This document shows positions 1 to 49,082 of a stretch of 49,082 nt of DNA, piece by piece. The position numbers and the translations under genes are program-made. This stretch comes from Bacteroidota bacterium. Lineage in GTDB: Bacteria; Bacteroidota; Bacteroidia; UKL13-3. The DNA lies in NCBI GenBank assembly GCA_947485745.1, contig CANKQY010000008.1, positions 1 through 49,082 on the forward strand. The letters run 5' to 3'. Below the pieces are notes generated by a model, which had not been told where the DNA came from, did not search any database, and saw only the letters and a program-made list of their open reading frames with translations. Within the stretch, counting starts at the first letter, position 1; every line of letters begins with the position of its first letter.

Positions 1-161
1 CAATTCAATAAAATCCGTCTAAAAGTAGTTTATACCATTCATAAAAAAATTTGACGCACTCAATGTAAAGTACTTAAATTGCGACTGATTTGAATAAATA
101 AGCTTTATATTCATTCAATGTTCAACATACCTTAAAAACCATTAACCAAAATATCAATACA

Positions 162-3065
162 ATGAAAAAAGGTTTATTATTTGCTAGTGCTTTTGCTTTC
201 CTACTTGGATCACAAGTTACTAAAGCACAAGTCCCAGCTGCGGCCAATGCCAATCAAACCACTTTATTAGAGAAGGTAACAGCCACACCAGGCGAGATGA
301 AAATCTCCTATGAAAAGTACCGCTTACCTAACGGACTTACCTTAATTATTCATGAGGATCATTCCGACCCAATTGTGCATGTTGAGGTTACTTATCATAC
401 CGGTTCAGCGCGTGAAACTCCAAATAAGTCGGGATTTGCCCATTTTTTTGAGCACATGATGTTTCAAGGCTCAATGCATGTGAAAGATGAAGAGCATTTT
501 AAAATTGTTCAAGGCGCGGGCGGTCAAATGAATGGAACTACTAATCGCGATCGTACAAATTATTTTGAAACATTACCCGCCAATTATTTGGAAACCGCAC
601 TCTGGTTAGAAGCCGACCGCATGGGATTTCTATTGGATTCAGTGACTCAAAAGAAATTTGAAGTTCAAAGGGCTACTGTAAAAAATGAAAAAGGACAAAA
701 TGTAGATAATATTCCTTATGGAAAAAGAGGAGAAATAAACGACGCAGCTTTGTATCCAAAAGGTCACCCTTATAGTTGGCCAACCATTGGATATCTGGAG
801 GATTTAGACCGCGTGAATGTGGAGGATTTGAAGAATTTTTTCATGCGCTGGTATGGTCCAAACAACGCATGTGTTGTTGTTTCAGGAGATGTTCAAGTTG
901 CAGACGTTATTAATTTAACTGAAAAATATTTTGGTCCAATCCCTAAAGGTCCAGAAGTGCGTGCACAAAGAGTTGAAGCAGTTAGATTGCCCGATAATAA
1001 ATATGTAAACTATGGCGACAATGTATTTGCGCCTATGTATGCTTTTACCTATCCAAGTGTAAAGAACTACCATTCAGATGAAGCTGCTTTAGATGTATTA
1101 GGATACATTTTGGGCAATGGTACAAATTCTATTTTATACAAGAATTTTGTTAAGCCCGAAAAAGCTTTCCAAGCGGTCTCTTTCAATTCTGGTTCAGAGT
1201 TGGCAGGAGAGTTTGGAGTTATTTTTGTTGCCATGCCAAATTTTGAAGGTGACAATGATATTGAAAAAGGTTATTTAGCTACCTTAAAGGAATTTGATAC
1301 AAAAGGTGTTTCAGATGATGATTTGAATCGTGCTAAAGGCCAATTCGAAACTAGTATTATTCAAAGCATGCAAAGTGTTGGAAGTGTTGCCAGTATCTTG
1401 AGCTCTACTTGGTATTTAAGTCATGGGACACCGAGATTGGATAAAAATTATAATTTGTCTGATGAATTAGTTCGCTATACAAAAATCACCAAAGAAGACG
1501 TAATGCGTGTATTTCGCCAATATATTTTAGGTAAAAATTACGTATTGGTGAATATCTTCCCTAAAAAAGCAAATGCAGCTGCTAACAAAGAAGAGGCAAA
1601 ACCAGCAGAAACTGCAGCAACTGCTCCTGTAAAAACTGAGCTTGAATACAAAGGATTATCATACACCACACCTAAAGATAATTTTGATAGAAGCAAACGC
1701 CCTGATCCTGGTGCAGCTAAATTAACTGAAATCCCAAATTTTTATACAGCAACATGGGACAATGGTATTAAGGTAATTGGAACCGAAACCAAAGAATCAC
1801 CAATTGTTACCATATTATTGAACATGAAGGGTGGAAATATAGCAGTTGGAGATCCTGCTAAAACTGGCTTGGCTAATTTAACTTCTGATATGATGAATGA
1901 GGCAACTCAGAATTTCACGAGTGAACAATTTGAAAATGAAATGGATAAGTTAGGTAGCTCAATTATCTTTGGTTCAGGATTAGAAAGCCATTTTATGCAA
2001 GTGGTTTGTGTTAAGAAAAATTTGGATGCTACACTAAAGTTGGTTGAAGAGAAATTAATGCGTCCAAAGTTCAATGCAGATGAATTTAAATTGAACCAAT
2101 CGCAAAATTATCAAGGAATTAGTTCAGAAAAATATGACGCCGCAACAACAGCTAGTTTGGCTTTTAGTAAATTGGTATATGGTAAAACCATTGCAGCAGA
2201 GCCAGTAGGAGGCACGTTAAAGTCGATTAAGGCAATGACAATGAAAGATGTTCAAGGCTTTTATGATCGATTTTATGCACCAGATTTTGCCACTTTAACT
2301 GTTGTGGGAGATGTTACTGAATCAGAAATAATGCCTAAGGTAACTTTCTTGAAATCATGGAAGAAAAAAGGTGTTGTATATCCTCAAATTGCGCCACCCA
2401 CAACCACTGTAAATGCTGGTAAACAGGTAATGCTAGTTGATAAATATAAAGCAGCTCAATCTGAAATTCGAGTTGGTAACTTGGGTCAAACTTACGACTG
2501 GAATGGAAAATTCTTCAAAACAAATGCTATGAACTACCCATTGGGTGGAAGTTTCAATAGCCGTTTGAACCTAAACTTACGCGAAGATAAAGGTTTTACA
2601 TACGGTATTCGCTCATCAAATTCAGGTTATAGAGACCGCCAAGGTGCATATGTAATTTCTACAGGTGTGCGCACTTCGGCCACTGATAGTGCTCTTAAAG
2701 AAATTATGTATGAGGTAAATAACTATAGAGACAACGGGATTACTGATGATGAATTAAACTTCATGAAAAATTCAATCACGCAAAGTGATGCCCTACGTTA
2801 TGAAACAAATGGTCAAAAAGCAAGTTTTCTAAACAGATTGCTTGAGTATGATTTACCTAAAGATTATATACGTCAGCAAAATGCTACTATAAAATCTTTA
2901 ACCAAAGAAGAAATCAATGCCATTGCAAAAGAAGTATTGCAACCAGATAAAATGATTATTCTAATTGTAGGCGACAAAGAAAAAGTAAAAGCACCAATTG
3001 AAAAATTAGGCTATAAAATTCAGGATTACAAAGATGTAGAAGTAGCTACATACGAAAAGAATTAG
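162..3065 (+). CDS. Secreted M16 family zinc metalloprotease, two-domain fused form
   Basis: Predicted exported peptidase of the pitrilysin/insulinase (M16) family, which degrades peptides in a closed two-lobed chamber. Residues 1-22 form a signal peptide. The inverted zinc motif HFFEH lies at residues 94-98, with the distal glutamate in the VKNE stretch near residue 176. This first M16 unit runs to about residue 470. A low-complexity Ala/Lys/Glu linker follows, then a second M16 unit (about 520-960) without HxxEH, as expected for a fused protein whose C-terminal half is non-catalytic. The length of 967 residues fits the fused Bacteroidota form. It stands alone in its operon: the start codon follows an AT-rich leader and a strong hairpin terminator follows the stop. 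The family call is certain from the motif; the substrate is unknown. Confidence 0.95.
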   Translation: MKKGLLFASAFAFLLGSQVTKAQVPAAANANQTTLLEKVTATPGEMKISYEKYRLPNGLTLIIHEDHSDPIVHVEVTYHTGSARETPNKSGFAHFFEHMMFQGSMHVKDEEHFKIVQGAGGQMNGTTNRDRTNYFETLPANYLETALWLEADRMGFLLDSVTQKKFEVQRATVKNEKGQNVDNIPYGKRGEINDAALYPKGHPYSWPTIGYLEDLDRVNVEDLKNFFMRWYGPNNACVVVSGDVQVADVINLTEKYFGPIPKGPEVRAQRVEAVRLPDNKYVNYGDNVFAPMYAFTYPSVKNYHSDEAALDVLGYILGNGTNSILYKNFVKPEKAFQAVSFNSGSELAGEFGVIFVAMPNFEGDNDIEKGYLATLKEFDTKGVSDDDLNRAKGQFETSIIQSMQSVGSVASILSSTWYLSHGTPRLDKNYNLSDELVRYTKITKEDVMRVFRQYILGKNYVLVNIFPKKANAAANKEEAKPAETAATAPVKTELEYKGLSYTTPKDNFDRSKRPDPGAAKLTEIPNFYTATWDNGIKVIGTETKESPIVTILLNMKGGNIAVGDPAKTGLANLTSDMMNEATQNFTSEQFENEMDKLGSSIIFGSGLESHFMQVVCVKKNLDATLKLVEEKLMRPKFNADEFKLNQSQNYQGISSEKYDAATTASLAFSKLVYGKTIAAEPVGGTLKSIKAMTMKDVQGFYDRFYAPDFATLTVVGDVTESEIMPKVTFLKSWKKKGVVYPQIAPPTTTVNAGKQVMLVDKYKAAQSEIRVGNLGQTYDWNGKFFKTNAMNYPLGGSFNSRLNLNLREDKGFTYGIRSSNSGYRDRQGAYVISTGVRTSATDSALKEIMYEVNNYRDNGITDDELNFMKNSITQSDALRYETNGQKASFLNRLLEYDLPKDYIRQQNATIKSLTKEEINAIAKEVLQPDKMIILIVGDKEKVKAPIEKLGYKIQDYKDVEVATYEKN

Positions 3066-3094
3066 CCTTGCTTATTTTATAGAATCGTTCACTA

Positions 3095-3131
3095 TTAAAA
3101 AGGGCTTTGGAAATTCCAAAGCCCTTTTTAA
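3095..3131. terminator. Hairpin terminator after the M16 protease gene
   Basis: A near-perfect inverted repeat has arms reading TTAAAAAGGGCTTTGGA and its complement around a 3-base loop, flanked by A and T runs. It can stop transcription on either strand. It lies 30 bases after the protease stop codon. Confidence 0.85.
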
Positions 3132-3166
3132 TTCAAAAAAAATCAAACTTTAGGTTTAATTTTTAA

Positions 3167-3198
3167 TTTGAACCCGAATAAGAATTGCCTTATGTTTG
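3167..3198 (+). promoter_or_regulatory. Bacteroidota-type promoter for the TPR gene
   Basis: A -33 box TTTG (3167-3170) is followed by exactly 20 bases and a -7 box TATGTTTG (3191-3198), a full match to the known Bacteroidota consensus TAnnTTTG. Transcription would begin near 3204, leaving a leader of about 100 bases that carries one copy of the GGTTTGAACC palindrome at 3271. Confidence 0.7.
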
Positions 3199-3305
3199 TA
3201 TAGAAATTGAGCAAGCATTCAACCTTTTCAGTTTTTTATTGACTATTAATAAAAGCCAAAATATAAAACCGGTTTGAACCAAACCACAAAAAAAACACTA
3301 ACCAA

Positions 3306-4691
3306 ATGAAAAAATTATTGTTAGCTGCATTGGCAGTATTGAGTTTGCAGACATTTGCACAAAAAAGCATGGTAGAAAGCGCGGCCATCTACCTTAGAAA
3401 TTCAGAAATGGAAGATGCTAAGAAAAGTATCGATGTTGCTATTGAAAATCCGGAAACCAAAACAGATGCTAAAGCATGGTTTTACTATGTGGCAATTTTA
3501 GATACTATTTATAGAAATCCTGCTTATGAAAAGTTTGTAGATGCTGATTTAGCTGAAAAATTTTTTAACGGTTGTAAAAAATGTATTGAGTTTGATGCCA
3601 AAAAACGCTACGAATATTATTGCAAGGATAACGCTATTTTAAATAGTGCATTTATGTGCTTTAACAGGGGGATAAGTGCCTACGAAAAGAAAGATTACAA
3701 GGCAGCTATCAACTACTATCAAATGGTATTGGATGTAATTCCATACGATAAAAATGAGGTTTTAAAAACCAATAACTTATCTGAGAAAAACATATACTTA
3801 TACATGGCATATTCCACATTACAACTAGGTGACAATCCAAATGCGAAAATATACTTGCAAAAATTAATGGACCTAAATTATGATGATCATTTGATTTATA
3901 TGCAAATGGCAAATATTTATTTAGAAGAAACTGATACCACCAACGCATTAAAATATATTGATTTAGGCAGGAGTAAGTTTTCTTCAAATAAAGAGTTAAT
4001 CAACCAAGAGTTAAATGTTTATTTGGCAATGGGCAGGCAAGATATTTTATTGACTAAATTAGATCTAGCATTAGAAACAAACCCAGATGATTTCCAATTG
4101 TTCTATGTTAGAGGAAGTGTTTATGATAATTCTGCCAATGATTTAATAAAAAAAGCAAAACATAGCAGAGATACCGCAACAACACTAAGAAAGAAGGCTC
4201 AAACGGAAAAGGTTCCAGCTAAAAAAACATCTTTAACCACAGCTGCAACTAACTATCAAAAATTAGCAGAAGAACAAGTAATAAATAGTAAAGAGTCTGC
4301 AGCCAAAGCTGAGACAGATTATAAAAAGGTAGTTGAATTAAACCCTGATTATATTGATGCTTACTATAATTTAGGGGCATTAACTAACAATAAAACAACT
4401 GAAGTAGCTGAGAAAATCAATGCTATTCCAGTTAATGTTACACAGGCAGAGTATGATAAAAGATACAATCCATTAAAAAAACAAAAAGATGAGATTCTAA
4501 GTGTAGCCTTAGGTTATTTTAAACAAGCATTGGAAATTGCTGAAGCGAAGAGTGAAGATACACCGGTAAAGAAAAATGAGAAATATGCGTACATGAGAGA
4601 TATTCTTTACAGCATGCAGCAAGTATATGCCAACCTAGACAATGAAAAGATGGCTATTGAAACAAAGAAAAAACGTGATTTATACGAATAG
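3306..4691 (+). CDS. Secreted tetratricopeptide-repeat protein
   Basis: A 461-residue exported protein of unknown specific role. Residues 1-18 are a signal peptide ending at an Ala-Gln cleavage site. The body contains several TPR-like helical pairs, for example the stretch with GISAYEKKDYKAAINYYQ (about 118-135) and the one with PDYIDAYYNLGALTNN (about 350-365). Between them lies a Lys/Ala/Thr-rich, probably coiled-coil stretch (about 275-340). TPR repeats are protein-binding scaffolds. The protein is probably periplasmic; no lipobox or membrane segment beyond the signal peptide is seen. It is a single-gene unit with its own promoter and terminator. It could belong to a Bacteroidota-specific TPR family, but no partner can be named from context. 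Confidence 0.8.
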   Translation: MKKLLLAALAVLSLQTFAQKSMVESAAIYLRNSEMEDAKKSIDVAIENPETKTDAKAWFYYVAILDTIYRNPAYEKFVDADLAEKFFNGCKKCIEFDAKKRYEYYCKDNAILNSAFMCFNRGISAYEKKDYKAAINYYQMVLDVIPYDKNEVLKTNNLSEKNIYLYMAYSTLQLGDNPNAKIYLQKLMDLNYDDHLIYMQMANIYLEETDTTNALKYIDLGRSKFSSNKELINQELNVYLAMGRQDILLTKLDLALETNPDDFQLFYVRGSVYDNSANDLIKKAKHSRDTATTLRKKAQTEKVPAKKTSLTTAATNYQKLAEEQVINSKESAAKAETDYKKVVELNPDYIDAYYNLGALTNNKTTEVAEKINAIPVNVTQAEYDKRYNPLKKQKDEILSVALGYFKQALEIAEAKSEDTPVKKNEKYAYMRDILYSMQQVYANLDNEKMAIETKKKRDLYE

Positions 4692-4710
4692 GGTATATTC
4701 AACACAAAAG

Positions 4711-4746
4711 AATCCTCAATCATATTTTTTATTGGGGATTTTTTTT
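4711..4746 (+). terminator. Terminator after the TPR gene
   Basis: Arms AATCCTCAAT (4711-4720) and ATTGGGGATT (4731-4740) pair with one G-U, followed by a run of T. It lies 19 bases after the TPR stop codon. Confidence 0.75.
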
Positions 4747-5064
4747 GTCTAGGGGTGTAAAGACTCCCGATTAATTGTTGTTTTCATCTAACGTTAAAGT
4801 ATATTAATAGAGTGGATAGAAGCCAGATAATCAAATAATCTATTTAACATAATATTAATTATGAGACAATTTAAAGTGGAATTATAACATTAACAATGTA
4901 TTAAGATTCGTAATGTTTTGGGGTATTCCTATCAAAAGCGCAATTTCCAATGCTACTACCCATCTTGTAACTAATCAATTTGGATATGTAGCATTTAATT
5001 AAATATATTTAAAGTTGAATTGAGGTGCATCATACAAAACACTTTTAAATTTAACATTTTATTA

Positions 5065-5072
5065 TATTTTTG
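5065..5072 (+). promoter_or_regulatory. Probable -7 promoter box for the small secreted protein
   Basis: TATTTTTG matches TAnnTTTG and lies 26 bases before the start codon at 5099. No clear TTG is found at the -33 distance; the sequence there is CTTTTA. Confidence 0.45.
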
Positions 5073-5098
5073 CCATACATCATATTAAAACAAATAAA

Positions 5099-5572
5099 AT
5101 GAAAAAAACAATTTTAGCACTAGTAATGTTCATGTTTTTCGCTCCAGCTTTTGCGCAAGAATCTAGCGACGACATCAGAATTATTCAATCAATTTACGGT
5201 AAGGAAAAGAGAGATTTAGTTGGACAATTTTTAGCGCTTTCACCTGAAGATTTAGCTAAATTCGCGCCAATTTACGATGCATATGAAGTTGAAAGAAAAG
5301 AGATAGCAAAGCAAAGGCTAGAGAATATTGCTGAGTATATTTTGGTTTATGGTACTGCCGACGAAAAAGAAATCGACAAATTAACTTTGAACAACCTAAA
5401 ATTAAACTCGCATTCGGATAAAATGATGGCTAAATACTATGCGAAAGTTAAGAAGGCAGTTGGCACTAAAAATGCAGCTAAATTTTTCCAAATTGAGAAC
5501 TATTTAGCATTGTCTGTAAGGATGTCGATTTGGGATAATATTCCTTTCCTTGATGAATTAGATAACAAGTAA
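5099..5572 (+). CDS. Small secreted helical protein of unknown function
   Basis: A 157-residue protein with a clear signal peptide (residues 1-19, ending AFA-Q). The mature part is predicted almost wholly helical, with charged heptad-like stretches such as YEVERKEIAKQRLENIAEYI. The closing stretch has NYLALSVRMSIWDNIPF. The size, export signal and helix-rich Lys/Glu composition resemble small periplasmic Spy/CpxP-like proteins, but no LTxxQ motif is seen, so this is only an architectural comparison. The gene is monocistronic, with a -7 box upstream and a terminator downstream shared with the convergent cysteine-rich gene. Confidence 0.7.
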   Translation: MKKTILALVMFMFFAPAFAQESSDDIRIIQSIYGKEKRDLVGQFLALSPEDLAKFAPIYDAYEVERKEIAKQRLENIAEYILVYGTADEKEIDKLTLNNLKLNSHSDKMMAKYYAKVKKAVGTKNAAKFFQIENYLALSVRMSIWDNIPFLDELDNK

Positions 5573-5596
5573 TTTAACAATTAAGTTAATGATATT

Positions 5597-5630
5597 AAAG
5601 GGTTGAGCTAATTTGCTTAACCCTTTTTTT
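5597..5630. terminator. Terminator between convergent genes
   Basis: The arms AAAGGGTTGAGC and GCTTAACCCTTT form a hairpin followed on the plus strand by a T run (5624-5630). It ends the small secreted protein gene and overlaps the last codons of the convergent 61-residue gene. Confidence 0.75.
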
Positions 5631-5814
5631 ATGCCTTTTCATTTAACTCTTTATATAACTCTATTAGGCATGATGAACATAAGCAATCCATATATTTTTC
5701 TTTTAGGATTGCTTGGGTTTGTTGATTCAGTTGGAATTTGCTGCATTCGCAGTTTATTATATCTTCTGGAATGCATTTAAACTTTTTGTTGCAACGCTCA
5801 CAAATCTTAATCAT
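5629..5814 (-). CDS. Cysteine-rich CWC-like small protein
   Basis: A 61-residue protein with eight cysteines: CERC near the N-terminus, then FKC, CEC and a C-terminal CLCSSC group. This spacing resembles the cysteine-rich CWC family (Pfam PF14375), small probable zinc-binding proteins of unknown function. The ATG overlaps the TGA of the upstream type IX cargo gene by four bases (ATGA), which implies translational coupling. There is no signal peptide, so this protein should stay in the cytoplasm while its operon partner is exported. The strict overlap makes a real gene likely despite its size. Confidence 0.7.
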   Translation of the reverse strand: MIKICERCNKKFKCIPEDIINCECSKFQLNQQTQAILKEKYMDCLCSSCLIELYKELNEKA

Positions 5815-6827
5815 GGATTGACAACAATTTTTAGATTTACAGATTTACCAGATTTAGCTTGAATAGAAAGTATGTAAAATCCAGGCGATACATTTAAATC
5901 TAGACTATGTTCGCCAGCTGGAATAGCTTGGTTTAATTCTAAATACACCAATCCACCAGCATTCATTAATACTAATTTGGAAATTGCTTCCTTTGAATGA
6001 ATGTTTAGTTTTTCATATCCAATTATGGGATTTGGGTAAACTTGAACATCAAGTTTTTTATTGATTTCATCCTCCCCCATTAGCATCAAATTTATAAACC
6101 CAATTCCAGATAAATCAAAGCCACTTGATGGAAAAGGCGTTGGCCAAGGATCGTTGATTGTTTGTCCCCTAGAGTCTCTTGACCCATATTTAGGGTCGGT
6201 ACTACCAACAACATCAACTATTCTAATAAAATTTATAGTTGAATGTCCATCTAAAGAATCCCTTATTTCACTTAAGTCAAATGGCACCCCGTATGGTGCT
6301 GTATATTTTCCTGCTAAATTGTGTATTTGATGGGCTTTTAAACTTCCAAATGCACCCACTTGAGTAATGGTATCTGTTTGGCTAAAGCTTGGAAACCTTA
6401 CGTATTTTTTCCCATCATAACTAACTTCCACAAATGCTAATTCCAAGAAAAATGAATCCTTGCTAAATGAAAAACCATTCTCAAATATCACAAAATCTGG
6501 TCCGGGACCATCAATAACACTAAATAATAATTCGAATGTTGCCGAACCGCCATCTCCCAAACTCAGTAAAAAAGGTTGTATTCCAATGCTATCTATTGAT
6601 CCAACTGAAGCCTTTCCAAAACTGGTATCAGCAATATTTTGCCATCCTCTGATTAATTGTTTGTTATTAAAATAATAATTATTAAAAGTGAAAATTATTG
6701 AGCTGTCTTTATGAATTGCTGTAGATCCAATATTACCAACCTGTGGCGCATATTGCGACAATAATTTATTAGCAAAGAAACTGCTTTGAATGATGAAGCT
6801 TACAAGAAAAATAACAAGAAAACGCAT
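5811..6827 (-). CDS. Type IX-secreted surface protein with a GPGPDF-VFEN beta-sandwich domain
   Basis: A 338-residue exported protein. I place the start at the ATG at 6827; the frame extends to a TTG at 6842, but the signal peptide (MRFLVIFLVSF...) begins at the ATG. The central domain (about 60-245) carries LSLGDGGSATFELLF, DGPGPDFVIFENGF and VEVSYDGKKYVRFP, recurring motifs of a secreted beta-rich family found on bacterial surfaces. Residues 260-338 form a type IX secretion sorting domain, with VYPNPIIG at its start and the usual closing stretch of short beta strands ending NLKIVVNP. It is therefore probably anchored at the cell surface. The ligand is unknown. Confidence 0.8.
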   Translation of the reverse strand: MRFLVIFLVSFIIQSSFFANKLLSQYAPQVGNIGSTAIHKDSSIIFTFNNYYFNNKQLIRGWQNIADTSFGKASVGSIDSIGIQPFLLSLGDGGSATFELLFSVIDGPGPDFVIFENGFSFSKDSFFLELAFVEVSYDGKKYVRFPSFSQTDTITQVGAFGSLKAHQIHNLAGKYTAPYGVPFDLSEIRDSLDGHSTINFIRIVDVVGSTDPKYGSRDSRGQTINDPWPTPFPSSGFDLSGIGFINLMLMGEDEINKKLDVQVYPNPIIGYEKLNIHSKEAISKLVLMNAGGLVYLELNQAIPAGEHSLDLNVSPGFYILSIQAKSGKSVNLKIVVNP

Positions 6828-6987
6828 AGATGATAATCGCAATAATTCTTTTCAAATATAGGCTTTCAATTTTCAAAATCCCTTTTAAAATGGAATGTAA
6901 AAAGCCTTAGATAATTTGAAATATTTATCCATTTAGAAGGGTCATGCAACTATTTTATAAGAAATCTCGACATTTAATTGCAAGAAA

Positions 6988-7753
6988 ATGAGGAAAGGAA
7001 TAGTAATCTTTTATTTGTTCTTTTTTGGATTTTTGGTTCAAACCGAAGCCCAAAAACCAGAATGTACAAGCGCATTTCAAAAAATAAATGCCGATAGCCT
7101 AAACCTAAGGTTGGAAGAATTAGTTGGAAAGAAACAAGTTTTCATAAACGAGATTCCAAAACTCATTCAATCAAAGTATGCCCATCACAGCAACAATGCT
7201 TTGGCTGCTTCATACATTGAGGATAAGTGCTTATCATATGGCTATAGCATTCGGAATTTTGAATTTGGGGCAGCTGGTAAAAATGTGATTGCAGAAAAAA
7301 GAGGAACCCAATTTCCTAATCAATCCATCATGTTATGCGCCCATTACGATTGCGTTGGTGGAAAATTTACCTCCTCACAAGGAGCAAATGACATCGCAAG
7401 TGGCGTGGCTGCATTGTTAGAGGCAGCCAGGGTTTTAAAGGATATCAATTTCCCGTATTCCATTCAGTTTACTTTTTGGGATGAAGAAGAACTGGGACTT
7501 TTGGGGGTGGTTTGCCTTTCCTGCTTCTGGGGGTGGTTTGCCTGAACCAATTCCTGTTATAAATCTTGATATGATAGCTTGGGATGGTAATAACGACTCC
7601 CTTGCGATGTTCCATACAACTCCTTCCCTGCCTATATCGCTTGAATTTGCAGATAGAATGTATTACCTAATAGGCAAGTATAAACTTCCCTTGAATGTTA
7701 TTGTAAAGAACCCTGGCGAACCAAACCTTTTTACCAGTAAAATTCATTGTTGA
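6988..7753 (+). pseudogene. Decayed M28 family zinc aminopeptidase, frameshifted and truncated
   Basis: The first frame (6988-7545) encodes a signal peptide and the N-terminal part of an M28 peptidase. It has the zinc histidine in LCAHYDCVGG, the bridging aspartate in GANDIASG and the catalytic pair in WDEEELGLLG, then runs into a stop. The family's next signature, INLDMIAWDGNND, is read only in the +1 frame (from about 7540). That frame stops at 7753 just after NPGEPNLFTS, where the last zinc histidine (usually in an SDH motif) should come. At the break lies a 16-base direct repeat. The piece between the glutamates and the LDM motif is shorter than usual, so sequence was probably lost as well as shifted. 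Neither frame alone could give an active enzyme. Confidence 0.85.
7502..7543 (+). repeat. 16-base direct repeat at the M28 frameshift
   Basis: TGGGGGTGGTTTGCCT occurs at 7502-7517 and again at 7528-7543, a period of 26 bases. Since 26 is not a multiple of three, gain or loss of a unit shifts the frame. It coincides with the place where the peptidase changes frame. Confidence 0.9.
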
Positions 7754-7770
7754 ATAATTGGTAATTAAAT

Positions 7771-7822
7771 AAAAAAGGCCGCAAACACCGTGATTATTTT
7801 AACCAGATGTATGCAGCCTTTT
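7771..7822 (-). terminator. Probable gyrA terminator
   Basis: AAAAGGCCGCA (7773-7783) pairs with TGCAGCCTTTT (7812-7822) with one mismatch and a large loop. Read on the minus strand the stem ends in a T run. It lies 21 bases beyond the gyrA stop. Confidence 0.5.
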
Positions 7823-7842
7823 AAAGTCTGAATTTTTATTAC

Positions 7843-10470
7843 CTATTCTGCAGGCGGTGTTTCTTCTTCATCTTCCACATCGTCCTCTTCTTCAGTTTCA
7901 TCTTCAGTTTCATCTTCAATAATTTCTGGTCCAACCTCTTCTATCTCTTTATCGGTTCCGGCAATTACCTCAAATCCTTCTACAATTTCGCCATCCTCTA
8001 CCTCTGGATCTCCCTCACCCTCCTCTTCTCCAGGGATATAGTTTATTTTAGCCACACTTGCAATTTCATCCTTACCACCAATATTGATTAAACGAACACC
8101 TTGAGTTACTCTACCTAAAACTCTCAAAGAACTAACACTTAATCGAATGGTGATACCACTTTTGTTGATAATCATGATATCATTGGTATCATCTACATCC
8201 TTGATAGAAACCAATTTGCCGGTTTTTTCGGTAACATTCATGGCCATAACTCCTTTACCACCACGTTTGGTGATACGGTATGCTTCCACTTCGGTACGTT
8301 TACCCATACCATTTTCGCTCACCACCAAAACATTGGTAACCTTAGGATCTTCAATTGAAACCATTCCAATTACCTCATCACCATCGGCCAATCTAATAGC
8401 TCGAACACCGGTAGCACTTCTGCCCATTGGCCTAACGCCACTTTCGTTGAAGCGAATTGCTTTACCTTCTCTACTTGCGATAATGATTTCACTGGTGCCA
8501 TTTGTTAATCTTGCTTCAACCAAAGTATCTCCTTCACGAACATTCATTGAATTGATACCATTGGCTCTTGGACGGCTATAAGCTTCTAAAGTAGTTTTCT
8601 TGATAGTGCCCTTTTGAGTAACCATAATTACATTATAGGTATTCAAATAATCAGGGTCGCTTAATGTTTTAACGTTTAAGAAAGCCTTCACCTTATCTTC
8701 AACAGGTATGTTGATTAGGTTTTGAATAGCCCTTCCTTTGCTGGTTTTCTCTCCTTCTGGAATTTCAAATACACGTAACCAGAAACACCTACCTTGTTCA
8801 GTAAATAGCAACAAGTAATTGTGGTTTGTTGCCATAAAAATATGTTCAACAAAATCTTCCTGACGTTTTGCAACTCCTCTACTTCCTCTGCCACCGCGGG
8901 CTTGGGTTCTGTATTCATTTAAGCTGGTACGTTTCATGTAACCCAAGTGAGAAATAGTAATAACTACTTCATCATCTGGAATTAAATCTTCCATACTCAT
9001 TTCATTGCCCACCATTTCAATTACACTTCTGCGGGTATCGCCATACTTATCCTTCATTTCAATTAACTCATCCTTGATAATTTGCATACGAAGGGTTTCG
9101 TTTGAAAGGATTTCTTGCAACCTGGCAATCAATTCCATGATTTGGGTGTATTCTTCTTTAATTTTATCGCGTTCTAGACCTGTTAAACGCTGTAAACGCA
9201 TGTCTAGGATTGCTTTTGCCTGGATGTCGGACAATTTAAAATTCTCCATTAAGCCACTTTTGGCTTCATCTGGCGTACGCGATTTACGGATTAAGGCAAT
9301 TACTTCATCTAAATGATCTAAAGCAATTAATAAACCTTCTAAGATATGTGCGCGTTTTTGTGCTTCTTCTAAATCAAATTGTGTTCTGCGAACAACCACA
9401 ACATGGCGGTGATCCACAAAATGAACGATCAAATCTTTGAGGTTAAGCATCTCTGGGCGACCTTTAACCAAAGCAACGTTATTAACACTAAATGAGGTTT
9501 GTAACTGAGAATATTTAAACAATTTGTTTAATACTACATTTGGCACGCAATCACGTTTAAGATCGAATACCATCCTCATACCTTCTCTATCACTCTCGTC
9601 TCTTACATCACTAATTCCTTCAATAACCTTCTCATTTACTAGGTCGGCAATTTGCTTTATTAAAGTAGCCTTGTTAACTTGATAAGGAATTTCACTAACT
9701 ACAATTTGGTCTTTACCAGTTTTTGAAGTTTCGAAACCAGCTTTTGCACGCATAACAATTCTACCGCGACCAGTTTCTAAAGCTTGTTTAACACCTTCAT
9801 AGCCATAAATGATACCTCCAGTTGGAAAATCAGGAGCTTTGATGTATTTCATTAACTCAGAAATGGTAATATCTTTATTGTCTATATAGGCAACAATACC
9901 ATCCACACACTCAGATAAATTATGAGGGGCCATATTGGTGGCCATACCTACGGCAATACCAGAAGCGCCATTCATCAATAAGTTTGGAACTTTTGAAGGA
10001 AGTACGCTAGGTTCAGTTAAACTATCATCAAAGTTTGGCCTAAAATCAACTGTATTTTTATCAATATCAACCAAAAGTTCTTCTGCCATTTTGCGCAACC
10101 TTGCTTCGGTATAACGCATTGCTGCTGGTGGATCACCATCAACTGAACCAAAGTTTCCTTGGCCATCAACCAACATGTAACGCATGTTCCATTCTTGCGC
10201 CATACGCACCATTGCATCGTAAACAGAGGTATCTCCATGTGGGTGATACTTCCCTAAAACTTCTCCAACAATACGAGCTGATTTTTTGTGTGCTCTGTTT
10301 GATGCCAAACCAAGCTCTGTCATACCGTATAAAACACGGCGGTGAACAGGCTTTAAACCATCACGTACATCGGGCAAGGCCCTACTAACGATAACCGACA
10401 TCGAATAATCGATGTAGGCGGTTTTCATTTCATCTTCGATGTTAATCTGTATAATTCTATCTTCTGCCAT
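7843..10470 (-). CDS. gyrA: DNA gyrase subunit A
   Basis: The breakage-reunion subunit of DNA gyrase, which introduces negative supercoils with GyrB. Its 875 residues start with the conserved helix [21 protein letters not shown]. The active-site tyrosine is Y120 in AAMRYTEA. The quinolone-determining region reads [11 protein letters not shown], with Thr and Asp at the classical positions. The C-terminal beta-pinwheel begins after the GyrA-box-like QARGGRG near residue 560, which differs from the E. coli QRRGGKG at the second residue and favours gyrase over ParC. The last 60 or so residues are extremely acidic, a type of tail reported to tune supercoiling in other GyrA proteins. gyrB is not in the window. 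Confidence 0.93.
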
Positions 10471-10679
10471 AATCTTGAGTTAATTGCTTGATTTATAATA
10501 CCTGATAAGTGTTACTGTTTTAATAGTTTATACAATCCTCAAAAACAGCTAGGCCTTATGGTTATAAATCATTGCAAAATATGCTATTTTGGACGATTTA
10601 CTGGCATAAAATTCCCACAAAAAAAAGATAGTTTGTGGATAAGAAATTGTTCCTTTTTTTCTATTACTTTTGGGACTAT

Positions 10680-13052
10680 ATGATAAAGAAATTAAATGTT
10701 CTCATACTAGGTATTGTTTTGAACCTAAATATCTCAATATTATCGGCCAATCGTGTTGATTCTATTGATATTATTCATTATAATATTGAAGCCAATTTAC
10801 GCAACATAAGCAGTAAGCAAATTTCTGGTTCTGCCACGCTTGTTGGTTTGGTTAAATATGCCCAAACAAAATCGTTGGTGCTCGACTTGTTAAAATTAAC
10901 TGTTGGTTCGGTTCAATGCAATGGAAATACAACTACATTTTCTCAAACAGATTCAACCCTTCATTTGCGCTTGGGTCAAACCTATAACATTGGTGACACC
11001 TTAAGAATTACCATTGAATACGCTGGTGCCCCAAAACTTGATGCTCGTTGGGGAGGCTTTTATTTTAGTGGAAACTACGCTTACAATATGGGCGTTGGCA
11101 TGGCAAGTAATCCTGTTAATTTTGGCAGATGTTGGTATCCTTGTATTGATAATTTTACGGATAAAGCCACTTATGAATTTCATATAACCACGGATACGGG
11201 CTTTATGGCGGTTTGTAATGGCATTCAATCTCCTGCCACACCTGCAGCAAACAACGGTCTTACTTGGCATTGGCGCTTGGGTCAGGAAATACCTACTTAT
11301 ATAGCCAACCTTGCAGTAAGTAAATATGTAATTGTGAACCAAGTTTACCAGGGAATGAAAAGAAATATTCCAATTACGCTTGCTGTTGAACCTAAGGACA
11401 CCAATAATGTAAAAGCCTCTTTTGCCAAATTGAACAATGCTTTGCAGTGTTTTGAAGATAAGTTTGGTCCTTATGAATTTGATAGAATTGGCTATGTTGG
11501 CGTACCCTTTACGTCAGGTGCTATGGAGCATGCAGGTAATATCTCGTATCCTTTGTATGCCATTGATGGCTCTAGCACTTATGAAACATTAATGGCCCAT
11601 GAGCTTTCGCATCATTGGTTTGGAAACCTTGTTACAACAGGTACTGCTGGAGATATGTGGCTCAACGAAGGTTGGGCAAGTTATTGCGAGGCAATTTTTT
11701 TAGAGTGTGTATATGGTATAGAGGCCTATAACAATAAAATAAACAGCGAGTTATTTGAGGTACTTCGTTGGGCTCACGTGAGAGATGGCGGGTATTTACC
11801 TGTATCTGGAGTGCCATTGGCTCAAACCTATGGCACGCATGTGTATACTAAGGGTAGTTTGATGGCGCATAGCTTGAGAATGCTTGTTAATAATGACACC
11901 GCATTTTTTAATACTTGTAAATCTTATTTGACCAAATACCGTTTTAAAACTGCTTCTAGTGCTGATTTGCAAAGCCATTTTAAAAGCAGATTTGGTTCAG
12001 AAATTGATGCCTTTTTTGATTCTTATATTTATGACAAAGGGCACATTGACCTGCAATTAGAAAGGATTGAGTTCCTTGGAGACCAAGGAATCTCTAAACC
12101 TTATTTTAAATTAATGTCGAGACATAAGACAATTATTCCAAATAGCTTATTTGTCTATTTGCGATATTTTAATGATCCATATTTGCCTCAATTTATATAT
12201 CCAGTTATGTTGACTAGAAATCCAATTACAGATGAGTTTGTTGGACCTGCAGGTATATATTTGGCAAATGATGTTTTAGCAGGAATTAATCCAGGAATGA
12301 TGTTGGGGGCTACAACTTATTTGGGTTGGGTTAAAGGAAATGGCGTTCAAAACTTGCAAAATGTTCTCCTTACCATAACACCAAACTTTAATCCAACAAC
12401 TGACTCCACCTATTTAATGATTCAACATCATTTTGCAGGTCCATGGATAGGAAAAAGAGAAATTCCAAAAGGAATTAGGGTTTCATCAGAAAGATACTGG
12501 CATATAAATGGTTACTCTTGGGAGCCAAATTCTAATTTCACTGCATTCTTTAATTATGATGGCACCACCAATAATAAGAGCTCTGGGCATCTCGATAATG
12601 AACTGATTATTGGAACAGAAGATAGCCTAGTGTTGCTATACAGGCCAAATGCACAATCTCCATTTGTAGTTGAAACTAATTTAACTTTTCAACCGGGAGG
12701 CAATAAAACTGATAAATTGGGAAGATTTTGGGTAAACAACCTCAAAAAAGGGGATTATGTTTTTGGTTATAGAGATGCTGCTGCCTCAGTTAATAAAATT
12801 GAAGAAGAACAAAGAGCCATCAAGTTGTATCCAAATCCAAGCGATAGCCATTTTACTGTTGAATTTCCTGCCAATCATGCCTCAGGAACTATAAAGGTAA
12901 TAGACATGAAAGGTAATGTTGTTTTTGAATCCAAGTTTAACAAGAACGATCAAGAATTAAAAATGAATAGCTCATCTTGGCATGATGGAAATTATGTTTT
13001 GATTTTTGAAGATTTGAAAGGTAAAATAACAAAGAACTTCATAGTTAAATAA
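10680..13052 (+). CDS. M1 family aminopeptidase-like metalloprotease with type IX sorting domain
   Basis: A secreted 790-residue gluzincin. The open frame reaches back to a GTG at 10635, but I choose the ATG at 10680 because a signal peptide (MIKKLNVLILGIVL...) starts there. The zinc site is HELSH (about H307 and H311) with the third ligand in WLNEGWASY (about E330), the exact M1 spacing. The substrate N-terminus loop reads GAMEH instead of the usual GAMEN. The transition-state tyrosine is probably in HVYTKGSLMAH. The final 75 residues are a type IX sorting domain beginning IKLYPNPSDSHF. The protein is thus exported, unlike cytoplasmic PepN. fdhD begins one base after its stop, suggesting a shared transcript. 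Confidence 0.9.
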   Translation: MIKKLNVLILGIVLNLNISILSANRVDSIDIIHYNIEANLRNISSKQISGSATLVGLVKYAQTKSLVLDLLKLTVGSVQCNGNTTTFSQTDSTLHLRLGQTYNIGDTLRITIEYAGAPKLDARWGGFYFSGNYAYNMGVGMASNPVNFGRCWYPCIDNFTDKATYEFHITTDTGFMAVCNGIQSPATPAANNGLTWHWRLGQEIPTYIANLAVSKYVIVNQVYQGMKRNIPITLAVEPKDTNNVKASFAKLNNALQCFEDKFGPYEFDRIGYVGVPFTSGAMEHAGNISYPLYAIDGSSTYETLMAHELSHHWFGNLVTTGTAGDMWLNEGWASYCEAIFLECVYGIEAYNNKINSELFEVLRWAHVRDGGYLPVSGVPLAQTYGTHVYTKGSLMAHSLRMLVNNDTAFFNTCKSYLTKYRFKTASSADLQSHFKSRFGSEIDAFFDSYIYDKGHIDLQLERIEFLGDQGISKPYFKLMSRHKTIIPNSLFVYLRYFNDPYLPQFIYPVMLTRNPITDEFVGPAGIYLANDVLAGINPGMMLGATTYLGWVKGNGVQNLQNVLLTITPNFNPTTDSTYLMIQHHFAGPWIGKREIPKGIRVSSERYWHINGYSWEPNSNFTAFFNYDGTTNNKSSGHLDNELIIGTEDSLVLLYRPNAQSPFVVETNLTFQPGGNKTDKLGRFWVNNLKKGDYVFGYRDAAASVNKIEEEQRAIKLYPNPSDSHFTVEFPANHASGTIKVIDMKGNVVFESKFNKNDQELKMNSSSWHDGNYVLIFEDLKGKITKNFIVK

Positions 13053-13053
13053 G

Positions 13054-13911
13054 ATGGAGAAAGCGCCTGTTTCTGCTATTCGTTTACTTCGTATTACTGA
13101 TGGCATTGAAGAATACAAAGAAGATTTGTTGGCAGTTGAAGAGCCATTGGAAATAAAGTTGGGATTTGGTGAAATAGGTAATAGGCAGCAGCAAAGAATA
13201 TCTGTTACCATGCGCACTCCTGGCAATGATTTTGAATTGGCTTTGGGATTTTTATTCACGGAAGGAATCATTAAAAATGCATCAGACATTGCTAGCATAA
13301 AATATTGCACCGATTTAAATACCAAAGAAAATGAGTTCAATGTAGTTCGGGTTGAACTCAATGAAAATATTGATTTTGATTCAGCTTCTTTGCAGAGAAA
13401 TTTCTATACAACATCTAGTTGCGGTGTATGCGGCAAGGCTAGTATTGATGATGTTTTTCAGCATTGCGACAAGCTAATTTATACCAAAGAAAAGTTAGCT
13501 ACTTCTACCCTACTTGAATTACCAAAAACACTTAGAAACAAACAGCAGGTATTCACTTATACTGGAGGCTTACATGCTTGTGCATTATTCAATTTTAACG
13601 GAGAATTGGTGTTAAGCAGAGAAGATGTTGGTAGGCACAATGCGCTCGATAAATTAATTGGGGCAAGTTTAGGTTCGAACCAAAACAACTTTGATAACAG
13701 CGTTTTGTTGTTAAGTGGAAGGGCGAGTTTTGAATTACTTCAAAAAGCCGCCATGGCTAAAATACCAATAGTAGCTGCTATTGGCGCACCTTCAAGTTTA
13801 GCGGTTGACATAGCCAAAGAAGTTGGTATAACCTTGATTGGCTTTTTAAAAGAAAATAAGTTCAATATTTATTGTGGAGAAGACAGAATTTTAATAGAAA
13901 AGCAAGATTAA
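13054..13911 (+). CDS. fdhD: FdhD-type sulfurtransferase for formate dehydrogenase
   Basis: FdhD passes sulfur from the cysteine desulfurase IscS to the molybdenum cofactor of formate dehydrogenase, a step needed for activity. The 285-residue protein shows the functional CxxC as [12 protein letters not shown] (C123 and C126) and the conserved stretch [17 protein letters not shown]. The C-terminal nucleotide-binding-like part has [31 protein letters not shown] written over two conserved blocks. It begins one base after the M1 protease stop. Its stop overlaps the convergent parE stop by four bases. No formate dehydrogenase or molybdopterin gene lies in this window, so the client must be elsewhere. 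Confidence 0.93.
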
Positions 13912-15791
13912 ACCAGTTCTTCTTCCTCTTCCTCCTCTTTGATTACCGTATCCTTTTCAATTCTTAGGTTATCTATAATAAATGCTTGCCTATCCATGGT
14001 GTTTTTTCCCATGTAGTACTCTAACATTTTTTGTATTGGCATATCAGGAGTAAGCAATACTGGCTGCAAACGCATGTCTTCACCAATAAACAAACCAAAC
14101 TCATCAGGTGAAATTTCACCCAAACCCTTAAACCTTGTTATCTCTGGCCTTACACCTAATTGCCTGATGGCATCATGCCTTTCTTGGTCGGTATAACAAT
14201 AGATTGTTTTTTGTTTATTCCTCACCCTAAACAAAGGCGTTTCAAGAATATAAATATGTCCGTTCTTCGCTAAATCTGGGAAAAATTGCAAGAAGAAAGT
14301 GAGTAAAAGCAATCGAATGTGCATGCCATCTACGTCTGCATCTGTGGCCACTACAATTCTGTTATACCTGAGGTCTTCAATGCTTTCTTCAATATTAAGT
14401 GCATGTTGTAACAGGTTAAACTCTTCGTTTTCGTATACAATTTTCTTAGTTAGCCCATAGCTATTTAATGGCTTACCACGCAAACTAAATACAGCTTGTA
14501 ACTCAACATTTCTACTTTTAGTAATAGAACCACTTGCCGAATCTCCTTCGGTAATAAACAAGGTTGTTTCAAACCTGCGTTCATCCTTTCCTTCGTTGTA
14601 ATGTAACTTACAATCGCGGAGTTTTTTATTGTGCAAGTTGGCCTTCTTTGCTCTATCGTTGGCAAGCTTTTTAATACCGGCCATTTCCTTGCGCTCACGT
14701 TCACTTTGGTTGATCCTCCGCAAAAGTGCGTCGGCAGCCTCTGGGTGTTTGTGTAGAAAATCATCCAAACTTTTCTTGAGAAAGTCCATTATAAACTGTT
14801 TAACCGATGGGGATTCGGTTGGCGCCATATTTTGGGATCCCAATTTTGTTTTGGTTTGACTTTCAAAAACAGGCTCTTGAACCCTAATACTTACCGCGGC
14901 GATAATACTTGCGCGTATATCAGCTAAATCAAAATCTTTTTTATAGAAATCTCTAACCGTTTTGGCAAATGCTTCACGAAATGCATTTAAATGCGTTCCA
15001 CCTTGAGTTGTATGCTGACCATTAACGAAGCTATAGTATTCCTCACCATATTGGTTTTCGTGAGTAATTGCTACCTCAATGTCCTCACCTCTTAAGTGAA
15101 TAATTGGATATCGAAGCGCTTCTTCGTTGGTTTTTCTTTTCAGTAAATCCAATAAACCATCTTTAGAAAAGAACTTTTTATCGTTGAACCAAATAGTTAA
15201 GCCAGCATTTAGGTAAACATAATTCCAAAGCATGTTATCAATGTATTCATTGATGTATTTAAAATGCTTAAAAATGGTGTCATCAGCTATAAATGTAATA
15301 GCTGTGCCATTAGGTTCAATGGTATCTTGAAGTTTATGCTCTTTGGCTAAATGTCCTTTTTCAAATTCTGCAATTTTGGTTTTGCCATCTCTAAATGATT
15401 GGGCTTTAAAGTTTGCCGAAAGGGCATTAACGGCCTTGGTTCCAACTCCATTTAAACCAACCGATTTTTTAAAAGCAGATGAATCATATTTACCCCCGGT
15501 ATTGATTTGAGATACGCACTCAATAACCTTACCTAAAGGAATGCCCCTTCCATAATCCCTAATAAATGCTTTGTTTTCGGTAATTTTAATATCAATTTGC
15601 CTGCCATTACCCATTACAAATTCATCAATGGAGTTATCTATAATCTCCTTGAGTAAGATGTAAATTCCATCATCCATGGCACTTCCATCTCCCAATTTAC
15701 CAATATACATGCCTGGCCTGAGCCTAATGTGCTCGCGCCAATCTAAAGACCGTATACTACTTTCATCGTAATTTACTATTTCCTCTGCCAT
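13908..15791 (-). CDS. parE: DNA topoisomerase IV subunit B
   Basis: The ATPase subunit of topoisomerase IV, which unlinks replicated chromosomes. The GHKL ATPase domain includes the IIDNSIDEF and GRGIPLG motifs (about residues 48-100) and [14 protein letters not shown]. The TOPRIM domain carries [10 protein letters not shown] and the metal-binding [14 protein letters not shown]. At 627 residues it is the short ParE form, with no long GyrB insertion. The Ser in EGDSASGS, where most GyrB and ParE proteins have Gly, fits Bacteroidota ParE as I know it. The C-terminus is a short acidic run ([12 protein letters not shown]). parC, usually adjacent, is absent here. The start is the only ATG before the conserved N-terminus. 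Confidence 0.9.
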
Positions 15792-16053
15792 ACCCTATTT
15801 TGAAGATGCTAAGATAAGCACTCTTGTATTATTGTAATTAGTTGGTTTTGCACAATGGTGTGGAAAATTAGTGAAATTGAGTACATGTACCACATCAATT
15901 AAATGAAAGAAGGTTTTTTTAAAAAGTCTGTCAAATACATATTTTCGGAAATTATGAGTTATATAGTTTTTAAGCGCAACGAACTATGAAAGATTTGTAA
16001 ATTTTTAAATATCCACTCATTTACAATCAATTTAGTGTAATTCTTTAAACAAA
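15792..16053. other. Intergenic stretch between parE and the OmpA/TPR lipoprotein gene
   Basis: Together with the terminator at 16054-16083 this gap is 312 bases. It is AT-rich and should hold the parE promoter at its left end; on the minus strand TATCTTAG near 15810 is one base off TAnnTTTG. A 28-codon frame (15903-15989) has nothing to support it. Confidence 0.4.
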
Positions 16054-16083
16054 AAAACCCGAAACAAAACAGCTTCGGGTTTT
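16054..16083 (-). terminator. Terminator of the OmpA/TPR lipoprotein gene
   Basis: Perfect 10-base arms AAAACCCGAA (16054-16063) and TTCGGGTTTT (16074-16083) enclose a 10-base loop. The T run on the minus strand comes from the A run at 16051-16057. It lies 20 bases after the stop codon. Confidence 0.85.
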
Positions 16084-16103
16084 CCTAAAAAAAATACTTT
16101 TAA

Positions 16104-17834
16104 TTATCTGATGGCAGCTCCAAATAATGGATTATTGAAGAACTTAACAAATTCTAAATCATCTTTAGCAATGGTTCTAACTTCAGCATTTTTAGCTACA
16201 GCTTGAGCCAAATTAGTTGTACAAACATCTTGGTTATTCATTCTTGCACCACAAATGGCACGCAAATAATAGTGTTCCCAAGTTAATTCATCAGGGTTGA
16301 TGTTATCGATGGTAGTTTTTGCTCCATTTGCATCACCATTCAATAATTGAGCTAAAGCTGAATTAAAATCAGATTTGCCGCTTTTTCCAAAATTACTAAC
16401 CGCTGAGGCGTAGTTTCCAGCTTTTACGTCGTAAACACCTAAATTATAATAGGTATTTGCGCCATTTTTAGCGGCTTGTTCGTAGTAGCTGCGTGCATTA
16501 ACTAAATCTCCTTTAGCCTTATATAATGCACCCATATTTGCCAACACTGTACCATTGTTTGCACTTAATTCATTGGCAGTAATTAAATTTATGTTAGCAT
16601 CATTGAGGTTTGCATTTTGTAAATTAACTACAGCCAAATCATTGAAGCCTCTCCAATCACCAGAAGCCTTCATGGTGCAGGTAATTAATAGTACCTCTTT
16701 TAGCTTAAGGTCTTTGGTAATAATAGATAAATGATACAATTCTGAATTATTCAATTGATCGGTCTTATCTGTGAATGTAACTAATTCGGCTTCAGTTTTA
16801 AATGGTTTATTCCCAATAACTACTAATTCCGACTTACGTAATTTAGGTAAAATCACCTCAGTTGCTTTTTTCCATGATTTTTCATGGTCTTTGCGCAATT
16901 GAGCTTCACGATCTTCATCACTAATATTTGTATTATTTACAATAGCAATCATCGCATCTTTGTCTGTAAAATTTGAACTAGCCAACTCATTAGCAAATCC
17001 TTTCCAGTCTTCTGCTAACATATAACCCATGCTAAAATTACTGTCGTTCACTTCTGCAAATCCTAATTTCTTTAGTTCTTTTCTAAAGTATGCGAATGTA
17101 GAGGTTGACCTACCTTTTGATAGGTTACTATTTCTTTCTAATTCTCCATCAGGTGAAGCATAAGCATTTATTGAAATACCCCTTACTATCCAATTTGGAT
17201 CTTTGGTAAGTAATACCTTTAAATTGTTGATTTGGGTTTTGTTATTGATTGATTTACCAACTTTAAAATTATCATTAAACTTATCCACATCCATTGGGAA
17301 ATAAATATTAACTGACTTATTGCTAATTTCTGGTTGATAGTTATCTGTAGCTAATTGATATTCATTTGAAAATTTAAGCATACCTGCAGTGGTAATGGTA
17401 CCAAGAACCATGATACTATCAGAAACCTTAACAGGTTTTTCCGCAACAGTAAAACGAGGGTACAATTTTACATTTTTCAAATCTGTGGTATATGGTATTT
17501 TATCTGAATAAACTACCTTACCTCCAGTTTTAGAATTGATGGTATAATCAGCTGTACCTTTCCCTTTTTCGCCTTTCAGTGTTAAACTTTTAAGTGCGAT
17601 TTCTTTTCCATCTTTTGTTTTAAGAAAAGGTTGGAAAGTGGCAACTGTACTCGATTTAACTGATTTTGGTGGTACGTTACCTGTAATGACTACACTAACT
17701 GAGTCTGCCCTCATTTCCAATGGATTTGGGTTGACTGAATAGCTGTTTTTTGTAAAGTTAGGACCACTACATGCGGCTAAAAAAACAGAAGTACCTAAAC
17801 TTAGAGGTAGAACTTTTTGTAAAAAATCCTTCAT
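16104..17834 (-). CDS. Lipoprotein combining an OmpA-like domain and TPR repeats
   Basis: A 576-residue protein with a lipoprotein signal (lipobox LAAC, Cys near residue 22). The N-terminal 150 residues look beta-rich, with ITGNVPPKSVKSSTVATFQP. An OmpA-like region follows (about 180-270), with IYFPMDVDKFND at its start and the peptidoglycan-binding-type motif INAYASPDGELERNSNLSKGRS written partly here as ASPDGELERN. TPR-like helices occupy about 420-540, for example GNYASAVSNFGKSGK. OmpA domains commonly bind peptidoglycan, so an outer-membrane-to-wall link or assembly role is inferred. The gene is monocistronic and divergent from the ftsE pair. I do not recognise a named family. Confidence 0.75.
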   Translation of the reverse strand: MKDFLQKVLPLSLGTSVFLAACSGPNFTKNSYSVNPNPLEMRADSVSVVITGNVPPKSVKSSTVATFQPFLKTKDGKEIALKSLTLKGEKGKGTADYTINSKTGGKVVYSDKIPYTTDLKNVKLYPRFTVAEKPVKVSDSIMVLGTITTAGMLKFSNEYQLATDNYQPEISNKSVNIYFPMDVDKFNDNFKVGKSINNKTQINNLKVLLTKDPNWIVRGISINAYASPDGELERNSNLSKGRSTSTFAYFRKELKKLGFAEVNDSNFSMGYMLAEDWKGFANELASSNFTDKDAMIAIVNNTNISDEDREAQLRKDHEKSWKKATEVILPKLRKSELVVIGNKPFKTEAELVTFTDKTDQLNNSELYHLSIITKDLKLKEVLLITCTMKASGDWRGFNDLAVVNLQNANLNDANINLITANELSANNGTVLANMGALYKAKGDLVNARSYYEQAAKNGANTYYNLGVYDVKAGNYASAVSNFGKSGKSDFNSALAQLLNGDANGAKTTIDNINPDELTWEHYYLRAICGARMNNQDVCTTNLAQAVAKNAEVRTIAKDDLEFVKFFNNPLFGAAIR

Positions 17835-17900
17835 TGTTAATTAATTTTGGTGCACAATAATAGTTTATTGTAGCAAAAAATAAAAATAATAATCATCATT

Positions 17901-18110
17901 TTGTACATAATTAAAATTAAAGGAAAGGCTAAAATTCCAGATTACCTTCAAGTAAGGGATGATAATTTCACCTTAATAGCCTATACAAGAACAGACAGGC
18001 CAGAGAAGGCTCTCGAGAAATGTGGTTTAGGATCACACATTACCAAAATATTATTTTTAATGAATGAAATACCATTTGGCCAAATGACTAAATTAGAACT
18101 CAATGACTAA
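17901..18110 (+). CDS. Small conserved-looking protein coupled to ftsE
   Basis: A 69-residue frame whose stop lies inside the start of ftsE (8-base overlap), arguing for a translated, coupled gene. No ATG exists upstream in frame. The TTG at 17901 gives MYIIKIKGKAKIPDYLQVRD, which looks like a complete N-terminus; the ATT just before it is also possible. There is no signal peptide or membrane segment. A TCATTTTG sequence at 17894-17901, one base off the -7 consensus, overlaps this start, so either it is not the promoter or the true start is further in. Function is unknown; the link to FtsE suggests cell division or envelope work but is inference only. Confidence 0.65.
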   Translation: MYIIKIKGKAKIPDYLQVRDDNFTLIAYTRTDRPEKALEKCGLGSHITKILFLMNEIPFGQMTKLELND

Positions 18111-18810
18111 AAATACTAAAATTATTTCCCTAAGCGGAGTTTCCATTTTCCAGCAAGATAACCTGGTTTTGTCGGATGTGAACCTAGAAATTTTTGAAGG
18201 TGATTTTATTTACCTGATTGGCAAAACTGGAAGTGGCAAAAGTTCCTTACTTAAGGTCCTTTATGGTGAATTACCATTTGAAAAAGGAATAGGCATGCTC
18301 TCCAATTTCGACTTAAGTAAACTTAAAAGTGCTCAATTGCCTCTTTTAAGAAGGGAATTGGGTATTGTGTTTCAAGACTTTCAATTACTCCAAGATAGGA
18401 GTGTTTGTGACAACTTGGTTTTTGTTTTGAAGGCCACAGGGTGGAAAAACCAAATTGAAATGGATAATAGAATAAACGAGGTGCTTAAAATGGTTAATTT
18501 AAGCACCAAACTTCATAAACTTCCTTTTGAACTTAGTGGTGGAGAGCAGCAAAGAGTTGCTATTGCAAGGGCATTACTCAATAAGCCTGCCGTAATTTTA
18601 GCCGATGAACCAACGGGTAATTTAGACCCTCAAACGAGTGATGACATTTTAAAATTACTTCACCAAATTTGTTTAAATGGCACGGCAATATTAATGGCAA
18701 CACACGATTACAGGATTTTAGCCAAATACCCTTCAAAAATCATCAGATGTATTGGAGGTAAGTTAGTGAGCCATGTTTCTTTGAATGAATTTATGGAAGA
18801 AGTTGGATAA
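18103..18810 (+). CDS. ftsE: FtsE-like ABC transporter ATPase
   Basis: The ATPase partner of FtsX. FtsEX transmits ATP hydrolysis across the inner membrane to control cell-wall hydrolases at division. Its 235 residues show Walker A as GKTGSGKSS (about 41-49), the Q-loop FQDFQLL, the signature [16 protein letters not shown], Walker [14 protein letters not shown] and the switch histidine in MATHDYR. Start is the ATG that overlaps the upstream 69-residue gene. No ftsX follows: the next gene is convergent and overlaps the last 20 bases. LolD-type or other MacB-like ATPases share these motifs, so the FtsE call rests on overall resemblance and the short Gly-rich loop. Confidence 0.8.
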
Positions 18811-19906
18811 TCTTTTGAGCATTTTTTAACACATCAAATTCACTTCCTATTATTTTAGCCCTTTCTAATAATAGATCGGTTGTAAACTCCTGTTTCATTA
18901 ATTCATCAATTTTTTGGATAAATTCCGAGTTGTTTTTGGCAATGATACAAGCATCCTCTAGCCCACTTCCTTCCACCATTTGAGGATTTACTAAAACAAA
19001 TCTTCCTTGAAACATCACATTAATTAATTTCAATTTAATTCCCGTAGGTTGAAAAGTTGGTAAGATATTGATATGAGCTTCCTGAATATGTTTGTCAATT
19101 TCTATTGGTGTTAATCCTTCTAATAAATGAATATTGCTATTTTGGGAAGCTGCATTCCTAATTTCAGGAGAAAACTCGTCGCCAGCAATTTTAAGAATAT
19201 AAGATGATTGATTAAATACTTTTTCAATAAGAAAAATTGCGGCTTGCTGATTTTCTGAAACACTTAATTTACCATGATAGAAACAAAAATTCCCCTTTCC
19301 CATTATGATTTTATAATTGGAGTTACCATGAAATGCAGGAATCAACTGAACTTTTGATCCATAAATACCATTGAGTTGAATCCTGTCTTTTTCACTGATT
19401 GCTAAAATGTAATTTGCTTGATGAAGTTTTAATTCAAAGCTCTTTAAGAGAAAAGCCTCCGCAAGGAAATACAGTTTCTTAGCTATTTTTTTTTCAGATA
19501 AGGCTAGTAGCTTATAATAATCATGTTCAATATTATGGGTTCGAACCAATTTTATTCTATGGCTTAGGGATGGCTGGTTTAAAAAATAACAGCAATGAAT
19601 AGCTTCAAATAAAATCGGTGCATTATCTGCCTGAAGATTTTTTAATAAGCTAGCATTCTTTCTTGAACTAACTACGTAGGGCAACCAGAATTCAACCACC
19701 AATTTCTTGCGTTGATAATAATATACCTTTTCACAATATTTTTCTAAGTCGATTTGTTGTGTTCTTTTTCCGTATTCAAAGCAGTGCAGCGTAATTTTAA
19801 CCCCTAACTCATGTAAAGCTTTTACACGGTAAAACACATCAATTACACCACCATAATTGGCCGGGAAAGGAATATCAAATGCTATTATATGTATAGTTTT
19901 AGTCAA
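18791..19906 (-). CDS. Glycosyltransferase, GT-B fold
   Basis: A probable sugar transferase of 371 residues with a Rossmann-like N-terminus (IHIIAFDIPFPANYGGVIDV) and a C-terminal half with YHGKLSVSENQQAA, ILKIAGDEFSP and HINILPTFQPTGIKLKLINVM, the usual places of donor-nucleotide and acceptor contacts in GT-B enzymes. It starts with TTG at 19906 in a TTGA overlap with the upstream glycosyltransferase stop, so both are likely translated together. Its end overlaps ftsE by 20 bases in the convergent direction. Donor and acceptor cannot be told. The pair suggests synthesis of a surface glycan or glycolipid. Confidence 0.8.
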   Translation of the reverse strand: MTKTIHIIAFDIPFPANYGGVIDVFYRVKALHELGVKITLHCFEYGKRTQQIDLEKYCEKVYYYQRKKLVVEFWLPYVVSSRKNASLLKNLQADNAPILFEAIHCCYFLNQPSLSHRIKLVRTHNIEHDYYKLLALSEKKIAKKLYFLAEAFLLKSFELKLHQANYILAISEKDRIQLNGIYGSKVQLIPAFHGNSNYKIIMGKGNFCFYHGKLSVSENQQAAIFLIEKVFNQSSYILKIAGDEFSPEIRNAASQNSNIHLLEGLTPIEIDKHIQEAHINILPTFQPTGIKLKLINVMFQGRFVLVNPQMVEGSGLEDACIIAKNNSEFIQKIDELMKQEFTTDLLLERAKIIGSEFDVLKNAQKIIQLLP

Positions 19907-20997
19907 TGAAGTGATTTGTAAATTTCAACTAATTTTACTGATTCAATTTGCAAATTATAGGCTTGAGCAGCTTTTAAACAATTATTTTGCAAATTTTGAT
20001 ATAACTTATTATCTTTAAGTAGCTTATTAATATTTACTATCAATGCCTGCTCTGAACAATCAGTTAAAACTGCTACAGGAAATCTTTCATTGAATTTTTG
20101 ATACTCTAAAAAATTAGCGCAAATTTGAGGAATACCTGCATGCATATAATCAAAAAACTTATTAGCTAAAGAATATTGATAACTAAGTCCTTTTGCCTCA
20201 AGAATATTACAACCTATATAAGCTTTTTTTGTTAATGCTGGTAGCTCTTTAGGCTCAACAAATCCTAAGAATTTAACCTTACTTTGAATTTTCATTTCAC
20301 TTACCTGTTCCCTTAATTTCTTACTTAAATCGCCTTCTCCGGCAATCCATAATTCTGCCTCTAAAAAGTTCATGACTTTTATAAGTTGTGTTAAGCCTCT
20401 CCCATCATTCAAAGCACCTTGGTATAAAATTATTTTTTGTGGTGTCTCCTTTTGCAAATTTTCTTCAGACAAAACAGGAACATTCATTATTGTTGTAAAT
20501 ATTGTCTGGTATTGTTTGGTAAACAATTCTGCCAAAACTGGTCCAACTGTATAACATTTATCTGCCAAAGGAATACAAGTATTCGCAAACAGTTGCCATA
20601 TTGCCTTAGTTATTCTCCTGCCTTCAAGCTCTGGAACTTCCGTAAAATATTCATGTGCATCGAACACTAATTTAATGCCTTTCAGTCGGGCCACTATGGT
20701 ATTGGGAAGTATGGTATCTAAGTCTATTGCAACATGGATATCTGTTTTAACAAACATTAAAAACCAGAGTAAGCGAAGGTTATATTCTAGGTAAAACCAC
20801 TTTCCTTTTTCAAAAAAGCAACTTAATCGTTTCTGACTATAATTCTCATTCCGCAATTGGATTGAATCCTTTTTTACCCTGCCAACTAGTAATACATCAA
20901 ACCCCGCTAAAAACAAAGTATTTGCGTGTCGTTGCATCCTTTGATCATAACTTAAGTCGTTGGTTACCGTAAAAACTATTCGCTTTTTTTTGTCCAA
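19903..20997 (-). CDS. Glycosyltransferase family 4-like
   Basis: A 364-residue GT-B enzyme. The N-terminal domain opens with IVFTVTNDLSYDQRMQRHAN, a stretch typical of a Bacteroidota group of family 4 transferases. The C-terminal domain has ILYQGALNDGRGL, ELWIAGEGDL and VKFLGFVEPKELP. The final signature is relaxed (LANKFFDYMHAGIPQIC) compared with the common E-x7-E motif. It starts with TTG at 20997, 22 bases inside the end of recQ, and its TGA overlaps the TTG of the next transferase. No membrane helix is apparent, so it probably works at the inner face of the membrane. Confidence 0.82.
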   Translation of the reverse strand: MDKKKRIVFTVTNDLSYDQRMQRHANTLFLAGFDVLLVGRVKKDSIQLRNENYSQKRLSCFFEKGKWFYLEYNLRLLWFLMFVKTDIHVAIDLDTILPNTIVARLKGIKLVFDAHEYFTEVPELEGRRITKAIWQLFANTCIPLADKCYTVGPVLAELFTKQYQTIFTTIMNVPVLSEENLQKETPQKIILYQGALNDGRGLTQLIKVMNFLEAELWIAGEGDLSKKLREQVSEMKIQSKVKFLGFVEPKELPALTKKAYIGCNILEAKGLSYQYSLANKFFDYMHAGIPQICANFLEYQKFNERFPVAVLTDCSEQALIVNINKLLKDNKLYQNLQNNCLKAAQAYNLQIESVKLVEIYKSLH

Positions 20998-22889
20998 TTT
21001 AATTGTTGTTGTGAATTGAGTTGCAATATACCTCTATCTATTAAAATCCTTAATACACCTACCAAATCATCTTCTCTGTAATCTTTTAACTGATGAACCA
21101 ATTCTTTTATACATAAGCCATCCAGCCAGTTTAACTTGGCTAAATTTTCAATTAACAGTGTAATTTTTGAATCTGTCCAAAACACCCTTAACTTTTCTTT
21201 ACATATGTCGCAAGTACCACAATCAAGTGCATTTTTTTCATCAAAATAACTTAAAATCACCCTACTCCTGCACTTCAATGAATTCTCTGAATAATGTATC
21301 ATTGCCTCTAATTTCTCCTGCTCAGCCTCTTTCCTTTGTTTAATAAAAGCAGGATTTAACTTCAAATATTTTGCATCTACCCTTTCGCTTTTGAAAAATA
21401 TTTGAGGTTTCGTTTTTTGTAAAACATAATCTATCACGCCTAATAAGTGTAATTTATTTAGTTTTTCTTGCAATTGGCTAATGCTGCAATTGAGCTTCAT
21501 AGAAATTACCTTTTCACTAATTGGCACGTAATAATCAAAAAGACCACCATAGCTTCTGAGTAATATTTTTATTAAATCATCGTACTGTTCGTGCTCAACT
21601 TGAAAAGTATATAACTCACTACCTTTTAGCAGTACTTTCATTTTGGAAGGTTGGTTAAGAGCCTCACTCATATGAATAATATCCAATTGCGACAATAATT
21701 TTAAGGCATTCAAAACTATTACAGGATTCATTTGAATATGCTTTGAAAAGATACCTAAATCAAAATCAAAGCCCTCTTCTTGAAAATTTCCAATAGGCAA
21801 TTGCAAATAGCTGCACAAGGAATTATAAACTCTTTTTAAAACATTTTCATCCGGATAGTTTTGAATGAGTTTAGCTCTCATGTTTTCTGCATCGGATGGA
21901 TGGTAAAGTAACAAACAATAAGCATTTTTATTGTTTCTTCCGGCTCTGCCAGCTTCTTGGTAATAGGCTTCAAGGCAATCTGGCATTTCATAATGGATTA
22001 CAAGCCTGCAATCTGGCTTATCTATCCCCATGCCAAAAGCATTGGTGCAAACCATTATTCTGGTTTTATTGTTGATCCAATCCTCTTGCCTTTTTTGTCT
22101 TAACTCTTGGTTCAAACCGGCATGGTAAAAAGATGCATTGATTGAATTTTCAACTAAAAATTGGGCTATCTCTTCTGTGAGTCTCCTATTTCTTGCATAA
22201 ATTAACCCACTGCCCTTAAGCATGGTTACGCTGTTTAATAATTTTTCGTACTTATTTTCATGGTACCGAACAACATAATGTAGGTTCAATCTTTCAAAAC
22301 TTTTTCTAAAGGAATTCTTTTGTTTAAAACCTAATTGATCCTGAATATCATTAACCACAGCCACAGTAGCAGTTGCTGTTAGCGCCATTATGGGAACATT
22401 GGGAATCAATTCTCTGATGGCCAATATTTTTCGGTATTCAGGTCTAAAATCAAAACCCCACTGACTTATACAATGTGCTTCATCAATTGCCAATAATCCA
22501 ATTTTGGTTCGAACCAAAAAATCTTTTATGAGTGTGGAACTCAATCTTTCTGGTGACACATAAAGAAACTTAACCCCACCGTTTACACAATTACTTAATA
22601 TGGTTTCAATTTCTTGGCTGTGCAACCCCGAATAAATTGCATGCGCTTTAATGCCAATTTTTGTTAGGTTTTCAACCTGGTCTTTCATTAAAGCTATTAA
22701 GGGAGAAATAACCAAACAAAGACCGTCTAGCGCCAATCCTGGCACCTGAAAACAAATTGATTTGCCACCACTAGTTGGCAATAATGCAAGGGTATCTTTT
22801 CCTGAAATTACTGATTGAATAATATCTTCCTGAAGGGGCCTAAATTGCTCATACCCCCAATAAGATTTGAGTATTTGATGGATGTTCAC
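20976..22889 (-). CDS. recQ: ATP-dependent DNA helicase RecQ
   Basis: A 3'-5' superfamily 2 helicase for recombination and replication-fork repair. Motif I is LLPTSGGKSICFQ, motif II DEAHCISQWG, motif III ALTATAT, motif V TNAFGMGIDKPD and motif VI EAGRAGRN. The RQC zinc site has four cysteines (C near 542, then CGTCDIC and the following Lys/Glu). The 637-residue protein ends after a winged-helix region, and a separate HRDC domain is not evident. It begins with GTG four bases after the lolD stop, and its last codons overlap the next glycosyltransferase, so a DNA-repair gene is embedded in an envelope operon. The orthology is clear. Confidence 0.93.
   Translation of the reverse strand: MNIHQILKSYWGYEQFRPLQEDIIQSVISGKDTLALLPTSGGKSICFQVPGLALDGLCLVISPLIALMKDQVENLTKIGIKAHAIYSGLHSQEIETILSNCVNGGVKFLYVSPERLSSTLIKDFLVRTKIGLLAIDEAHCISQWGFDFRPEYRKILAIRELIPNVPIMALTATATVAVVNDIQDQLGFKQKNSFRKSFERLNLHYVVRYHENKYEKLLNSVTMLKGSGLIYARNRRLTEEIAQFLVENSINASFYHAGLNQELRQKRQEDWINNKTRIMVCTNAFGMGIDKPDCRLVIHYEMPDCLEAYYQEAGRAGRNNKNAYCLLLYHPSDAENMRAKLIQNYPDENVLKRVYNSLCSYLQLPIGNFQEEGFDFDLGIFSKHIQMNPVIVLNALKLLSQLDIIHMSEALNQPSKMKVLLKGSELYTFQVEHEQYDDLIKILLRSYGGLFDYYVPISEKVISMKLNCSISQLQEKLNKLHLLGVIDYVLQKTKPQIFFKSERVDAKYLKLNPAFIKQRKEAEQEKLEAMIHYSENSLKCRSRVILSYFDEKNALDCGTCDICKEKLRVFWTDSKITLLIENLAKLNWLDGLCIKELVHQLKDYREDDLVGVLRILIDRGILQLNSQQQLNWTKKSE
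22502..22519. repeat. Best copy of the iterated palindrome GGTTYRAACC (18-base perfect form)
   Basis: TTTTGGTTCGAACCAAAA is a perfect 18-base palindrome inside recQ. The 10-base core GGTTYRAACC starts at 3271, 7035, 13672, 19538, 22109, 22506, 29431, 35858, 37600 and 41070. Four copies have CG at the centre and six have CA/TG. Nine lie in coding sequence, read in all three frames, and one in a leader. Function is unknown. Confidence 0.85.
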
Positions 22890-22893
22890 TTGG

Positions 22894-23544
22894 CTATAAA
22901 ATAACTCCGTCTTTAATAGTTAAAGTGCGGTCGCTTTGAGCAGCAAAAGCAAGATTGTGGGTAACAATTACAAATGTTTGATCCAATTCTTTTCTTAATT
23001 TAAAAAAAAGTTGGTGCAATTCTTCTGCCGATTTAGAATCGAGATTTCCTGAAGGCTCATCTGCTAAAATAACGGATGGTTGGTTAATTAATGCTCTGGC
23101 TACAGCCACTCTTTGTTGTTCTCCCCCACTTAATGTGCTAGGTTTATGATTTAACCTTTCATTTAACCCTAAAAAATCTAGTAATTCTTCGGCCTTTTTT
23201 TGGACTACATTATCTGCAACTCCACTTATCCATGCTGGAATACATACATTTTCAAGAGCTGTAAATTCGGGAAGCAATTGGTGGAATTGAAATACAAATC
23301 CAATTTGATTATTTCTAAACTTGGCCAACTTTTTACCGCTTAGCATTGAAACATCTTGATTATTTAATTCCAATAAGCCCTTATCTGCTTTATCCAAGGT
23401 GCCTAAAATTTGAAGCAGGGTAGTTTTACCAGCACCTGAGGCGCCTACAATAGAAACTACCTCGCCTTTAGCAACCTGCAAATTAACACCCTTTAAAATG
23501 GGCAATCCACCATAGGATTTATGAAGATTTTCTACCTTAATCAT
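22894..23544 (-). CDS. lolD: LolD-like lipoprotein-release ABC ATPase
   Basis: A cytoplasmic ATPase of the MacB/LolD group, which powers extraction of lipoproteins from the inner membrane. It shows Walker [11 protein letters not shown]-loop [16 protein letters not shown], signature [15 protein letters not shown], Walker [13 protein letters not shown] and switch histidine VTHN. The open frame extends to an ATG at 23580, but the family's N-terminus begins [11 protein letters not shown], at the ATG at 23544 (216 residues). The FHQLLPEF stretch supports LolD over FtsE. The permease partner is not adjacent. It is the first gene of the run lolD-recQ-two glycosyltransferases. Confidence 0.82.
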
Positions 23545-23689
23545 TTTGGTCAATAATAGGCATTTTAAGCCTAAAAACATTTCATTCCAAGAAAATTGGA
23601 CACTAATTAATTAATAATCAAAAAAACAATAATAAGCTTTTGCAGTTTTTTAATATGTTCGCACAAGTAATAACCTAATAAAATTCAAA

Positions 23690-25717
23690 ATGAATTACAA
23701 GAAAATATTTGCTTCAATAGCTATATCAGCCGGTATTGTTAGTGGAATAGCCTTTATAAGCGAAAAGCCAGCCAAAGGAATTGATATCAGTGCCATAGAT
23801 AAATCAGTAAATCCTAGTGATGATTTTTACAGATATGCAAATGGGAATTGGTTAAAAAACAACCCAATACCTGCCAGTGAAAGTAGATGGGGAAGTTTTA
23901 ATATTGTTGCCGAAAGAAACAATGTTATTCTTAAACAAATATTAGAAGATGCTGCATCAGATAAGACTGCTAAAGTTGGATCAGCAAAAAATAAGGTAGG
24001 TATTTTGTACCGCTTATTTATGGATACTTTGAAAAGAGAATTACAAGGTATTAAACCCATTTTAAATGACCTAAATGCGATTAATGCAATCCAAAATAAG
24101 GAGCAACTCATTCAATCAATTAGTCAGTTTCATCAAAAAGGCATCAGGTGTTTCTTTGGATTTTATGTTGGTCAGGATTTAAAAAATAGCACCTCGTATA
24201 TTGCCTACATCTCACAAGGGGGCATTGGTTTGCCTGATCGCGACTATTATTTAAAAACGGATGCAAAATCTGTTTCAATTAGAAATGAATACTCAAAACA
24301 CATTGAAACTATAAGTGGCCTATATGGATTTGACGACAAGCAAATTTCTGCCCAAGCAGTTGCTTTTGAAACAGCATTAGCTAAGTCGTCTATGAATAGA
24401 ACTGAAAGAAGAAACCAAGAAAAACAATATAATAAAAGATCGCTAAAGCAAGTATTGAATGATTATCCTCAAGTTAATTTAGGTGGTTATTTTCAGCATT
24501 TAAATGTTAGTTCATTTGATAGCTTAATAGTTTCTCAACCAGAATTCTTTGTAACCTTAAATCAACAAATAATTGAAACGCCATTGGAGGATATTAAGTC
24601 CTACATGAGGTGGTGTTTAATGAATAATGCGTCAGGTTATTTAGACAGTAAATTAGAAAAGCAGAATTTTTATTTTTATGGAACTGTTTTAACAGGAACC
24701 AAAGAACAAAAACCTGTTTGGAAAAGAGGGATTGCCGCTGCAAATAATGTTGTGGGCGAATTACTTGGACAATTGTTTGTAGAAAAAACCTTCACTCCTG
24801 CTTCTAAGCAACGGGTCAATGCGATGGTTGACGATATTGTTGCAGCATTTAAAGTGAGGATAAATAACTTAAGTTGGATGAGCATAGAAACAAGGGAAAA
24901 GGCATTGGTGAAACTGGCTTCATTTAATAGAAAATTTGGATACCCTGATAAATGGAAGGACTATACAAATTTAGAAATCAAAGACGACTCTTATATAGAA
25001 AATGTATACCGTTCTAATGAGTTTGGATTTAAGGAAATGATAGATAATTTAGGCAAGCCTATCGACAGAGGAAAATGGGGTATGTTGCCACAAACTGTAA
25101 ATGCATATTACAGTCCAACCTTAAATGAAATAGTATTTCCAGCAGCAATTATGCAACCACCATTTTTTGATGCTTTAGCTGATGATGCTGTAAATTATGG
25201 CAGTATTGGTGCAGTAATTGGACATGAACTAACCCATGGATTTGATGACCAAGGGGCTAAATATGGTGCCGATGGTAATTTAAAAAGTTGGTGGACTGAT
25301 GAGGATAAGAAATTATTTGAGGCCAAAACCAAAGTTTTGGTAGACCAATTCAATGGCTATTTTGTTTCGGATAGCCTCCACGTAAATGGCGAGTTAACTT
25401 TAGGAGAAAATATTGCAGATATTGGAGGATTAACTATTGCCTATGAGGCATATCAGATGAGATTGAAGAAAAACCCAGGTAAAACAATTAATGGCTATAC
25501 ACCTGAACAGCGCTTCTTTATTGGCTTTGCACAAATATGGAAAAACAATATTAGGCCAGAAGCTTTGAGGAATTTAATACTAACCGACCCGCATTCACCA
25601 GGAGAGTATAGAGTGTTTGGTCCTTTAAGCAATATGCCGCAATTTTATGAGGCTTTCCAAATAAAAGAAGGAGATAAAATGTATAGGTCAGTTGATTCTA
25701 GAGCAAGTATATGGTAA
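23690..25717 (+). CDS. M13 family metallopeptidase (neprilysin/PepO-like)
   Basis: A 675-residue endopeptidase expected to cleave short peptides, probably in the periplasm since it begins with a hydrophobic signal or anchor segment (residues 4-24). The N-terminal M13 domain starts with NPSDDFYRYANGNWLK. The zinc site is HELTH (about residues 511-515) in the family block VIGHELTHGFDDQGAKYG, the third ligand lies in GENIADIGG, and the substrate-backbone motif reads VNAYYSP. The C-terminus ends MYRSVDSRASIW, where the family usually ends with a CxxW box; here Cys is absent. The M48 gene overlaps its last seven bases, so the two form an operon. Confidence 0.93.
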   Translation: MNYKKIFASIAISAGIVSGIAFISEKPAKGIDISAIDKSVNPSDDFYRYANGNWLKNNPIPASESRWGSFNIVAERNNVILKQILEDAASDKTAKVGSAKNKVGILYRLFMDTLKRELQGIKPILNDLNAINAIQNKEQLIQSISQFHQKGIRCFFGFYVGQDLKNSTSYIAYISQGGIGLPDRDYYLKTDAKSVSIRNEYSKHIETISGLYGFDDKQISAQAVAFETALAKSSMNRTERRNQEKQYNKRSLKQVLNDYPQVNLGGYFQHLNVSSFDSLIVSQPEFFVTLNQQIIETPLEDIKSYMRWCLMNNASGYLDSKLEKQNFYFYGTVLTGTKEQKPVWKRGIAAANNVVGELLGQLFVEKTFTPASKQRVNAMVDDIVAAFKVRINNLSWMSIETREKALVKLASFNRKFGYPDKWKDYTNLEIKDDSYIENVYRSNEFGFKEMIDNLGKPIDRGKWGMLPQTVNAYYSPTLNEIVFPAAIMQPPFFDALADDAVNYGSIGAVIGHELTHGFDDQGAKYGADGNLKSWWTDEDKKLFEAKTKVLVDQFNGYFVSDSLHVNGELTLGENIADIGGLTIAYEAYQMRLKKNPGKTINGYTPEQRFFIGFAQIWKNNIRPEALRNLILTDPHSPGEYRVFGPLSNMPQFYEAFQIKEGDKMYRSVDSRASIW

Positions 25718-26490
25718 AAAAGAACTTGGTGTATGCTGTTTTAGTATTACTATTATTAAGCTCGTGTGGTGGAACGTGGATACCGATAAGTATTGACCAA
25801 ACTCTCGGAGAACAAAGTAAAGCTGAAATAGATAGTCGTTCGGATGCCTTTCCTATTTTAGATGAAGCTGAGTACCCCTTACCCTATCAAAGATTAAATT
25901 TGATTAGGGATAAAATACTTTCATCTGGTAAAATAACACACCAACAAGATTTTAATTGGGAAGTTAAAATAATTGAAGATGATTCGGTTTTAAACGCATT
26001 CTGTTTGCCTGGTGGGTATATTTATGTATACACAGGATTGATTAAATACCTCGATTCGGAAGATGCTTTGGCTGGGGTATTAGCCCATGAAATAGCACAT
26101 GCAGATAAGAGACATGCTACTAAACAAATTATCAAAAACTTGGGTATTTCTTTTGTGCTGCAATATGTTATTGGTTCAAACAATTCTGGTTTATTAAATA
26201 TTGGTGCCAATTTATTGAGTTTATCTTTTAGCAGGGCAGATGAAAGCGAGGCTGATATGAATTCAGTAACTTATTTGTATCAAACTGATTATGATGCAAG
26301 AGGTGCGGCCGTTTTTTTTGAAAAATTAAAAAAGGAACAAAAAGATGAAGGAGTTACTGAGTTTTTGAGCACACATCCAAATCCTGCTAACCGAATAGAG
26401 GAAATACAAAAGAAATGGAAAGAATTAGGTGGTAATGAAGGTAAAATATACAAGGAAGAATACCAAAAAATGGTAGAAAAACTCCCCTAG
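25711..26490 (+). CDS. M48 family metalloprotease, lipoprotein
   Basis: A 259-residue periplasmic protease of the BepA/LoiP-like M48 group, which tends outer-membrane protein quality in other bacteria. The signal ends in LLSSC (lipobox, Cys near 19). The zinc motif is HEIAH (H126 and H130) and the third ligand lies in ADESEADMNSV. A C-terminal THPNPANRIEEI motif is typical of the family. It starts seven bases before the end of the M13 gene, hence coupled. It overlaps the convergent hydroxylase gene by four bases. Confidence 0.92.
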   Translation: MVKKNLVYAVLVLLLLSSCGGTWIPISIDQTLGEQSKAEIDSRSDAFPILDEAEYPLPYQRLNLIRDKILSSGKITHQQDFNWEVKIIEDDSVLNAFCLPGGYIYVYTGLIKYLDSEDALAGVLAHEIAHADKRHATKQIIKNLGISFVLQYVIGSNNSGLLNIGANLLSLSFSRADESEADMNSVTYLYQTDYDARGAAVFFEKLKKEQKDEGVTEFLSTHPNPANRIEEIQKKWKELGGNEGKIYKEEYQKMVEKLP

Positions 26491-27095
26491 TTTGGCGTTG
26501 TTCCAAATACCTTATCCCAAAAAGGCGAACTCACTCCAAATGCCTTATCTCCTTGTTTATAATGATGTTTAGCATGATGAGTCCACAAAACTTTAAGTGG
26601 AGAAAAAGGTTGGTATGCATGAATAATGAAATGAATACTTACATAAAACGCCCACCCATTTATAAATCCAGCCATAAATATAAAACTATTGTTACCCATC
26701 AAAGGATAAAATAGTGCCATGAGTATGCAAACTAGGCCAAAGCCAGGTAAAGGTGGCATTATTAGTCGTTCTGCATCCCTCGGGAATTCATGATGAATGC
26801 CATGAACTAGTCTATGGAATTTTTGAACTTTAGGACTTTCATTGATGAAATGAAATACATAACGATGGGCTAGGTATTCAAAAAGAGTCCAGAAAAGCAA
26901 GGCGAAAAAGTACACGCCTAAACTATTCAATAGATCTAAGCTACTATAAAAGTAATTTAGCACTAAAAAACCAATCCAAATTAAGCCATAAAAACAAATG
27001 GCTAATCGAGGACCGGTTTTAGTGAAATTTTCAAACTGAACATTTTCAAAAATTATCCCCTTTTCTTGGTCAGTTGCAATTAGTTTTTTGAGCAT
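26487..27095 (-). CDS. Fatty acid hydroxylase / sterol desaturase superfamily membrane protein
   Basis: A 202-residue integral membrane di-iron protein. Four hydrophobic segments surround histidine boxes: HRYVFHF (about 85-91), HRLVHGIHHEFP (about 105-116), HFIIHAYQ and HHAKHHYKQG. This is the fatty acid hydroxylase superfamily pattern (PF04116). The HGIHHEFPRD box and small size resemble fatty acid 2-hydroxylases, so 2-hydroxylation of lipid acyl chains is a reasonable inference, consistent with the sphingolipids and hydroxy fatty acids known in many Bacteroidota. There is no obvious operon partner. Confidence 0.85.
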   Translation of the reverse strand: MLKKLIATDQEKGIIFENVQFENFTKTGPRLAICFYGLIWIGFLVLNYFYSSLDLLNSLGVYFFALLFWTLFEYLAHRYVFHFINESPKVQKFHRLVHGIHHEFPRDAERLIMPPLPGFGLVCILMALFYPLMGNNSFIFMAGFINGWAFYVSIHFIIHAYQPFSPLKVLWTHHAKHHYKQGDKAFGVSSPFWDKVFGTTPN

Positions 27096-27319
27096 TTTAA
27101 AAATTGATAAGCAAATTTCAAGTTTCTAAACTAAATAAGCAAGAAGCTCAGAGAAAATCAAAATGAAACTCGAACCAATATTGAAACAAACTACCCAAAA
27201 CAGCACAAATTCCATTTTAATGAAATTAGTTTTACTGACATAATTGCACATGAATTAAAGATTTATCTTAAAAATAATTTTATTAATAAATTATTAATCA
27301 GGTATTTAGTGGTATAAAA

Positions 27320-27778
27320 TTAATCTTTTAGTTTAATTAATATTTGCTCTTTAACTTGATTCAATTCCTGCGATAAAAAAGCTGAATTAGATTTTATGGC
27401 ATTTAGATAGGGCGACAGATCTTTTAAATACAATATCTCTTTGAGCAGTAAATCGTGATAATCTAGAATTTGTTGCGCATTTTTAACGAAATCGGGCATT
27501 TTTTTGGAAATATTGATTAATTCCTGCAATTCAGCGCTTAAATCCATCTTTTTTGATGCTTCGCGGTACATAGCACCAATGCCTAGAATTAACCAATCTG
27601 GGTTAATTTGAGGAAAGTTTAAAAGGATTTTCTGAATCAATTCCAGTCCAGGTTTATTGCGCCCAGAGCCTATGTGTGTTAGCATAGGAAGGGAAATATC
27701 TAATGATGCAGCAAATGCACTCTTACTTAGCTTTAACTCATTCATAACACTTAACACACGTAAATTTAGTTCATCCAT
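27320..27778 (-). CDS. XRE family transcriptional regulator
   Basis: A 152-residue protein with an N-terminal Cro/CI-type helix-turn-helix (about residues 8-65) containing KSAFAASLDISLPMLTHIGSGRNKPGLE, shown here as consecutive family blocks. The NPDWLILGIGAMYRE stretch ends the domain. The remaining 80 residues are helical and probably dimerise the protein. The upstream region carries three regularly spaced inverted repeats with TAnnTTTG boxes within them, which suggests autoregulation. There are no phage or toxin-antitoxin neighbours. Confidence 0.85.
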   Translation of the reverse strand: MDELNLRVLSVMNELKLSKSAFAASLDISLPMLTHIGSGRNKPGLELIQKILLNFPQINPDWLILGIGAMYREASKKMDLSAELQELINISKKMPDFVKNAQQILDYHDLLLKEILYLKDLSPYLNAIKSNSAFLSQELNQVKEQILIKLKD

Positions 27779-27805
27779 GCAAACAACTGATTAATAGTAC
27801 TTAAA

Positions 27806-27858
27806 TACAAATGTAAACAAAAGAACTTACAAATGTAAATGTCTGTATACAAAAGTAA
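27806..27858 (-). promoter_or_regulatory. Probable operator array and promoter region of the XRE gene
   Basis: Three related inverted repeats of the form TTAC-N4-GTAA lie at 27806-27818 (ATAC-AAAT-GTAA), 27829-27841 (TTAC-AAAT-GTAA) and 27848-27859 (ATAC-AAAA-GTAA). On the minus strand each contains a -7-like box: TACATTTG at 27808-27815 and 27830-27837, and TACTTTTG at 27850-27857. Box spacing of 22 and 20 bases is two helical turns, so a repressor could bind all three on one DNA face. Confidence 0.55.
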
Positions 27859-27985
27859 AGTATGAACTAAACTTTTGTTTACTATAACTATAAACCTTTT
27901 ATTCAATTAACTACATATAAATTATTCATTATTAATGATTTATAAATTATTTAAAAGAGCTGATTTACTAATGTTTATTTCTATT

Positions 27986-27993
27986 TATTTTTG
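27986..27993 (+). promoter_or_regulatory. Probable -7 box for the SRPBCC gene cluster
   Basis: TATTTTTG matches TAnnTTTG 60 bases before the ATG at 28054. The -33 position holds only TTTA (27964-27967), with an 18-base spacer. Confidence 0.4.
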
Positions 27994-28053
27994 TAAAGCA
28001 AGTAAAATTGGCAGGCTTAAAACAATTCTGGCCCCTATTCTATTTATACTGAT

Positions 28054-28512
28054 ATGAAAAGTAAGACCATTAAATTCATCACGCAAATTGATCGCCCACT
28101 TCCAGAAGTTTTTGAGTTCTTTAGTAAAGCAGAAAACCTAAATAAGCTTACTCCAGACAACCTAGAATTCAAAATATTATCCCCCCTTCCTATATCAATG
28201 AAAAAGGGTCAATTAATAGATTACAGGATAAAGTTGTTTGGTATACCTTTTTCATGGAAAACGGAGATAACGGAATGGAATCCGCCTCAACAATTTGCAG
28301 ACCATCAGCTATCAGGACCTTATGTTATTTGGGATCACACGCATTCTTTTATTGAAAAAAATGGGGTAACTGAAATGACAGATACCATTATCTATGAATC
28401 TAAAGGATGGATATTTGCACCTTTTCTTCATTGGCTCTTTGTAGATCGGAATGTGAAACAGATATTTGCCTACCGAGAAAAAAGACTTAATGAACTTTTC
28501 CCAAGAAACTAA
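28054..28512 (+). CDS. SRPBCC (START-like) ligand-binding protein
   Basis: A 152-residue protein of the helix-grip SRPBCC superfamily, close to the polyketide cyclase/COQ10-like members often annotated as ligand-binding. Seen in the sequence are the opening strand RPLPEVFEFFSKAENLNKLTP, the middle stretch WNPPQQFADHQLSGPYVIWDHTHSF and the closing helix FVDRNVKQIFAYREKRL. There is no signal peptide. The ligand is unknown; a hydrophobic one is usual for the fold. The following zinc-ribbon gene starts inside its last 23 bases, so the two are co-translated. Confidence 0.85.
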   Translation: MKSKTIKFITQIDRPLPEVFEFFSKAENLNKLTPDNLEFKILSPLPISMKKGQLIDYRIKLFGIPFSWKTEITEWNPPQQFADHQLSGPYVIWDHTHSFIEKNGVTEMTDTIIYESKGWIFAPFLHWLFVDRNVKQIFAYREKRLNELFPRN

Positions 28513-28792
28513 ATCAATTAAAAAATGTGAACACTGTCAGGATTGGACTGACGGGGAGAAAGCATTTTGCATCCATTGTGGTGAAATTTTAGATAGGAAA
28601 TACCGCGAAGAAAGGGCTCAATTGGAGGTTGAGCAAAAAGAAGGCACACCTCTTATGAAGTGGGTTAAACTGAGGCAATCAAACGACAGTAAGTTATGGT
28701 ATTTTGCAGAAAAAGCCATGCAAAGCGGCCAATTGGTTATGGTTGTATTCTTTATTATTATCATTACCATTTTGGCAATTATGCCAGGATAA
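28490..28792 (+). CDS. Zinc-ribbon protein with C-terminal membrane anchor
   Basis: A 100-residue protein, assuming the ATG at 28490; a longer frame from 28466 would overlap the SRPBCC gene more. Near the N-terminus CEHC and CIHC, 14 residues apart, form a zinc ribbon (about residues 13-34). A charged middle follows, and residues 80-98 are a hydrophobic helix ending at the C-terminus. The likely topology is a cytoplasmic ribbon tail-anchored in the membrane. No function is recognised. Confidence 0.72.
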   Translation: MNFSQETKSIKKCEHCQDWTDGEKAFCIHCGEILDRKYREERAQLEVEQKEGTPLMKWVKLRQSNDSKLWYFAEKAMQSGQLVMVVFFIIIITILAIMPG

Positions 28793-28793
28793 T

Positions 28794-29147
28794 ATGAATA
28801 AGTTTGCTTATTGGTTGGTGGTTTTGGCCTTCATATTTGATAAGTTCATTCAAAGTACCAACTATTCGCCAAAATGGGTAAATAGTTATTTAGATGATTT
28901 TTTACTTATTCCCATTTTTTTAGGTTCGGCCTTAATTGTTCAACAAACCATTGTTTTTGGTCAATTTTCATTTAAAAATAGCCAAATTTTTGCAACATGG
29001 CTGGTTTTTTCAATATTGTTTGAATTCATTTTCCCAAAACTCACGAGCGCTTATGTTGCTGATTTTTGGGATATTTTGGCTTATGGTTTAGGCGTAATCT
29101 ATTTTGCAGTATTTCTTAATTATCCTGCAAAAAAAGCCAGTTCATAA
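28794..29147 (+). CDS. Small integral membrane protein
   Basis: A 117-residue protein starting at the ATG at 28794, one base after the previous stop; the frame extends upstream but only within the zinc-ribbon gene. It has four hydrophobic segments and the conserved-looking NSYLDDFLLIPIFLGSA and FEFIFPKLTSAYVADFWDILAYGLG. Similar small Bacteroidota proteins are sometimes labelled magnesium citrate secondary transporter, a name I consider unsupported at this size. The last 28 bases overlap the convergent epimerase gene. Confidence 0.72.
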   Translation: MNKFAYWLVVLAFIFDKFIQSTNYSPKWVNSYLDDFLLIPIFLGSALIVQQTIVFGQFSFKNSQIFATWLVFSILFEFIFPKLTSAYVADFWDILAYGLGVIYFAVFLNYPAKKASS

Positions 29148-29995
29148 TCAAAACTGAGCGTTTCATTTGCAGTAACACATTGAATCCCTTCTTTGGCGCT
29201 GATTTCCCCTTCAAAGCCTATCTTATCTGCAATTCCTTGCCAAGGCTCCAAACATAAAAATGCTTCCTGACCAACTTTGGTCCAAATGCCCATAAAAGGA
29301 AATCCTTCAAAATTTAATTTTATTGCGTAATTATTTTCGGTCTGAACCAATTTTAACCAAGAGCTTTTTAAATCTTTGAATACTATCGCATCCTTCAAAA
29401 AAAGCTGGTTCGACAAGGGTAAAATTGTTTGGTTCAAACCAATGATTTCTGTTTTTTCGTTTAAAAGTCCATCCGATAGTAAATGTCGGACTAAATTTTC
29501 TGGCTTTTCAAATTCAATAAAATATTGATCTAATTGAGGGATTGGCAGCTTAAAACCTGGATGAGCACCTACAGAAAAATACAAGTTTTCCTCGCTCAAA
29601 TTGTAAACACAATAAGTAATCTTTAAGGAATTACCAGTTAATTGATAAGTGATAAAAAACCTATACTGATAAGGATATTTAGCGAGTGAGACATCGTTAG
29701 ATTCAAGCATAAACTTCATCAAATCGCCATAAACTTCTATTGGTTCAAACACCAAATCTCTGGCAAATCCATGTTGATTCATTTCAAAATGTTTGCCATT
29801 TATTTTGATCGTATTGTTGTTTAACTTCCCTACAATTGGAAATAATACAGGTGCGTGCCTGTTCCAAACAGATGGGTTTGCATCCCATATAAATTCAAAT
29901 CCAGTTTTTTTATCTTTAACCGAAATCAGTTCGGCGCCTTTTGCTGAAATTGTAACACTTAATGCTTCTGATTGAATATTATATTGATTGTTCAT
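29120..29995 (-). CDS. Aldose 1-epimerase family protein (LacX-like)
   Basis: A 291-residue galactose-mutarotase-like beta-sandwich protein. It has the catalytic-region VGAHPGFKLPI (about residues 150-160), which supplies the general-acid histidine, and LCLEPWQGIADK with the general-base glutamate near residue 257. MNQHGFARDLVFEP is another family block. It belongs with the LacX-like branch rather than classical GalM, and its sugar substrate is not known. A single gene; one iterated palindrome (29431) lies in it. Confidence 0.88.
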   Translation of the reverse strand: MNNQYNIQSEALSVTISAKGAELISVKDKKTGFEFIWDANPSVWNRHAPVLFPIVGKLNNNTIKINGKHFEMNQHGFARDLVFEPIEVYGDLMKFMLESNDVSLAKYPYQYRFFITYQLTGNSLKITYCVYNLSEENLYFSVGAHPGFKLPIPQLDQYFIEFEKPENLVRHLLSDGLLNEKTEIIGLNQTILPLSNQLFLKDAIVFKDLKSSWLKLVQTENNYAIKLNFEGFPFMGIWTKVGQEAFLCLEPWQGIADKIGFEGEISAKEGIQCVTANETLSFDYELAFFAG

Positions 29996-30099
29996 TGATC
30001 ATTAAATAGTTTACTAAATTAGAATTTATCTTATTGAAGGGAGGAAAATGTTTTAAACAATAAAATTGAGTGATATCAAAAAATTATAAATAATATTAT

Positions 30100-30131
30100 T
30101 TTGGCAAATTCAGCTTTTTGCGGGATATTTG
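30100..30131 (+). promoter_or_regulatory. Promoter of tRNA-Leu
   Basis: TTTG (30100-30103), a 20-base spacer and GATATTTG (30124-30131, one base off TAnnTTTG) have the same geometry as the promoter at 3167. Transcription would start only a few bases before the mature tRNA 5' end at 30141. Confidence 0.65.
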
Positions 30132-30140
30132 TCCTCTCTA

Positions 30141-30224
30141 GCCGTGGTGGTGAAATTGGTAGACACGCCACCTTGAGGGGGTGGTGCTCGCAAGGGTATA
30201 GGAGTTCGAGTCTCCTTCACGGCA
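30141..30224 (+). tRNA. tRNA-Leu (anticodon GAG)
   Basis: A complete cloverleaf with a long variable arm can be drawn. The acceptor arm is GCCGTGG (30141-30147) with TCACGGC (30217-30223) and discriminator A. The D-arm includes AAATTGGTAGAC. The anticodon stem CCACC/GGTGG encloses the loop TTGAGGG, giving GAG, which reads CUC and CUU leucine codons. The variable arm is TGCTCGCAAGGGTA and the T-arm GGAGTTCGAGTCTCC. The 3' CCA is not encoded (CTA follows). Confidence 0.97.
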
Positions 30225-30226
30225 CT

Positions 30227-30257
30227 AAAGGTTCTGCATTAGCAGTACCTTTTTTTA
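30227..30257 (+). terminator. Terminator of tRNA-Leu
   Basis: AAAGGTTCTGC and GCAGTACCTTT pair around ATTA with one T-T mismatch, followed by a T run, directly after the tRNA. Confidence 0.8.
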
Positions 30258-30311
30258 TGCCAAAAATCTACTTTAAGCAGATTAAGTTCAAAGGCTGTTC
30301 CAAAAGGCATA

Positions 30312-30341
30312 AAAAAAGCCGTTGATTTTCAACGGCTTTCT
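30312..30341 (-). terminator. Terminator of the 46-residue basic protein gene
   Basis: Perfect arms AAAGCCGTTGA and TCAACGGCTTT enclose a 3-base loop. On the minus strand the hairpin is followed by seven T. It lies about 20 bases beyond the stop at 30360. Confidence 0.85.
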
Positions 30342-30359
30342 AATTTCATGTAAGAAGAA

Positions 30360-30500
30360 TTAATCTTCTAAAATAACAGTACGCTGAGCGTTTGGTGATT
30401 TAATTTTTACCAACTGAGTATTTACTTTAATTCCAATTTTACGCAAAACGGAAGCAGTTTTATTTCTTCTACCTTTTCTTTTCAAACGAGTGGTTGCCAT
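30360..30500 (-). CDS. 46-residue basic protein, candidate ribosome-associated
   Basis: A small frame missed by a 60-residue cut-off. It starts MATTRLKRKGRRNKTASVL and ends QRTVILED. The N-terminal third is very rich in Lys and Arg, as in small ribosomal proteins. It has a start ATG at 30500, a strong terminator right after the stop, and no overlap with other genes except for sharing the gap between the tRNA and speA. The N-terminal TRLKRKGRRNK pattern resembles a short protein I have seen across Bacteroidota with no assigned function. A ribosomal role is inference, for example as a candidate for the Bacteroidota-specific bL38 whose sequence I cannot compare here. Confidence 0.75.
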   Translation of the reverse strand: MATTRLKRKGRRNKTASVLRKIGIKVNTQLVKIKSPNAQRTVILED

Positions 30501-30545
30501 AATTTTAATTTTGTGCAAATATATAACTTTTCTTCTTTTAACAAA

Positions 30546-31952
30546 TTAATAACCTAAAATATTTAACATACTTTCTTGGTTCTGTTCCTCTGCAAAAACT
30601 TTTGAAACAATATTTCCTTCCTCGTCCTTATCAATTAAAATATGTTTAGGGGCAGGAATTAAGCAATGCTGAATGCCTCCATAGCCTCCCAGGCTTTCTT
30701 GGTAGGCGCCAGTATGAAAGAAACCCATGTGCAAAACCTCATCTTCTGCATATTTAGGCATAAAAACTTGGTTGGTATTGGTATCTGAATTGTAAAAATC
30801 CTGACTATCACAAGTTAATCCACCTAGATTGATTCGCTGAAACTCTTTGTCCCAGTTGTTTACTGCCAACATAATGAACTTTTGCCCAATCCCCCAAGTA
30901 TCTGGTAGTGTGGTAATAAATGAACTATTAATCATGTACCAAAGTTCCTTATCATTTTGCTCTTTTTGTCCAATAATTGAATACAACATTCCACCACTTT
31001 CACCAACAGTAAATGAGCCAAATTCTGTAAATAAATTAGGAACTGGCACTCCCCTGTTTTCGCAGATTGCTTTTATGTAATAAACAATTTGATCAATCAT
31101 GTAAGCATAATCAAATTCCACTCCTAAAGAAGTGTATATTGGCATACCTCCTCCTATATCTAGGGTTTCAAGTTCGGGGCAAACCTCTTTCACATCGCAA
31201 TAAACATTGACCAATCTTGTTAATTCACTCCAAAAAAAGGTAGTATCTCTAATGCCCGAATTCACAAAAAAATGCAACATTTTTAACCTAAAATTAGGAT
31301 GATCCTTAATTTTGGTTTCATATAAGTTGATGATTTTCTTGTAACTCATGCCTAACCTAGAGGTGTAAACCAAGAAATTGGGCTCCTCTTCTGTAGCTAT
31401 TCTGATTCCTAAATTTGTTGGTTTTTTGGCGTATTTATTGATTAAATCAAGTTCATCGGGGTTATCTAACACACAAACTAGGTTTTCAAAACCATCATCC
31501 ACCAATTTGGCCATGTTTTGGGCATATTGCTCAGTTTTATAACCATTGCAAACAATGTACTGATCTTTTTTAAAAGCACCGCGCTTATTTAAAACAGAAA
31601 TGATCGATAAATCAAAGGCAGAGCTAGTTTCCAAATCAACTCCACTTTTTAAAACCTGGTCCATAATAAAACTAAAATGGGAGCTCTTGGTGCAATAACA
31701 ATAATTGTAATTTCCTTGGTAATTATATTTCTCAAATGCCCTAGCAAATAGGTCTCTCGCCTTTTCAATTTGGGAGTTAATTTTTGGCAAATAGGTGAAC
31801 TTTAAGGGCGTGCCATATTGATTGATCAATTCAACCAAGTTCACACCATTAAAATGTAATTGATGATCAATCACCTCAAATCCATGTCTAGGAAAGAAAA
31901 AGGTTTGATGAATTAGGTCGGTATACCTGTTTTTTATATTTAAAGTTGTCAA
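30546..31952 (-). CDS. speA: Arginine decarboxylase, fold-III PLP enzyme of Bacteroidota type
   Basis: Predicted to decarboxylate arginine to agmatine, the first step of the agmatine route to putrescine. This is a PLP enzyme of the alanine-racemase fold with 468 residues. The PLP lysine is probably K89 in YCYCTKSSHF. The phosphate-binding glycines lie in LDIGGGMPIYT, the C-terminal active-site cysteine/aspartate in GGLTCDSQD, and a closing HTGAYQESLGGYGG motif follows. The only usable start is TTG at 31952. Diaminopimelate or carboxynorspermidine decarboxylase are alternatives, but the length and blocks fit the Bacteroidota arginine enzyme. It is divergent from an arginase-type gene. Confidence 0.78.
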   Translation of the reverse strand: MTTLNIKNRYTDLIHQTFFFPRHGFEVIDHQLHFNGVNLVELINQYGTPLKFTYLPKINSQIEKARDLFARAFEKYNYQGNYNYCYCTKSSHFSFIMDQVLKSGVDLETSSAFDLSIISVLNKRGAFKKDQYIVCNGYKTEQYAQNMAKLVDDGFENLVCVLDNPDELDLINKYAKKPTNLGIRIATEEEPNFLVYTSRLGMSYKKIINLYETKIKDHPNFRLKMLHFFVNSGIRDTTFFWSELTRLVNVYCDVKEVCPELETLDIGGGMPIYTSLGVEFDYAYMIDQIVYYIKAICENRGVPVPNLFTEFGSFTVGESGGMLYSIIGQKEQNDKELWYMINSSFITTLPDTWGIGQKFIMLAVNNWDKEFQRINLGGLTCDSQDFYNSDTNTNQVFMPKYAEDEVLHMGFFHTGAYQESLGGYGGIQHCLIPAPKHILIDKDEEGNIVSKVFAEEQNQESMLNILGY

Positions 31953-32052
31953 GGTTCAAAAATTTGCACAATTTTAATGAAACGAAAAGGTTATTTTATA
32001 TTAAAAATAATGTTTTTTTCAGTAGCAATTTTACTTCTAAGTTTAAAGTTGA

Positions 32053-32084
32053 GTTGATGTGCTCAAACCTTTCACCTATATTTG
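32053..32084 (+). promoter_or_regulatory. Promoter of the arginase-type gene, fixing its start
   Basis: GTTG (32053-32056), 20 bases, then TATATTTG (32077-32084), a full TAnnTTTG match. A transcript starting near 32090 would exclude the GTG at 32059 and leave the GTG at 32110 as the start. Confidence 0.7.
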
Positions 32085-32109
32085 CCACTATACCGTCTTT
32101 GGAGGTTTT

Positions 32110-33051
32110 GTGAAAAATGTAAAAATTGTTACGATTGAATCAGATTTTGGTGCTGGAAAAAAAGGGGCGAAATTAGGTCCCCAAGCGTTGTTAAAAGAAT
32201 TGCCAATTGCTCTTTTAAAAAATATACCCGTAGAAGTGATTAATACTTCCTATCAGCCTTTGAACAATGAATCTGTATTTGCATTAAACTTTGACGCAGT
32301 GCTTTATACAGAAAATAAGGCCATAGAAATCATTGAAAATATATTTAATGAAGGGGATATTCCTTTTGTAATTAGCGGGGATCACAGCAATGGTTTAGCA
32401 GCAATTAGCGCCTATAAGAATTGTTTCCCTGAAAATAGACTGGGAGTTATTTGGATAGATGCACATGCAGATTTGCACACACCTTATACCTCTCCAAGTG
32501 GCAATATACATGGTATGCCTTTAGCTGCAGCTTTAGGCCTAACAAATCAGTTAAACACCAAAAATACGGTTGATAAAGAAACCATTTTAAAATGGAGAGA
32601 AATGATTGAATTAGGCTCAAAAAATATTAGTCCAAAATTGTTGCCCACCGATTTAGTATTTATAGATTTGAGAGATTTGGAGGATGAGGAAATTAATGGC
32701 TTGGCTGTTTTAAACATCAAACATTATACGCCTATAAACAGAAAAGCTATCGGTACTAATAACATTATCGAGGAAACAATTCAACACTTGTCGCATTGCC
32801 ACCATATCCTTGTATCATTTGATGTTGACAGCCTTGATCCAAATATTTCCTCTGGCACTGGCACACCGGTTCCGGACGGACTTACCAAGGAAGATGCCAT
32901 TGAATTATTAAGTGCTTTTCTGAAATTGCCAAACCTTTGCGCTTTTGAGATAACAGAAATAAATCCAATTCTAGATAGGTTTAAACCAATGGAAATTGAA
33001 GCAGCAAATATCATTGAAACTTGCTTTAAAAATGCTAACTTTATTAACTAA
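32110..33051 (+). CDS. Arginase-type ureohydrolase
   Basis: A manganese ureohydrolase of 313 residues that probably hydrolyses arginine to ornithine and urea. The metal ligands are in SGDHSNGL, WIDAHADLHTPYT and SFDVDSLDPNISSGTGTPVP. The stretch SPSGNIHGMPLAAALG is typical of arginases rather than agmatinases. I start it at GTG 32110 (KNVKIVTIESDFGAGKKGA); the frame reaches GTG 32059, but a promoter lies between the two. It is divergent from arginine decarboxylase, so two enzymes competing for arginine share one control region. Formiminoglutamase is a less likely alternative. The end overlaps the convergent acyl-CoA reductase gene by eight bases. Confidence 0.85.
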   Translation: MKNVKIVTIESDFGAGKKGAKLGPQALLKELPIALLKNIPVEVINTSYQPLNNESVFALNFDAVLYTENKAIEIIENIFNEGDIPFVISGDHSNGLAAISAYKNCFPENRLGVIWIDAHADLHTPYTSPSGNIHGMPLAAALGLTNQLNTKNTVDKETILKWREMIELGSKNISPKLLPTDLVFIDLRDLEDEEINGLAVLNIKHYTPINRKAIGTNNIIEETIQHLSHCHHILVSFDVDSLDPNISSGTGTPVPDGLTKEDAIELLSAFLKLPNLCAFEITEINPILDRFKPMEIEAANIIETCFKNANFIN

Positions 33052-34057
33052 TTGAAGTTACAAAAGCGATAGTATCTGCCCCATCTGCATAATCCCACAA
33101 CGCTGGTTGTTGAGATTTACCAAAAGGAATGTATCCCTTATTTTGGTCTGATCCAACCACACATTGAATTTGATTAAGATGATTTTCCATATAGGATTGA
33201 ATATCCTCTTGTGAATCATAAAACTGAAACATCAAAACACTTAATGGCGATGAAAGTGAGTTATCTTGCTTTACAATTAAAAAGCCATTATCGAGATGAA
33301 GGTCTTGGTTCATTAAAAATAATGCCTTGTGATAAGTATAATTATTGGCATATTTATTATGGTTAATTACCTCCTTATAACGCTCAAATGCCAGGAAAAT
33401 TGGCTCCAAATTAAATCCATGTGGTAGCAATAGTTTTGAAACATTTCGGCAGCCCATACCAAAATACATAAACACATCATCGGCCAATAAATCTAATTCT
33501 TCAGGTGTTTCTTCGCCGGTTAAAATTGCTAAACTATTCCTGTTTTTGCGAAGTAAACTTGGCTTGTCTTTAAAATAATATTCAAAATACCTGTGACTAT
33601 TATTACTGCCAGTAGCAATTACGGCATCAAAATTTTTCATTTGACGATCCTCTGCAAACCTAATAAAATTGGCCATTTCTGGGTTTATTTCAATGATTTG
33701 TGAGATTATCCATTCCATTAATTTTGTATCATCACTACTTGGTTTAACTAAGGCAATGTTTCCGGTTATTAAAACACTTAATAAATCATGGAAACCTACC
33801 AAAGGAATATTGCCAGCCATGATAATAGCAACTGTTTTGGAGTTGGTTTGATATAAATTTGGATAAGCTTTTAGCCATTTTTCTAAGTTTTCTTTGGTTA
33901 AAAGTTTTGCCCAAGCATAAAATGACTTTAATTGCATGTCTATGGTAAACCAATTGTTAAAAAGGTAAGCCTGCTGTAAAAGAGGGGTTTCCGCATTTAG
34001 TTGGCGAAATTTGTCTCCTAATTTTGAAAATAACTCTACTCTTTGTGAATAATTCAT
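33044..34057 (-). CDS. LuxC-like acyl-CoA reductase
   Basis: A 337-residue member of the acyl-CoA reductase LuxC family (PF05893), an aldehyde dehydrogenase-fold enzyme that reduces fatty acyl groups to aldehydes. It has the nucleotide-binding region IIMAGNIPLVGFHDLLSVL, KPSSDDTKL, the VIATGSNNSHRYFEYYF stretch and the catalytic cysteine C203 in YFGMGCRNVSKLLLP. There are no lux genes nearby. The gene is divergent from a dicluster ferredoxin with 83 bases between them. The function in non-luminous Bacteroidota is not established. Confidence 0.9.
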   Translation of the reverse strand: MNYSQRVELFSKLGDKFRQLNAETPLLQQAYLFNNWFTIDMQLKSFYAWAKLLTKENLEKWLKAYPNLYQTNSKTVAIIMAGNIPLVGFHDLLSVLITGNIALVKPSSDDTKLMEWIISQIIEINPEMANFIRFAEDRQMKNFDAVIATGSNNSHRYFEYYFKDKPSLLRKNRNSLAILTGEETPEELDLLADDVFMYFGMGCRNVSKLLLPHGFNLEPIFLAFERYKEVINHNKYANNYTYHKALFLMNQDLHLDNGFLIVKQDNSLSSPLSVLMFQFYDSQEDIQSYMENHLNQIQCVVGSDQNKGYIPFGKSQQPALWDYADGADTIAFVTSIS

Positions 34058-34140
34058 ACAATTTAGACTGATTCTATTTTTTTGAAAGCGTCAACAAAAC
34101 TAAACTTGCAGTTGTTATCATCCTATAAAAATTTTAAATT

Positions 34141-34485
34141 ATGGCTATTATTATAACCGACGAATGTATTAATTGCGGAGCTTGTGAACCTGAGTGCCCA
34201 AATAACGCAATTTATGAAGCTGGAGCTGAATGGGCTTGGGCAGATGGAAACAACCTTAGCGGTGCATTATCAATCAATGGCGATTCTGTAGATGTGAGTA
34301 AAAGACAATCTCCAGTATCTGAAGACACCTATTATATTGTTAGCGACAAATGCACAGAATGTGTAGGTTTCCACGAGGAACCACAGTGTGCTGCTGTTTG
34401 TCCCGTAGATTGCTGTGTATCAGATCCAGATCACGTTGAATCAAAAGACGTGTTGCTAGAAAAGAAAAACAGAATGCATGCTTAA
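34141..34485 (+). CDS. Ferredoxin with two 4Fe-4S clusters
   Basis: A 114-residue electron carrier. The first cluster motif is [15 protein letters not shown] near the N-terminus. The second is spread as [13 protein letters not shown] with [10 protein letters not shown], an eight-residue insertion between the cysteines as in Azotobacter/Allochromatium-type 2[4Fe-4S] ferredoxins. The 40 residues between the clusters are acidic. It is cytoplasmic and monocistronic with a strong terminator. The redox partner is unknown; the divergent acyl-CoA reductase is a positional candidate only. Confidence 0.93.
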
Positions 34486-34524
34486 AAAAAATAACCCCTT
34501 CCAAAAAAGAAGGGGTTATTTTTT
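34485..34524. terminator. Bidirectional terminator after the ferredoxin
   Basis: AAAATAACCCCTTC and GAAGGGGTTATTTT form a perfect stem around a short A-rich loop, with A and T runs on both sides. It serves the ferredoxin gene and the convergent SRAP gene. Confidence 0.85.
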
Positions 34525-34540
34525 AAATCAAATTTTTAGA

Positions 34541-35293
34541 TCAGGAAAATAGGTTTAATGGTTTTTGGTAATTAAAAGGCTTTAATACTTCAGGTACATT
34601 ACTTTGTTCTTTTTTGGATGTAATTAGCCTTGAAATTGTCCAGGTTTCTATTAAGCTATCTTCTATTGGCTGCATCATTTCTTTTAAATTTAGAATAGTC
34701 GCATTGGAATCTATCCATTGATTTTGTTGGTCTTTTGATAGAATAAGGGGCATCCGTTTTTTTGTATTATGGATTTGTGCCATAGTTTTATTTGCTTCTG
34801 TGGTGAGCATTGAAAATGTTTTATACTGGGTATCCTCAACTTCATTTTTCCAATAATCATAAATTCCTGCTATAGCAAAAATGGGAGCATCTTTTACATG
34901 AATATAATAGGGTATTTTGGTTTTATTGTCGACTTGCATCCATTCAAAAAAGCCGGTTGCTAATACCAGGCAACGTTGTTGTAATATGGGTATTTTAAAA
35001 GATGGTTTTTCAAAAACAGTTTCAGATTTGGCATTTAAGGTAATAGAACGTATTTCTTGAGCATTTCTATTATCAGTTGCCCAATTTGGTATCAAACCCC
35101 ACTTAAACATTTGTATGTAATTAGGCAATTCATTTGTAATAACTGGTAATGAGGGATAATCAAATCCATTTAAATGAAAGCCAACTATATCATTGGGATT
35201 ATAAAATGTAGGAAACAAATCACCTAAAAACGGTCGTTCATATTCCTCTTCCAATTGTTTATACGTTGTACCTACTGAGGCATGATAGCACAT
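34541..35293 (-). CDS. SOS response-associated peptidase (SRAP/HMCES/YedK family)
   Basis: A 250-residue DNA-repair protein that forms a covalent thiazolidine link with abasic sites in single-stranded DNA. The essential cysteine is residue 2 (MCYHASVG), exposed after Met removal, which also fixes the start. The conserved Glu is in ATGFFEWMQ and the active-site His in IHNTKKRMPLIL; NPRSETV appears as LNAKSETVFEKPSF. The gene stands alone and no LexA box was sought. Confidence 0.93.
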   Translation of the reverse strand: MCYHASVGTTYKQLEEEYERPFLGDLFPTFYNPNDIVGFHLNGFDYPSLPVITNELPNYIQMFKWGLIPNWATDNRNAQEIRSITLNAKSETVFEKPSFKIPILQQRCLVLATGFFEWMQVDNKTKIPYYIHVKDAPIFAIAGIYDYWKNEVEDTQYKTFSMLTTEANKTMAQIHNTKKRMPLILSKDQQNQWIDSNATILNLKEMMQPIEDSLIETWTISRLITSKKEQSNVPEVLKPFNYQKPLNLFS

Positions 35294-35380
35294 ATTTTGA
35301 TTATTTAATGGGATAAAACATTTTATTCTGCTATCAATATTAGCACTAATTAAAAAAATAAAGAATTATAATTGCATTAG

Positions 35381-36520
35381 ATGAAAATTGTAGTCAATAC
35401 GCGCTCCCTAATAACCAATAAATTGGATGGCATTGGCTGGTTTACATTTCAGAGTTTAAAAAGAATTACGCAATTACATCCTTCAGTAGAATTTATTTTT
35501 CTTTTTGATAGACCTTATTCAGATGAATTTATTTTCGGCAAAAACATTACTCCCATAGTCTTATTTCCGCCTGCTAGGCACCCTTTTTTGTATTTAGTGT
35601 ATTATCAATGGAGTGTAAAACGGGTTTTAAAAAAAATAAAACCTGATTTGTTTTTAGCTCCAGATGGCTTATTGGTTTTGGGAAGTAAATACAAACAATT
35701 TGGCGTAATTCACGATATTAACTTTTTACATTATCCAAAAGATTTAAGGTTTTTCTATAGCAAATATTATAATTGGTTCTTTCCAAAATTTGCCAAGCAA
35801 GCCAGTCATCTAGCTACCGTTTCTGAATTTAGTAAGCAAGATTTAGTCAATAATTTCGGTTTGAACCCAAAAAAAATTGATGTGGTATATAATGGCATCA
35901 ATGAAGGATATAAAGTTTTAGGAGAAGCACAAAAGGATGAGGTAAGAGCTAAGTATACTCAAGGAAAAAATTACTTTTTATTTGTGGGTTCACAAAGCCC
36001 AAGAAAAAATTTGGTAAGATTGATAGAAGCTTTTAATATTTTCAAATTAAAAAGTGGATCAAACCACCAATTATTATTGGTTGGCAGCAGCTTTTGGGGT
36101 GAAGGCGAAATTTCTAAAGCAATCGATGCATCCTCCTTTAAAGATGAAATAATTATTGCAGGGCGATTGGATCAAACCGAATTAGAGCAAATTATGGCAA
36201 GCGCTTTTGCTTTGGCATTTGTATCCTACTTCGAAGGCTTTGGCATTCCGTTAATTGAGGCCATGCAATGTGAAGTACCTATATTATGTAGCAATACCAG
36301 TTGTATGCCGGAAATTGCTGGTGATGCGGCATTGTATTTTGATCCTTTTGATGTGAATGATATCAGTGCTAAAATGCTTGAATTATTTCATTCAAAATAT
36401 TTAGCACAAGAGTTAATTGCAAAAGGCAACTTAAGGAAACTTAATTTTTCTTGGGATAAAACAGCCGATAAACTCTGGAAATCTATTGAATTAACCATTG
36501 AGCAACCTAAAAGTTATTAG
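35381..36520 (+). CDS. Glycosyltransferase family 4
   Basis: A 379-residue retaining GT-B enzyme. The N-terminal domain begins KIVVNTRSLITNKLDGIGWFT, and HLATVSEFSKQDLVNNFGL is the usual inter-domain stretch. The donor domain has YFLFVGSQSPRKNLVRLIEAF and the E-x7-E motif in SYFEGFGIPLIEAMQCEVP. This resembles the mannosyl/rhamnosyl-transferase-like group. It is separate from the two transferases near 19-21 kb, and trpS follows 94 bases later on the same strand. Confidence 0.9.
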   Translation: MKIVVNTRSLITNKLDGIGWFTFQSLKRITQLHPSVEFIFLFDRPYSDEFIFGKNITPIVLFPPARHPFLYLVYYQWSVKRVLKKIKPDLFLAPDGLLVLGSKYKQFGVIHDINFLHYPKDLRFFYSKYYNWFFPKFAKQASHLATVSEFSKQDLVNNFGLNPKKIDVVYNGINEGYKVLGEAQKDEVRAKYTQGKNYFLFVGSQSPRKNLVRLIEAFNIFKLKSGSNHQLLLVGSSFWGEGEISKAIDASSFKDEIIIAGRLDQTELEQIMASAFALAFVSYFEGFGIPLIEAMQCEVPILCSNTSCMPEIAGDAALYFDPFDVNDISAKMLELFHSKYLAQELIAKGNLRKLNFSWDKTADKLWKSIELTIEQPKSY

Positions 36521-36614
36521 TGAATCATTTAGCTCACTCCTATTTTTTAAGTTGAAAACTAGGATTAAATTGGTTAAGTAGATGCCAAAGAAATTTCTTT
36601 AATTTGTAAGTGTT

Positions 36615-37616
36615 ATGAATAAAGAGATTATTGTTAGTGGAATAAGGCCTACCGGGAACTTGCATTTAGGCAACTATTTGGGTGCTGTTACCAATTTTGT
36701 AAAAATGCAATATGAGCACAATTGCTTTTTCTTTATTGCAGATTACCATAGTTTAACCACACATCCAAATCCAAAAGATTTACACAATAATGTTCGTCAA
36801 GTTTTGGTTGAATACCTGGCATGCGGACTAAATCCGGAGGCTTGCGCTTTATATATTCAAAGTGACTTGCCACAAATACCCGAGTTATACATGATGCTCA
36901 ACATGCATGCCTATATGGGTGAATTGGAAAGAGTAGCTTCATTTAAAGATAAGGTTAGGAACCAACCCAACAATGTAAATGCTGGTTTATTAACTTATCC
37001 AGTATTAATGGCAGCAGATATTATTATACATAAAGCAAGCAAAGTACCTGTGGGTAAAGACCAAGAGCAACATTTAGAAATGGCCAGAACTTTCGGAAAT
37101 AGGTTCAATAGAATATATGAAAAGGAAATTTTTCCTGAACCATTTGCATTTAATTATGGCAAGGAATTGGTTAAAATACCAGGCTTGCAAGGTGGCGGAA
37201 AAATGAGTAAGAGTGATGGTGATGGCAATGTAATTAACTTGATTGATTCACCAGAGTTGATTAGAAAGAAATTGAGCAGGGCTGTTACAGATACAGGTCC
37301 AAACGAAATGAATACTAAGCCAAGTGATGCGGTTCAAAATTTATTTGATTTAATGAAGATTGTATCTGGTGAAGACAAACTCTTACACTACCAAAATCTT
37401 TATAGCAATTGTGCAATCAGGTATGGCGATTTTAAGAAAGATTTGGCTGAGGACATGGTTTCATTTTTAACCCCCATAAGAGAGAAAATTGCAGAGATTG
37501 ACGCCAACCATCAATTATTGAAACAAGTGGTTCAAATTGGCAAAGAAAAAGCTTCTGAAAGTGCAAACAAAACTTTAAAGGAATGCCGAGAAGCAATTGG
37601 GTTCAAACCGTTTTAA
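36615..37616 (+). CDS. trpS: Tryptophanyl-tRNA synthetase
   Basis: A class I aminoacyl-tRNA synthetase charging tRNA-Trp. The 333-residue length is standard. The HIGH-equivalent is GNLHLGNYLGAV (about residues 14-25) and the KMSKS loop is GGGKMSKSDGDGN (about 196-208). The tryptophan pocket includes MAADIIIH and VGKDQEQHLE. The start ATG directly precedes the conserved IVSGIRPTG. No T-box or leader structure is seen upstream. One iterated palindrome (37600) sits at its last codons. Confidence 0.97.
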   Translation: MNKEIIVSGIRPTGNLHLGNYLGAVTNFVKMQYEHNCFFFIADYHSLTTHPNPKDLHNNVRQVLVEYLACGLNPEACALYIQSDLPQIPELYMMLNMHAYMGELERVASFKDKVRNQPNNVNAGLLTYPVLMAADIIIHKASKVPVGKDQEQHLEMARTFGNRFNRIYEKEIFPEPFAFNYGKELVKIPGLQGGGKMSKSDGDGNVINLIDSPELIRKKLSRAVTDTGPNEMNTKPSDAVQNLFDLMKIVSGEDKLLHYQNLYSNCAIRYGDFKKDLAEDMVSFLTPIREKIAEIDANHQLLKQVVQIGKEKASESANKTLKECREAIGFKPF

Positions 37617-37766
37617 AAAAGCAATTACTAATTGCCGTTCAAATCAAAAGCTAAATATCATTGAATAATCTAGCAGATTTTTTTTGAAATTTATATTACA
37701 GCGCAAACCTAAAACGTTGCTGCTAAAATTACAATGTAGCAAGTATTATAAATAGGTTCAACAAAT

Positions 37767-39026
37767 TTAGGTTTTTTGTTTTTTCTTTTGGGCCGAAGGA
37801 AACAAAACATTGTTCAAAATGAGTCGGTAACCCGGTGAGTTTGGATGTAAACTTAAATCAGTTGGTGGCTCTCCTACTTGATGCTGGTAATCCTCTGGAT
37901 CATGGCCACCGTAAAAAGTCCAGGTGCCTTTGCCCGCAGTTCCATGAATATACCGTGCTTCATTGAGTGATTTGTTATCTCCCAAAATGAGCACATCACT
38001 TTTGATAAACGCCTTTCGAAATGCGGTGGTTTGACCCCAAAAACCTTTTACTGTACTGGTATGATTTTGATTGAGCATTGCAGGAACCATATCCCATTTA
38101 GCGCTAAATTCAAATAAGGAAAATACATCATTGTCTTCTGAAACTGGCCTGGTGCCTTGCATTGCGTCGATATAGCTGTGCTCATAAATCATGGGGTCGT
38201 AATACAATTTATAGTCTTTAAAAGCGAACCCTTTACCAAAATCTAGCTTTTTATCGCCAGCCCAATCGGCAGGATCTCCATCAAAAACTTGCTCACAAAT
38301 ATCAACACCATCTGCCGCTAAAGCAATATCGTAGGTATCTGTGGCACTGCACATGGCAAACATAAATCCGCCACCAAAAACATAATCTCTGATCTTTTTT
38401 GCCACGGCTAATTTTAGCTCCGAGACTTTGGAGAATCCATGTTTGGCGGCCATTGATTCATTTTCTCTTACTTCGGCTTGGTACCAAGCCGCATTCGCAA
38501 AACTAGAATAAAACTTACCAAATTGGCCTGTAAAATCTTCATGGTGCACATGAAGCCAATCATATAAACTTAGCTTTCCATTAAGCACTTCATCATCATA
38601 AACAACTTCATAAGGAATCTCTGCATAGGTAAGCACCAAAGTAACTGCATCGTCCCAGGGTTGTTTTGTTTTAGGAGAATATACTGCAATTTTTGGAGCC
38701 TTTAGTAAACGTACCATTTCTTTGTTTACCTCGGGAGCAGCTATTTCCATTAATATTTCTGTTACCTGCCCTTCACTAATAATATCATAAGTAACCCCTC
38801 TTATCTTACATTCGTTTTCGAGAAATTCATTGTACATAAACATAAAGCTACCACCTTTGTAATTGAGCAGCCAATTAACCTCAAGGTCTTTTTTTAGCAC
38901 CCAATAAGAAATTCCATAAGCCTTTAAATGATTCTTTTGTTCCTCATCCATTGGTATAAGTATACGGGTACAAAAGGCACTGTTTGAACCTAAAATTAAT
39001 GCAAATAAAAATAATAGCTTTTTCAT
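37767..39026 (-). CDS. Exported protein of the group labelled 'asparagine synthetase B' in Bacteroidota
   Basis: A 419-residue protein with a signal peptide (residues 1-19). Relatives in Bacteroidota carry the label asparagine synthetase B, but none of the marks of that cytoplasmic enzyme are present: there is no N-terminal Cys-Gly and no PP-loop SGGxDS. Instead there is a nucleophile-elbow-like GGGFMFAMCSATDTYDIA (about residues 215-232) and a late FYGGHDPEDYQHQVGEPP, reminiscent of class I amidotransferase folds with Cys and His. The real activity is unknown. It lies 27 bases downstream of the DUF2520 gene and is probably cotranscribed with it. Confidence 0.72.
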   Translation of the reverse strand: MKKLLFLFALILGSNSAFCTRILIPMDEEQKNHLKAYGISYWVLKKDLEVNWLLNYKGGSFMFMYNEFLENECKIRGVTYDIISEGQVTEILMEIAAPEVNKEMVRLLKAPKIAVYSPKTKQPWDDAVTLVLTYAEIPYEVVYDDEVLNGKLSLYDWLHVHHEDFTGQFGKFYSSFANAAWYQAEVRENESMAAKHGFSKVSELKLAVAKKIRDYVFGGGFMFAMCSATDTYDIALAADGVDICEQVFDGDPADWAGDKKLDFGKGFAFKDYKLYYDPMIYEHSYIDAMQGTRPVSEDNDVFSLFEFSAKWDMVPAMLNQNHTSTVKGFWGQTTAFRKAFIKSDVLILGDNKSLNEARYIHGTAGKGTWTFYGGHDPEDYQHQVGEPPTDLSLHPNSPGYRLILNNVLFPSAQKKKQKT

Positions 39027-39053
39027 ATTTGAATTACAAATAACGTAAAAAAC

Positions 39054-39815
39054 TTAGGATTTATTTTGTAAAATACTTTCACTTAATTGTCTGTAAATGC
39101 TTAATAAGCTTGGGTAATTGGCTAATAATTCTTGGTGTTTTTGCACGGTTCCTATATCATTTCTTAAGGCTGGCCCTGTTTGCGCCAAGCTTGGACTTAA
39201 TATTTCAAGTTTGGAAACAGTTTCATGAATTAAGGGTTTAAGAATCTCAAAAGGCAAATCATTTTCTTCTAAGAATTTTTGTGCCAATACAAATAAATGG
39301 TTGCTGAAATTATTAACTAAAACAGCAGATAGGTGTAATTGTTGCCTTTGAATTTCACTCACAAAGATTGTTTTTGCACCAATTTTATCAGAGAGAAACT
39401 CCAAAATCCTCAAATCGTTAGCATCTTTTGATTCAATACAAATGGGGTTATTGGAAAAATTAGCATAATAATTATTGCTAAAAGTTTGAATAGGCCAAAA
39501 AACACCTGTTTGCTTGTGTTTATTTAATACCGATAATGATTCCATTCCAGAGCAATGCACCACAATTCCGTTCACCTCAATTTGATTAGAAACCTCCTCA
39601 ATAGATTGGTCGGAAACGGCAAGAATATAAACGTCGCAATCGCTTGGAATTATAGCCAAATTATCCACACAAGGAATATTAAACAATGCTGAGAATTCTT
39701 TGGCATGACTTAAGGTTTTTGAATAAACACCCTTTAATTCAATACCATTATTAATTAACGCATTGGCTAAATTTTTAGCCAATTTACCAGTACCAATTAT
39801 AAAAACACTAAACAC
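39054..39815 (-). CDS. Rossmann-fold DUF2520 oxidoreductase-like protein
   Basis: A 253-residue protein whose N-terminus FSVFIIGTGKLAKNLANAL is a dinucleotide-binding GxGxxA-like turn. The middle IYILAVSDQSIEEVSNQI is typical of ProC/F420-dependent reductase-like folds. The C-terminal DUF2520 helix bundle includes VLVNNFSNHLFVLAQKFLEE and the closing AQTGPALRNDIGTVQKH. The substrate is unknown. It starts with GTG at 39815, supported by a -7 box 22 bases upstream, and is followed closely by the periplasmic amidotransferase-like gene. Confidence 0.85.
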   Translation of the reverse strand: MFSVFIIGTGKLAKNLANALINNGIELKGVYSKTLSHAKEFSALFNIPCVDNLAIIPSDCDVYILAVSDQSIEEVSNQIEVNGIVVHCSGMESLSVLNKHKQTGVFWPIQTFSNNYYANFSNNPICIESKDANDLRILEFLSDKIGAKTIFVSEIQRQQLHLSAVLVNNFSNHLFVLAQKFLEENDLPFEILKPLIHETVSKLEILSPSLAQTGPALRNDIGTVQKHQELLANYPSLLSIYRQLSESILQNKS

Positions 39816-39837
39816 GGTTGCTCCCTTTCATTTATTT

Positions 39838-39845
39838 CAAACATA
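39838..39845 (-). promoter_or_regulatory. -7 box for the DUF2520 gene
   Basis: On the minus strand the bases read TATGTTTG, a full match to TAnnTTTG, 22 bases before the GTG start. The expected -33 TTG is displaced (CTTG only 14 bases upstream). Confidence 0.5.
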
Positions 39846-39952
39846 ATTAAAATATAAATCAAGTTTCATTTAAAAGAAAGATTAAAAATTTGATGTATTT
39901 GATTTTTATTTTCTCATTAAATCGATATTTTAGCAGCTTAGTAATTACAAAC

Positions 39953-40603
39953 ATGAAAAAACTACTACTTTTATCCTATTTAGTTATTGGTCTTGGCCAA
40001 ATATTAAGGGCTCAAACTGCTGACCACAAATGGGCTTTGGGGCTTAATTTTGGAATTTCTGAATACTGTGGCGATTTAGGTAATGGTTTTTTAAAATTTG
40101 ACTTAGGATCAAATAGAATTTATACAAACAATAAAATCACAACTACTAATAGCAAACCTGGTTATGTGGGATTAAATGCTTCGAGGTATTTAAATACCCG
40201 TTTTGACTTGAACATGTCATTACTAAGAGGGGAAGAAGGATACTTTAGAAATATAGATTATTATTACAATGCTAAATTTACTTATGCAGATGTTACTGCT
40301 CGTTGGAAATTTATGGCAAAGGATAATGCTAAATTTACGCCTTATTTTATGACTGGAATTGGAACCAGGTACACAGAATACAATAGTGGAAATGATTTTA
40401 ATAAAGATGGAGCCTTAGATCTTGTAATTCCTTTAGGAATTGGTATGAATATAAAATGTGAGGAAAGATTTTATATCAATATTCAATCCTATTATGGTTG
40501 GACGAATGGAGACAAGGTAGAAGGTTTAGCAAAATACACCAGATTTTCTTATGATCAGTTATGGCATCATTCTGTAGGAGTAAGTTTTTTATTGGGTAAA
40601 TAA
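39953..40603 (+). CDS. Outer membrane beta-barrel-like protein
   Basis: A 216-residue exported protein. I use the ATG at 39953, where the signal peptide MKKLLLLSYLVIGLGQ begins; the frame extends to 39890 with an unlikely N-terminus. The mature part alternates hydrophobic and polar residues in strands, for example YVGLNASRYLNTRFDLNMSLL and FTPYFMTGIGTRYTEY, and ends in a hydrophobic strand (HSVGVSFLLGK). This suggests an 8-strand barrel such as an OmpA/OmpW-like porin domain, but no family is recognised. Monocistronic. Confidence 0.7.
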   Translation: MKKLLLLSYLVIGLGQILRAQTADHKWALGLNFGISEYCGDLGNGFLKFDLGSNRIYTNNKITTTNSKPGYVGLNASRYLNTRFDLNMSLLRGEEGYFRNIDYYYNAKFTYADVTARWKFMAKDNAKFTPYFMTGIGTRYTEYNSGNDFNKDGALDLVIPLGIGMNIKCEERFYINIQSYYGWTNGDKVEGLAKYTRFSYDQLWHHSVGVSFLLGK

Positions 40604-40681
40604 AGAGCTAAAGATATTGAGGTAAATAAATGAGCTAGCACTCTATATTTAGCGATGGTTGTTGCCAAGTAAGAATGATAA

Positions 40682-41533
40682 TCATCTCAATATTATTTGC
40701 TCTTGTGTTAAAGCATAACCAGTAAATGAGCCAATGGCGCCGGTAACATTAGATTTTACTGATACGGGTGTTGCAAACGGTCCGCCGTTATTAGCTGCGT
40801 TTCTAAACGAATCCCAAAAGAGGTATTCTGGTCTCCCAATTTGTGATAGGTAAATATTTACGGTATCGCCGTATTTAAACGGATTGAGCATTAAAAATGG
40901 TCGAGGTTGGTTATTGATTAAGGCATCATCAAAAGAATAGAATCTATCGCCATAACCCCAACCAGAAAGAAAAGGAATAAATCCTCTTTTAAGCACCACT
41001 CTATAATTATTTTGTTCTGGGCCATCTTGCCATTGAAGGTAAAAATATGCGTTGGTATCTTTATTATTTGGTTCGAACCAATAATGCATGCTATCTATTA
41101 CTACTGGTTTTGGAATAAAGGTTTTACTAGTAATTTTTCTACCATCTACTAGCTCAACATCAAGCTTGTAGGGCGTTTCGACCTTTCCAGTAAATAATGG
41201 ATTCACATAAATGCCAGGGAAAAGAGAATCCACTAAATCAAAAAATTGGGTTTGATTGGCAATATTATAAATGGTATCGTTTCCTACAATGTTTCCTTCT
41301 GTTATAAAAACTTTGGCATTTCGCACAGCTAAAAGGCTCAAACTGGGGTTGAAATAATCCATGGTTTTTGATAAAATAACATAGTTCAATGTGGACGAAA
41401 GTTGATTGATGGATGCCTCCACCACTAACTCCTCTTTTGAAGCAGGAATATTAATTTTAATTTCTTTCTCACAAGCTGCCAATTGTAGGGTTGCTATAAA
41501 AAGAATCACATATTTAATTATTGCTTTTTTCAT
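40682..41533 (-). CDS. DUF4249 lipoprotein, partner of the TonB receptor
   Basis: A 283-residue lipoprotein with lipobox LAAC (Cys near residue 21). The start is at 41533; the frame to 41572 would overlap the receptor gene. The N-terminal ELVVEASINQLSSTLNYVILSKTMDYFNPS and the following NAKVFITEG are characteristic of DUF4249 proteins, which in Bacteroidota are nearly always beside a TonB-dependent receptor. It begins four bases after the receptor stop. By analogy with SusD it may sit on the receptor at the surface, but its ligand is not known. Confidence 0.85.
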   Translation of the reverse strand: MKKAIIKYVILFIATLQLAACEKEIKINIPASKEELVVEASINQLSSTLNYVILSKTMDYFNPSLSLLAVRNAKVFITEGNIVGNDTIYNIANQTQFFDLVDSLFPGIYVNPLFTGKVETPYKLDVELVDGRKITSKTFIPKPVVIDSMHYWFEPNNKDTNAYFYLQWQDGPEQNNYRVVLKRGFIPFLSGWGYGDRFYSFDDALINNQPRPFLMLNPFKYGDTVNIYLSQIGRPEYLFWDSFRNAANNGGPFATPVSVKSNVTGAIGSFTGYALTQEQIILR

Positions 41534-41537
41534 GAAT

Positions 41538-43922
41538 TTAGAATTTAAAATTCCATTGAACAGATGGAACAATTGGAAACAAATAAACCATGTATGCTTT
41601 TACGGTTTGGCTTTTTATATCTGGTAAAAAATAAATGAAATAAGGATTTGCTCTATTATAAACATTGTAAATACTAAAATTCCAAGAGCTCTCAAATTTC
41701 TTAGTTTGAATTTGATTATACGTAAATGACAAGTCGGCACGGTGGTAAGCTGGTAACCTAAAAGAATTAATAGAAGAATACTTATCTATGAAAATATAAT
41801 CTGGCTCACCGGTAACAGGATCGATGCCATATCTGTAGGCGTATCTCGAATCTGGCAAGGTTGTCGCATTGCCCGTTCCATAAACGAATACAACATTCCC
41901 AGCCCATTTCTTGTTAATTTGAAAGCTGATTAAAACTGACATATCATGTGTTCTATCATACCTAAAATAAAAGGGTTTGCCTTCATTTAATTCATCAAAC
42001 TGTCTGGTACTTTTGCTCCAAGTATAGCCTACCCAACCTGTAAATTTACCTGTTTTCTTTTTTAGAAATAACTCCAAGCCATAACTTGTTCCTTGTCCAA
42101 AAACCATTTCATTTTCTAAATTTTGATTAAAAAACAAGGAAGCACCTGGCTTAAATTCAATTTGATTTCTCATGGGCTTATAGTATGCTTCTGCCGAAGT
42201 TTCATAAGCATTCTCTCTAAAGTTTCTAAAATAACCAATAGCATATTGCCTTGCCATTTGAGGTTTTACTAACTTACTACTTGGTACCCATAAATCAACA
42301 GGAAATTGAGCCCCTGAGGTGGTTGCTAAGTGCAAGAATTGATAGGTTTGTGTATAGGATGACTTGATACTAGAATTTTCATTGATGAGGTAATTACAAT
42401 TAAATCTTGGCTCTAACCTCGGGTAAAATGAAATAGTTTCGTTTCGTCCGTATGAGAAAGACTTTCCAGTAGGTAGTTGAGTGTCGTTGTCGTATTCTTG
42501 CTGAGTGTATGGCCCAACCAATTGAAAGGCAACCAACCTCAAACCATAATTAACAGACCACCTATTATTGATTTTCCATTCATCTAATGCGTAAGCAGCA
42601 TATTCATGCGCATATTGTTTATTGATGGTTTCAGTAATTTTGGTTGAACCAATATTTCCAGCTAAAATACCAGGTTGAAAGGTATGGAAGGTATAATTGA
42701 AGCCAAATTTAATCTGATGTTTGTCGTTAGGGTAATAGGTAAAATCGTTTTTAAGATTCCAGTCCAATAGGTTGCTTCTTACATTGAATCCTCCTGCGCC
42801 AAACTTAAAATCATTGAACAATTCATACCTATTAAAAATGATACTGGTATTGCTAAAAAGTTTAGTATTAAAAATATGGTTCCACCTCAAAGTGGCAGTG
42901 CTATTACCCCAACCAAAATTGAAATTAACAGTGCTATTGGTTCGACTTTTGTAATCAAGAATATCTCTTCCAAAGTAACCAGAAACATATATTCGGTCTT
43001 TGGGACTTAGGATAAAATTTAATTTCAGGTTTACATCATAGAAGTAATAGCTATTTCCTTTTATTTCATCGGGCAAAAAGGGCCTCGCAAAAACATCAAT
43101 ATAGGTTCTTCTACCAGAAACAAGAAAGCTGCTTTTCCCTTTATTTATAGGACCTTCAGCAGATAATCGGGAGGAGATTAAACCAATACCTCCACTGTAT
43201 TTAAACTGTTGGTTGTTTCCTTCTCTCATGTTTACGTTTAAGATAGAAGACAAACGACCCCCATAATTGGCAGGCATCCCACCTTTGATAATTTCTATGT
43301 TTTTTACTGCATCGGAGTTAAAAACGGATAAGAAACCAAACAAATGAGAGGGATTATAAACCACAGCTTCATCCATGAGAATTAGGTTTTGGTCAGGGCC
43401 TCCGCCTCTCACATAAAAACCCGTACTGGCCTCGCCTCCACTTTTTATGCCTGGCAGCAAGGTTATTGCTTTTAACACATCTGGTTCGCCAAAAACAACT
43501 GGTAGTGATTTAATTTTTTCGCCACTCAATTCAATTCTGCCCATTTCTGTGCTTTTTACATTTCTATCATTTCGTTCCCCAATTATTACTACCTCTTTGC
43601 TTTCTCTTTCTTTTGGCGATAAGGCAAATTGAATATTTTCATTTATCTCTTTCTTTAAAAGAAATCTTTTCGGATTATAACCAACATACGAGCATATAAT
43701 TGGTATTTTAGGATTAGAAATTGATAGAGAAAAAAAACCATAAACATTGGTAACAGTTCCATGCAATCCATCTTCAGTTCTAATGGAAGCCCCAATAAGG
43801 GTTTCTCCGGTTAAACTATCTTTTGCATAGCCACTAATACTAGCTTTCTGGGCTAATGTAAAGTTTGCAAAGGAAGGAATAATGAAACCAATACAAATTA
43901 AAATTGTTCTGAAAAACATCAT
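41538..43922 (-). CDS. TonB-dependent outer membrane receptor
   Basis: A 794-residue outer membrane transporter. The signal peptide is at 1-24. A carboxypeptidase-regulatory-like domain (about 27-110) has ISGYAKDSLTGETLIGASI. The plug domain (about 120-230) includes SGGEASTGFYVRGGGPDQNLILMDEAVVYNPSHLFG in family order, and a beta-barrel occupies the rest, ending VPSVQWNFKF with the terminal aromatic. It lacks the full SusC length of about 1000 residues and no SusD follows; a DUF4249 lipoprotein does. The substrate is unknown. It starts with two adjacent ATG codons. Confidence 0.93.
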   Translation of the reverse strand: MMFFRTILICIGFIIPSFANFTLAQKASISGYAKDSLTGETLIGASIRTEDGLHGTVTNVYGFFSLSISNPKIPIICSYVGYNPKRFLLKKEINENIQFALSPKERESKEVVIIGERNDRNVKSTEMGRIELSGEKIKSLPVVFGEPDVLKAITLLPGIKSGGEASTGFYVRGGGPDQNLILMDEAVVYNPSHLFGFLSVFNSDAVKNIEIIKGGMPANYGGRLSSILNVNMREGNNQQFKYSGGIGLISSRLSAEGPINKGKSSFLVSGRRTYIDVFARPFLPDEIKGNSYYFYDVNLKLNFILSPKDRIYVSGYFGRDILDYKSRTNSTVNFNFGWGNSTATLRWNHIFNTKLFSNTSIIFNRYELFNDFKFGAGGFNVRSNLLDWNLKNDFTYYPNDKHQIKFGFNYTFHTFQPGILAGNIGSTKITETINKQYAHEYAAYALDEWKINNRWSVNYGLRLVAFQLVGPYTQQEYDNDTQLPTGKSFSYGRNETISFYPRLEPRFNCNYLINENSSIKSSYTQTYQFLHLATTSGAQFPVDLWVPSSKLVKPQMARQYAIGYFRNFRENAYETSAEAYYKPMRNQIEFKPGASLFFNQNLENEMVFGQGTSYGLELFLKKKTGKFTGWVGYTWSKSTRQFDELNEGKPFYFRYDRTHDMSVLISFQINKKWAGNVVFVYGTGNATTLPDSRYAYRYGIDPVTGEPDYIFIDKYSSINSFRLPAYHRADLSFTYNQIQTKKFESSWNFSIYNVYNRANPYFIYFLPDIKSQTVKAYMVYLFPIVPSVQWNFKF

Positions 43923-43990
43923 AGGTTATAACAACATTGTCAACCGATTGTTTGTTACATTACACATAGGTTATTTCCTCATCAAATAAA

Positions 43991-44761
43991 CTAATTGTCT
44001 GCTGTTTTGCTTTTGCTAAATATACTCTTAAGCTTAACAGCAGGCACCCATATTTTAGAGAGAAAATACTTGAATGGCGAATCTTTTTTAACATGCCAAA
44101 CGGTTGTTCTGCTTGCTTCTTTATGGTCGTTATGAATGCTATAGGCATAAGCTGCAATGGAGGTTCTGGCCTTACCTTCTGGAAAATTGATAGGATCATA
44201 CCCATGTAAAGTATAGCTTCTACAATGCATGATTGCTAATCTATTAAAAGGCACGTCTACTTCAGTTTTTACACCTGTTCTGCCGTCTTCTAATTTTAAT
44301 TCGCCACCATGTTCTTTCTTCCAATCTTTATTAATATATAACAATAAATTGAGGTTTCTGAACCAATTTTCTTTGAGAGGATGGTAATTGAAATCGGCAT
44401 GCATATCTAGGAAGCTGCCATTTCTTCCTTGGTGAATTCCACCACCATAAAAAGTAGGGTCAATAAAAACATCTTCATTAGTAATATAGCTAATCAATTC
44501 GCCAAACTTTGGGTTATTAAAATCTTCATGAAGTTCCATAAATAATCCGCCTAACTCATAATATTTGCTCTTCTCAAATTTGTTTTTGGCAAAAACATAA
44601 TCTGCACTAGGCGTATCAATTTTTGGAATTTGATTGTATAGCTCAGTTAATTTAGCCTCATCACAAATTTGATCAATTCCTATGTGAGGAAATGGTTGAG
44701 CAGTTAAAAACTCATTTCTAAACCTTTCTTTATTTGCTTCTAAATAGCCAAAATCAATCAT
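43991..44761 (-). CDS. 2-oxoglutarate/Fe(II) dioxygenase (prolyl hydroxylase-like)
   Basis: A 256-residue oxygenase. Iron ligands are H121 and D123 in LDMHADFNYHP and H186 in YTLHGYDP, with R199 in KARTSIAAYAY for 2-oxoglutarate; the HxD...H...R spacing is complete. NLNLLLYINKDWKKEHGGELKL is the usual P4H-type core strand. It may hydroxylate a protein or a small molecule. It lies 11 bases after the HtrA gene and probably shares its transcript. The end is clear at TAA 43991. Confidence 0.9.
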   Translation of the reverse strand: MIDFGYLEANKERFRNEFLTAQPFPHIGIDQICDEAKLTELYNQIPKIDTPSADYVFAKNKFEKSKYYELGGLFMELHEDFNNPKFGELISYITNEDVFIDPTFYGGGIHQGRNGSFLDMHADFNYHPLKENWFRNLNLLLYINKDWKKEHGGELKLEDGRTGVKTEVDVPFNRLAIMHCRSYTLHGYDPINFPEGKARTSIAAYAYSIHNDHKEASRTTVWHVKKDSPFKYFLSKIWVPAVKLKSIFSKSKTADN

Positions 44762-44772
44762 AATTATATTGT

Positions 44773-46206
44773 TTAATAAGTATAAAACGAAAACACCCCT
44801 CTTCCCCCATTTGGGAAAACACCTTCTATTGAAACTTGCCCGCGAGCAGATTCTAATGCTCTTATAAGATCCTCCACTTTCTCAAATTCTCTTCTATTTA
44901 CAGAAGTAATAATGAACCCTTCTTGGATTCCCATTTGTGCTGCCCTTCCCTGCCTAATATTGGAAACCCTGTACCCAAAATTGATTCCAAATTTATCTTT
45001 TTCAATTTTTGAAATTGGTTGAAATTCTGCAGCCAAATTTTCAGAAACTACCGTTCCTTTTTTGAGGATAGCATTATTTCCTTCGTTATTAATGAGTTTG
45101 ATGGTACTTAATTCTTCCTTTCCATTTCTTAGGTAAGCAACTGCTATTTTATCGCCAGGTCTAAGGTAAGCAATTTGTTCATCGAAATTAGCCTTACTAT
45201 CAATATTTTTATCATTGATTTTTATAACTAAATCGCCTTGCCTAATACCCGCGAGCTCTGCAGGCCCTTCTGGAAGCATTTTATCAACTAAAACCCCATG
45301 ATTGTCTTTTATTTTTAACCTGGTGGCGCTAGCAGCATCCACATCCTTTACTTCCATTCCCGTAAAGCCTCTTTGAACTTCTTTATATTCAATTAAATCT
45401 TTGACAATTTTAGCTACAATATTAACCGGAATGGCAAATCCATAACCATTGTATGAACCGGTATTGCTGGCTATAGCAGTATTAATGCCAATCAATTTAC
45501 CTTCTAGGTTAACCAAAGCGCCACCACTATTTCCTGGATTAATGGCAGCATCTGTTTGGATAAAACTTTCTATGGGAAACTGGTTATTTACAATATTGAT
45601 ATTCCTTCCCTTGGCACTCACAATTCCAGCTGTAACAGTAGAGGCCAAATTAAATGGGTTACCTACTGCCAACACCCATTCTCCTACTTCAACCAAATCA
45701 GAATTACCTAATACAATGTGTGGTAAAGTTGAACCTTCAATTTTAAGTAAGGCTAAGTCTGTAGATGCATCTGAGCCAATTACGGTAGCCTTAAACGACT
45801 GTTTATTGTTGTTCATGATAACCTCTATCTGATCGGCATTTTTAATTACATGTTGATTGGTTACAATATATCCATCATCAGTTAAAATTACTCCCGAGCC
45901 CGAACTAGCAACTGGCCCTCTCCTTCCAAAGAAATCCATACCACTCCAAAAGTCGTTAAATGGATCTTGATACGCCCTTTGATTGGTTAAAGTTTTGATG
46001 AAAACCACGGTAGGTGTGGAAGCTTTAGATGCATTGATAAAATCTAAACTCGATGCCGATGCACCTATATAGTTTACATTTGAAAAATTAGATTGGTTAG
46101 GATTTGAGGTTTCTAGTACAACTTGTTTTGATTGAAATTGTGCAATTAATATGGCGCCTATTAGACCGCCAAAAAAACCTAAGCTCAAAACTGCTATCTT
46201 ATTCAT
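44773..46206 (-). CDS. htrA: HtrA/DegP family serine protease
   Basis: An envelope protease-chaperone that degrades misfolded exported proteins. A hydrophobic N-terminal segment (residues 5-22) exports or anchors it. The catalytic triad is H119 (TNQHVIKNAD), D150 (DASTDLALLKIE) and S227 (NPGNSGGALVN). Two PDZ domains follow (about 275-375 and 395-475). The 477-residue length fits DegP/DegQ with both PDZ domains. A -7 box is found upstream in the gap to the DUF1573 gene. Confidence 0.95.
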   Translation of the reverse strand: MNKIAVLSLGFFGGLIGAILIAQFQSKQVVLETSNPNQSNFSNVNYIGASASSLDFINASKASTPTVVFIKTLTNQRAYQDPFNDFWSGMDFFGRRGPVASSGSGVILTDDGYIVTNQHVIKNADQIEVIMNNNKQSFKATVIGSDASTDLALLKIEGSTLPHIVLGNSDLVEVGEWVLAVGNPFNLASTVTAGIVSAKGRNINIVNNQFPIESFIQTDAAINPGNSGGALVNLEGKLIGINTAIASNTGSYNGYGFAIPVNIVAKIVKDLIEYKEVQRGFTGMEVKDVDAASATRLKIKDNHGVLVDKMLPEGPAELAGIRQGDLVIKINDKNIDSKANFDEQIAYLRPGDKIAVAYLRNGKEELSTIKLINNEGNNAILKKGTVVSENLAAEFQPISKIEKDKFGINFGYRVSNIRQGRAAQMGIQEGFIITSVNRREFEKVEDLIRALESARGQVSIEGVFPNGGRGVFSFYTY

Positions 46207-46228
46207 AACTACTTTTATTTATGAAGGG

Positions 46229-46236
46229 CAAAAATA
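46229..46236 (-). promoter_or_regulatory. -7 box for the htrA gene
   Basis: On the minus strand it reads TATTTTTG, matching TAnnTTTG, 23 bases before the htrA ATG. No good -33 box is visible, so this is only moderate support for a separate promoter. Confidence 0.42.
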
Positions 46237-46263
46237 TTAAATACTAAAAAAAATAGCCTTAGC

Positions 46264-47388
46264 TTACTCTGTTATGTTAATTTTAATGGTAAGCGTAACC
46301 TCAGAATTATTAGGATCGTTGGTTATCATTTTTATGGTTTTTGAATCTGGTCCGGCCATGTTAACCAAAGAATATTGCACCTTTAATTCAGCAGATTTGC
46401 CTTTGGGTATAACCTTTTGCTCCATTTCTGGGGTTAAACAAGTGCAATTTCTTACTATCTTTCTAATAATTAAATCTTTCTTACCTTTATTGGTTATGGT
46501 AAAAACTGCTGTTGGTGTATTAAAAAGCGGCACATTCCCTAGGTCAACTTCCTTGGATTTCATAATAAGTTTAGGTGCCATTTTTAGGTCTTTTTTACTC
46601 ATCATACTAAAGTCTTCCACAATATTAGCGGTAACAAAAAAGCGCTTAATTGGAAGCGAATCATCATTGGTATAGATGCGAAACTCTTGGCGAATAGGGC
46701 CATATTCAATTGGAACCTTAGGGTAATATTTTAATGGAATTCGCATCTCCGTATTGGGGGGCATATGGTCGTAGGGCCTTGTGGTTAATATGTTTGAAGG
46801 AGTTTCAATTTTATAAACATAAACTTTTTTATTACCCATATTGTACAGGCCTATTTCGGTTGAATCGTACCCATTGCTTTTTACTGCATTAAAATTAAAG
46901 TTATTGGTAACAACAGCAATATTGCCATATTGATATTTGTAGGTTTCAGCAAAGTTGAATTTGGCAGGATAAACATGGCCTTTTATCACCAGGTTATGAT
47001 TTGTTGGAGAGCCATCAGTTTCTACAGTAAGTGTTTTGTCGAATTTACCTTGTCTGCCATCGGGGTCAAAACTTGCACGAATTATCCCTGAATCTCCGGG
47101 ATTTATTGGCGTGCGAGTCCATTCTGAATGGGTACATCCACAAGAAGTTATTACATTAGTTATTTTAATAGGCCCTTTTCCATTGTTTACAAATCTAAAA
47201 TCATGGAAAACCCTACCTCCTTTTTCATTTACGTTCCCAAAATCAAATCGATCATAATCAAACTGTAGAATCCCTTGCCCAACCAAGGGTGTTGTAGCAC
47301 TTGCTGCAGGTTTGTTCTGACCACTTACACTCAAAACTGTTAAGCTTATCGCAAAAAGCACATAAACATATTTTTTTAACATAATCAT
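46264..47388 (-). CDS. DUF1573 secreted protein
   Basis: A 374-residue exported protein. The signal peptide ends near residue 23 (VSG-Q). Two DUF1573 (ASH/MSP-like immunoglobulin) units are seen. The first has FDFGNVNEKGGRVFHDFRFVNNGKGPIKITNVITSCGCTHSEW over successive blocks (residues 46-95), the second VDLGNVPLFNTPTAVFTITNKGKKDLIIRKIVRNCTCLTPE. Each keeps the CxC of the family, as SCGCT and NCTCL. Function is unknown for the family, which is widespread in Bacteroidota as periplasmic or surface proteins. Two ATG codons (47388 and 47382) are possible starts. Confidence 0.9.
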   Translation of the reverse strand: MIMLKKYVYVLFAISLTVLSVSGQNKPAASATTPLVGQGILQFDYDRFDFGNVNEKGGRVFHDFRFVNNGKGPIKITNVITSCGCTHSEWTRTPINPGDSGIIRASFDPDGRQGKFDKTLTVETDGSPTNHNLVIKGHVYPAKFNFAETYKYQYGNIAVVTNNFNFNAVKSNGYDSTEIGLYNMGNKKVYVYKIETPSNILTTRPYDHMPPNTEMRIPLKYYPKVPIEYGPIRQEFRIYTNDDSLPIKRFFVTANIVEDFSMMSKKDLKMAPKLIMKSKEVDLGNVPLFNTPTAVFTITNKGKKDLIIRKIVRNCTCLTPEMEQKVIPKGKSAELKVQYSLVNMAGPDSKTIKMITNDPNNSEVTLTIKINITE

Positions 47389-47440
47389 TTCTTCTTTTTA
47401 ACTTATTTAGGATGGATTCTGCTGCAATATCGTTGCAACT

Positions 47441-48229
47441 TTAACTAATTTCAAACTTATCTGCATCTAAACCAACGGGGAAACTTTCTTTATATTTCTC
47501 CAAAGTATCATAAGATATACTTAATATTTTATTTGCAGCCTCATGCTCAACTGCATATAAAACTTCTCCTAGAGGAGATATTAAACAAGAATCACCAGAA
47601 TGATAAATATCATTTCCATCTTTACCCACTCTATTTACAGCAATAACATAAGCTTGATTTTCAATGGCCCTGGCCAAAGTTAAGGCTTTCCAATGTGCAA
47701 TTCTCTTCTCGGGCCAATTGGCTACAAACAACAATAAATCATAATCAAATTCTTTTGTCTTCCTGATCCAAACTGGAAAGCGTAAATCATAACAGATAAA
47801 TGGGGCAATTTTCCATCCCTTATAATGAACAATCAATCTTTTGTTTCCTTTTTGGTAATGCAATTGTTCTTCACCCATCCTAAACAAATGCGCTTTATCA
47901 TAAAAATATTTATTTCCATTTGGTTCGACCCAAACAAAGCGATTAAAATAATGGCTATTGAATTTTACCAAATGGCTGCCACATATAGCTGCACCAGTTA
48001 ATTGAGCCCATTTCAATAAGTGCTCATGGGTATCATTTTCTATTGTATCCTCAAATATTTCTGGAAGCATGGTAAAACCAGTTGTAAACATTTCTGGCAA
48101 TACAATTAGGTCTATTTCTTTAGGTAAAGAAATTATTTGCTCATGAATGTGTTGAATGTTTGCCGTGTAATCTTCCCATACCAAAGATGTTTGGATTAAG
48201 GCGATGGATAATTCATTTTTTTTATTCAT
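47441..48229 (-). CDS. Nitrilase-family omega-amidase-like hydrolase
   Basis: A 262-residue carbon-nitrogen hydrolase. The catalytic triad is E46 (VLPEMFTTGF), K112 (YDKAHLFRMG) and C146 (PFICYDLRFPVW). The set resembles YafV/omega-amidase, which removes the amide from alpha-ketoglutaramate or alpha-ketosuccinamate in a metabolite-repair and methionine-salvage context. The family includes several substrates, so the specificity is inferred. It is monocistronic, between the DUF1573 gene and the sirtuin gene. Confidence 0.9.
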   Translation of the reverse strand: MNKKNELSIALIQTSLVWEDYTANIQHIHEQIISLPKEIDLIVLPEMFTTGFTMLPEIFEDTIENDTHEHLLKWAQLTGAAICGSHLVKFNSHYFNRFVWVEPNGNKYFYDKAHLFRMGEEQLHYQKGNKRLIVHYKGWKIAPFICYDLRFPVWIRKTKEFDYDLLLFVANWPEKRIAHWKALTLARAIENQAYVIAVNRVGKDGNDIYHSGDSCLISPLGEVLYAVEHEAANKILSISYDTLEKYKESFPVGLDADKFEIS

Positions 48230-48293
48230 AAATTTTAAACCTAAACAAGGCTCAAAATAACAACAATTTGTTCAATTTTTTTAACTCCCATAA

Positions 48294-48998
48294 TTACAAC
48301 ATTTCAAGTAGCATTTTTTCTAATTCAACCATGCCTTCAACTGCTGCTTTTTGGATATGTTGCGTTTGACTATTTCTTATAAAAGGCATTGGTTTAGGGT
48401 CTATGATATACAATGTCTTTTGCTCAGAAAAATACCTAATCAAACCAGCAGCCGGATATACTTGAAGAGAAGTGCCAATAATCAAAAAAACTGTAGCATT
48501 TTTAACCCATTCTGCCGCATGTGGAATCATAGGAACATCTTCTCCAAACCATACAATATTTGGCCTCAATTGGCTGCCCAATTCACACAAATCTCCTATG
48601 TTTAAATCGGCGCCTTTTATAGGATAAATTAAACTAGGATTTTGTATGCTTCTGCTCTCCAAAATACTCCCATGTAAGTGCATGATATTTGAGCTCCCAG
48701 CTCTTTCATGCAAATCATCTACATTTTGGGTAATAATTTGTACGTTAAAATGTTCTTCTAGTTTTTTTAAGCTTAAATGCGCTGCATTAGGAATGGCATC
48801 CAAAACTGCTTTTCTCCTTAAATTATAAAAATTTAGAACCATTAATTTGTCCTTCTGCCAAGCTTCTGGAGTTGCAACATCCTCAATTTTATGTCCTTCC
48901 CAAAGCCCGTCTGTGTCTCTAAAAGTATTCAACCCACTTTCCTGACTTATTCCTGCTCCACTTAAAACAACTAAATTAGGTTTATTTTTGTTTATCAT
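48294..48998 (-). CDS. cobB: NAD-dependent sirtuin deacylase without zinc cysteines
   Basis: A 234-residue sirtuin removing acyl groups from protein lysines. The NAD site is GAGISQESGLNTFRD (residues 14-28), with TQNVDDLHERAG and the catalytic H109 in HLHG. Y58 and R61 in NFYNLRR match the Tyr-x-x-Arg pair that gives SIRT5 and CobB desuccinylase/demalonylase selectivity. The zinc site is absent: where four cysteines are expected (about 115-145) there is only C138. Comparable zinc-less sirtuins occur in Bacteroidota to my knowledge. The start ATG is at 48998. Confidence 0.9.
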   Translation of the reverse strand: MINKNKPNLVVLSGAGISQESGLNTFRDTDGLWEGHKIEDVATPEAWQKDKLMVLNFYNLRRKAVLDAIPNAAHLSLKKLEEHFNVQIITQNVDDLHERAGSSNIMHLHGSILESRSIQNPSLIYPIKGADLNIGDLCELGSQLRPNIVWFGEDVPMIPHAAEWVKNATVFLIIGTSLQVYPAAGLIRYFSEQKTLYIIDPKPMPFIRNSQTQHIQKAAVEGMVELEKMLLEML

Positions 48999-49033
48999 TT
49001 TGTATATATTTACCTGATTATTTGAACTTAAAG

Positions 49034-49041
49034 CAAAAATA
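49034..49041 (-). promoter_or_regulatory. -7 box for the sirtuin gene
   Basis: The minus strand reads TATTTTTG (TAnnTTTG), 35 bases before the sirtuin ATG. The -33 element is unclear, and the window ends 40 bases further. Confidence 0.4.
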
Positions 49042-49082
49042 CCTGTCCTATTGGACGATTATTTCTCTGAACTGCTTGCTAA

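Follow-up and report, generated by a model that had tools for sequence, protein, structure and literature searches.

A conserved and presumably exported Bacteroidota protein with a predicted class I amidotransferase/ThuA-like fold: a candidate thiol enzyme, and not an asparagine synthetase

Class I glutamine amidotransferases (GATases) are characterised by the motifs GxCxG and HPE, the catalytic histidine being followed by an acid two residues on (HxE). In enzymes such as PdxT (2nv0, 2iss), PurQ (3d54) and PuuD (6vtv), the cysteine sits at a strand-helix elbow and the histidine comes after the last strand. ThuA proteins (PF06283; ThuA-like structures 1t0b, 4jqs/4pxy, 4e5v) have an elbow of the form GGG..G-x-H-[AS]-A-x-D and a GH motif close to the C-terminus. 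Asparagine synthetase B (AsnB) is a class II (Ntn) enzyme with an N-terminal cysteine, an Asn_synthase domain (PF00733) and a pyrophosphatase loop. The C-terminal, levan-binding domain of BT1761 (8aa2_G), a lipoprotein of the Bacteroidota envelope that is encoded in one glycan locus and contains Ig-like domains, has a ThuA-like fold according to its authors' DALI search (PMC7618045).

The gene studied here lies at positions 37767..39026 on the minus strand of the window, that is, of the whole stretch of 49,082 nucleotides that was analysed; these coordinates include the stop codon, and the open reading frame starts with ATG and encodes 419 amino acids. 'Asparagine synthetase B' is presumably the database name of this family, and the original prediction held that the exported protein could not be one. 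It starts with MKKLLF, and the mature chain would begin near residue 20, a threonine, in accordance with the claim that there is no N-terminal nucleophile cysteine; likewise, the SGGxDS signature of the ATP-pyrophosphatase loop, also claimed to be missing, is absent from the sequence. The model PF00733 gave no match in the window protein at E<=1 and was not found among the 74 family members of our alignment, whereas in a positive control it finds the true AsnB of the same genome. This genuine AsnB-like protein, which starts with MCRIAG and contains SGGIDSS, is encoded on another contig and has no significant similarity to the window protein (best E 0.30). Because it has neither an N-terminal cysteine nor an Asn_synthase domain, the window protein cannot be AsnB; with the SGGxDS loop missing and a separate, real AsnB present, we reject this identity, and the sole likeness between the two is the presumed name. 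If the database name is indeed the presumed one, the protein has been hidden behind a wrong label.

The N-terminus, MKKLLFLFALILGSNSAFC, has the appearance of a signal peptide when judged by eye rather than by a predictor. The putative signal peptide comprises residues 1-19 (38970..39026, minus strand), its boundary being placed at an alanine of the family: a strongly hydrophobic N-terminal stretch is found in 152 and an alanine at position 19 in 121 of the 154 family members (the window protein and 153 relatives), which supports the signal peptide that had been predicted. A lipobox-like string occurs in only one of the 154. From this signal-like N-terminus we infer that the window protein is exported.

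A comparison with family models gave little. The best row for the window protein in Pfam (2025) was Glyco_hydro_78_N at E 0.05, with nothing above cut-off, and NCBIfam (June 2026), searched with the window protein only, gave no match. For the 74 members, Pfam produced weak and mutually unrelated matches (the best being Med20, E 0.0023, in 10 of the 74), and further scans of single members had the same weak outcome; one of the 74 touched BPL_N, presumably a class I GATase-like family, at E 0.18, which is not significant. The ThuA model PF06283 did not match the window protein or any of the 74 members at E<=1. A sequence search of the PDB with the window protein and the 74 members returned no relative and one chance-level row (E 0.11), and we found no dedicated study of the protein in the open-licence PMC literature. 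By these sequence searches, the family is unmatched by Pfam or NCBIfam models; its predicted fold is a known one.

The AlphaFold2 model computed from the 74 sequences (pLDDT 92.5, pTM 0.90) has two domains. An N-terminal alpha/beta domain, residues 20-108 (38703..38969, minus strand), was delimited by the secondary structure of the model and is barely covered by the matches of the structure search VIA; residues 20-109 modelled alone without an alignment reached a pLDDT of 52.6. Residues 109-415 (37782..38702, minus strand) are modelled with a class I GATase-like/ThuA-like fold, as Foldseek and VIA both indicate. Foldseek found 17 PDB matches at E<=0.001, down to E 1e-5, among them 2gk3, 3soz, 8aa2_G and GH42 enzymes; the TM-scores of the GATase-like rows, 0.25-0.37 over the two-domain query, are low, which would be explained by a match to just one of the two domains, but they are not strong by themselves. 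On the VIA scale, where rows within 1 Z are tied and models without a clear match typically have a best Z of 7-8, the top row was the GH42 enzyme 5xb7 (residues 396-613, Z 12.9). It was followed by ThuA-like 1t0b (Z 12.4; 198 residues, 3.5 Å), BT1761 chain 8aa2_G (Z 12.4; 212 residues, 3.6 Å, 15% identity), 4jqs (Z 11.4) and 4e5v (Z 10.8), and the PdxT-type glutaminases reached Z 10.9-11.2, within a range of 10.4-11.2 for the class I GATases named above. An acylase is also among the structures that match the fold, and a library of viral structures contained no useful match. The matching domain of the GH42 enzymes is, we assume, not the catalytic one.

In the model, Cys226 (38349..38351, minus strand) lies in the elbow GGGFMFAMCSATD, with strand 221-225 before it and helix 228-237 after it, which is the position of a nucleophile elbow, and His375 follows strand 367-372 ahead of the last helix. 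The segments FAMCSATDTYD and GGHDPEDYQHQ, which the original prediction had singled out as a possible cysteine elbow and a late histidine, are both present; its further suggestion of an amidotransferase-like fold agrees with the model, which did not show the unrelated fold that would have counted against it and in which Cys226 and His375 occupy the two catalytic positions of such a fold. The histidine is part of GGHDPED, residues 373-379 (37890..37910, minus strand), and a third conserved element, the loop HVHHEDFTGQ, residues 159-168 (38523..38552, minus strand), follows the third strand of the domain; its residues His159, His161, His162, Glu163, Asp164, Phe165, Gly167 and Gln168 are invariant. 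Cys226, His375, Asp376, Pro377, Glu378, Asp126, His159, His161, His162, Glu163, Asp164 and Gln168 never vary in the 154 sequences. Note that 80 of the relatives were collected with the patterns HHEDFTGQ and GYRLILNN; in the other 73, which were collected without motif patterns, the same positions are again invariant (73 of 73, Pro377 being left out of this recount). The conservation of Cys226 and His375 is consequently not due to chance. Moreover, Cys226 is the only invariant cysteine, and in 19 of the 153 relatives it is the single cysteine beyond residue 22; the family consequently has no conserved disulfide, and a free thiol is likely.

How do these motifs compare with the described ones? 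Like the class I GATases, the protein has a cysteine at the strand-helix elbow and a histidine after the last strand, but A-M-C-S-A and GHDPE stand in the place of G-x-C-x-G and HPE, and the acids follow His375 at +1 (Asp376) and +3 (Glu378). It further differs from these enzymes in being presumably exported, and no synthetase partner was seen. With ThuA it shares the fold over residues 109-415, and in a profile alignment to 21 ThuA domains from the phylum, Cys226 falls opposite the elbow histidine in one local match and GGHDPEDY opposite the GH motif in another; both matches are weak (P 0.015 and 0.15 versus 0.47 for a reversed control), yet they hit precisely the two sites of interest. The second one (P 0.15) pairs His192 of the ThuA GH motif with Gly374-His375, itself an invariant pair. 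The elbow residue is a histidine in 21 of 21 aligned ThuA sequences and a cysteine in 154 of 154 here, and in contrast to ThuA the window protein has the HxHHED loop, an extra N-terminal domain and a conserved Lys-rich C-terminus. ThuA was not found in the genome of the window, and is present in 2 of 31 relatives and in 23 of 61 of the phylum. The family thus matches the class I GATases solely in fold and residue placement, and with respect to ThuA it is missed by the family model and lacks the elbow histidine.

The reading that we favour is an exported thiol enzyme of the GATase/ThuA superfamily, probably a hydrolase. The catalysis, its chemistry, the geometry of the pocket and the location of the substrate are conceived as follows. 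Cys226, replacing the elbow histidine of ThuA, would be a free periplasmic thiol acting as nucleophile, with His375 as the activating base assisted by Asp376 or Glu378, in a pocket to whose walls Asp126 and the HxHHED loop may contribute, if the geometry is as the fold suggests. The thiol would attack a carbonyl, of an amide or an ester, in a substrate of the envelope; the protein would then not be a glutamine-dependent synthetase but a hydrolase or transferase of the thiol type. To this full version, i.e. a class I GATase-like protein that has two domains, is exported, whose motifs are closest to ThuA and whose Cys226 serves a thiol hydrolase or transferase acting on an envelope substrate, we assign about an even chance. 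Several points count against it: the TM-scores are low, the profile match to ThuA is weak, GxCxG and HPE are not matched exactly, the fold matches include the levan-binding domain of BT1761 and a GH42 domain, and the many histidines and acidic residues would suit a metal site too. Presumably exported, encoded in the majority of the genomes sampled from the phylum, endowed with a strict Cys/His site and matched by no family model, the protein is a good candidate for an unknown step in the envelope biology of Bacteroidota.

The last of these points leads to a metalloprotein, in which Cys226, His375 and the HxHHED loop would bind zinc or iron, either for catalysis or for metal storage or sensing. 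Potential ligands are numerous and invariant (H159, H161, H162, E163, D164, C226, H375, D376, E378), and the loops that carry them would be expected to face the elbow in this fold. In Bizionia, the transcripts reported to decrease when an iron-linked regulator is mutated include that of 'an asparagine synthetase B' (PMC9478572), which may be a different gene. Against this stands that no recognised metal-binding family was matched, neither by the window protein in Pfam and NCBIfam nor by the members in Pfam, and we consider a metalloprotein unlikely, albeit worth keeping in mind. The fold matches lead to a binding protein, a ThuA-like fold that was recruited as a non-catalytic domain for a glycan or another ligand of the envelope. 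The match of the model to BT1761 at the Z value given above favours this idea, and BT1761 is likewise an envelope protein of Bacteroidota; unlike the window protein, however, it is a lipoprotein with Ig-like domains. Strict conservation of cysteine, histidine and acids in all 154 sequences is more in keeping with an active site than with a surface that binds a ligand, and no gene of sugar utilisation was identified among the recurrent neighbours, so a purely binding role appears quite improbable to us, and a thiol enzyme remains the reading that we prefer.

Of the genomes sampled, 208 of 296 in the phylum (123 of 140 genera) and 223 of 247 in the class encode a homologue, mostly as a single copy. 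The phylum of the draw was taken to be Bacteroidota, to which nearly all of the best 80 of 593 loci belong; these best 80 of 593 confirmed stretches also constitute our set of loci. Identity to the window protein was about 53-83% among the full-length matches listed, with one member of the phylum at 50%. No viral copies were found, and no plasmid copies in the annotated plasmid collection.

A few copies are unusual. Second copies in three genomes, G190, G249 and G186 (L037, L038, L039), are divergent and lack W124/D125 and the YQH after GHDPE; they keep Cys226, His375, the HxHHED loop and the KT end. Genome G294 (L042, about 1500-1640) contains a stray copy of the last codons of the gene; about 900 bp, with antitoxin/PIN-like genes (named by eye), separate it from the intact gene upstream, a layout that would fit the insertion of a small module with duplication of the gene end; the extra C-terminal stretch of about 24 residues was therefore rejected as a second protein and is regarded as a remnant beside a toxin-antitoxin-like insert. 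On contig C53 of G272 (L034, L040, L043), the gene is split into three frame pieces, which represent a decayed copy or sequencing errors, and in G137 and G212 pieces of the gene lie at contig ends.

The distribution was compared with that of the type IX secretion system (T9SS). For this comparison, sprA was scored by SprA_N (PF14349) on the same genome draws as the gene; overlaps were read from listings, the cells for genomes absent from the listings follow from the totals, and the three draws overlap. In the phylum draw (296 genomes), 208 have both genes, none has the gene only, 20 have SprA only and 68 have neither; the corresponding numbers are 220, 3, 19 and 5 in the class draw (247), and 108, 1, 78 and 11 in the order of genome G230 (198), where the gene is often absent. 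The three gene-only genomes of the class (G365, G472, G490) are 95, 56 and 70% complete, the one of the order (G649) is 82% complete, and all have congeners with SprA. Among genera wholly without SprA, 0 of 5, 0 of 4 and 0 of 7 carry the gene (Fisher 1.5e-5, 5.4e-5 and 0.002, kinship being ignored). As a control, the outer-membrane family Porin_10 was scored in the order draw: of its 12 SprA-less genomes, 9 retain Porin_10 (182 of 198 overall) and 1 retains the gene; hence genome decay alone does not explain the pattern. The protein is a widespread and well-conserved one, presumably of the Bacteroidota envelope, and occurs almost only in genomes with the type IX secretion translocon.

From these numbers one could propose an accessory factor of the T9SS, which would process, modify or check the quality of one of its components or cargo proteins in the periplasm. 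The near absence of the gene without sprA, its lack in genera wholly without sprA and the Porin_10 control all argue for such a role. However, sprA genomes without the gene are not rare (20 of 228 in the phylum, 19 of 239 in the class, 78 of 186 in the order), from which it follows that the T9SS does not need the gene, and the gene is not a core part of the system. Moreover, the samples overlap, the Fisher values take no account of kinship, and a single family (f18) seems to supply most of the 68 SprA-less genomes in the phylum draw, 48 of which the listing does not name. The recurrent neighbours that were identified (dnaB, Porin_10, MiaE, PPIase and others) contain no known T9SS gene, and term searches in the main text of two F. 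johnsoniae papers, on the BAM complex and on T9SS and gliding (PMC12611786, PMC12635249), found neither the name nor the word 'amidotransferase'. The link to the T9SS is therefore suggestive only, and we give an accessory function little credence.

Another conserved feature is the C-terminus, which consists of a helix and a Lys-rich tail according to model and alignment. The tail KKKQKT comprises residues 414-419 (37770..37787, minus strand), and Thr419 (37770-37772) is invariant in all 154 sequences and ends the chain in 152 of the 153 relatives. A lysine precedes it in 152 of the 154 sequences and in 150 of the 152 relatives that end at Thr419. In 73 tails, third codon positions vary and conservation ends at the stop codon; since synonymous sites vary, the conservation is at the level of the protein, and a conserved DNA or RNA element behind it was rejected. 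One genus of family f22 runs on past KT in two genomes, L167 (G022) and L200 (G112), with 27 extra residues in G112, which weakens an absolute need for a free C-terminal threonine. A C-terminal fusion in G030, suggested by a 633-aa open frame, was rejected, as the protein stops at KT. T9SS cargo proteins carry a C-terminal sorting domain (Por_Secre_tail and relatives); no Pfam or NCBIfam match to such a domain was found in the window protein. One may combine these features with the preferred thiol chemistry and imagine a phylum-wide periplasmic enzyme, with a cysteine in a ThuA-like site, whose target for processing or modification belongs to the outer-membrane or type IX export machinery and whose conserved Lys-Thr terminus is recognised by a partner. 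We see only a slim chance that all of this holds.

The genomic surroundings were compared in 79 loci: besides the window, these were the 78 loci of the set of 80 in which an ORF had been called for the gene (two had none). Neighbour clusters were those that recur in several loci, with Pfam applied to one representative each of six; dnaB, lpxK, pnp, rlmH and accA were identified by eye. Upstream of the gene and in the same orientation, a DUF2520 oxidoreductase gene lies at a distance of 27 bp (39054..39815, minus strand), and a link to it had been put forward. The two genes are indeed adjacent in the window, yet DUF2520 is near the gene in only 3 of the 79 loci (the window included), i.e. only in close relatives, and was rejected as a conserved context. 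A dnaB gene is found directly upstream in 21 loci, and 22 loci have, no more than four genes away, a Porin_10 gene in the opposite orientation. Other recurrent neighbours depend on the lineage: pnp, LpxK-like, RlmH-like, DUF5606, PPIase, MacB-like and MiaE. Among the recurrent neighbours, none stands out as a functional partner. The gene is more conserved than dnaB in 224 of 231 locus pairs, a comparison that is biased because the loci were chosen by similarity to the gene; accA and PPIase exceed the gene. Beside DUF2520, the window encodes an outer-membrane beta-barrel protein (39890-40603, plus strand) with a sub-threshold PorG match (NF052316, 36 bits, cut-off 130). Farther along, at 40682-43922 on the minus strand, a DUF4249 gene overlaps the end of a gene for a TonB-dependent receptor, a possible uptake pair, and next to this pair, at 43991-44761, a 2OG-Fe(II) oxygenase is encoded.
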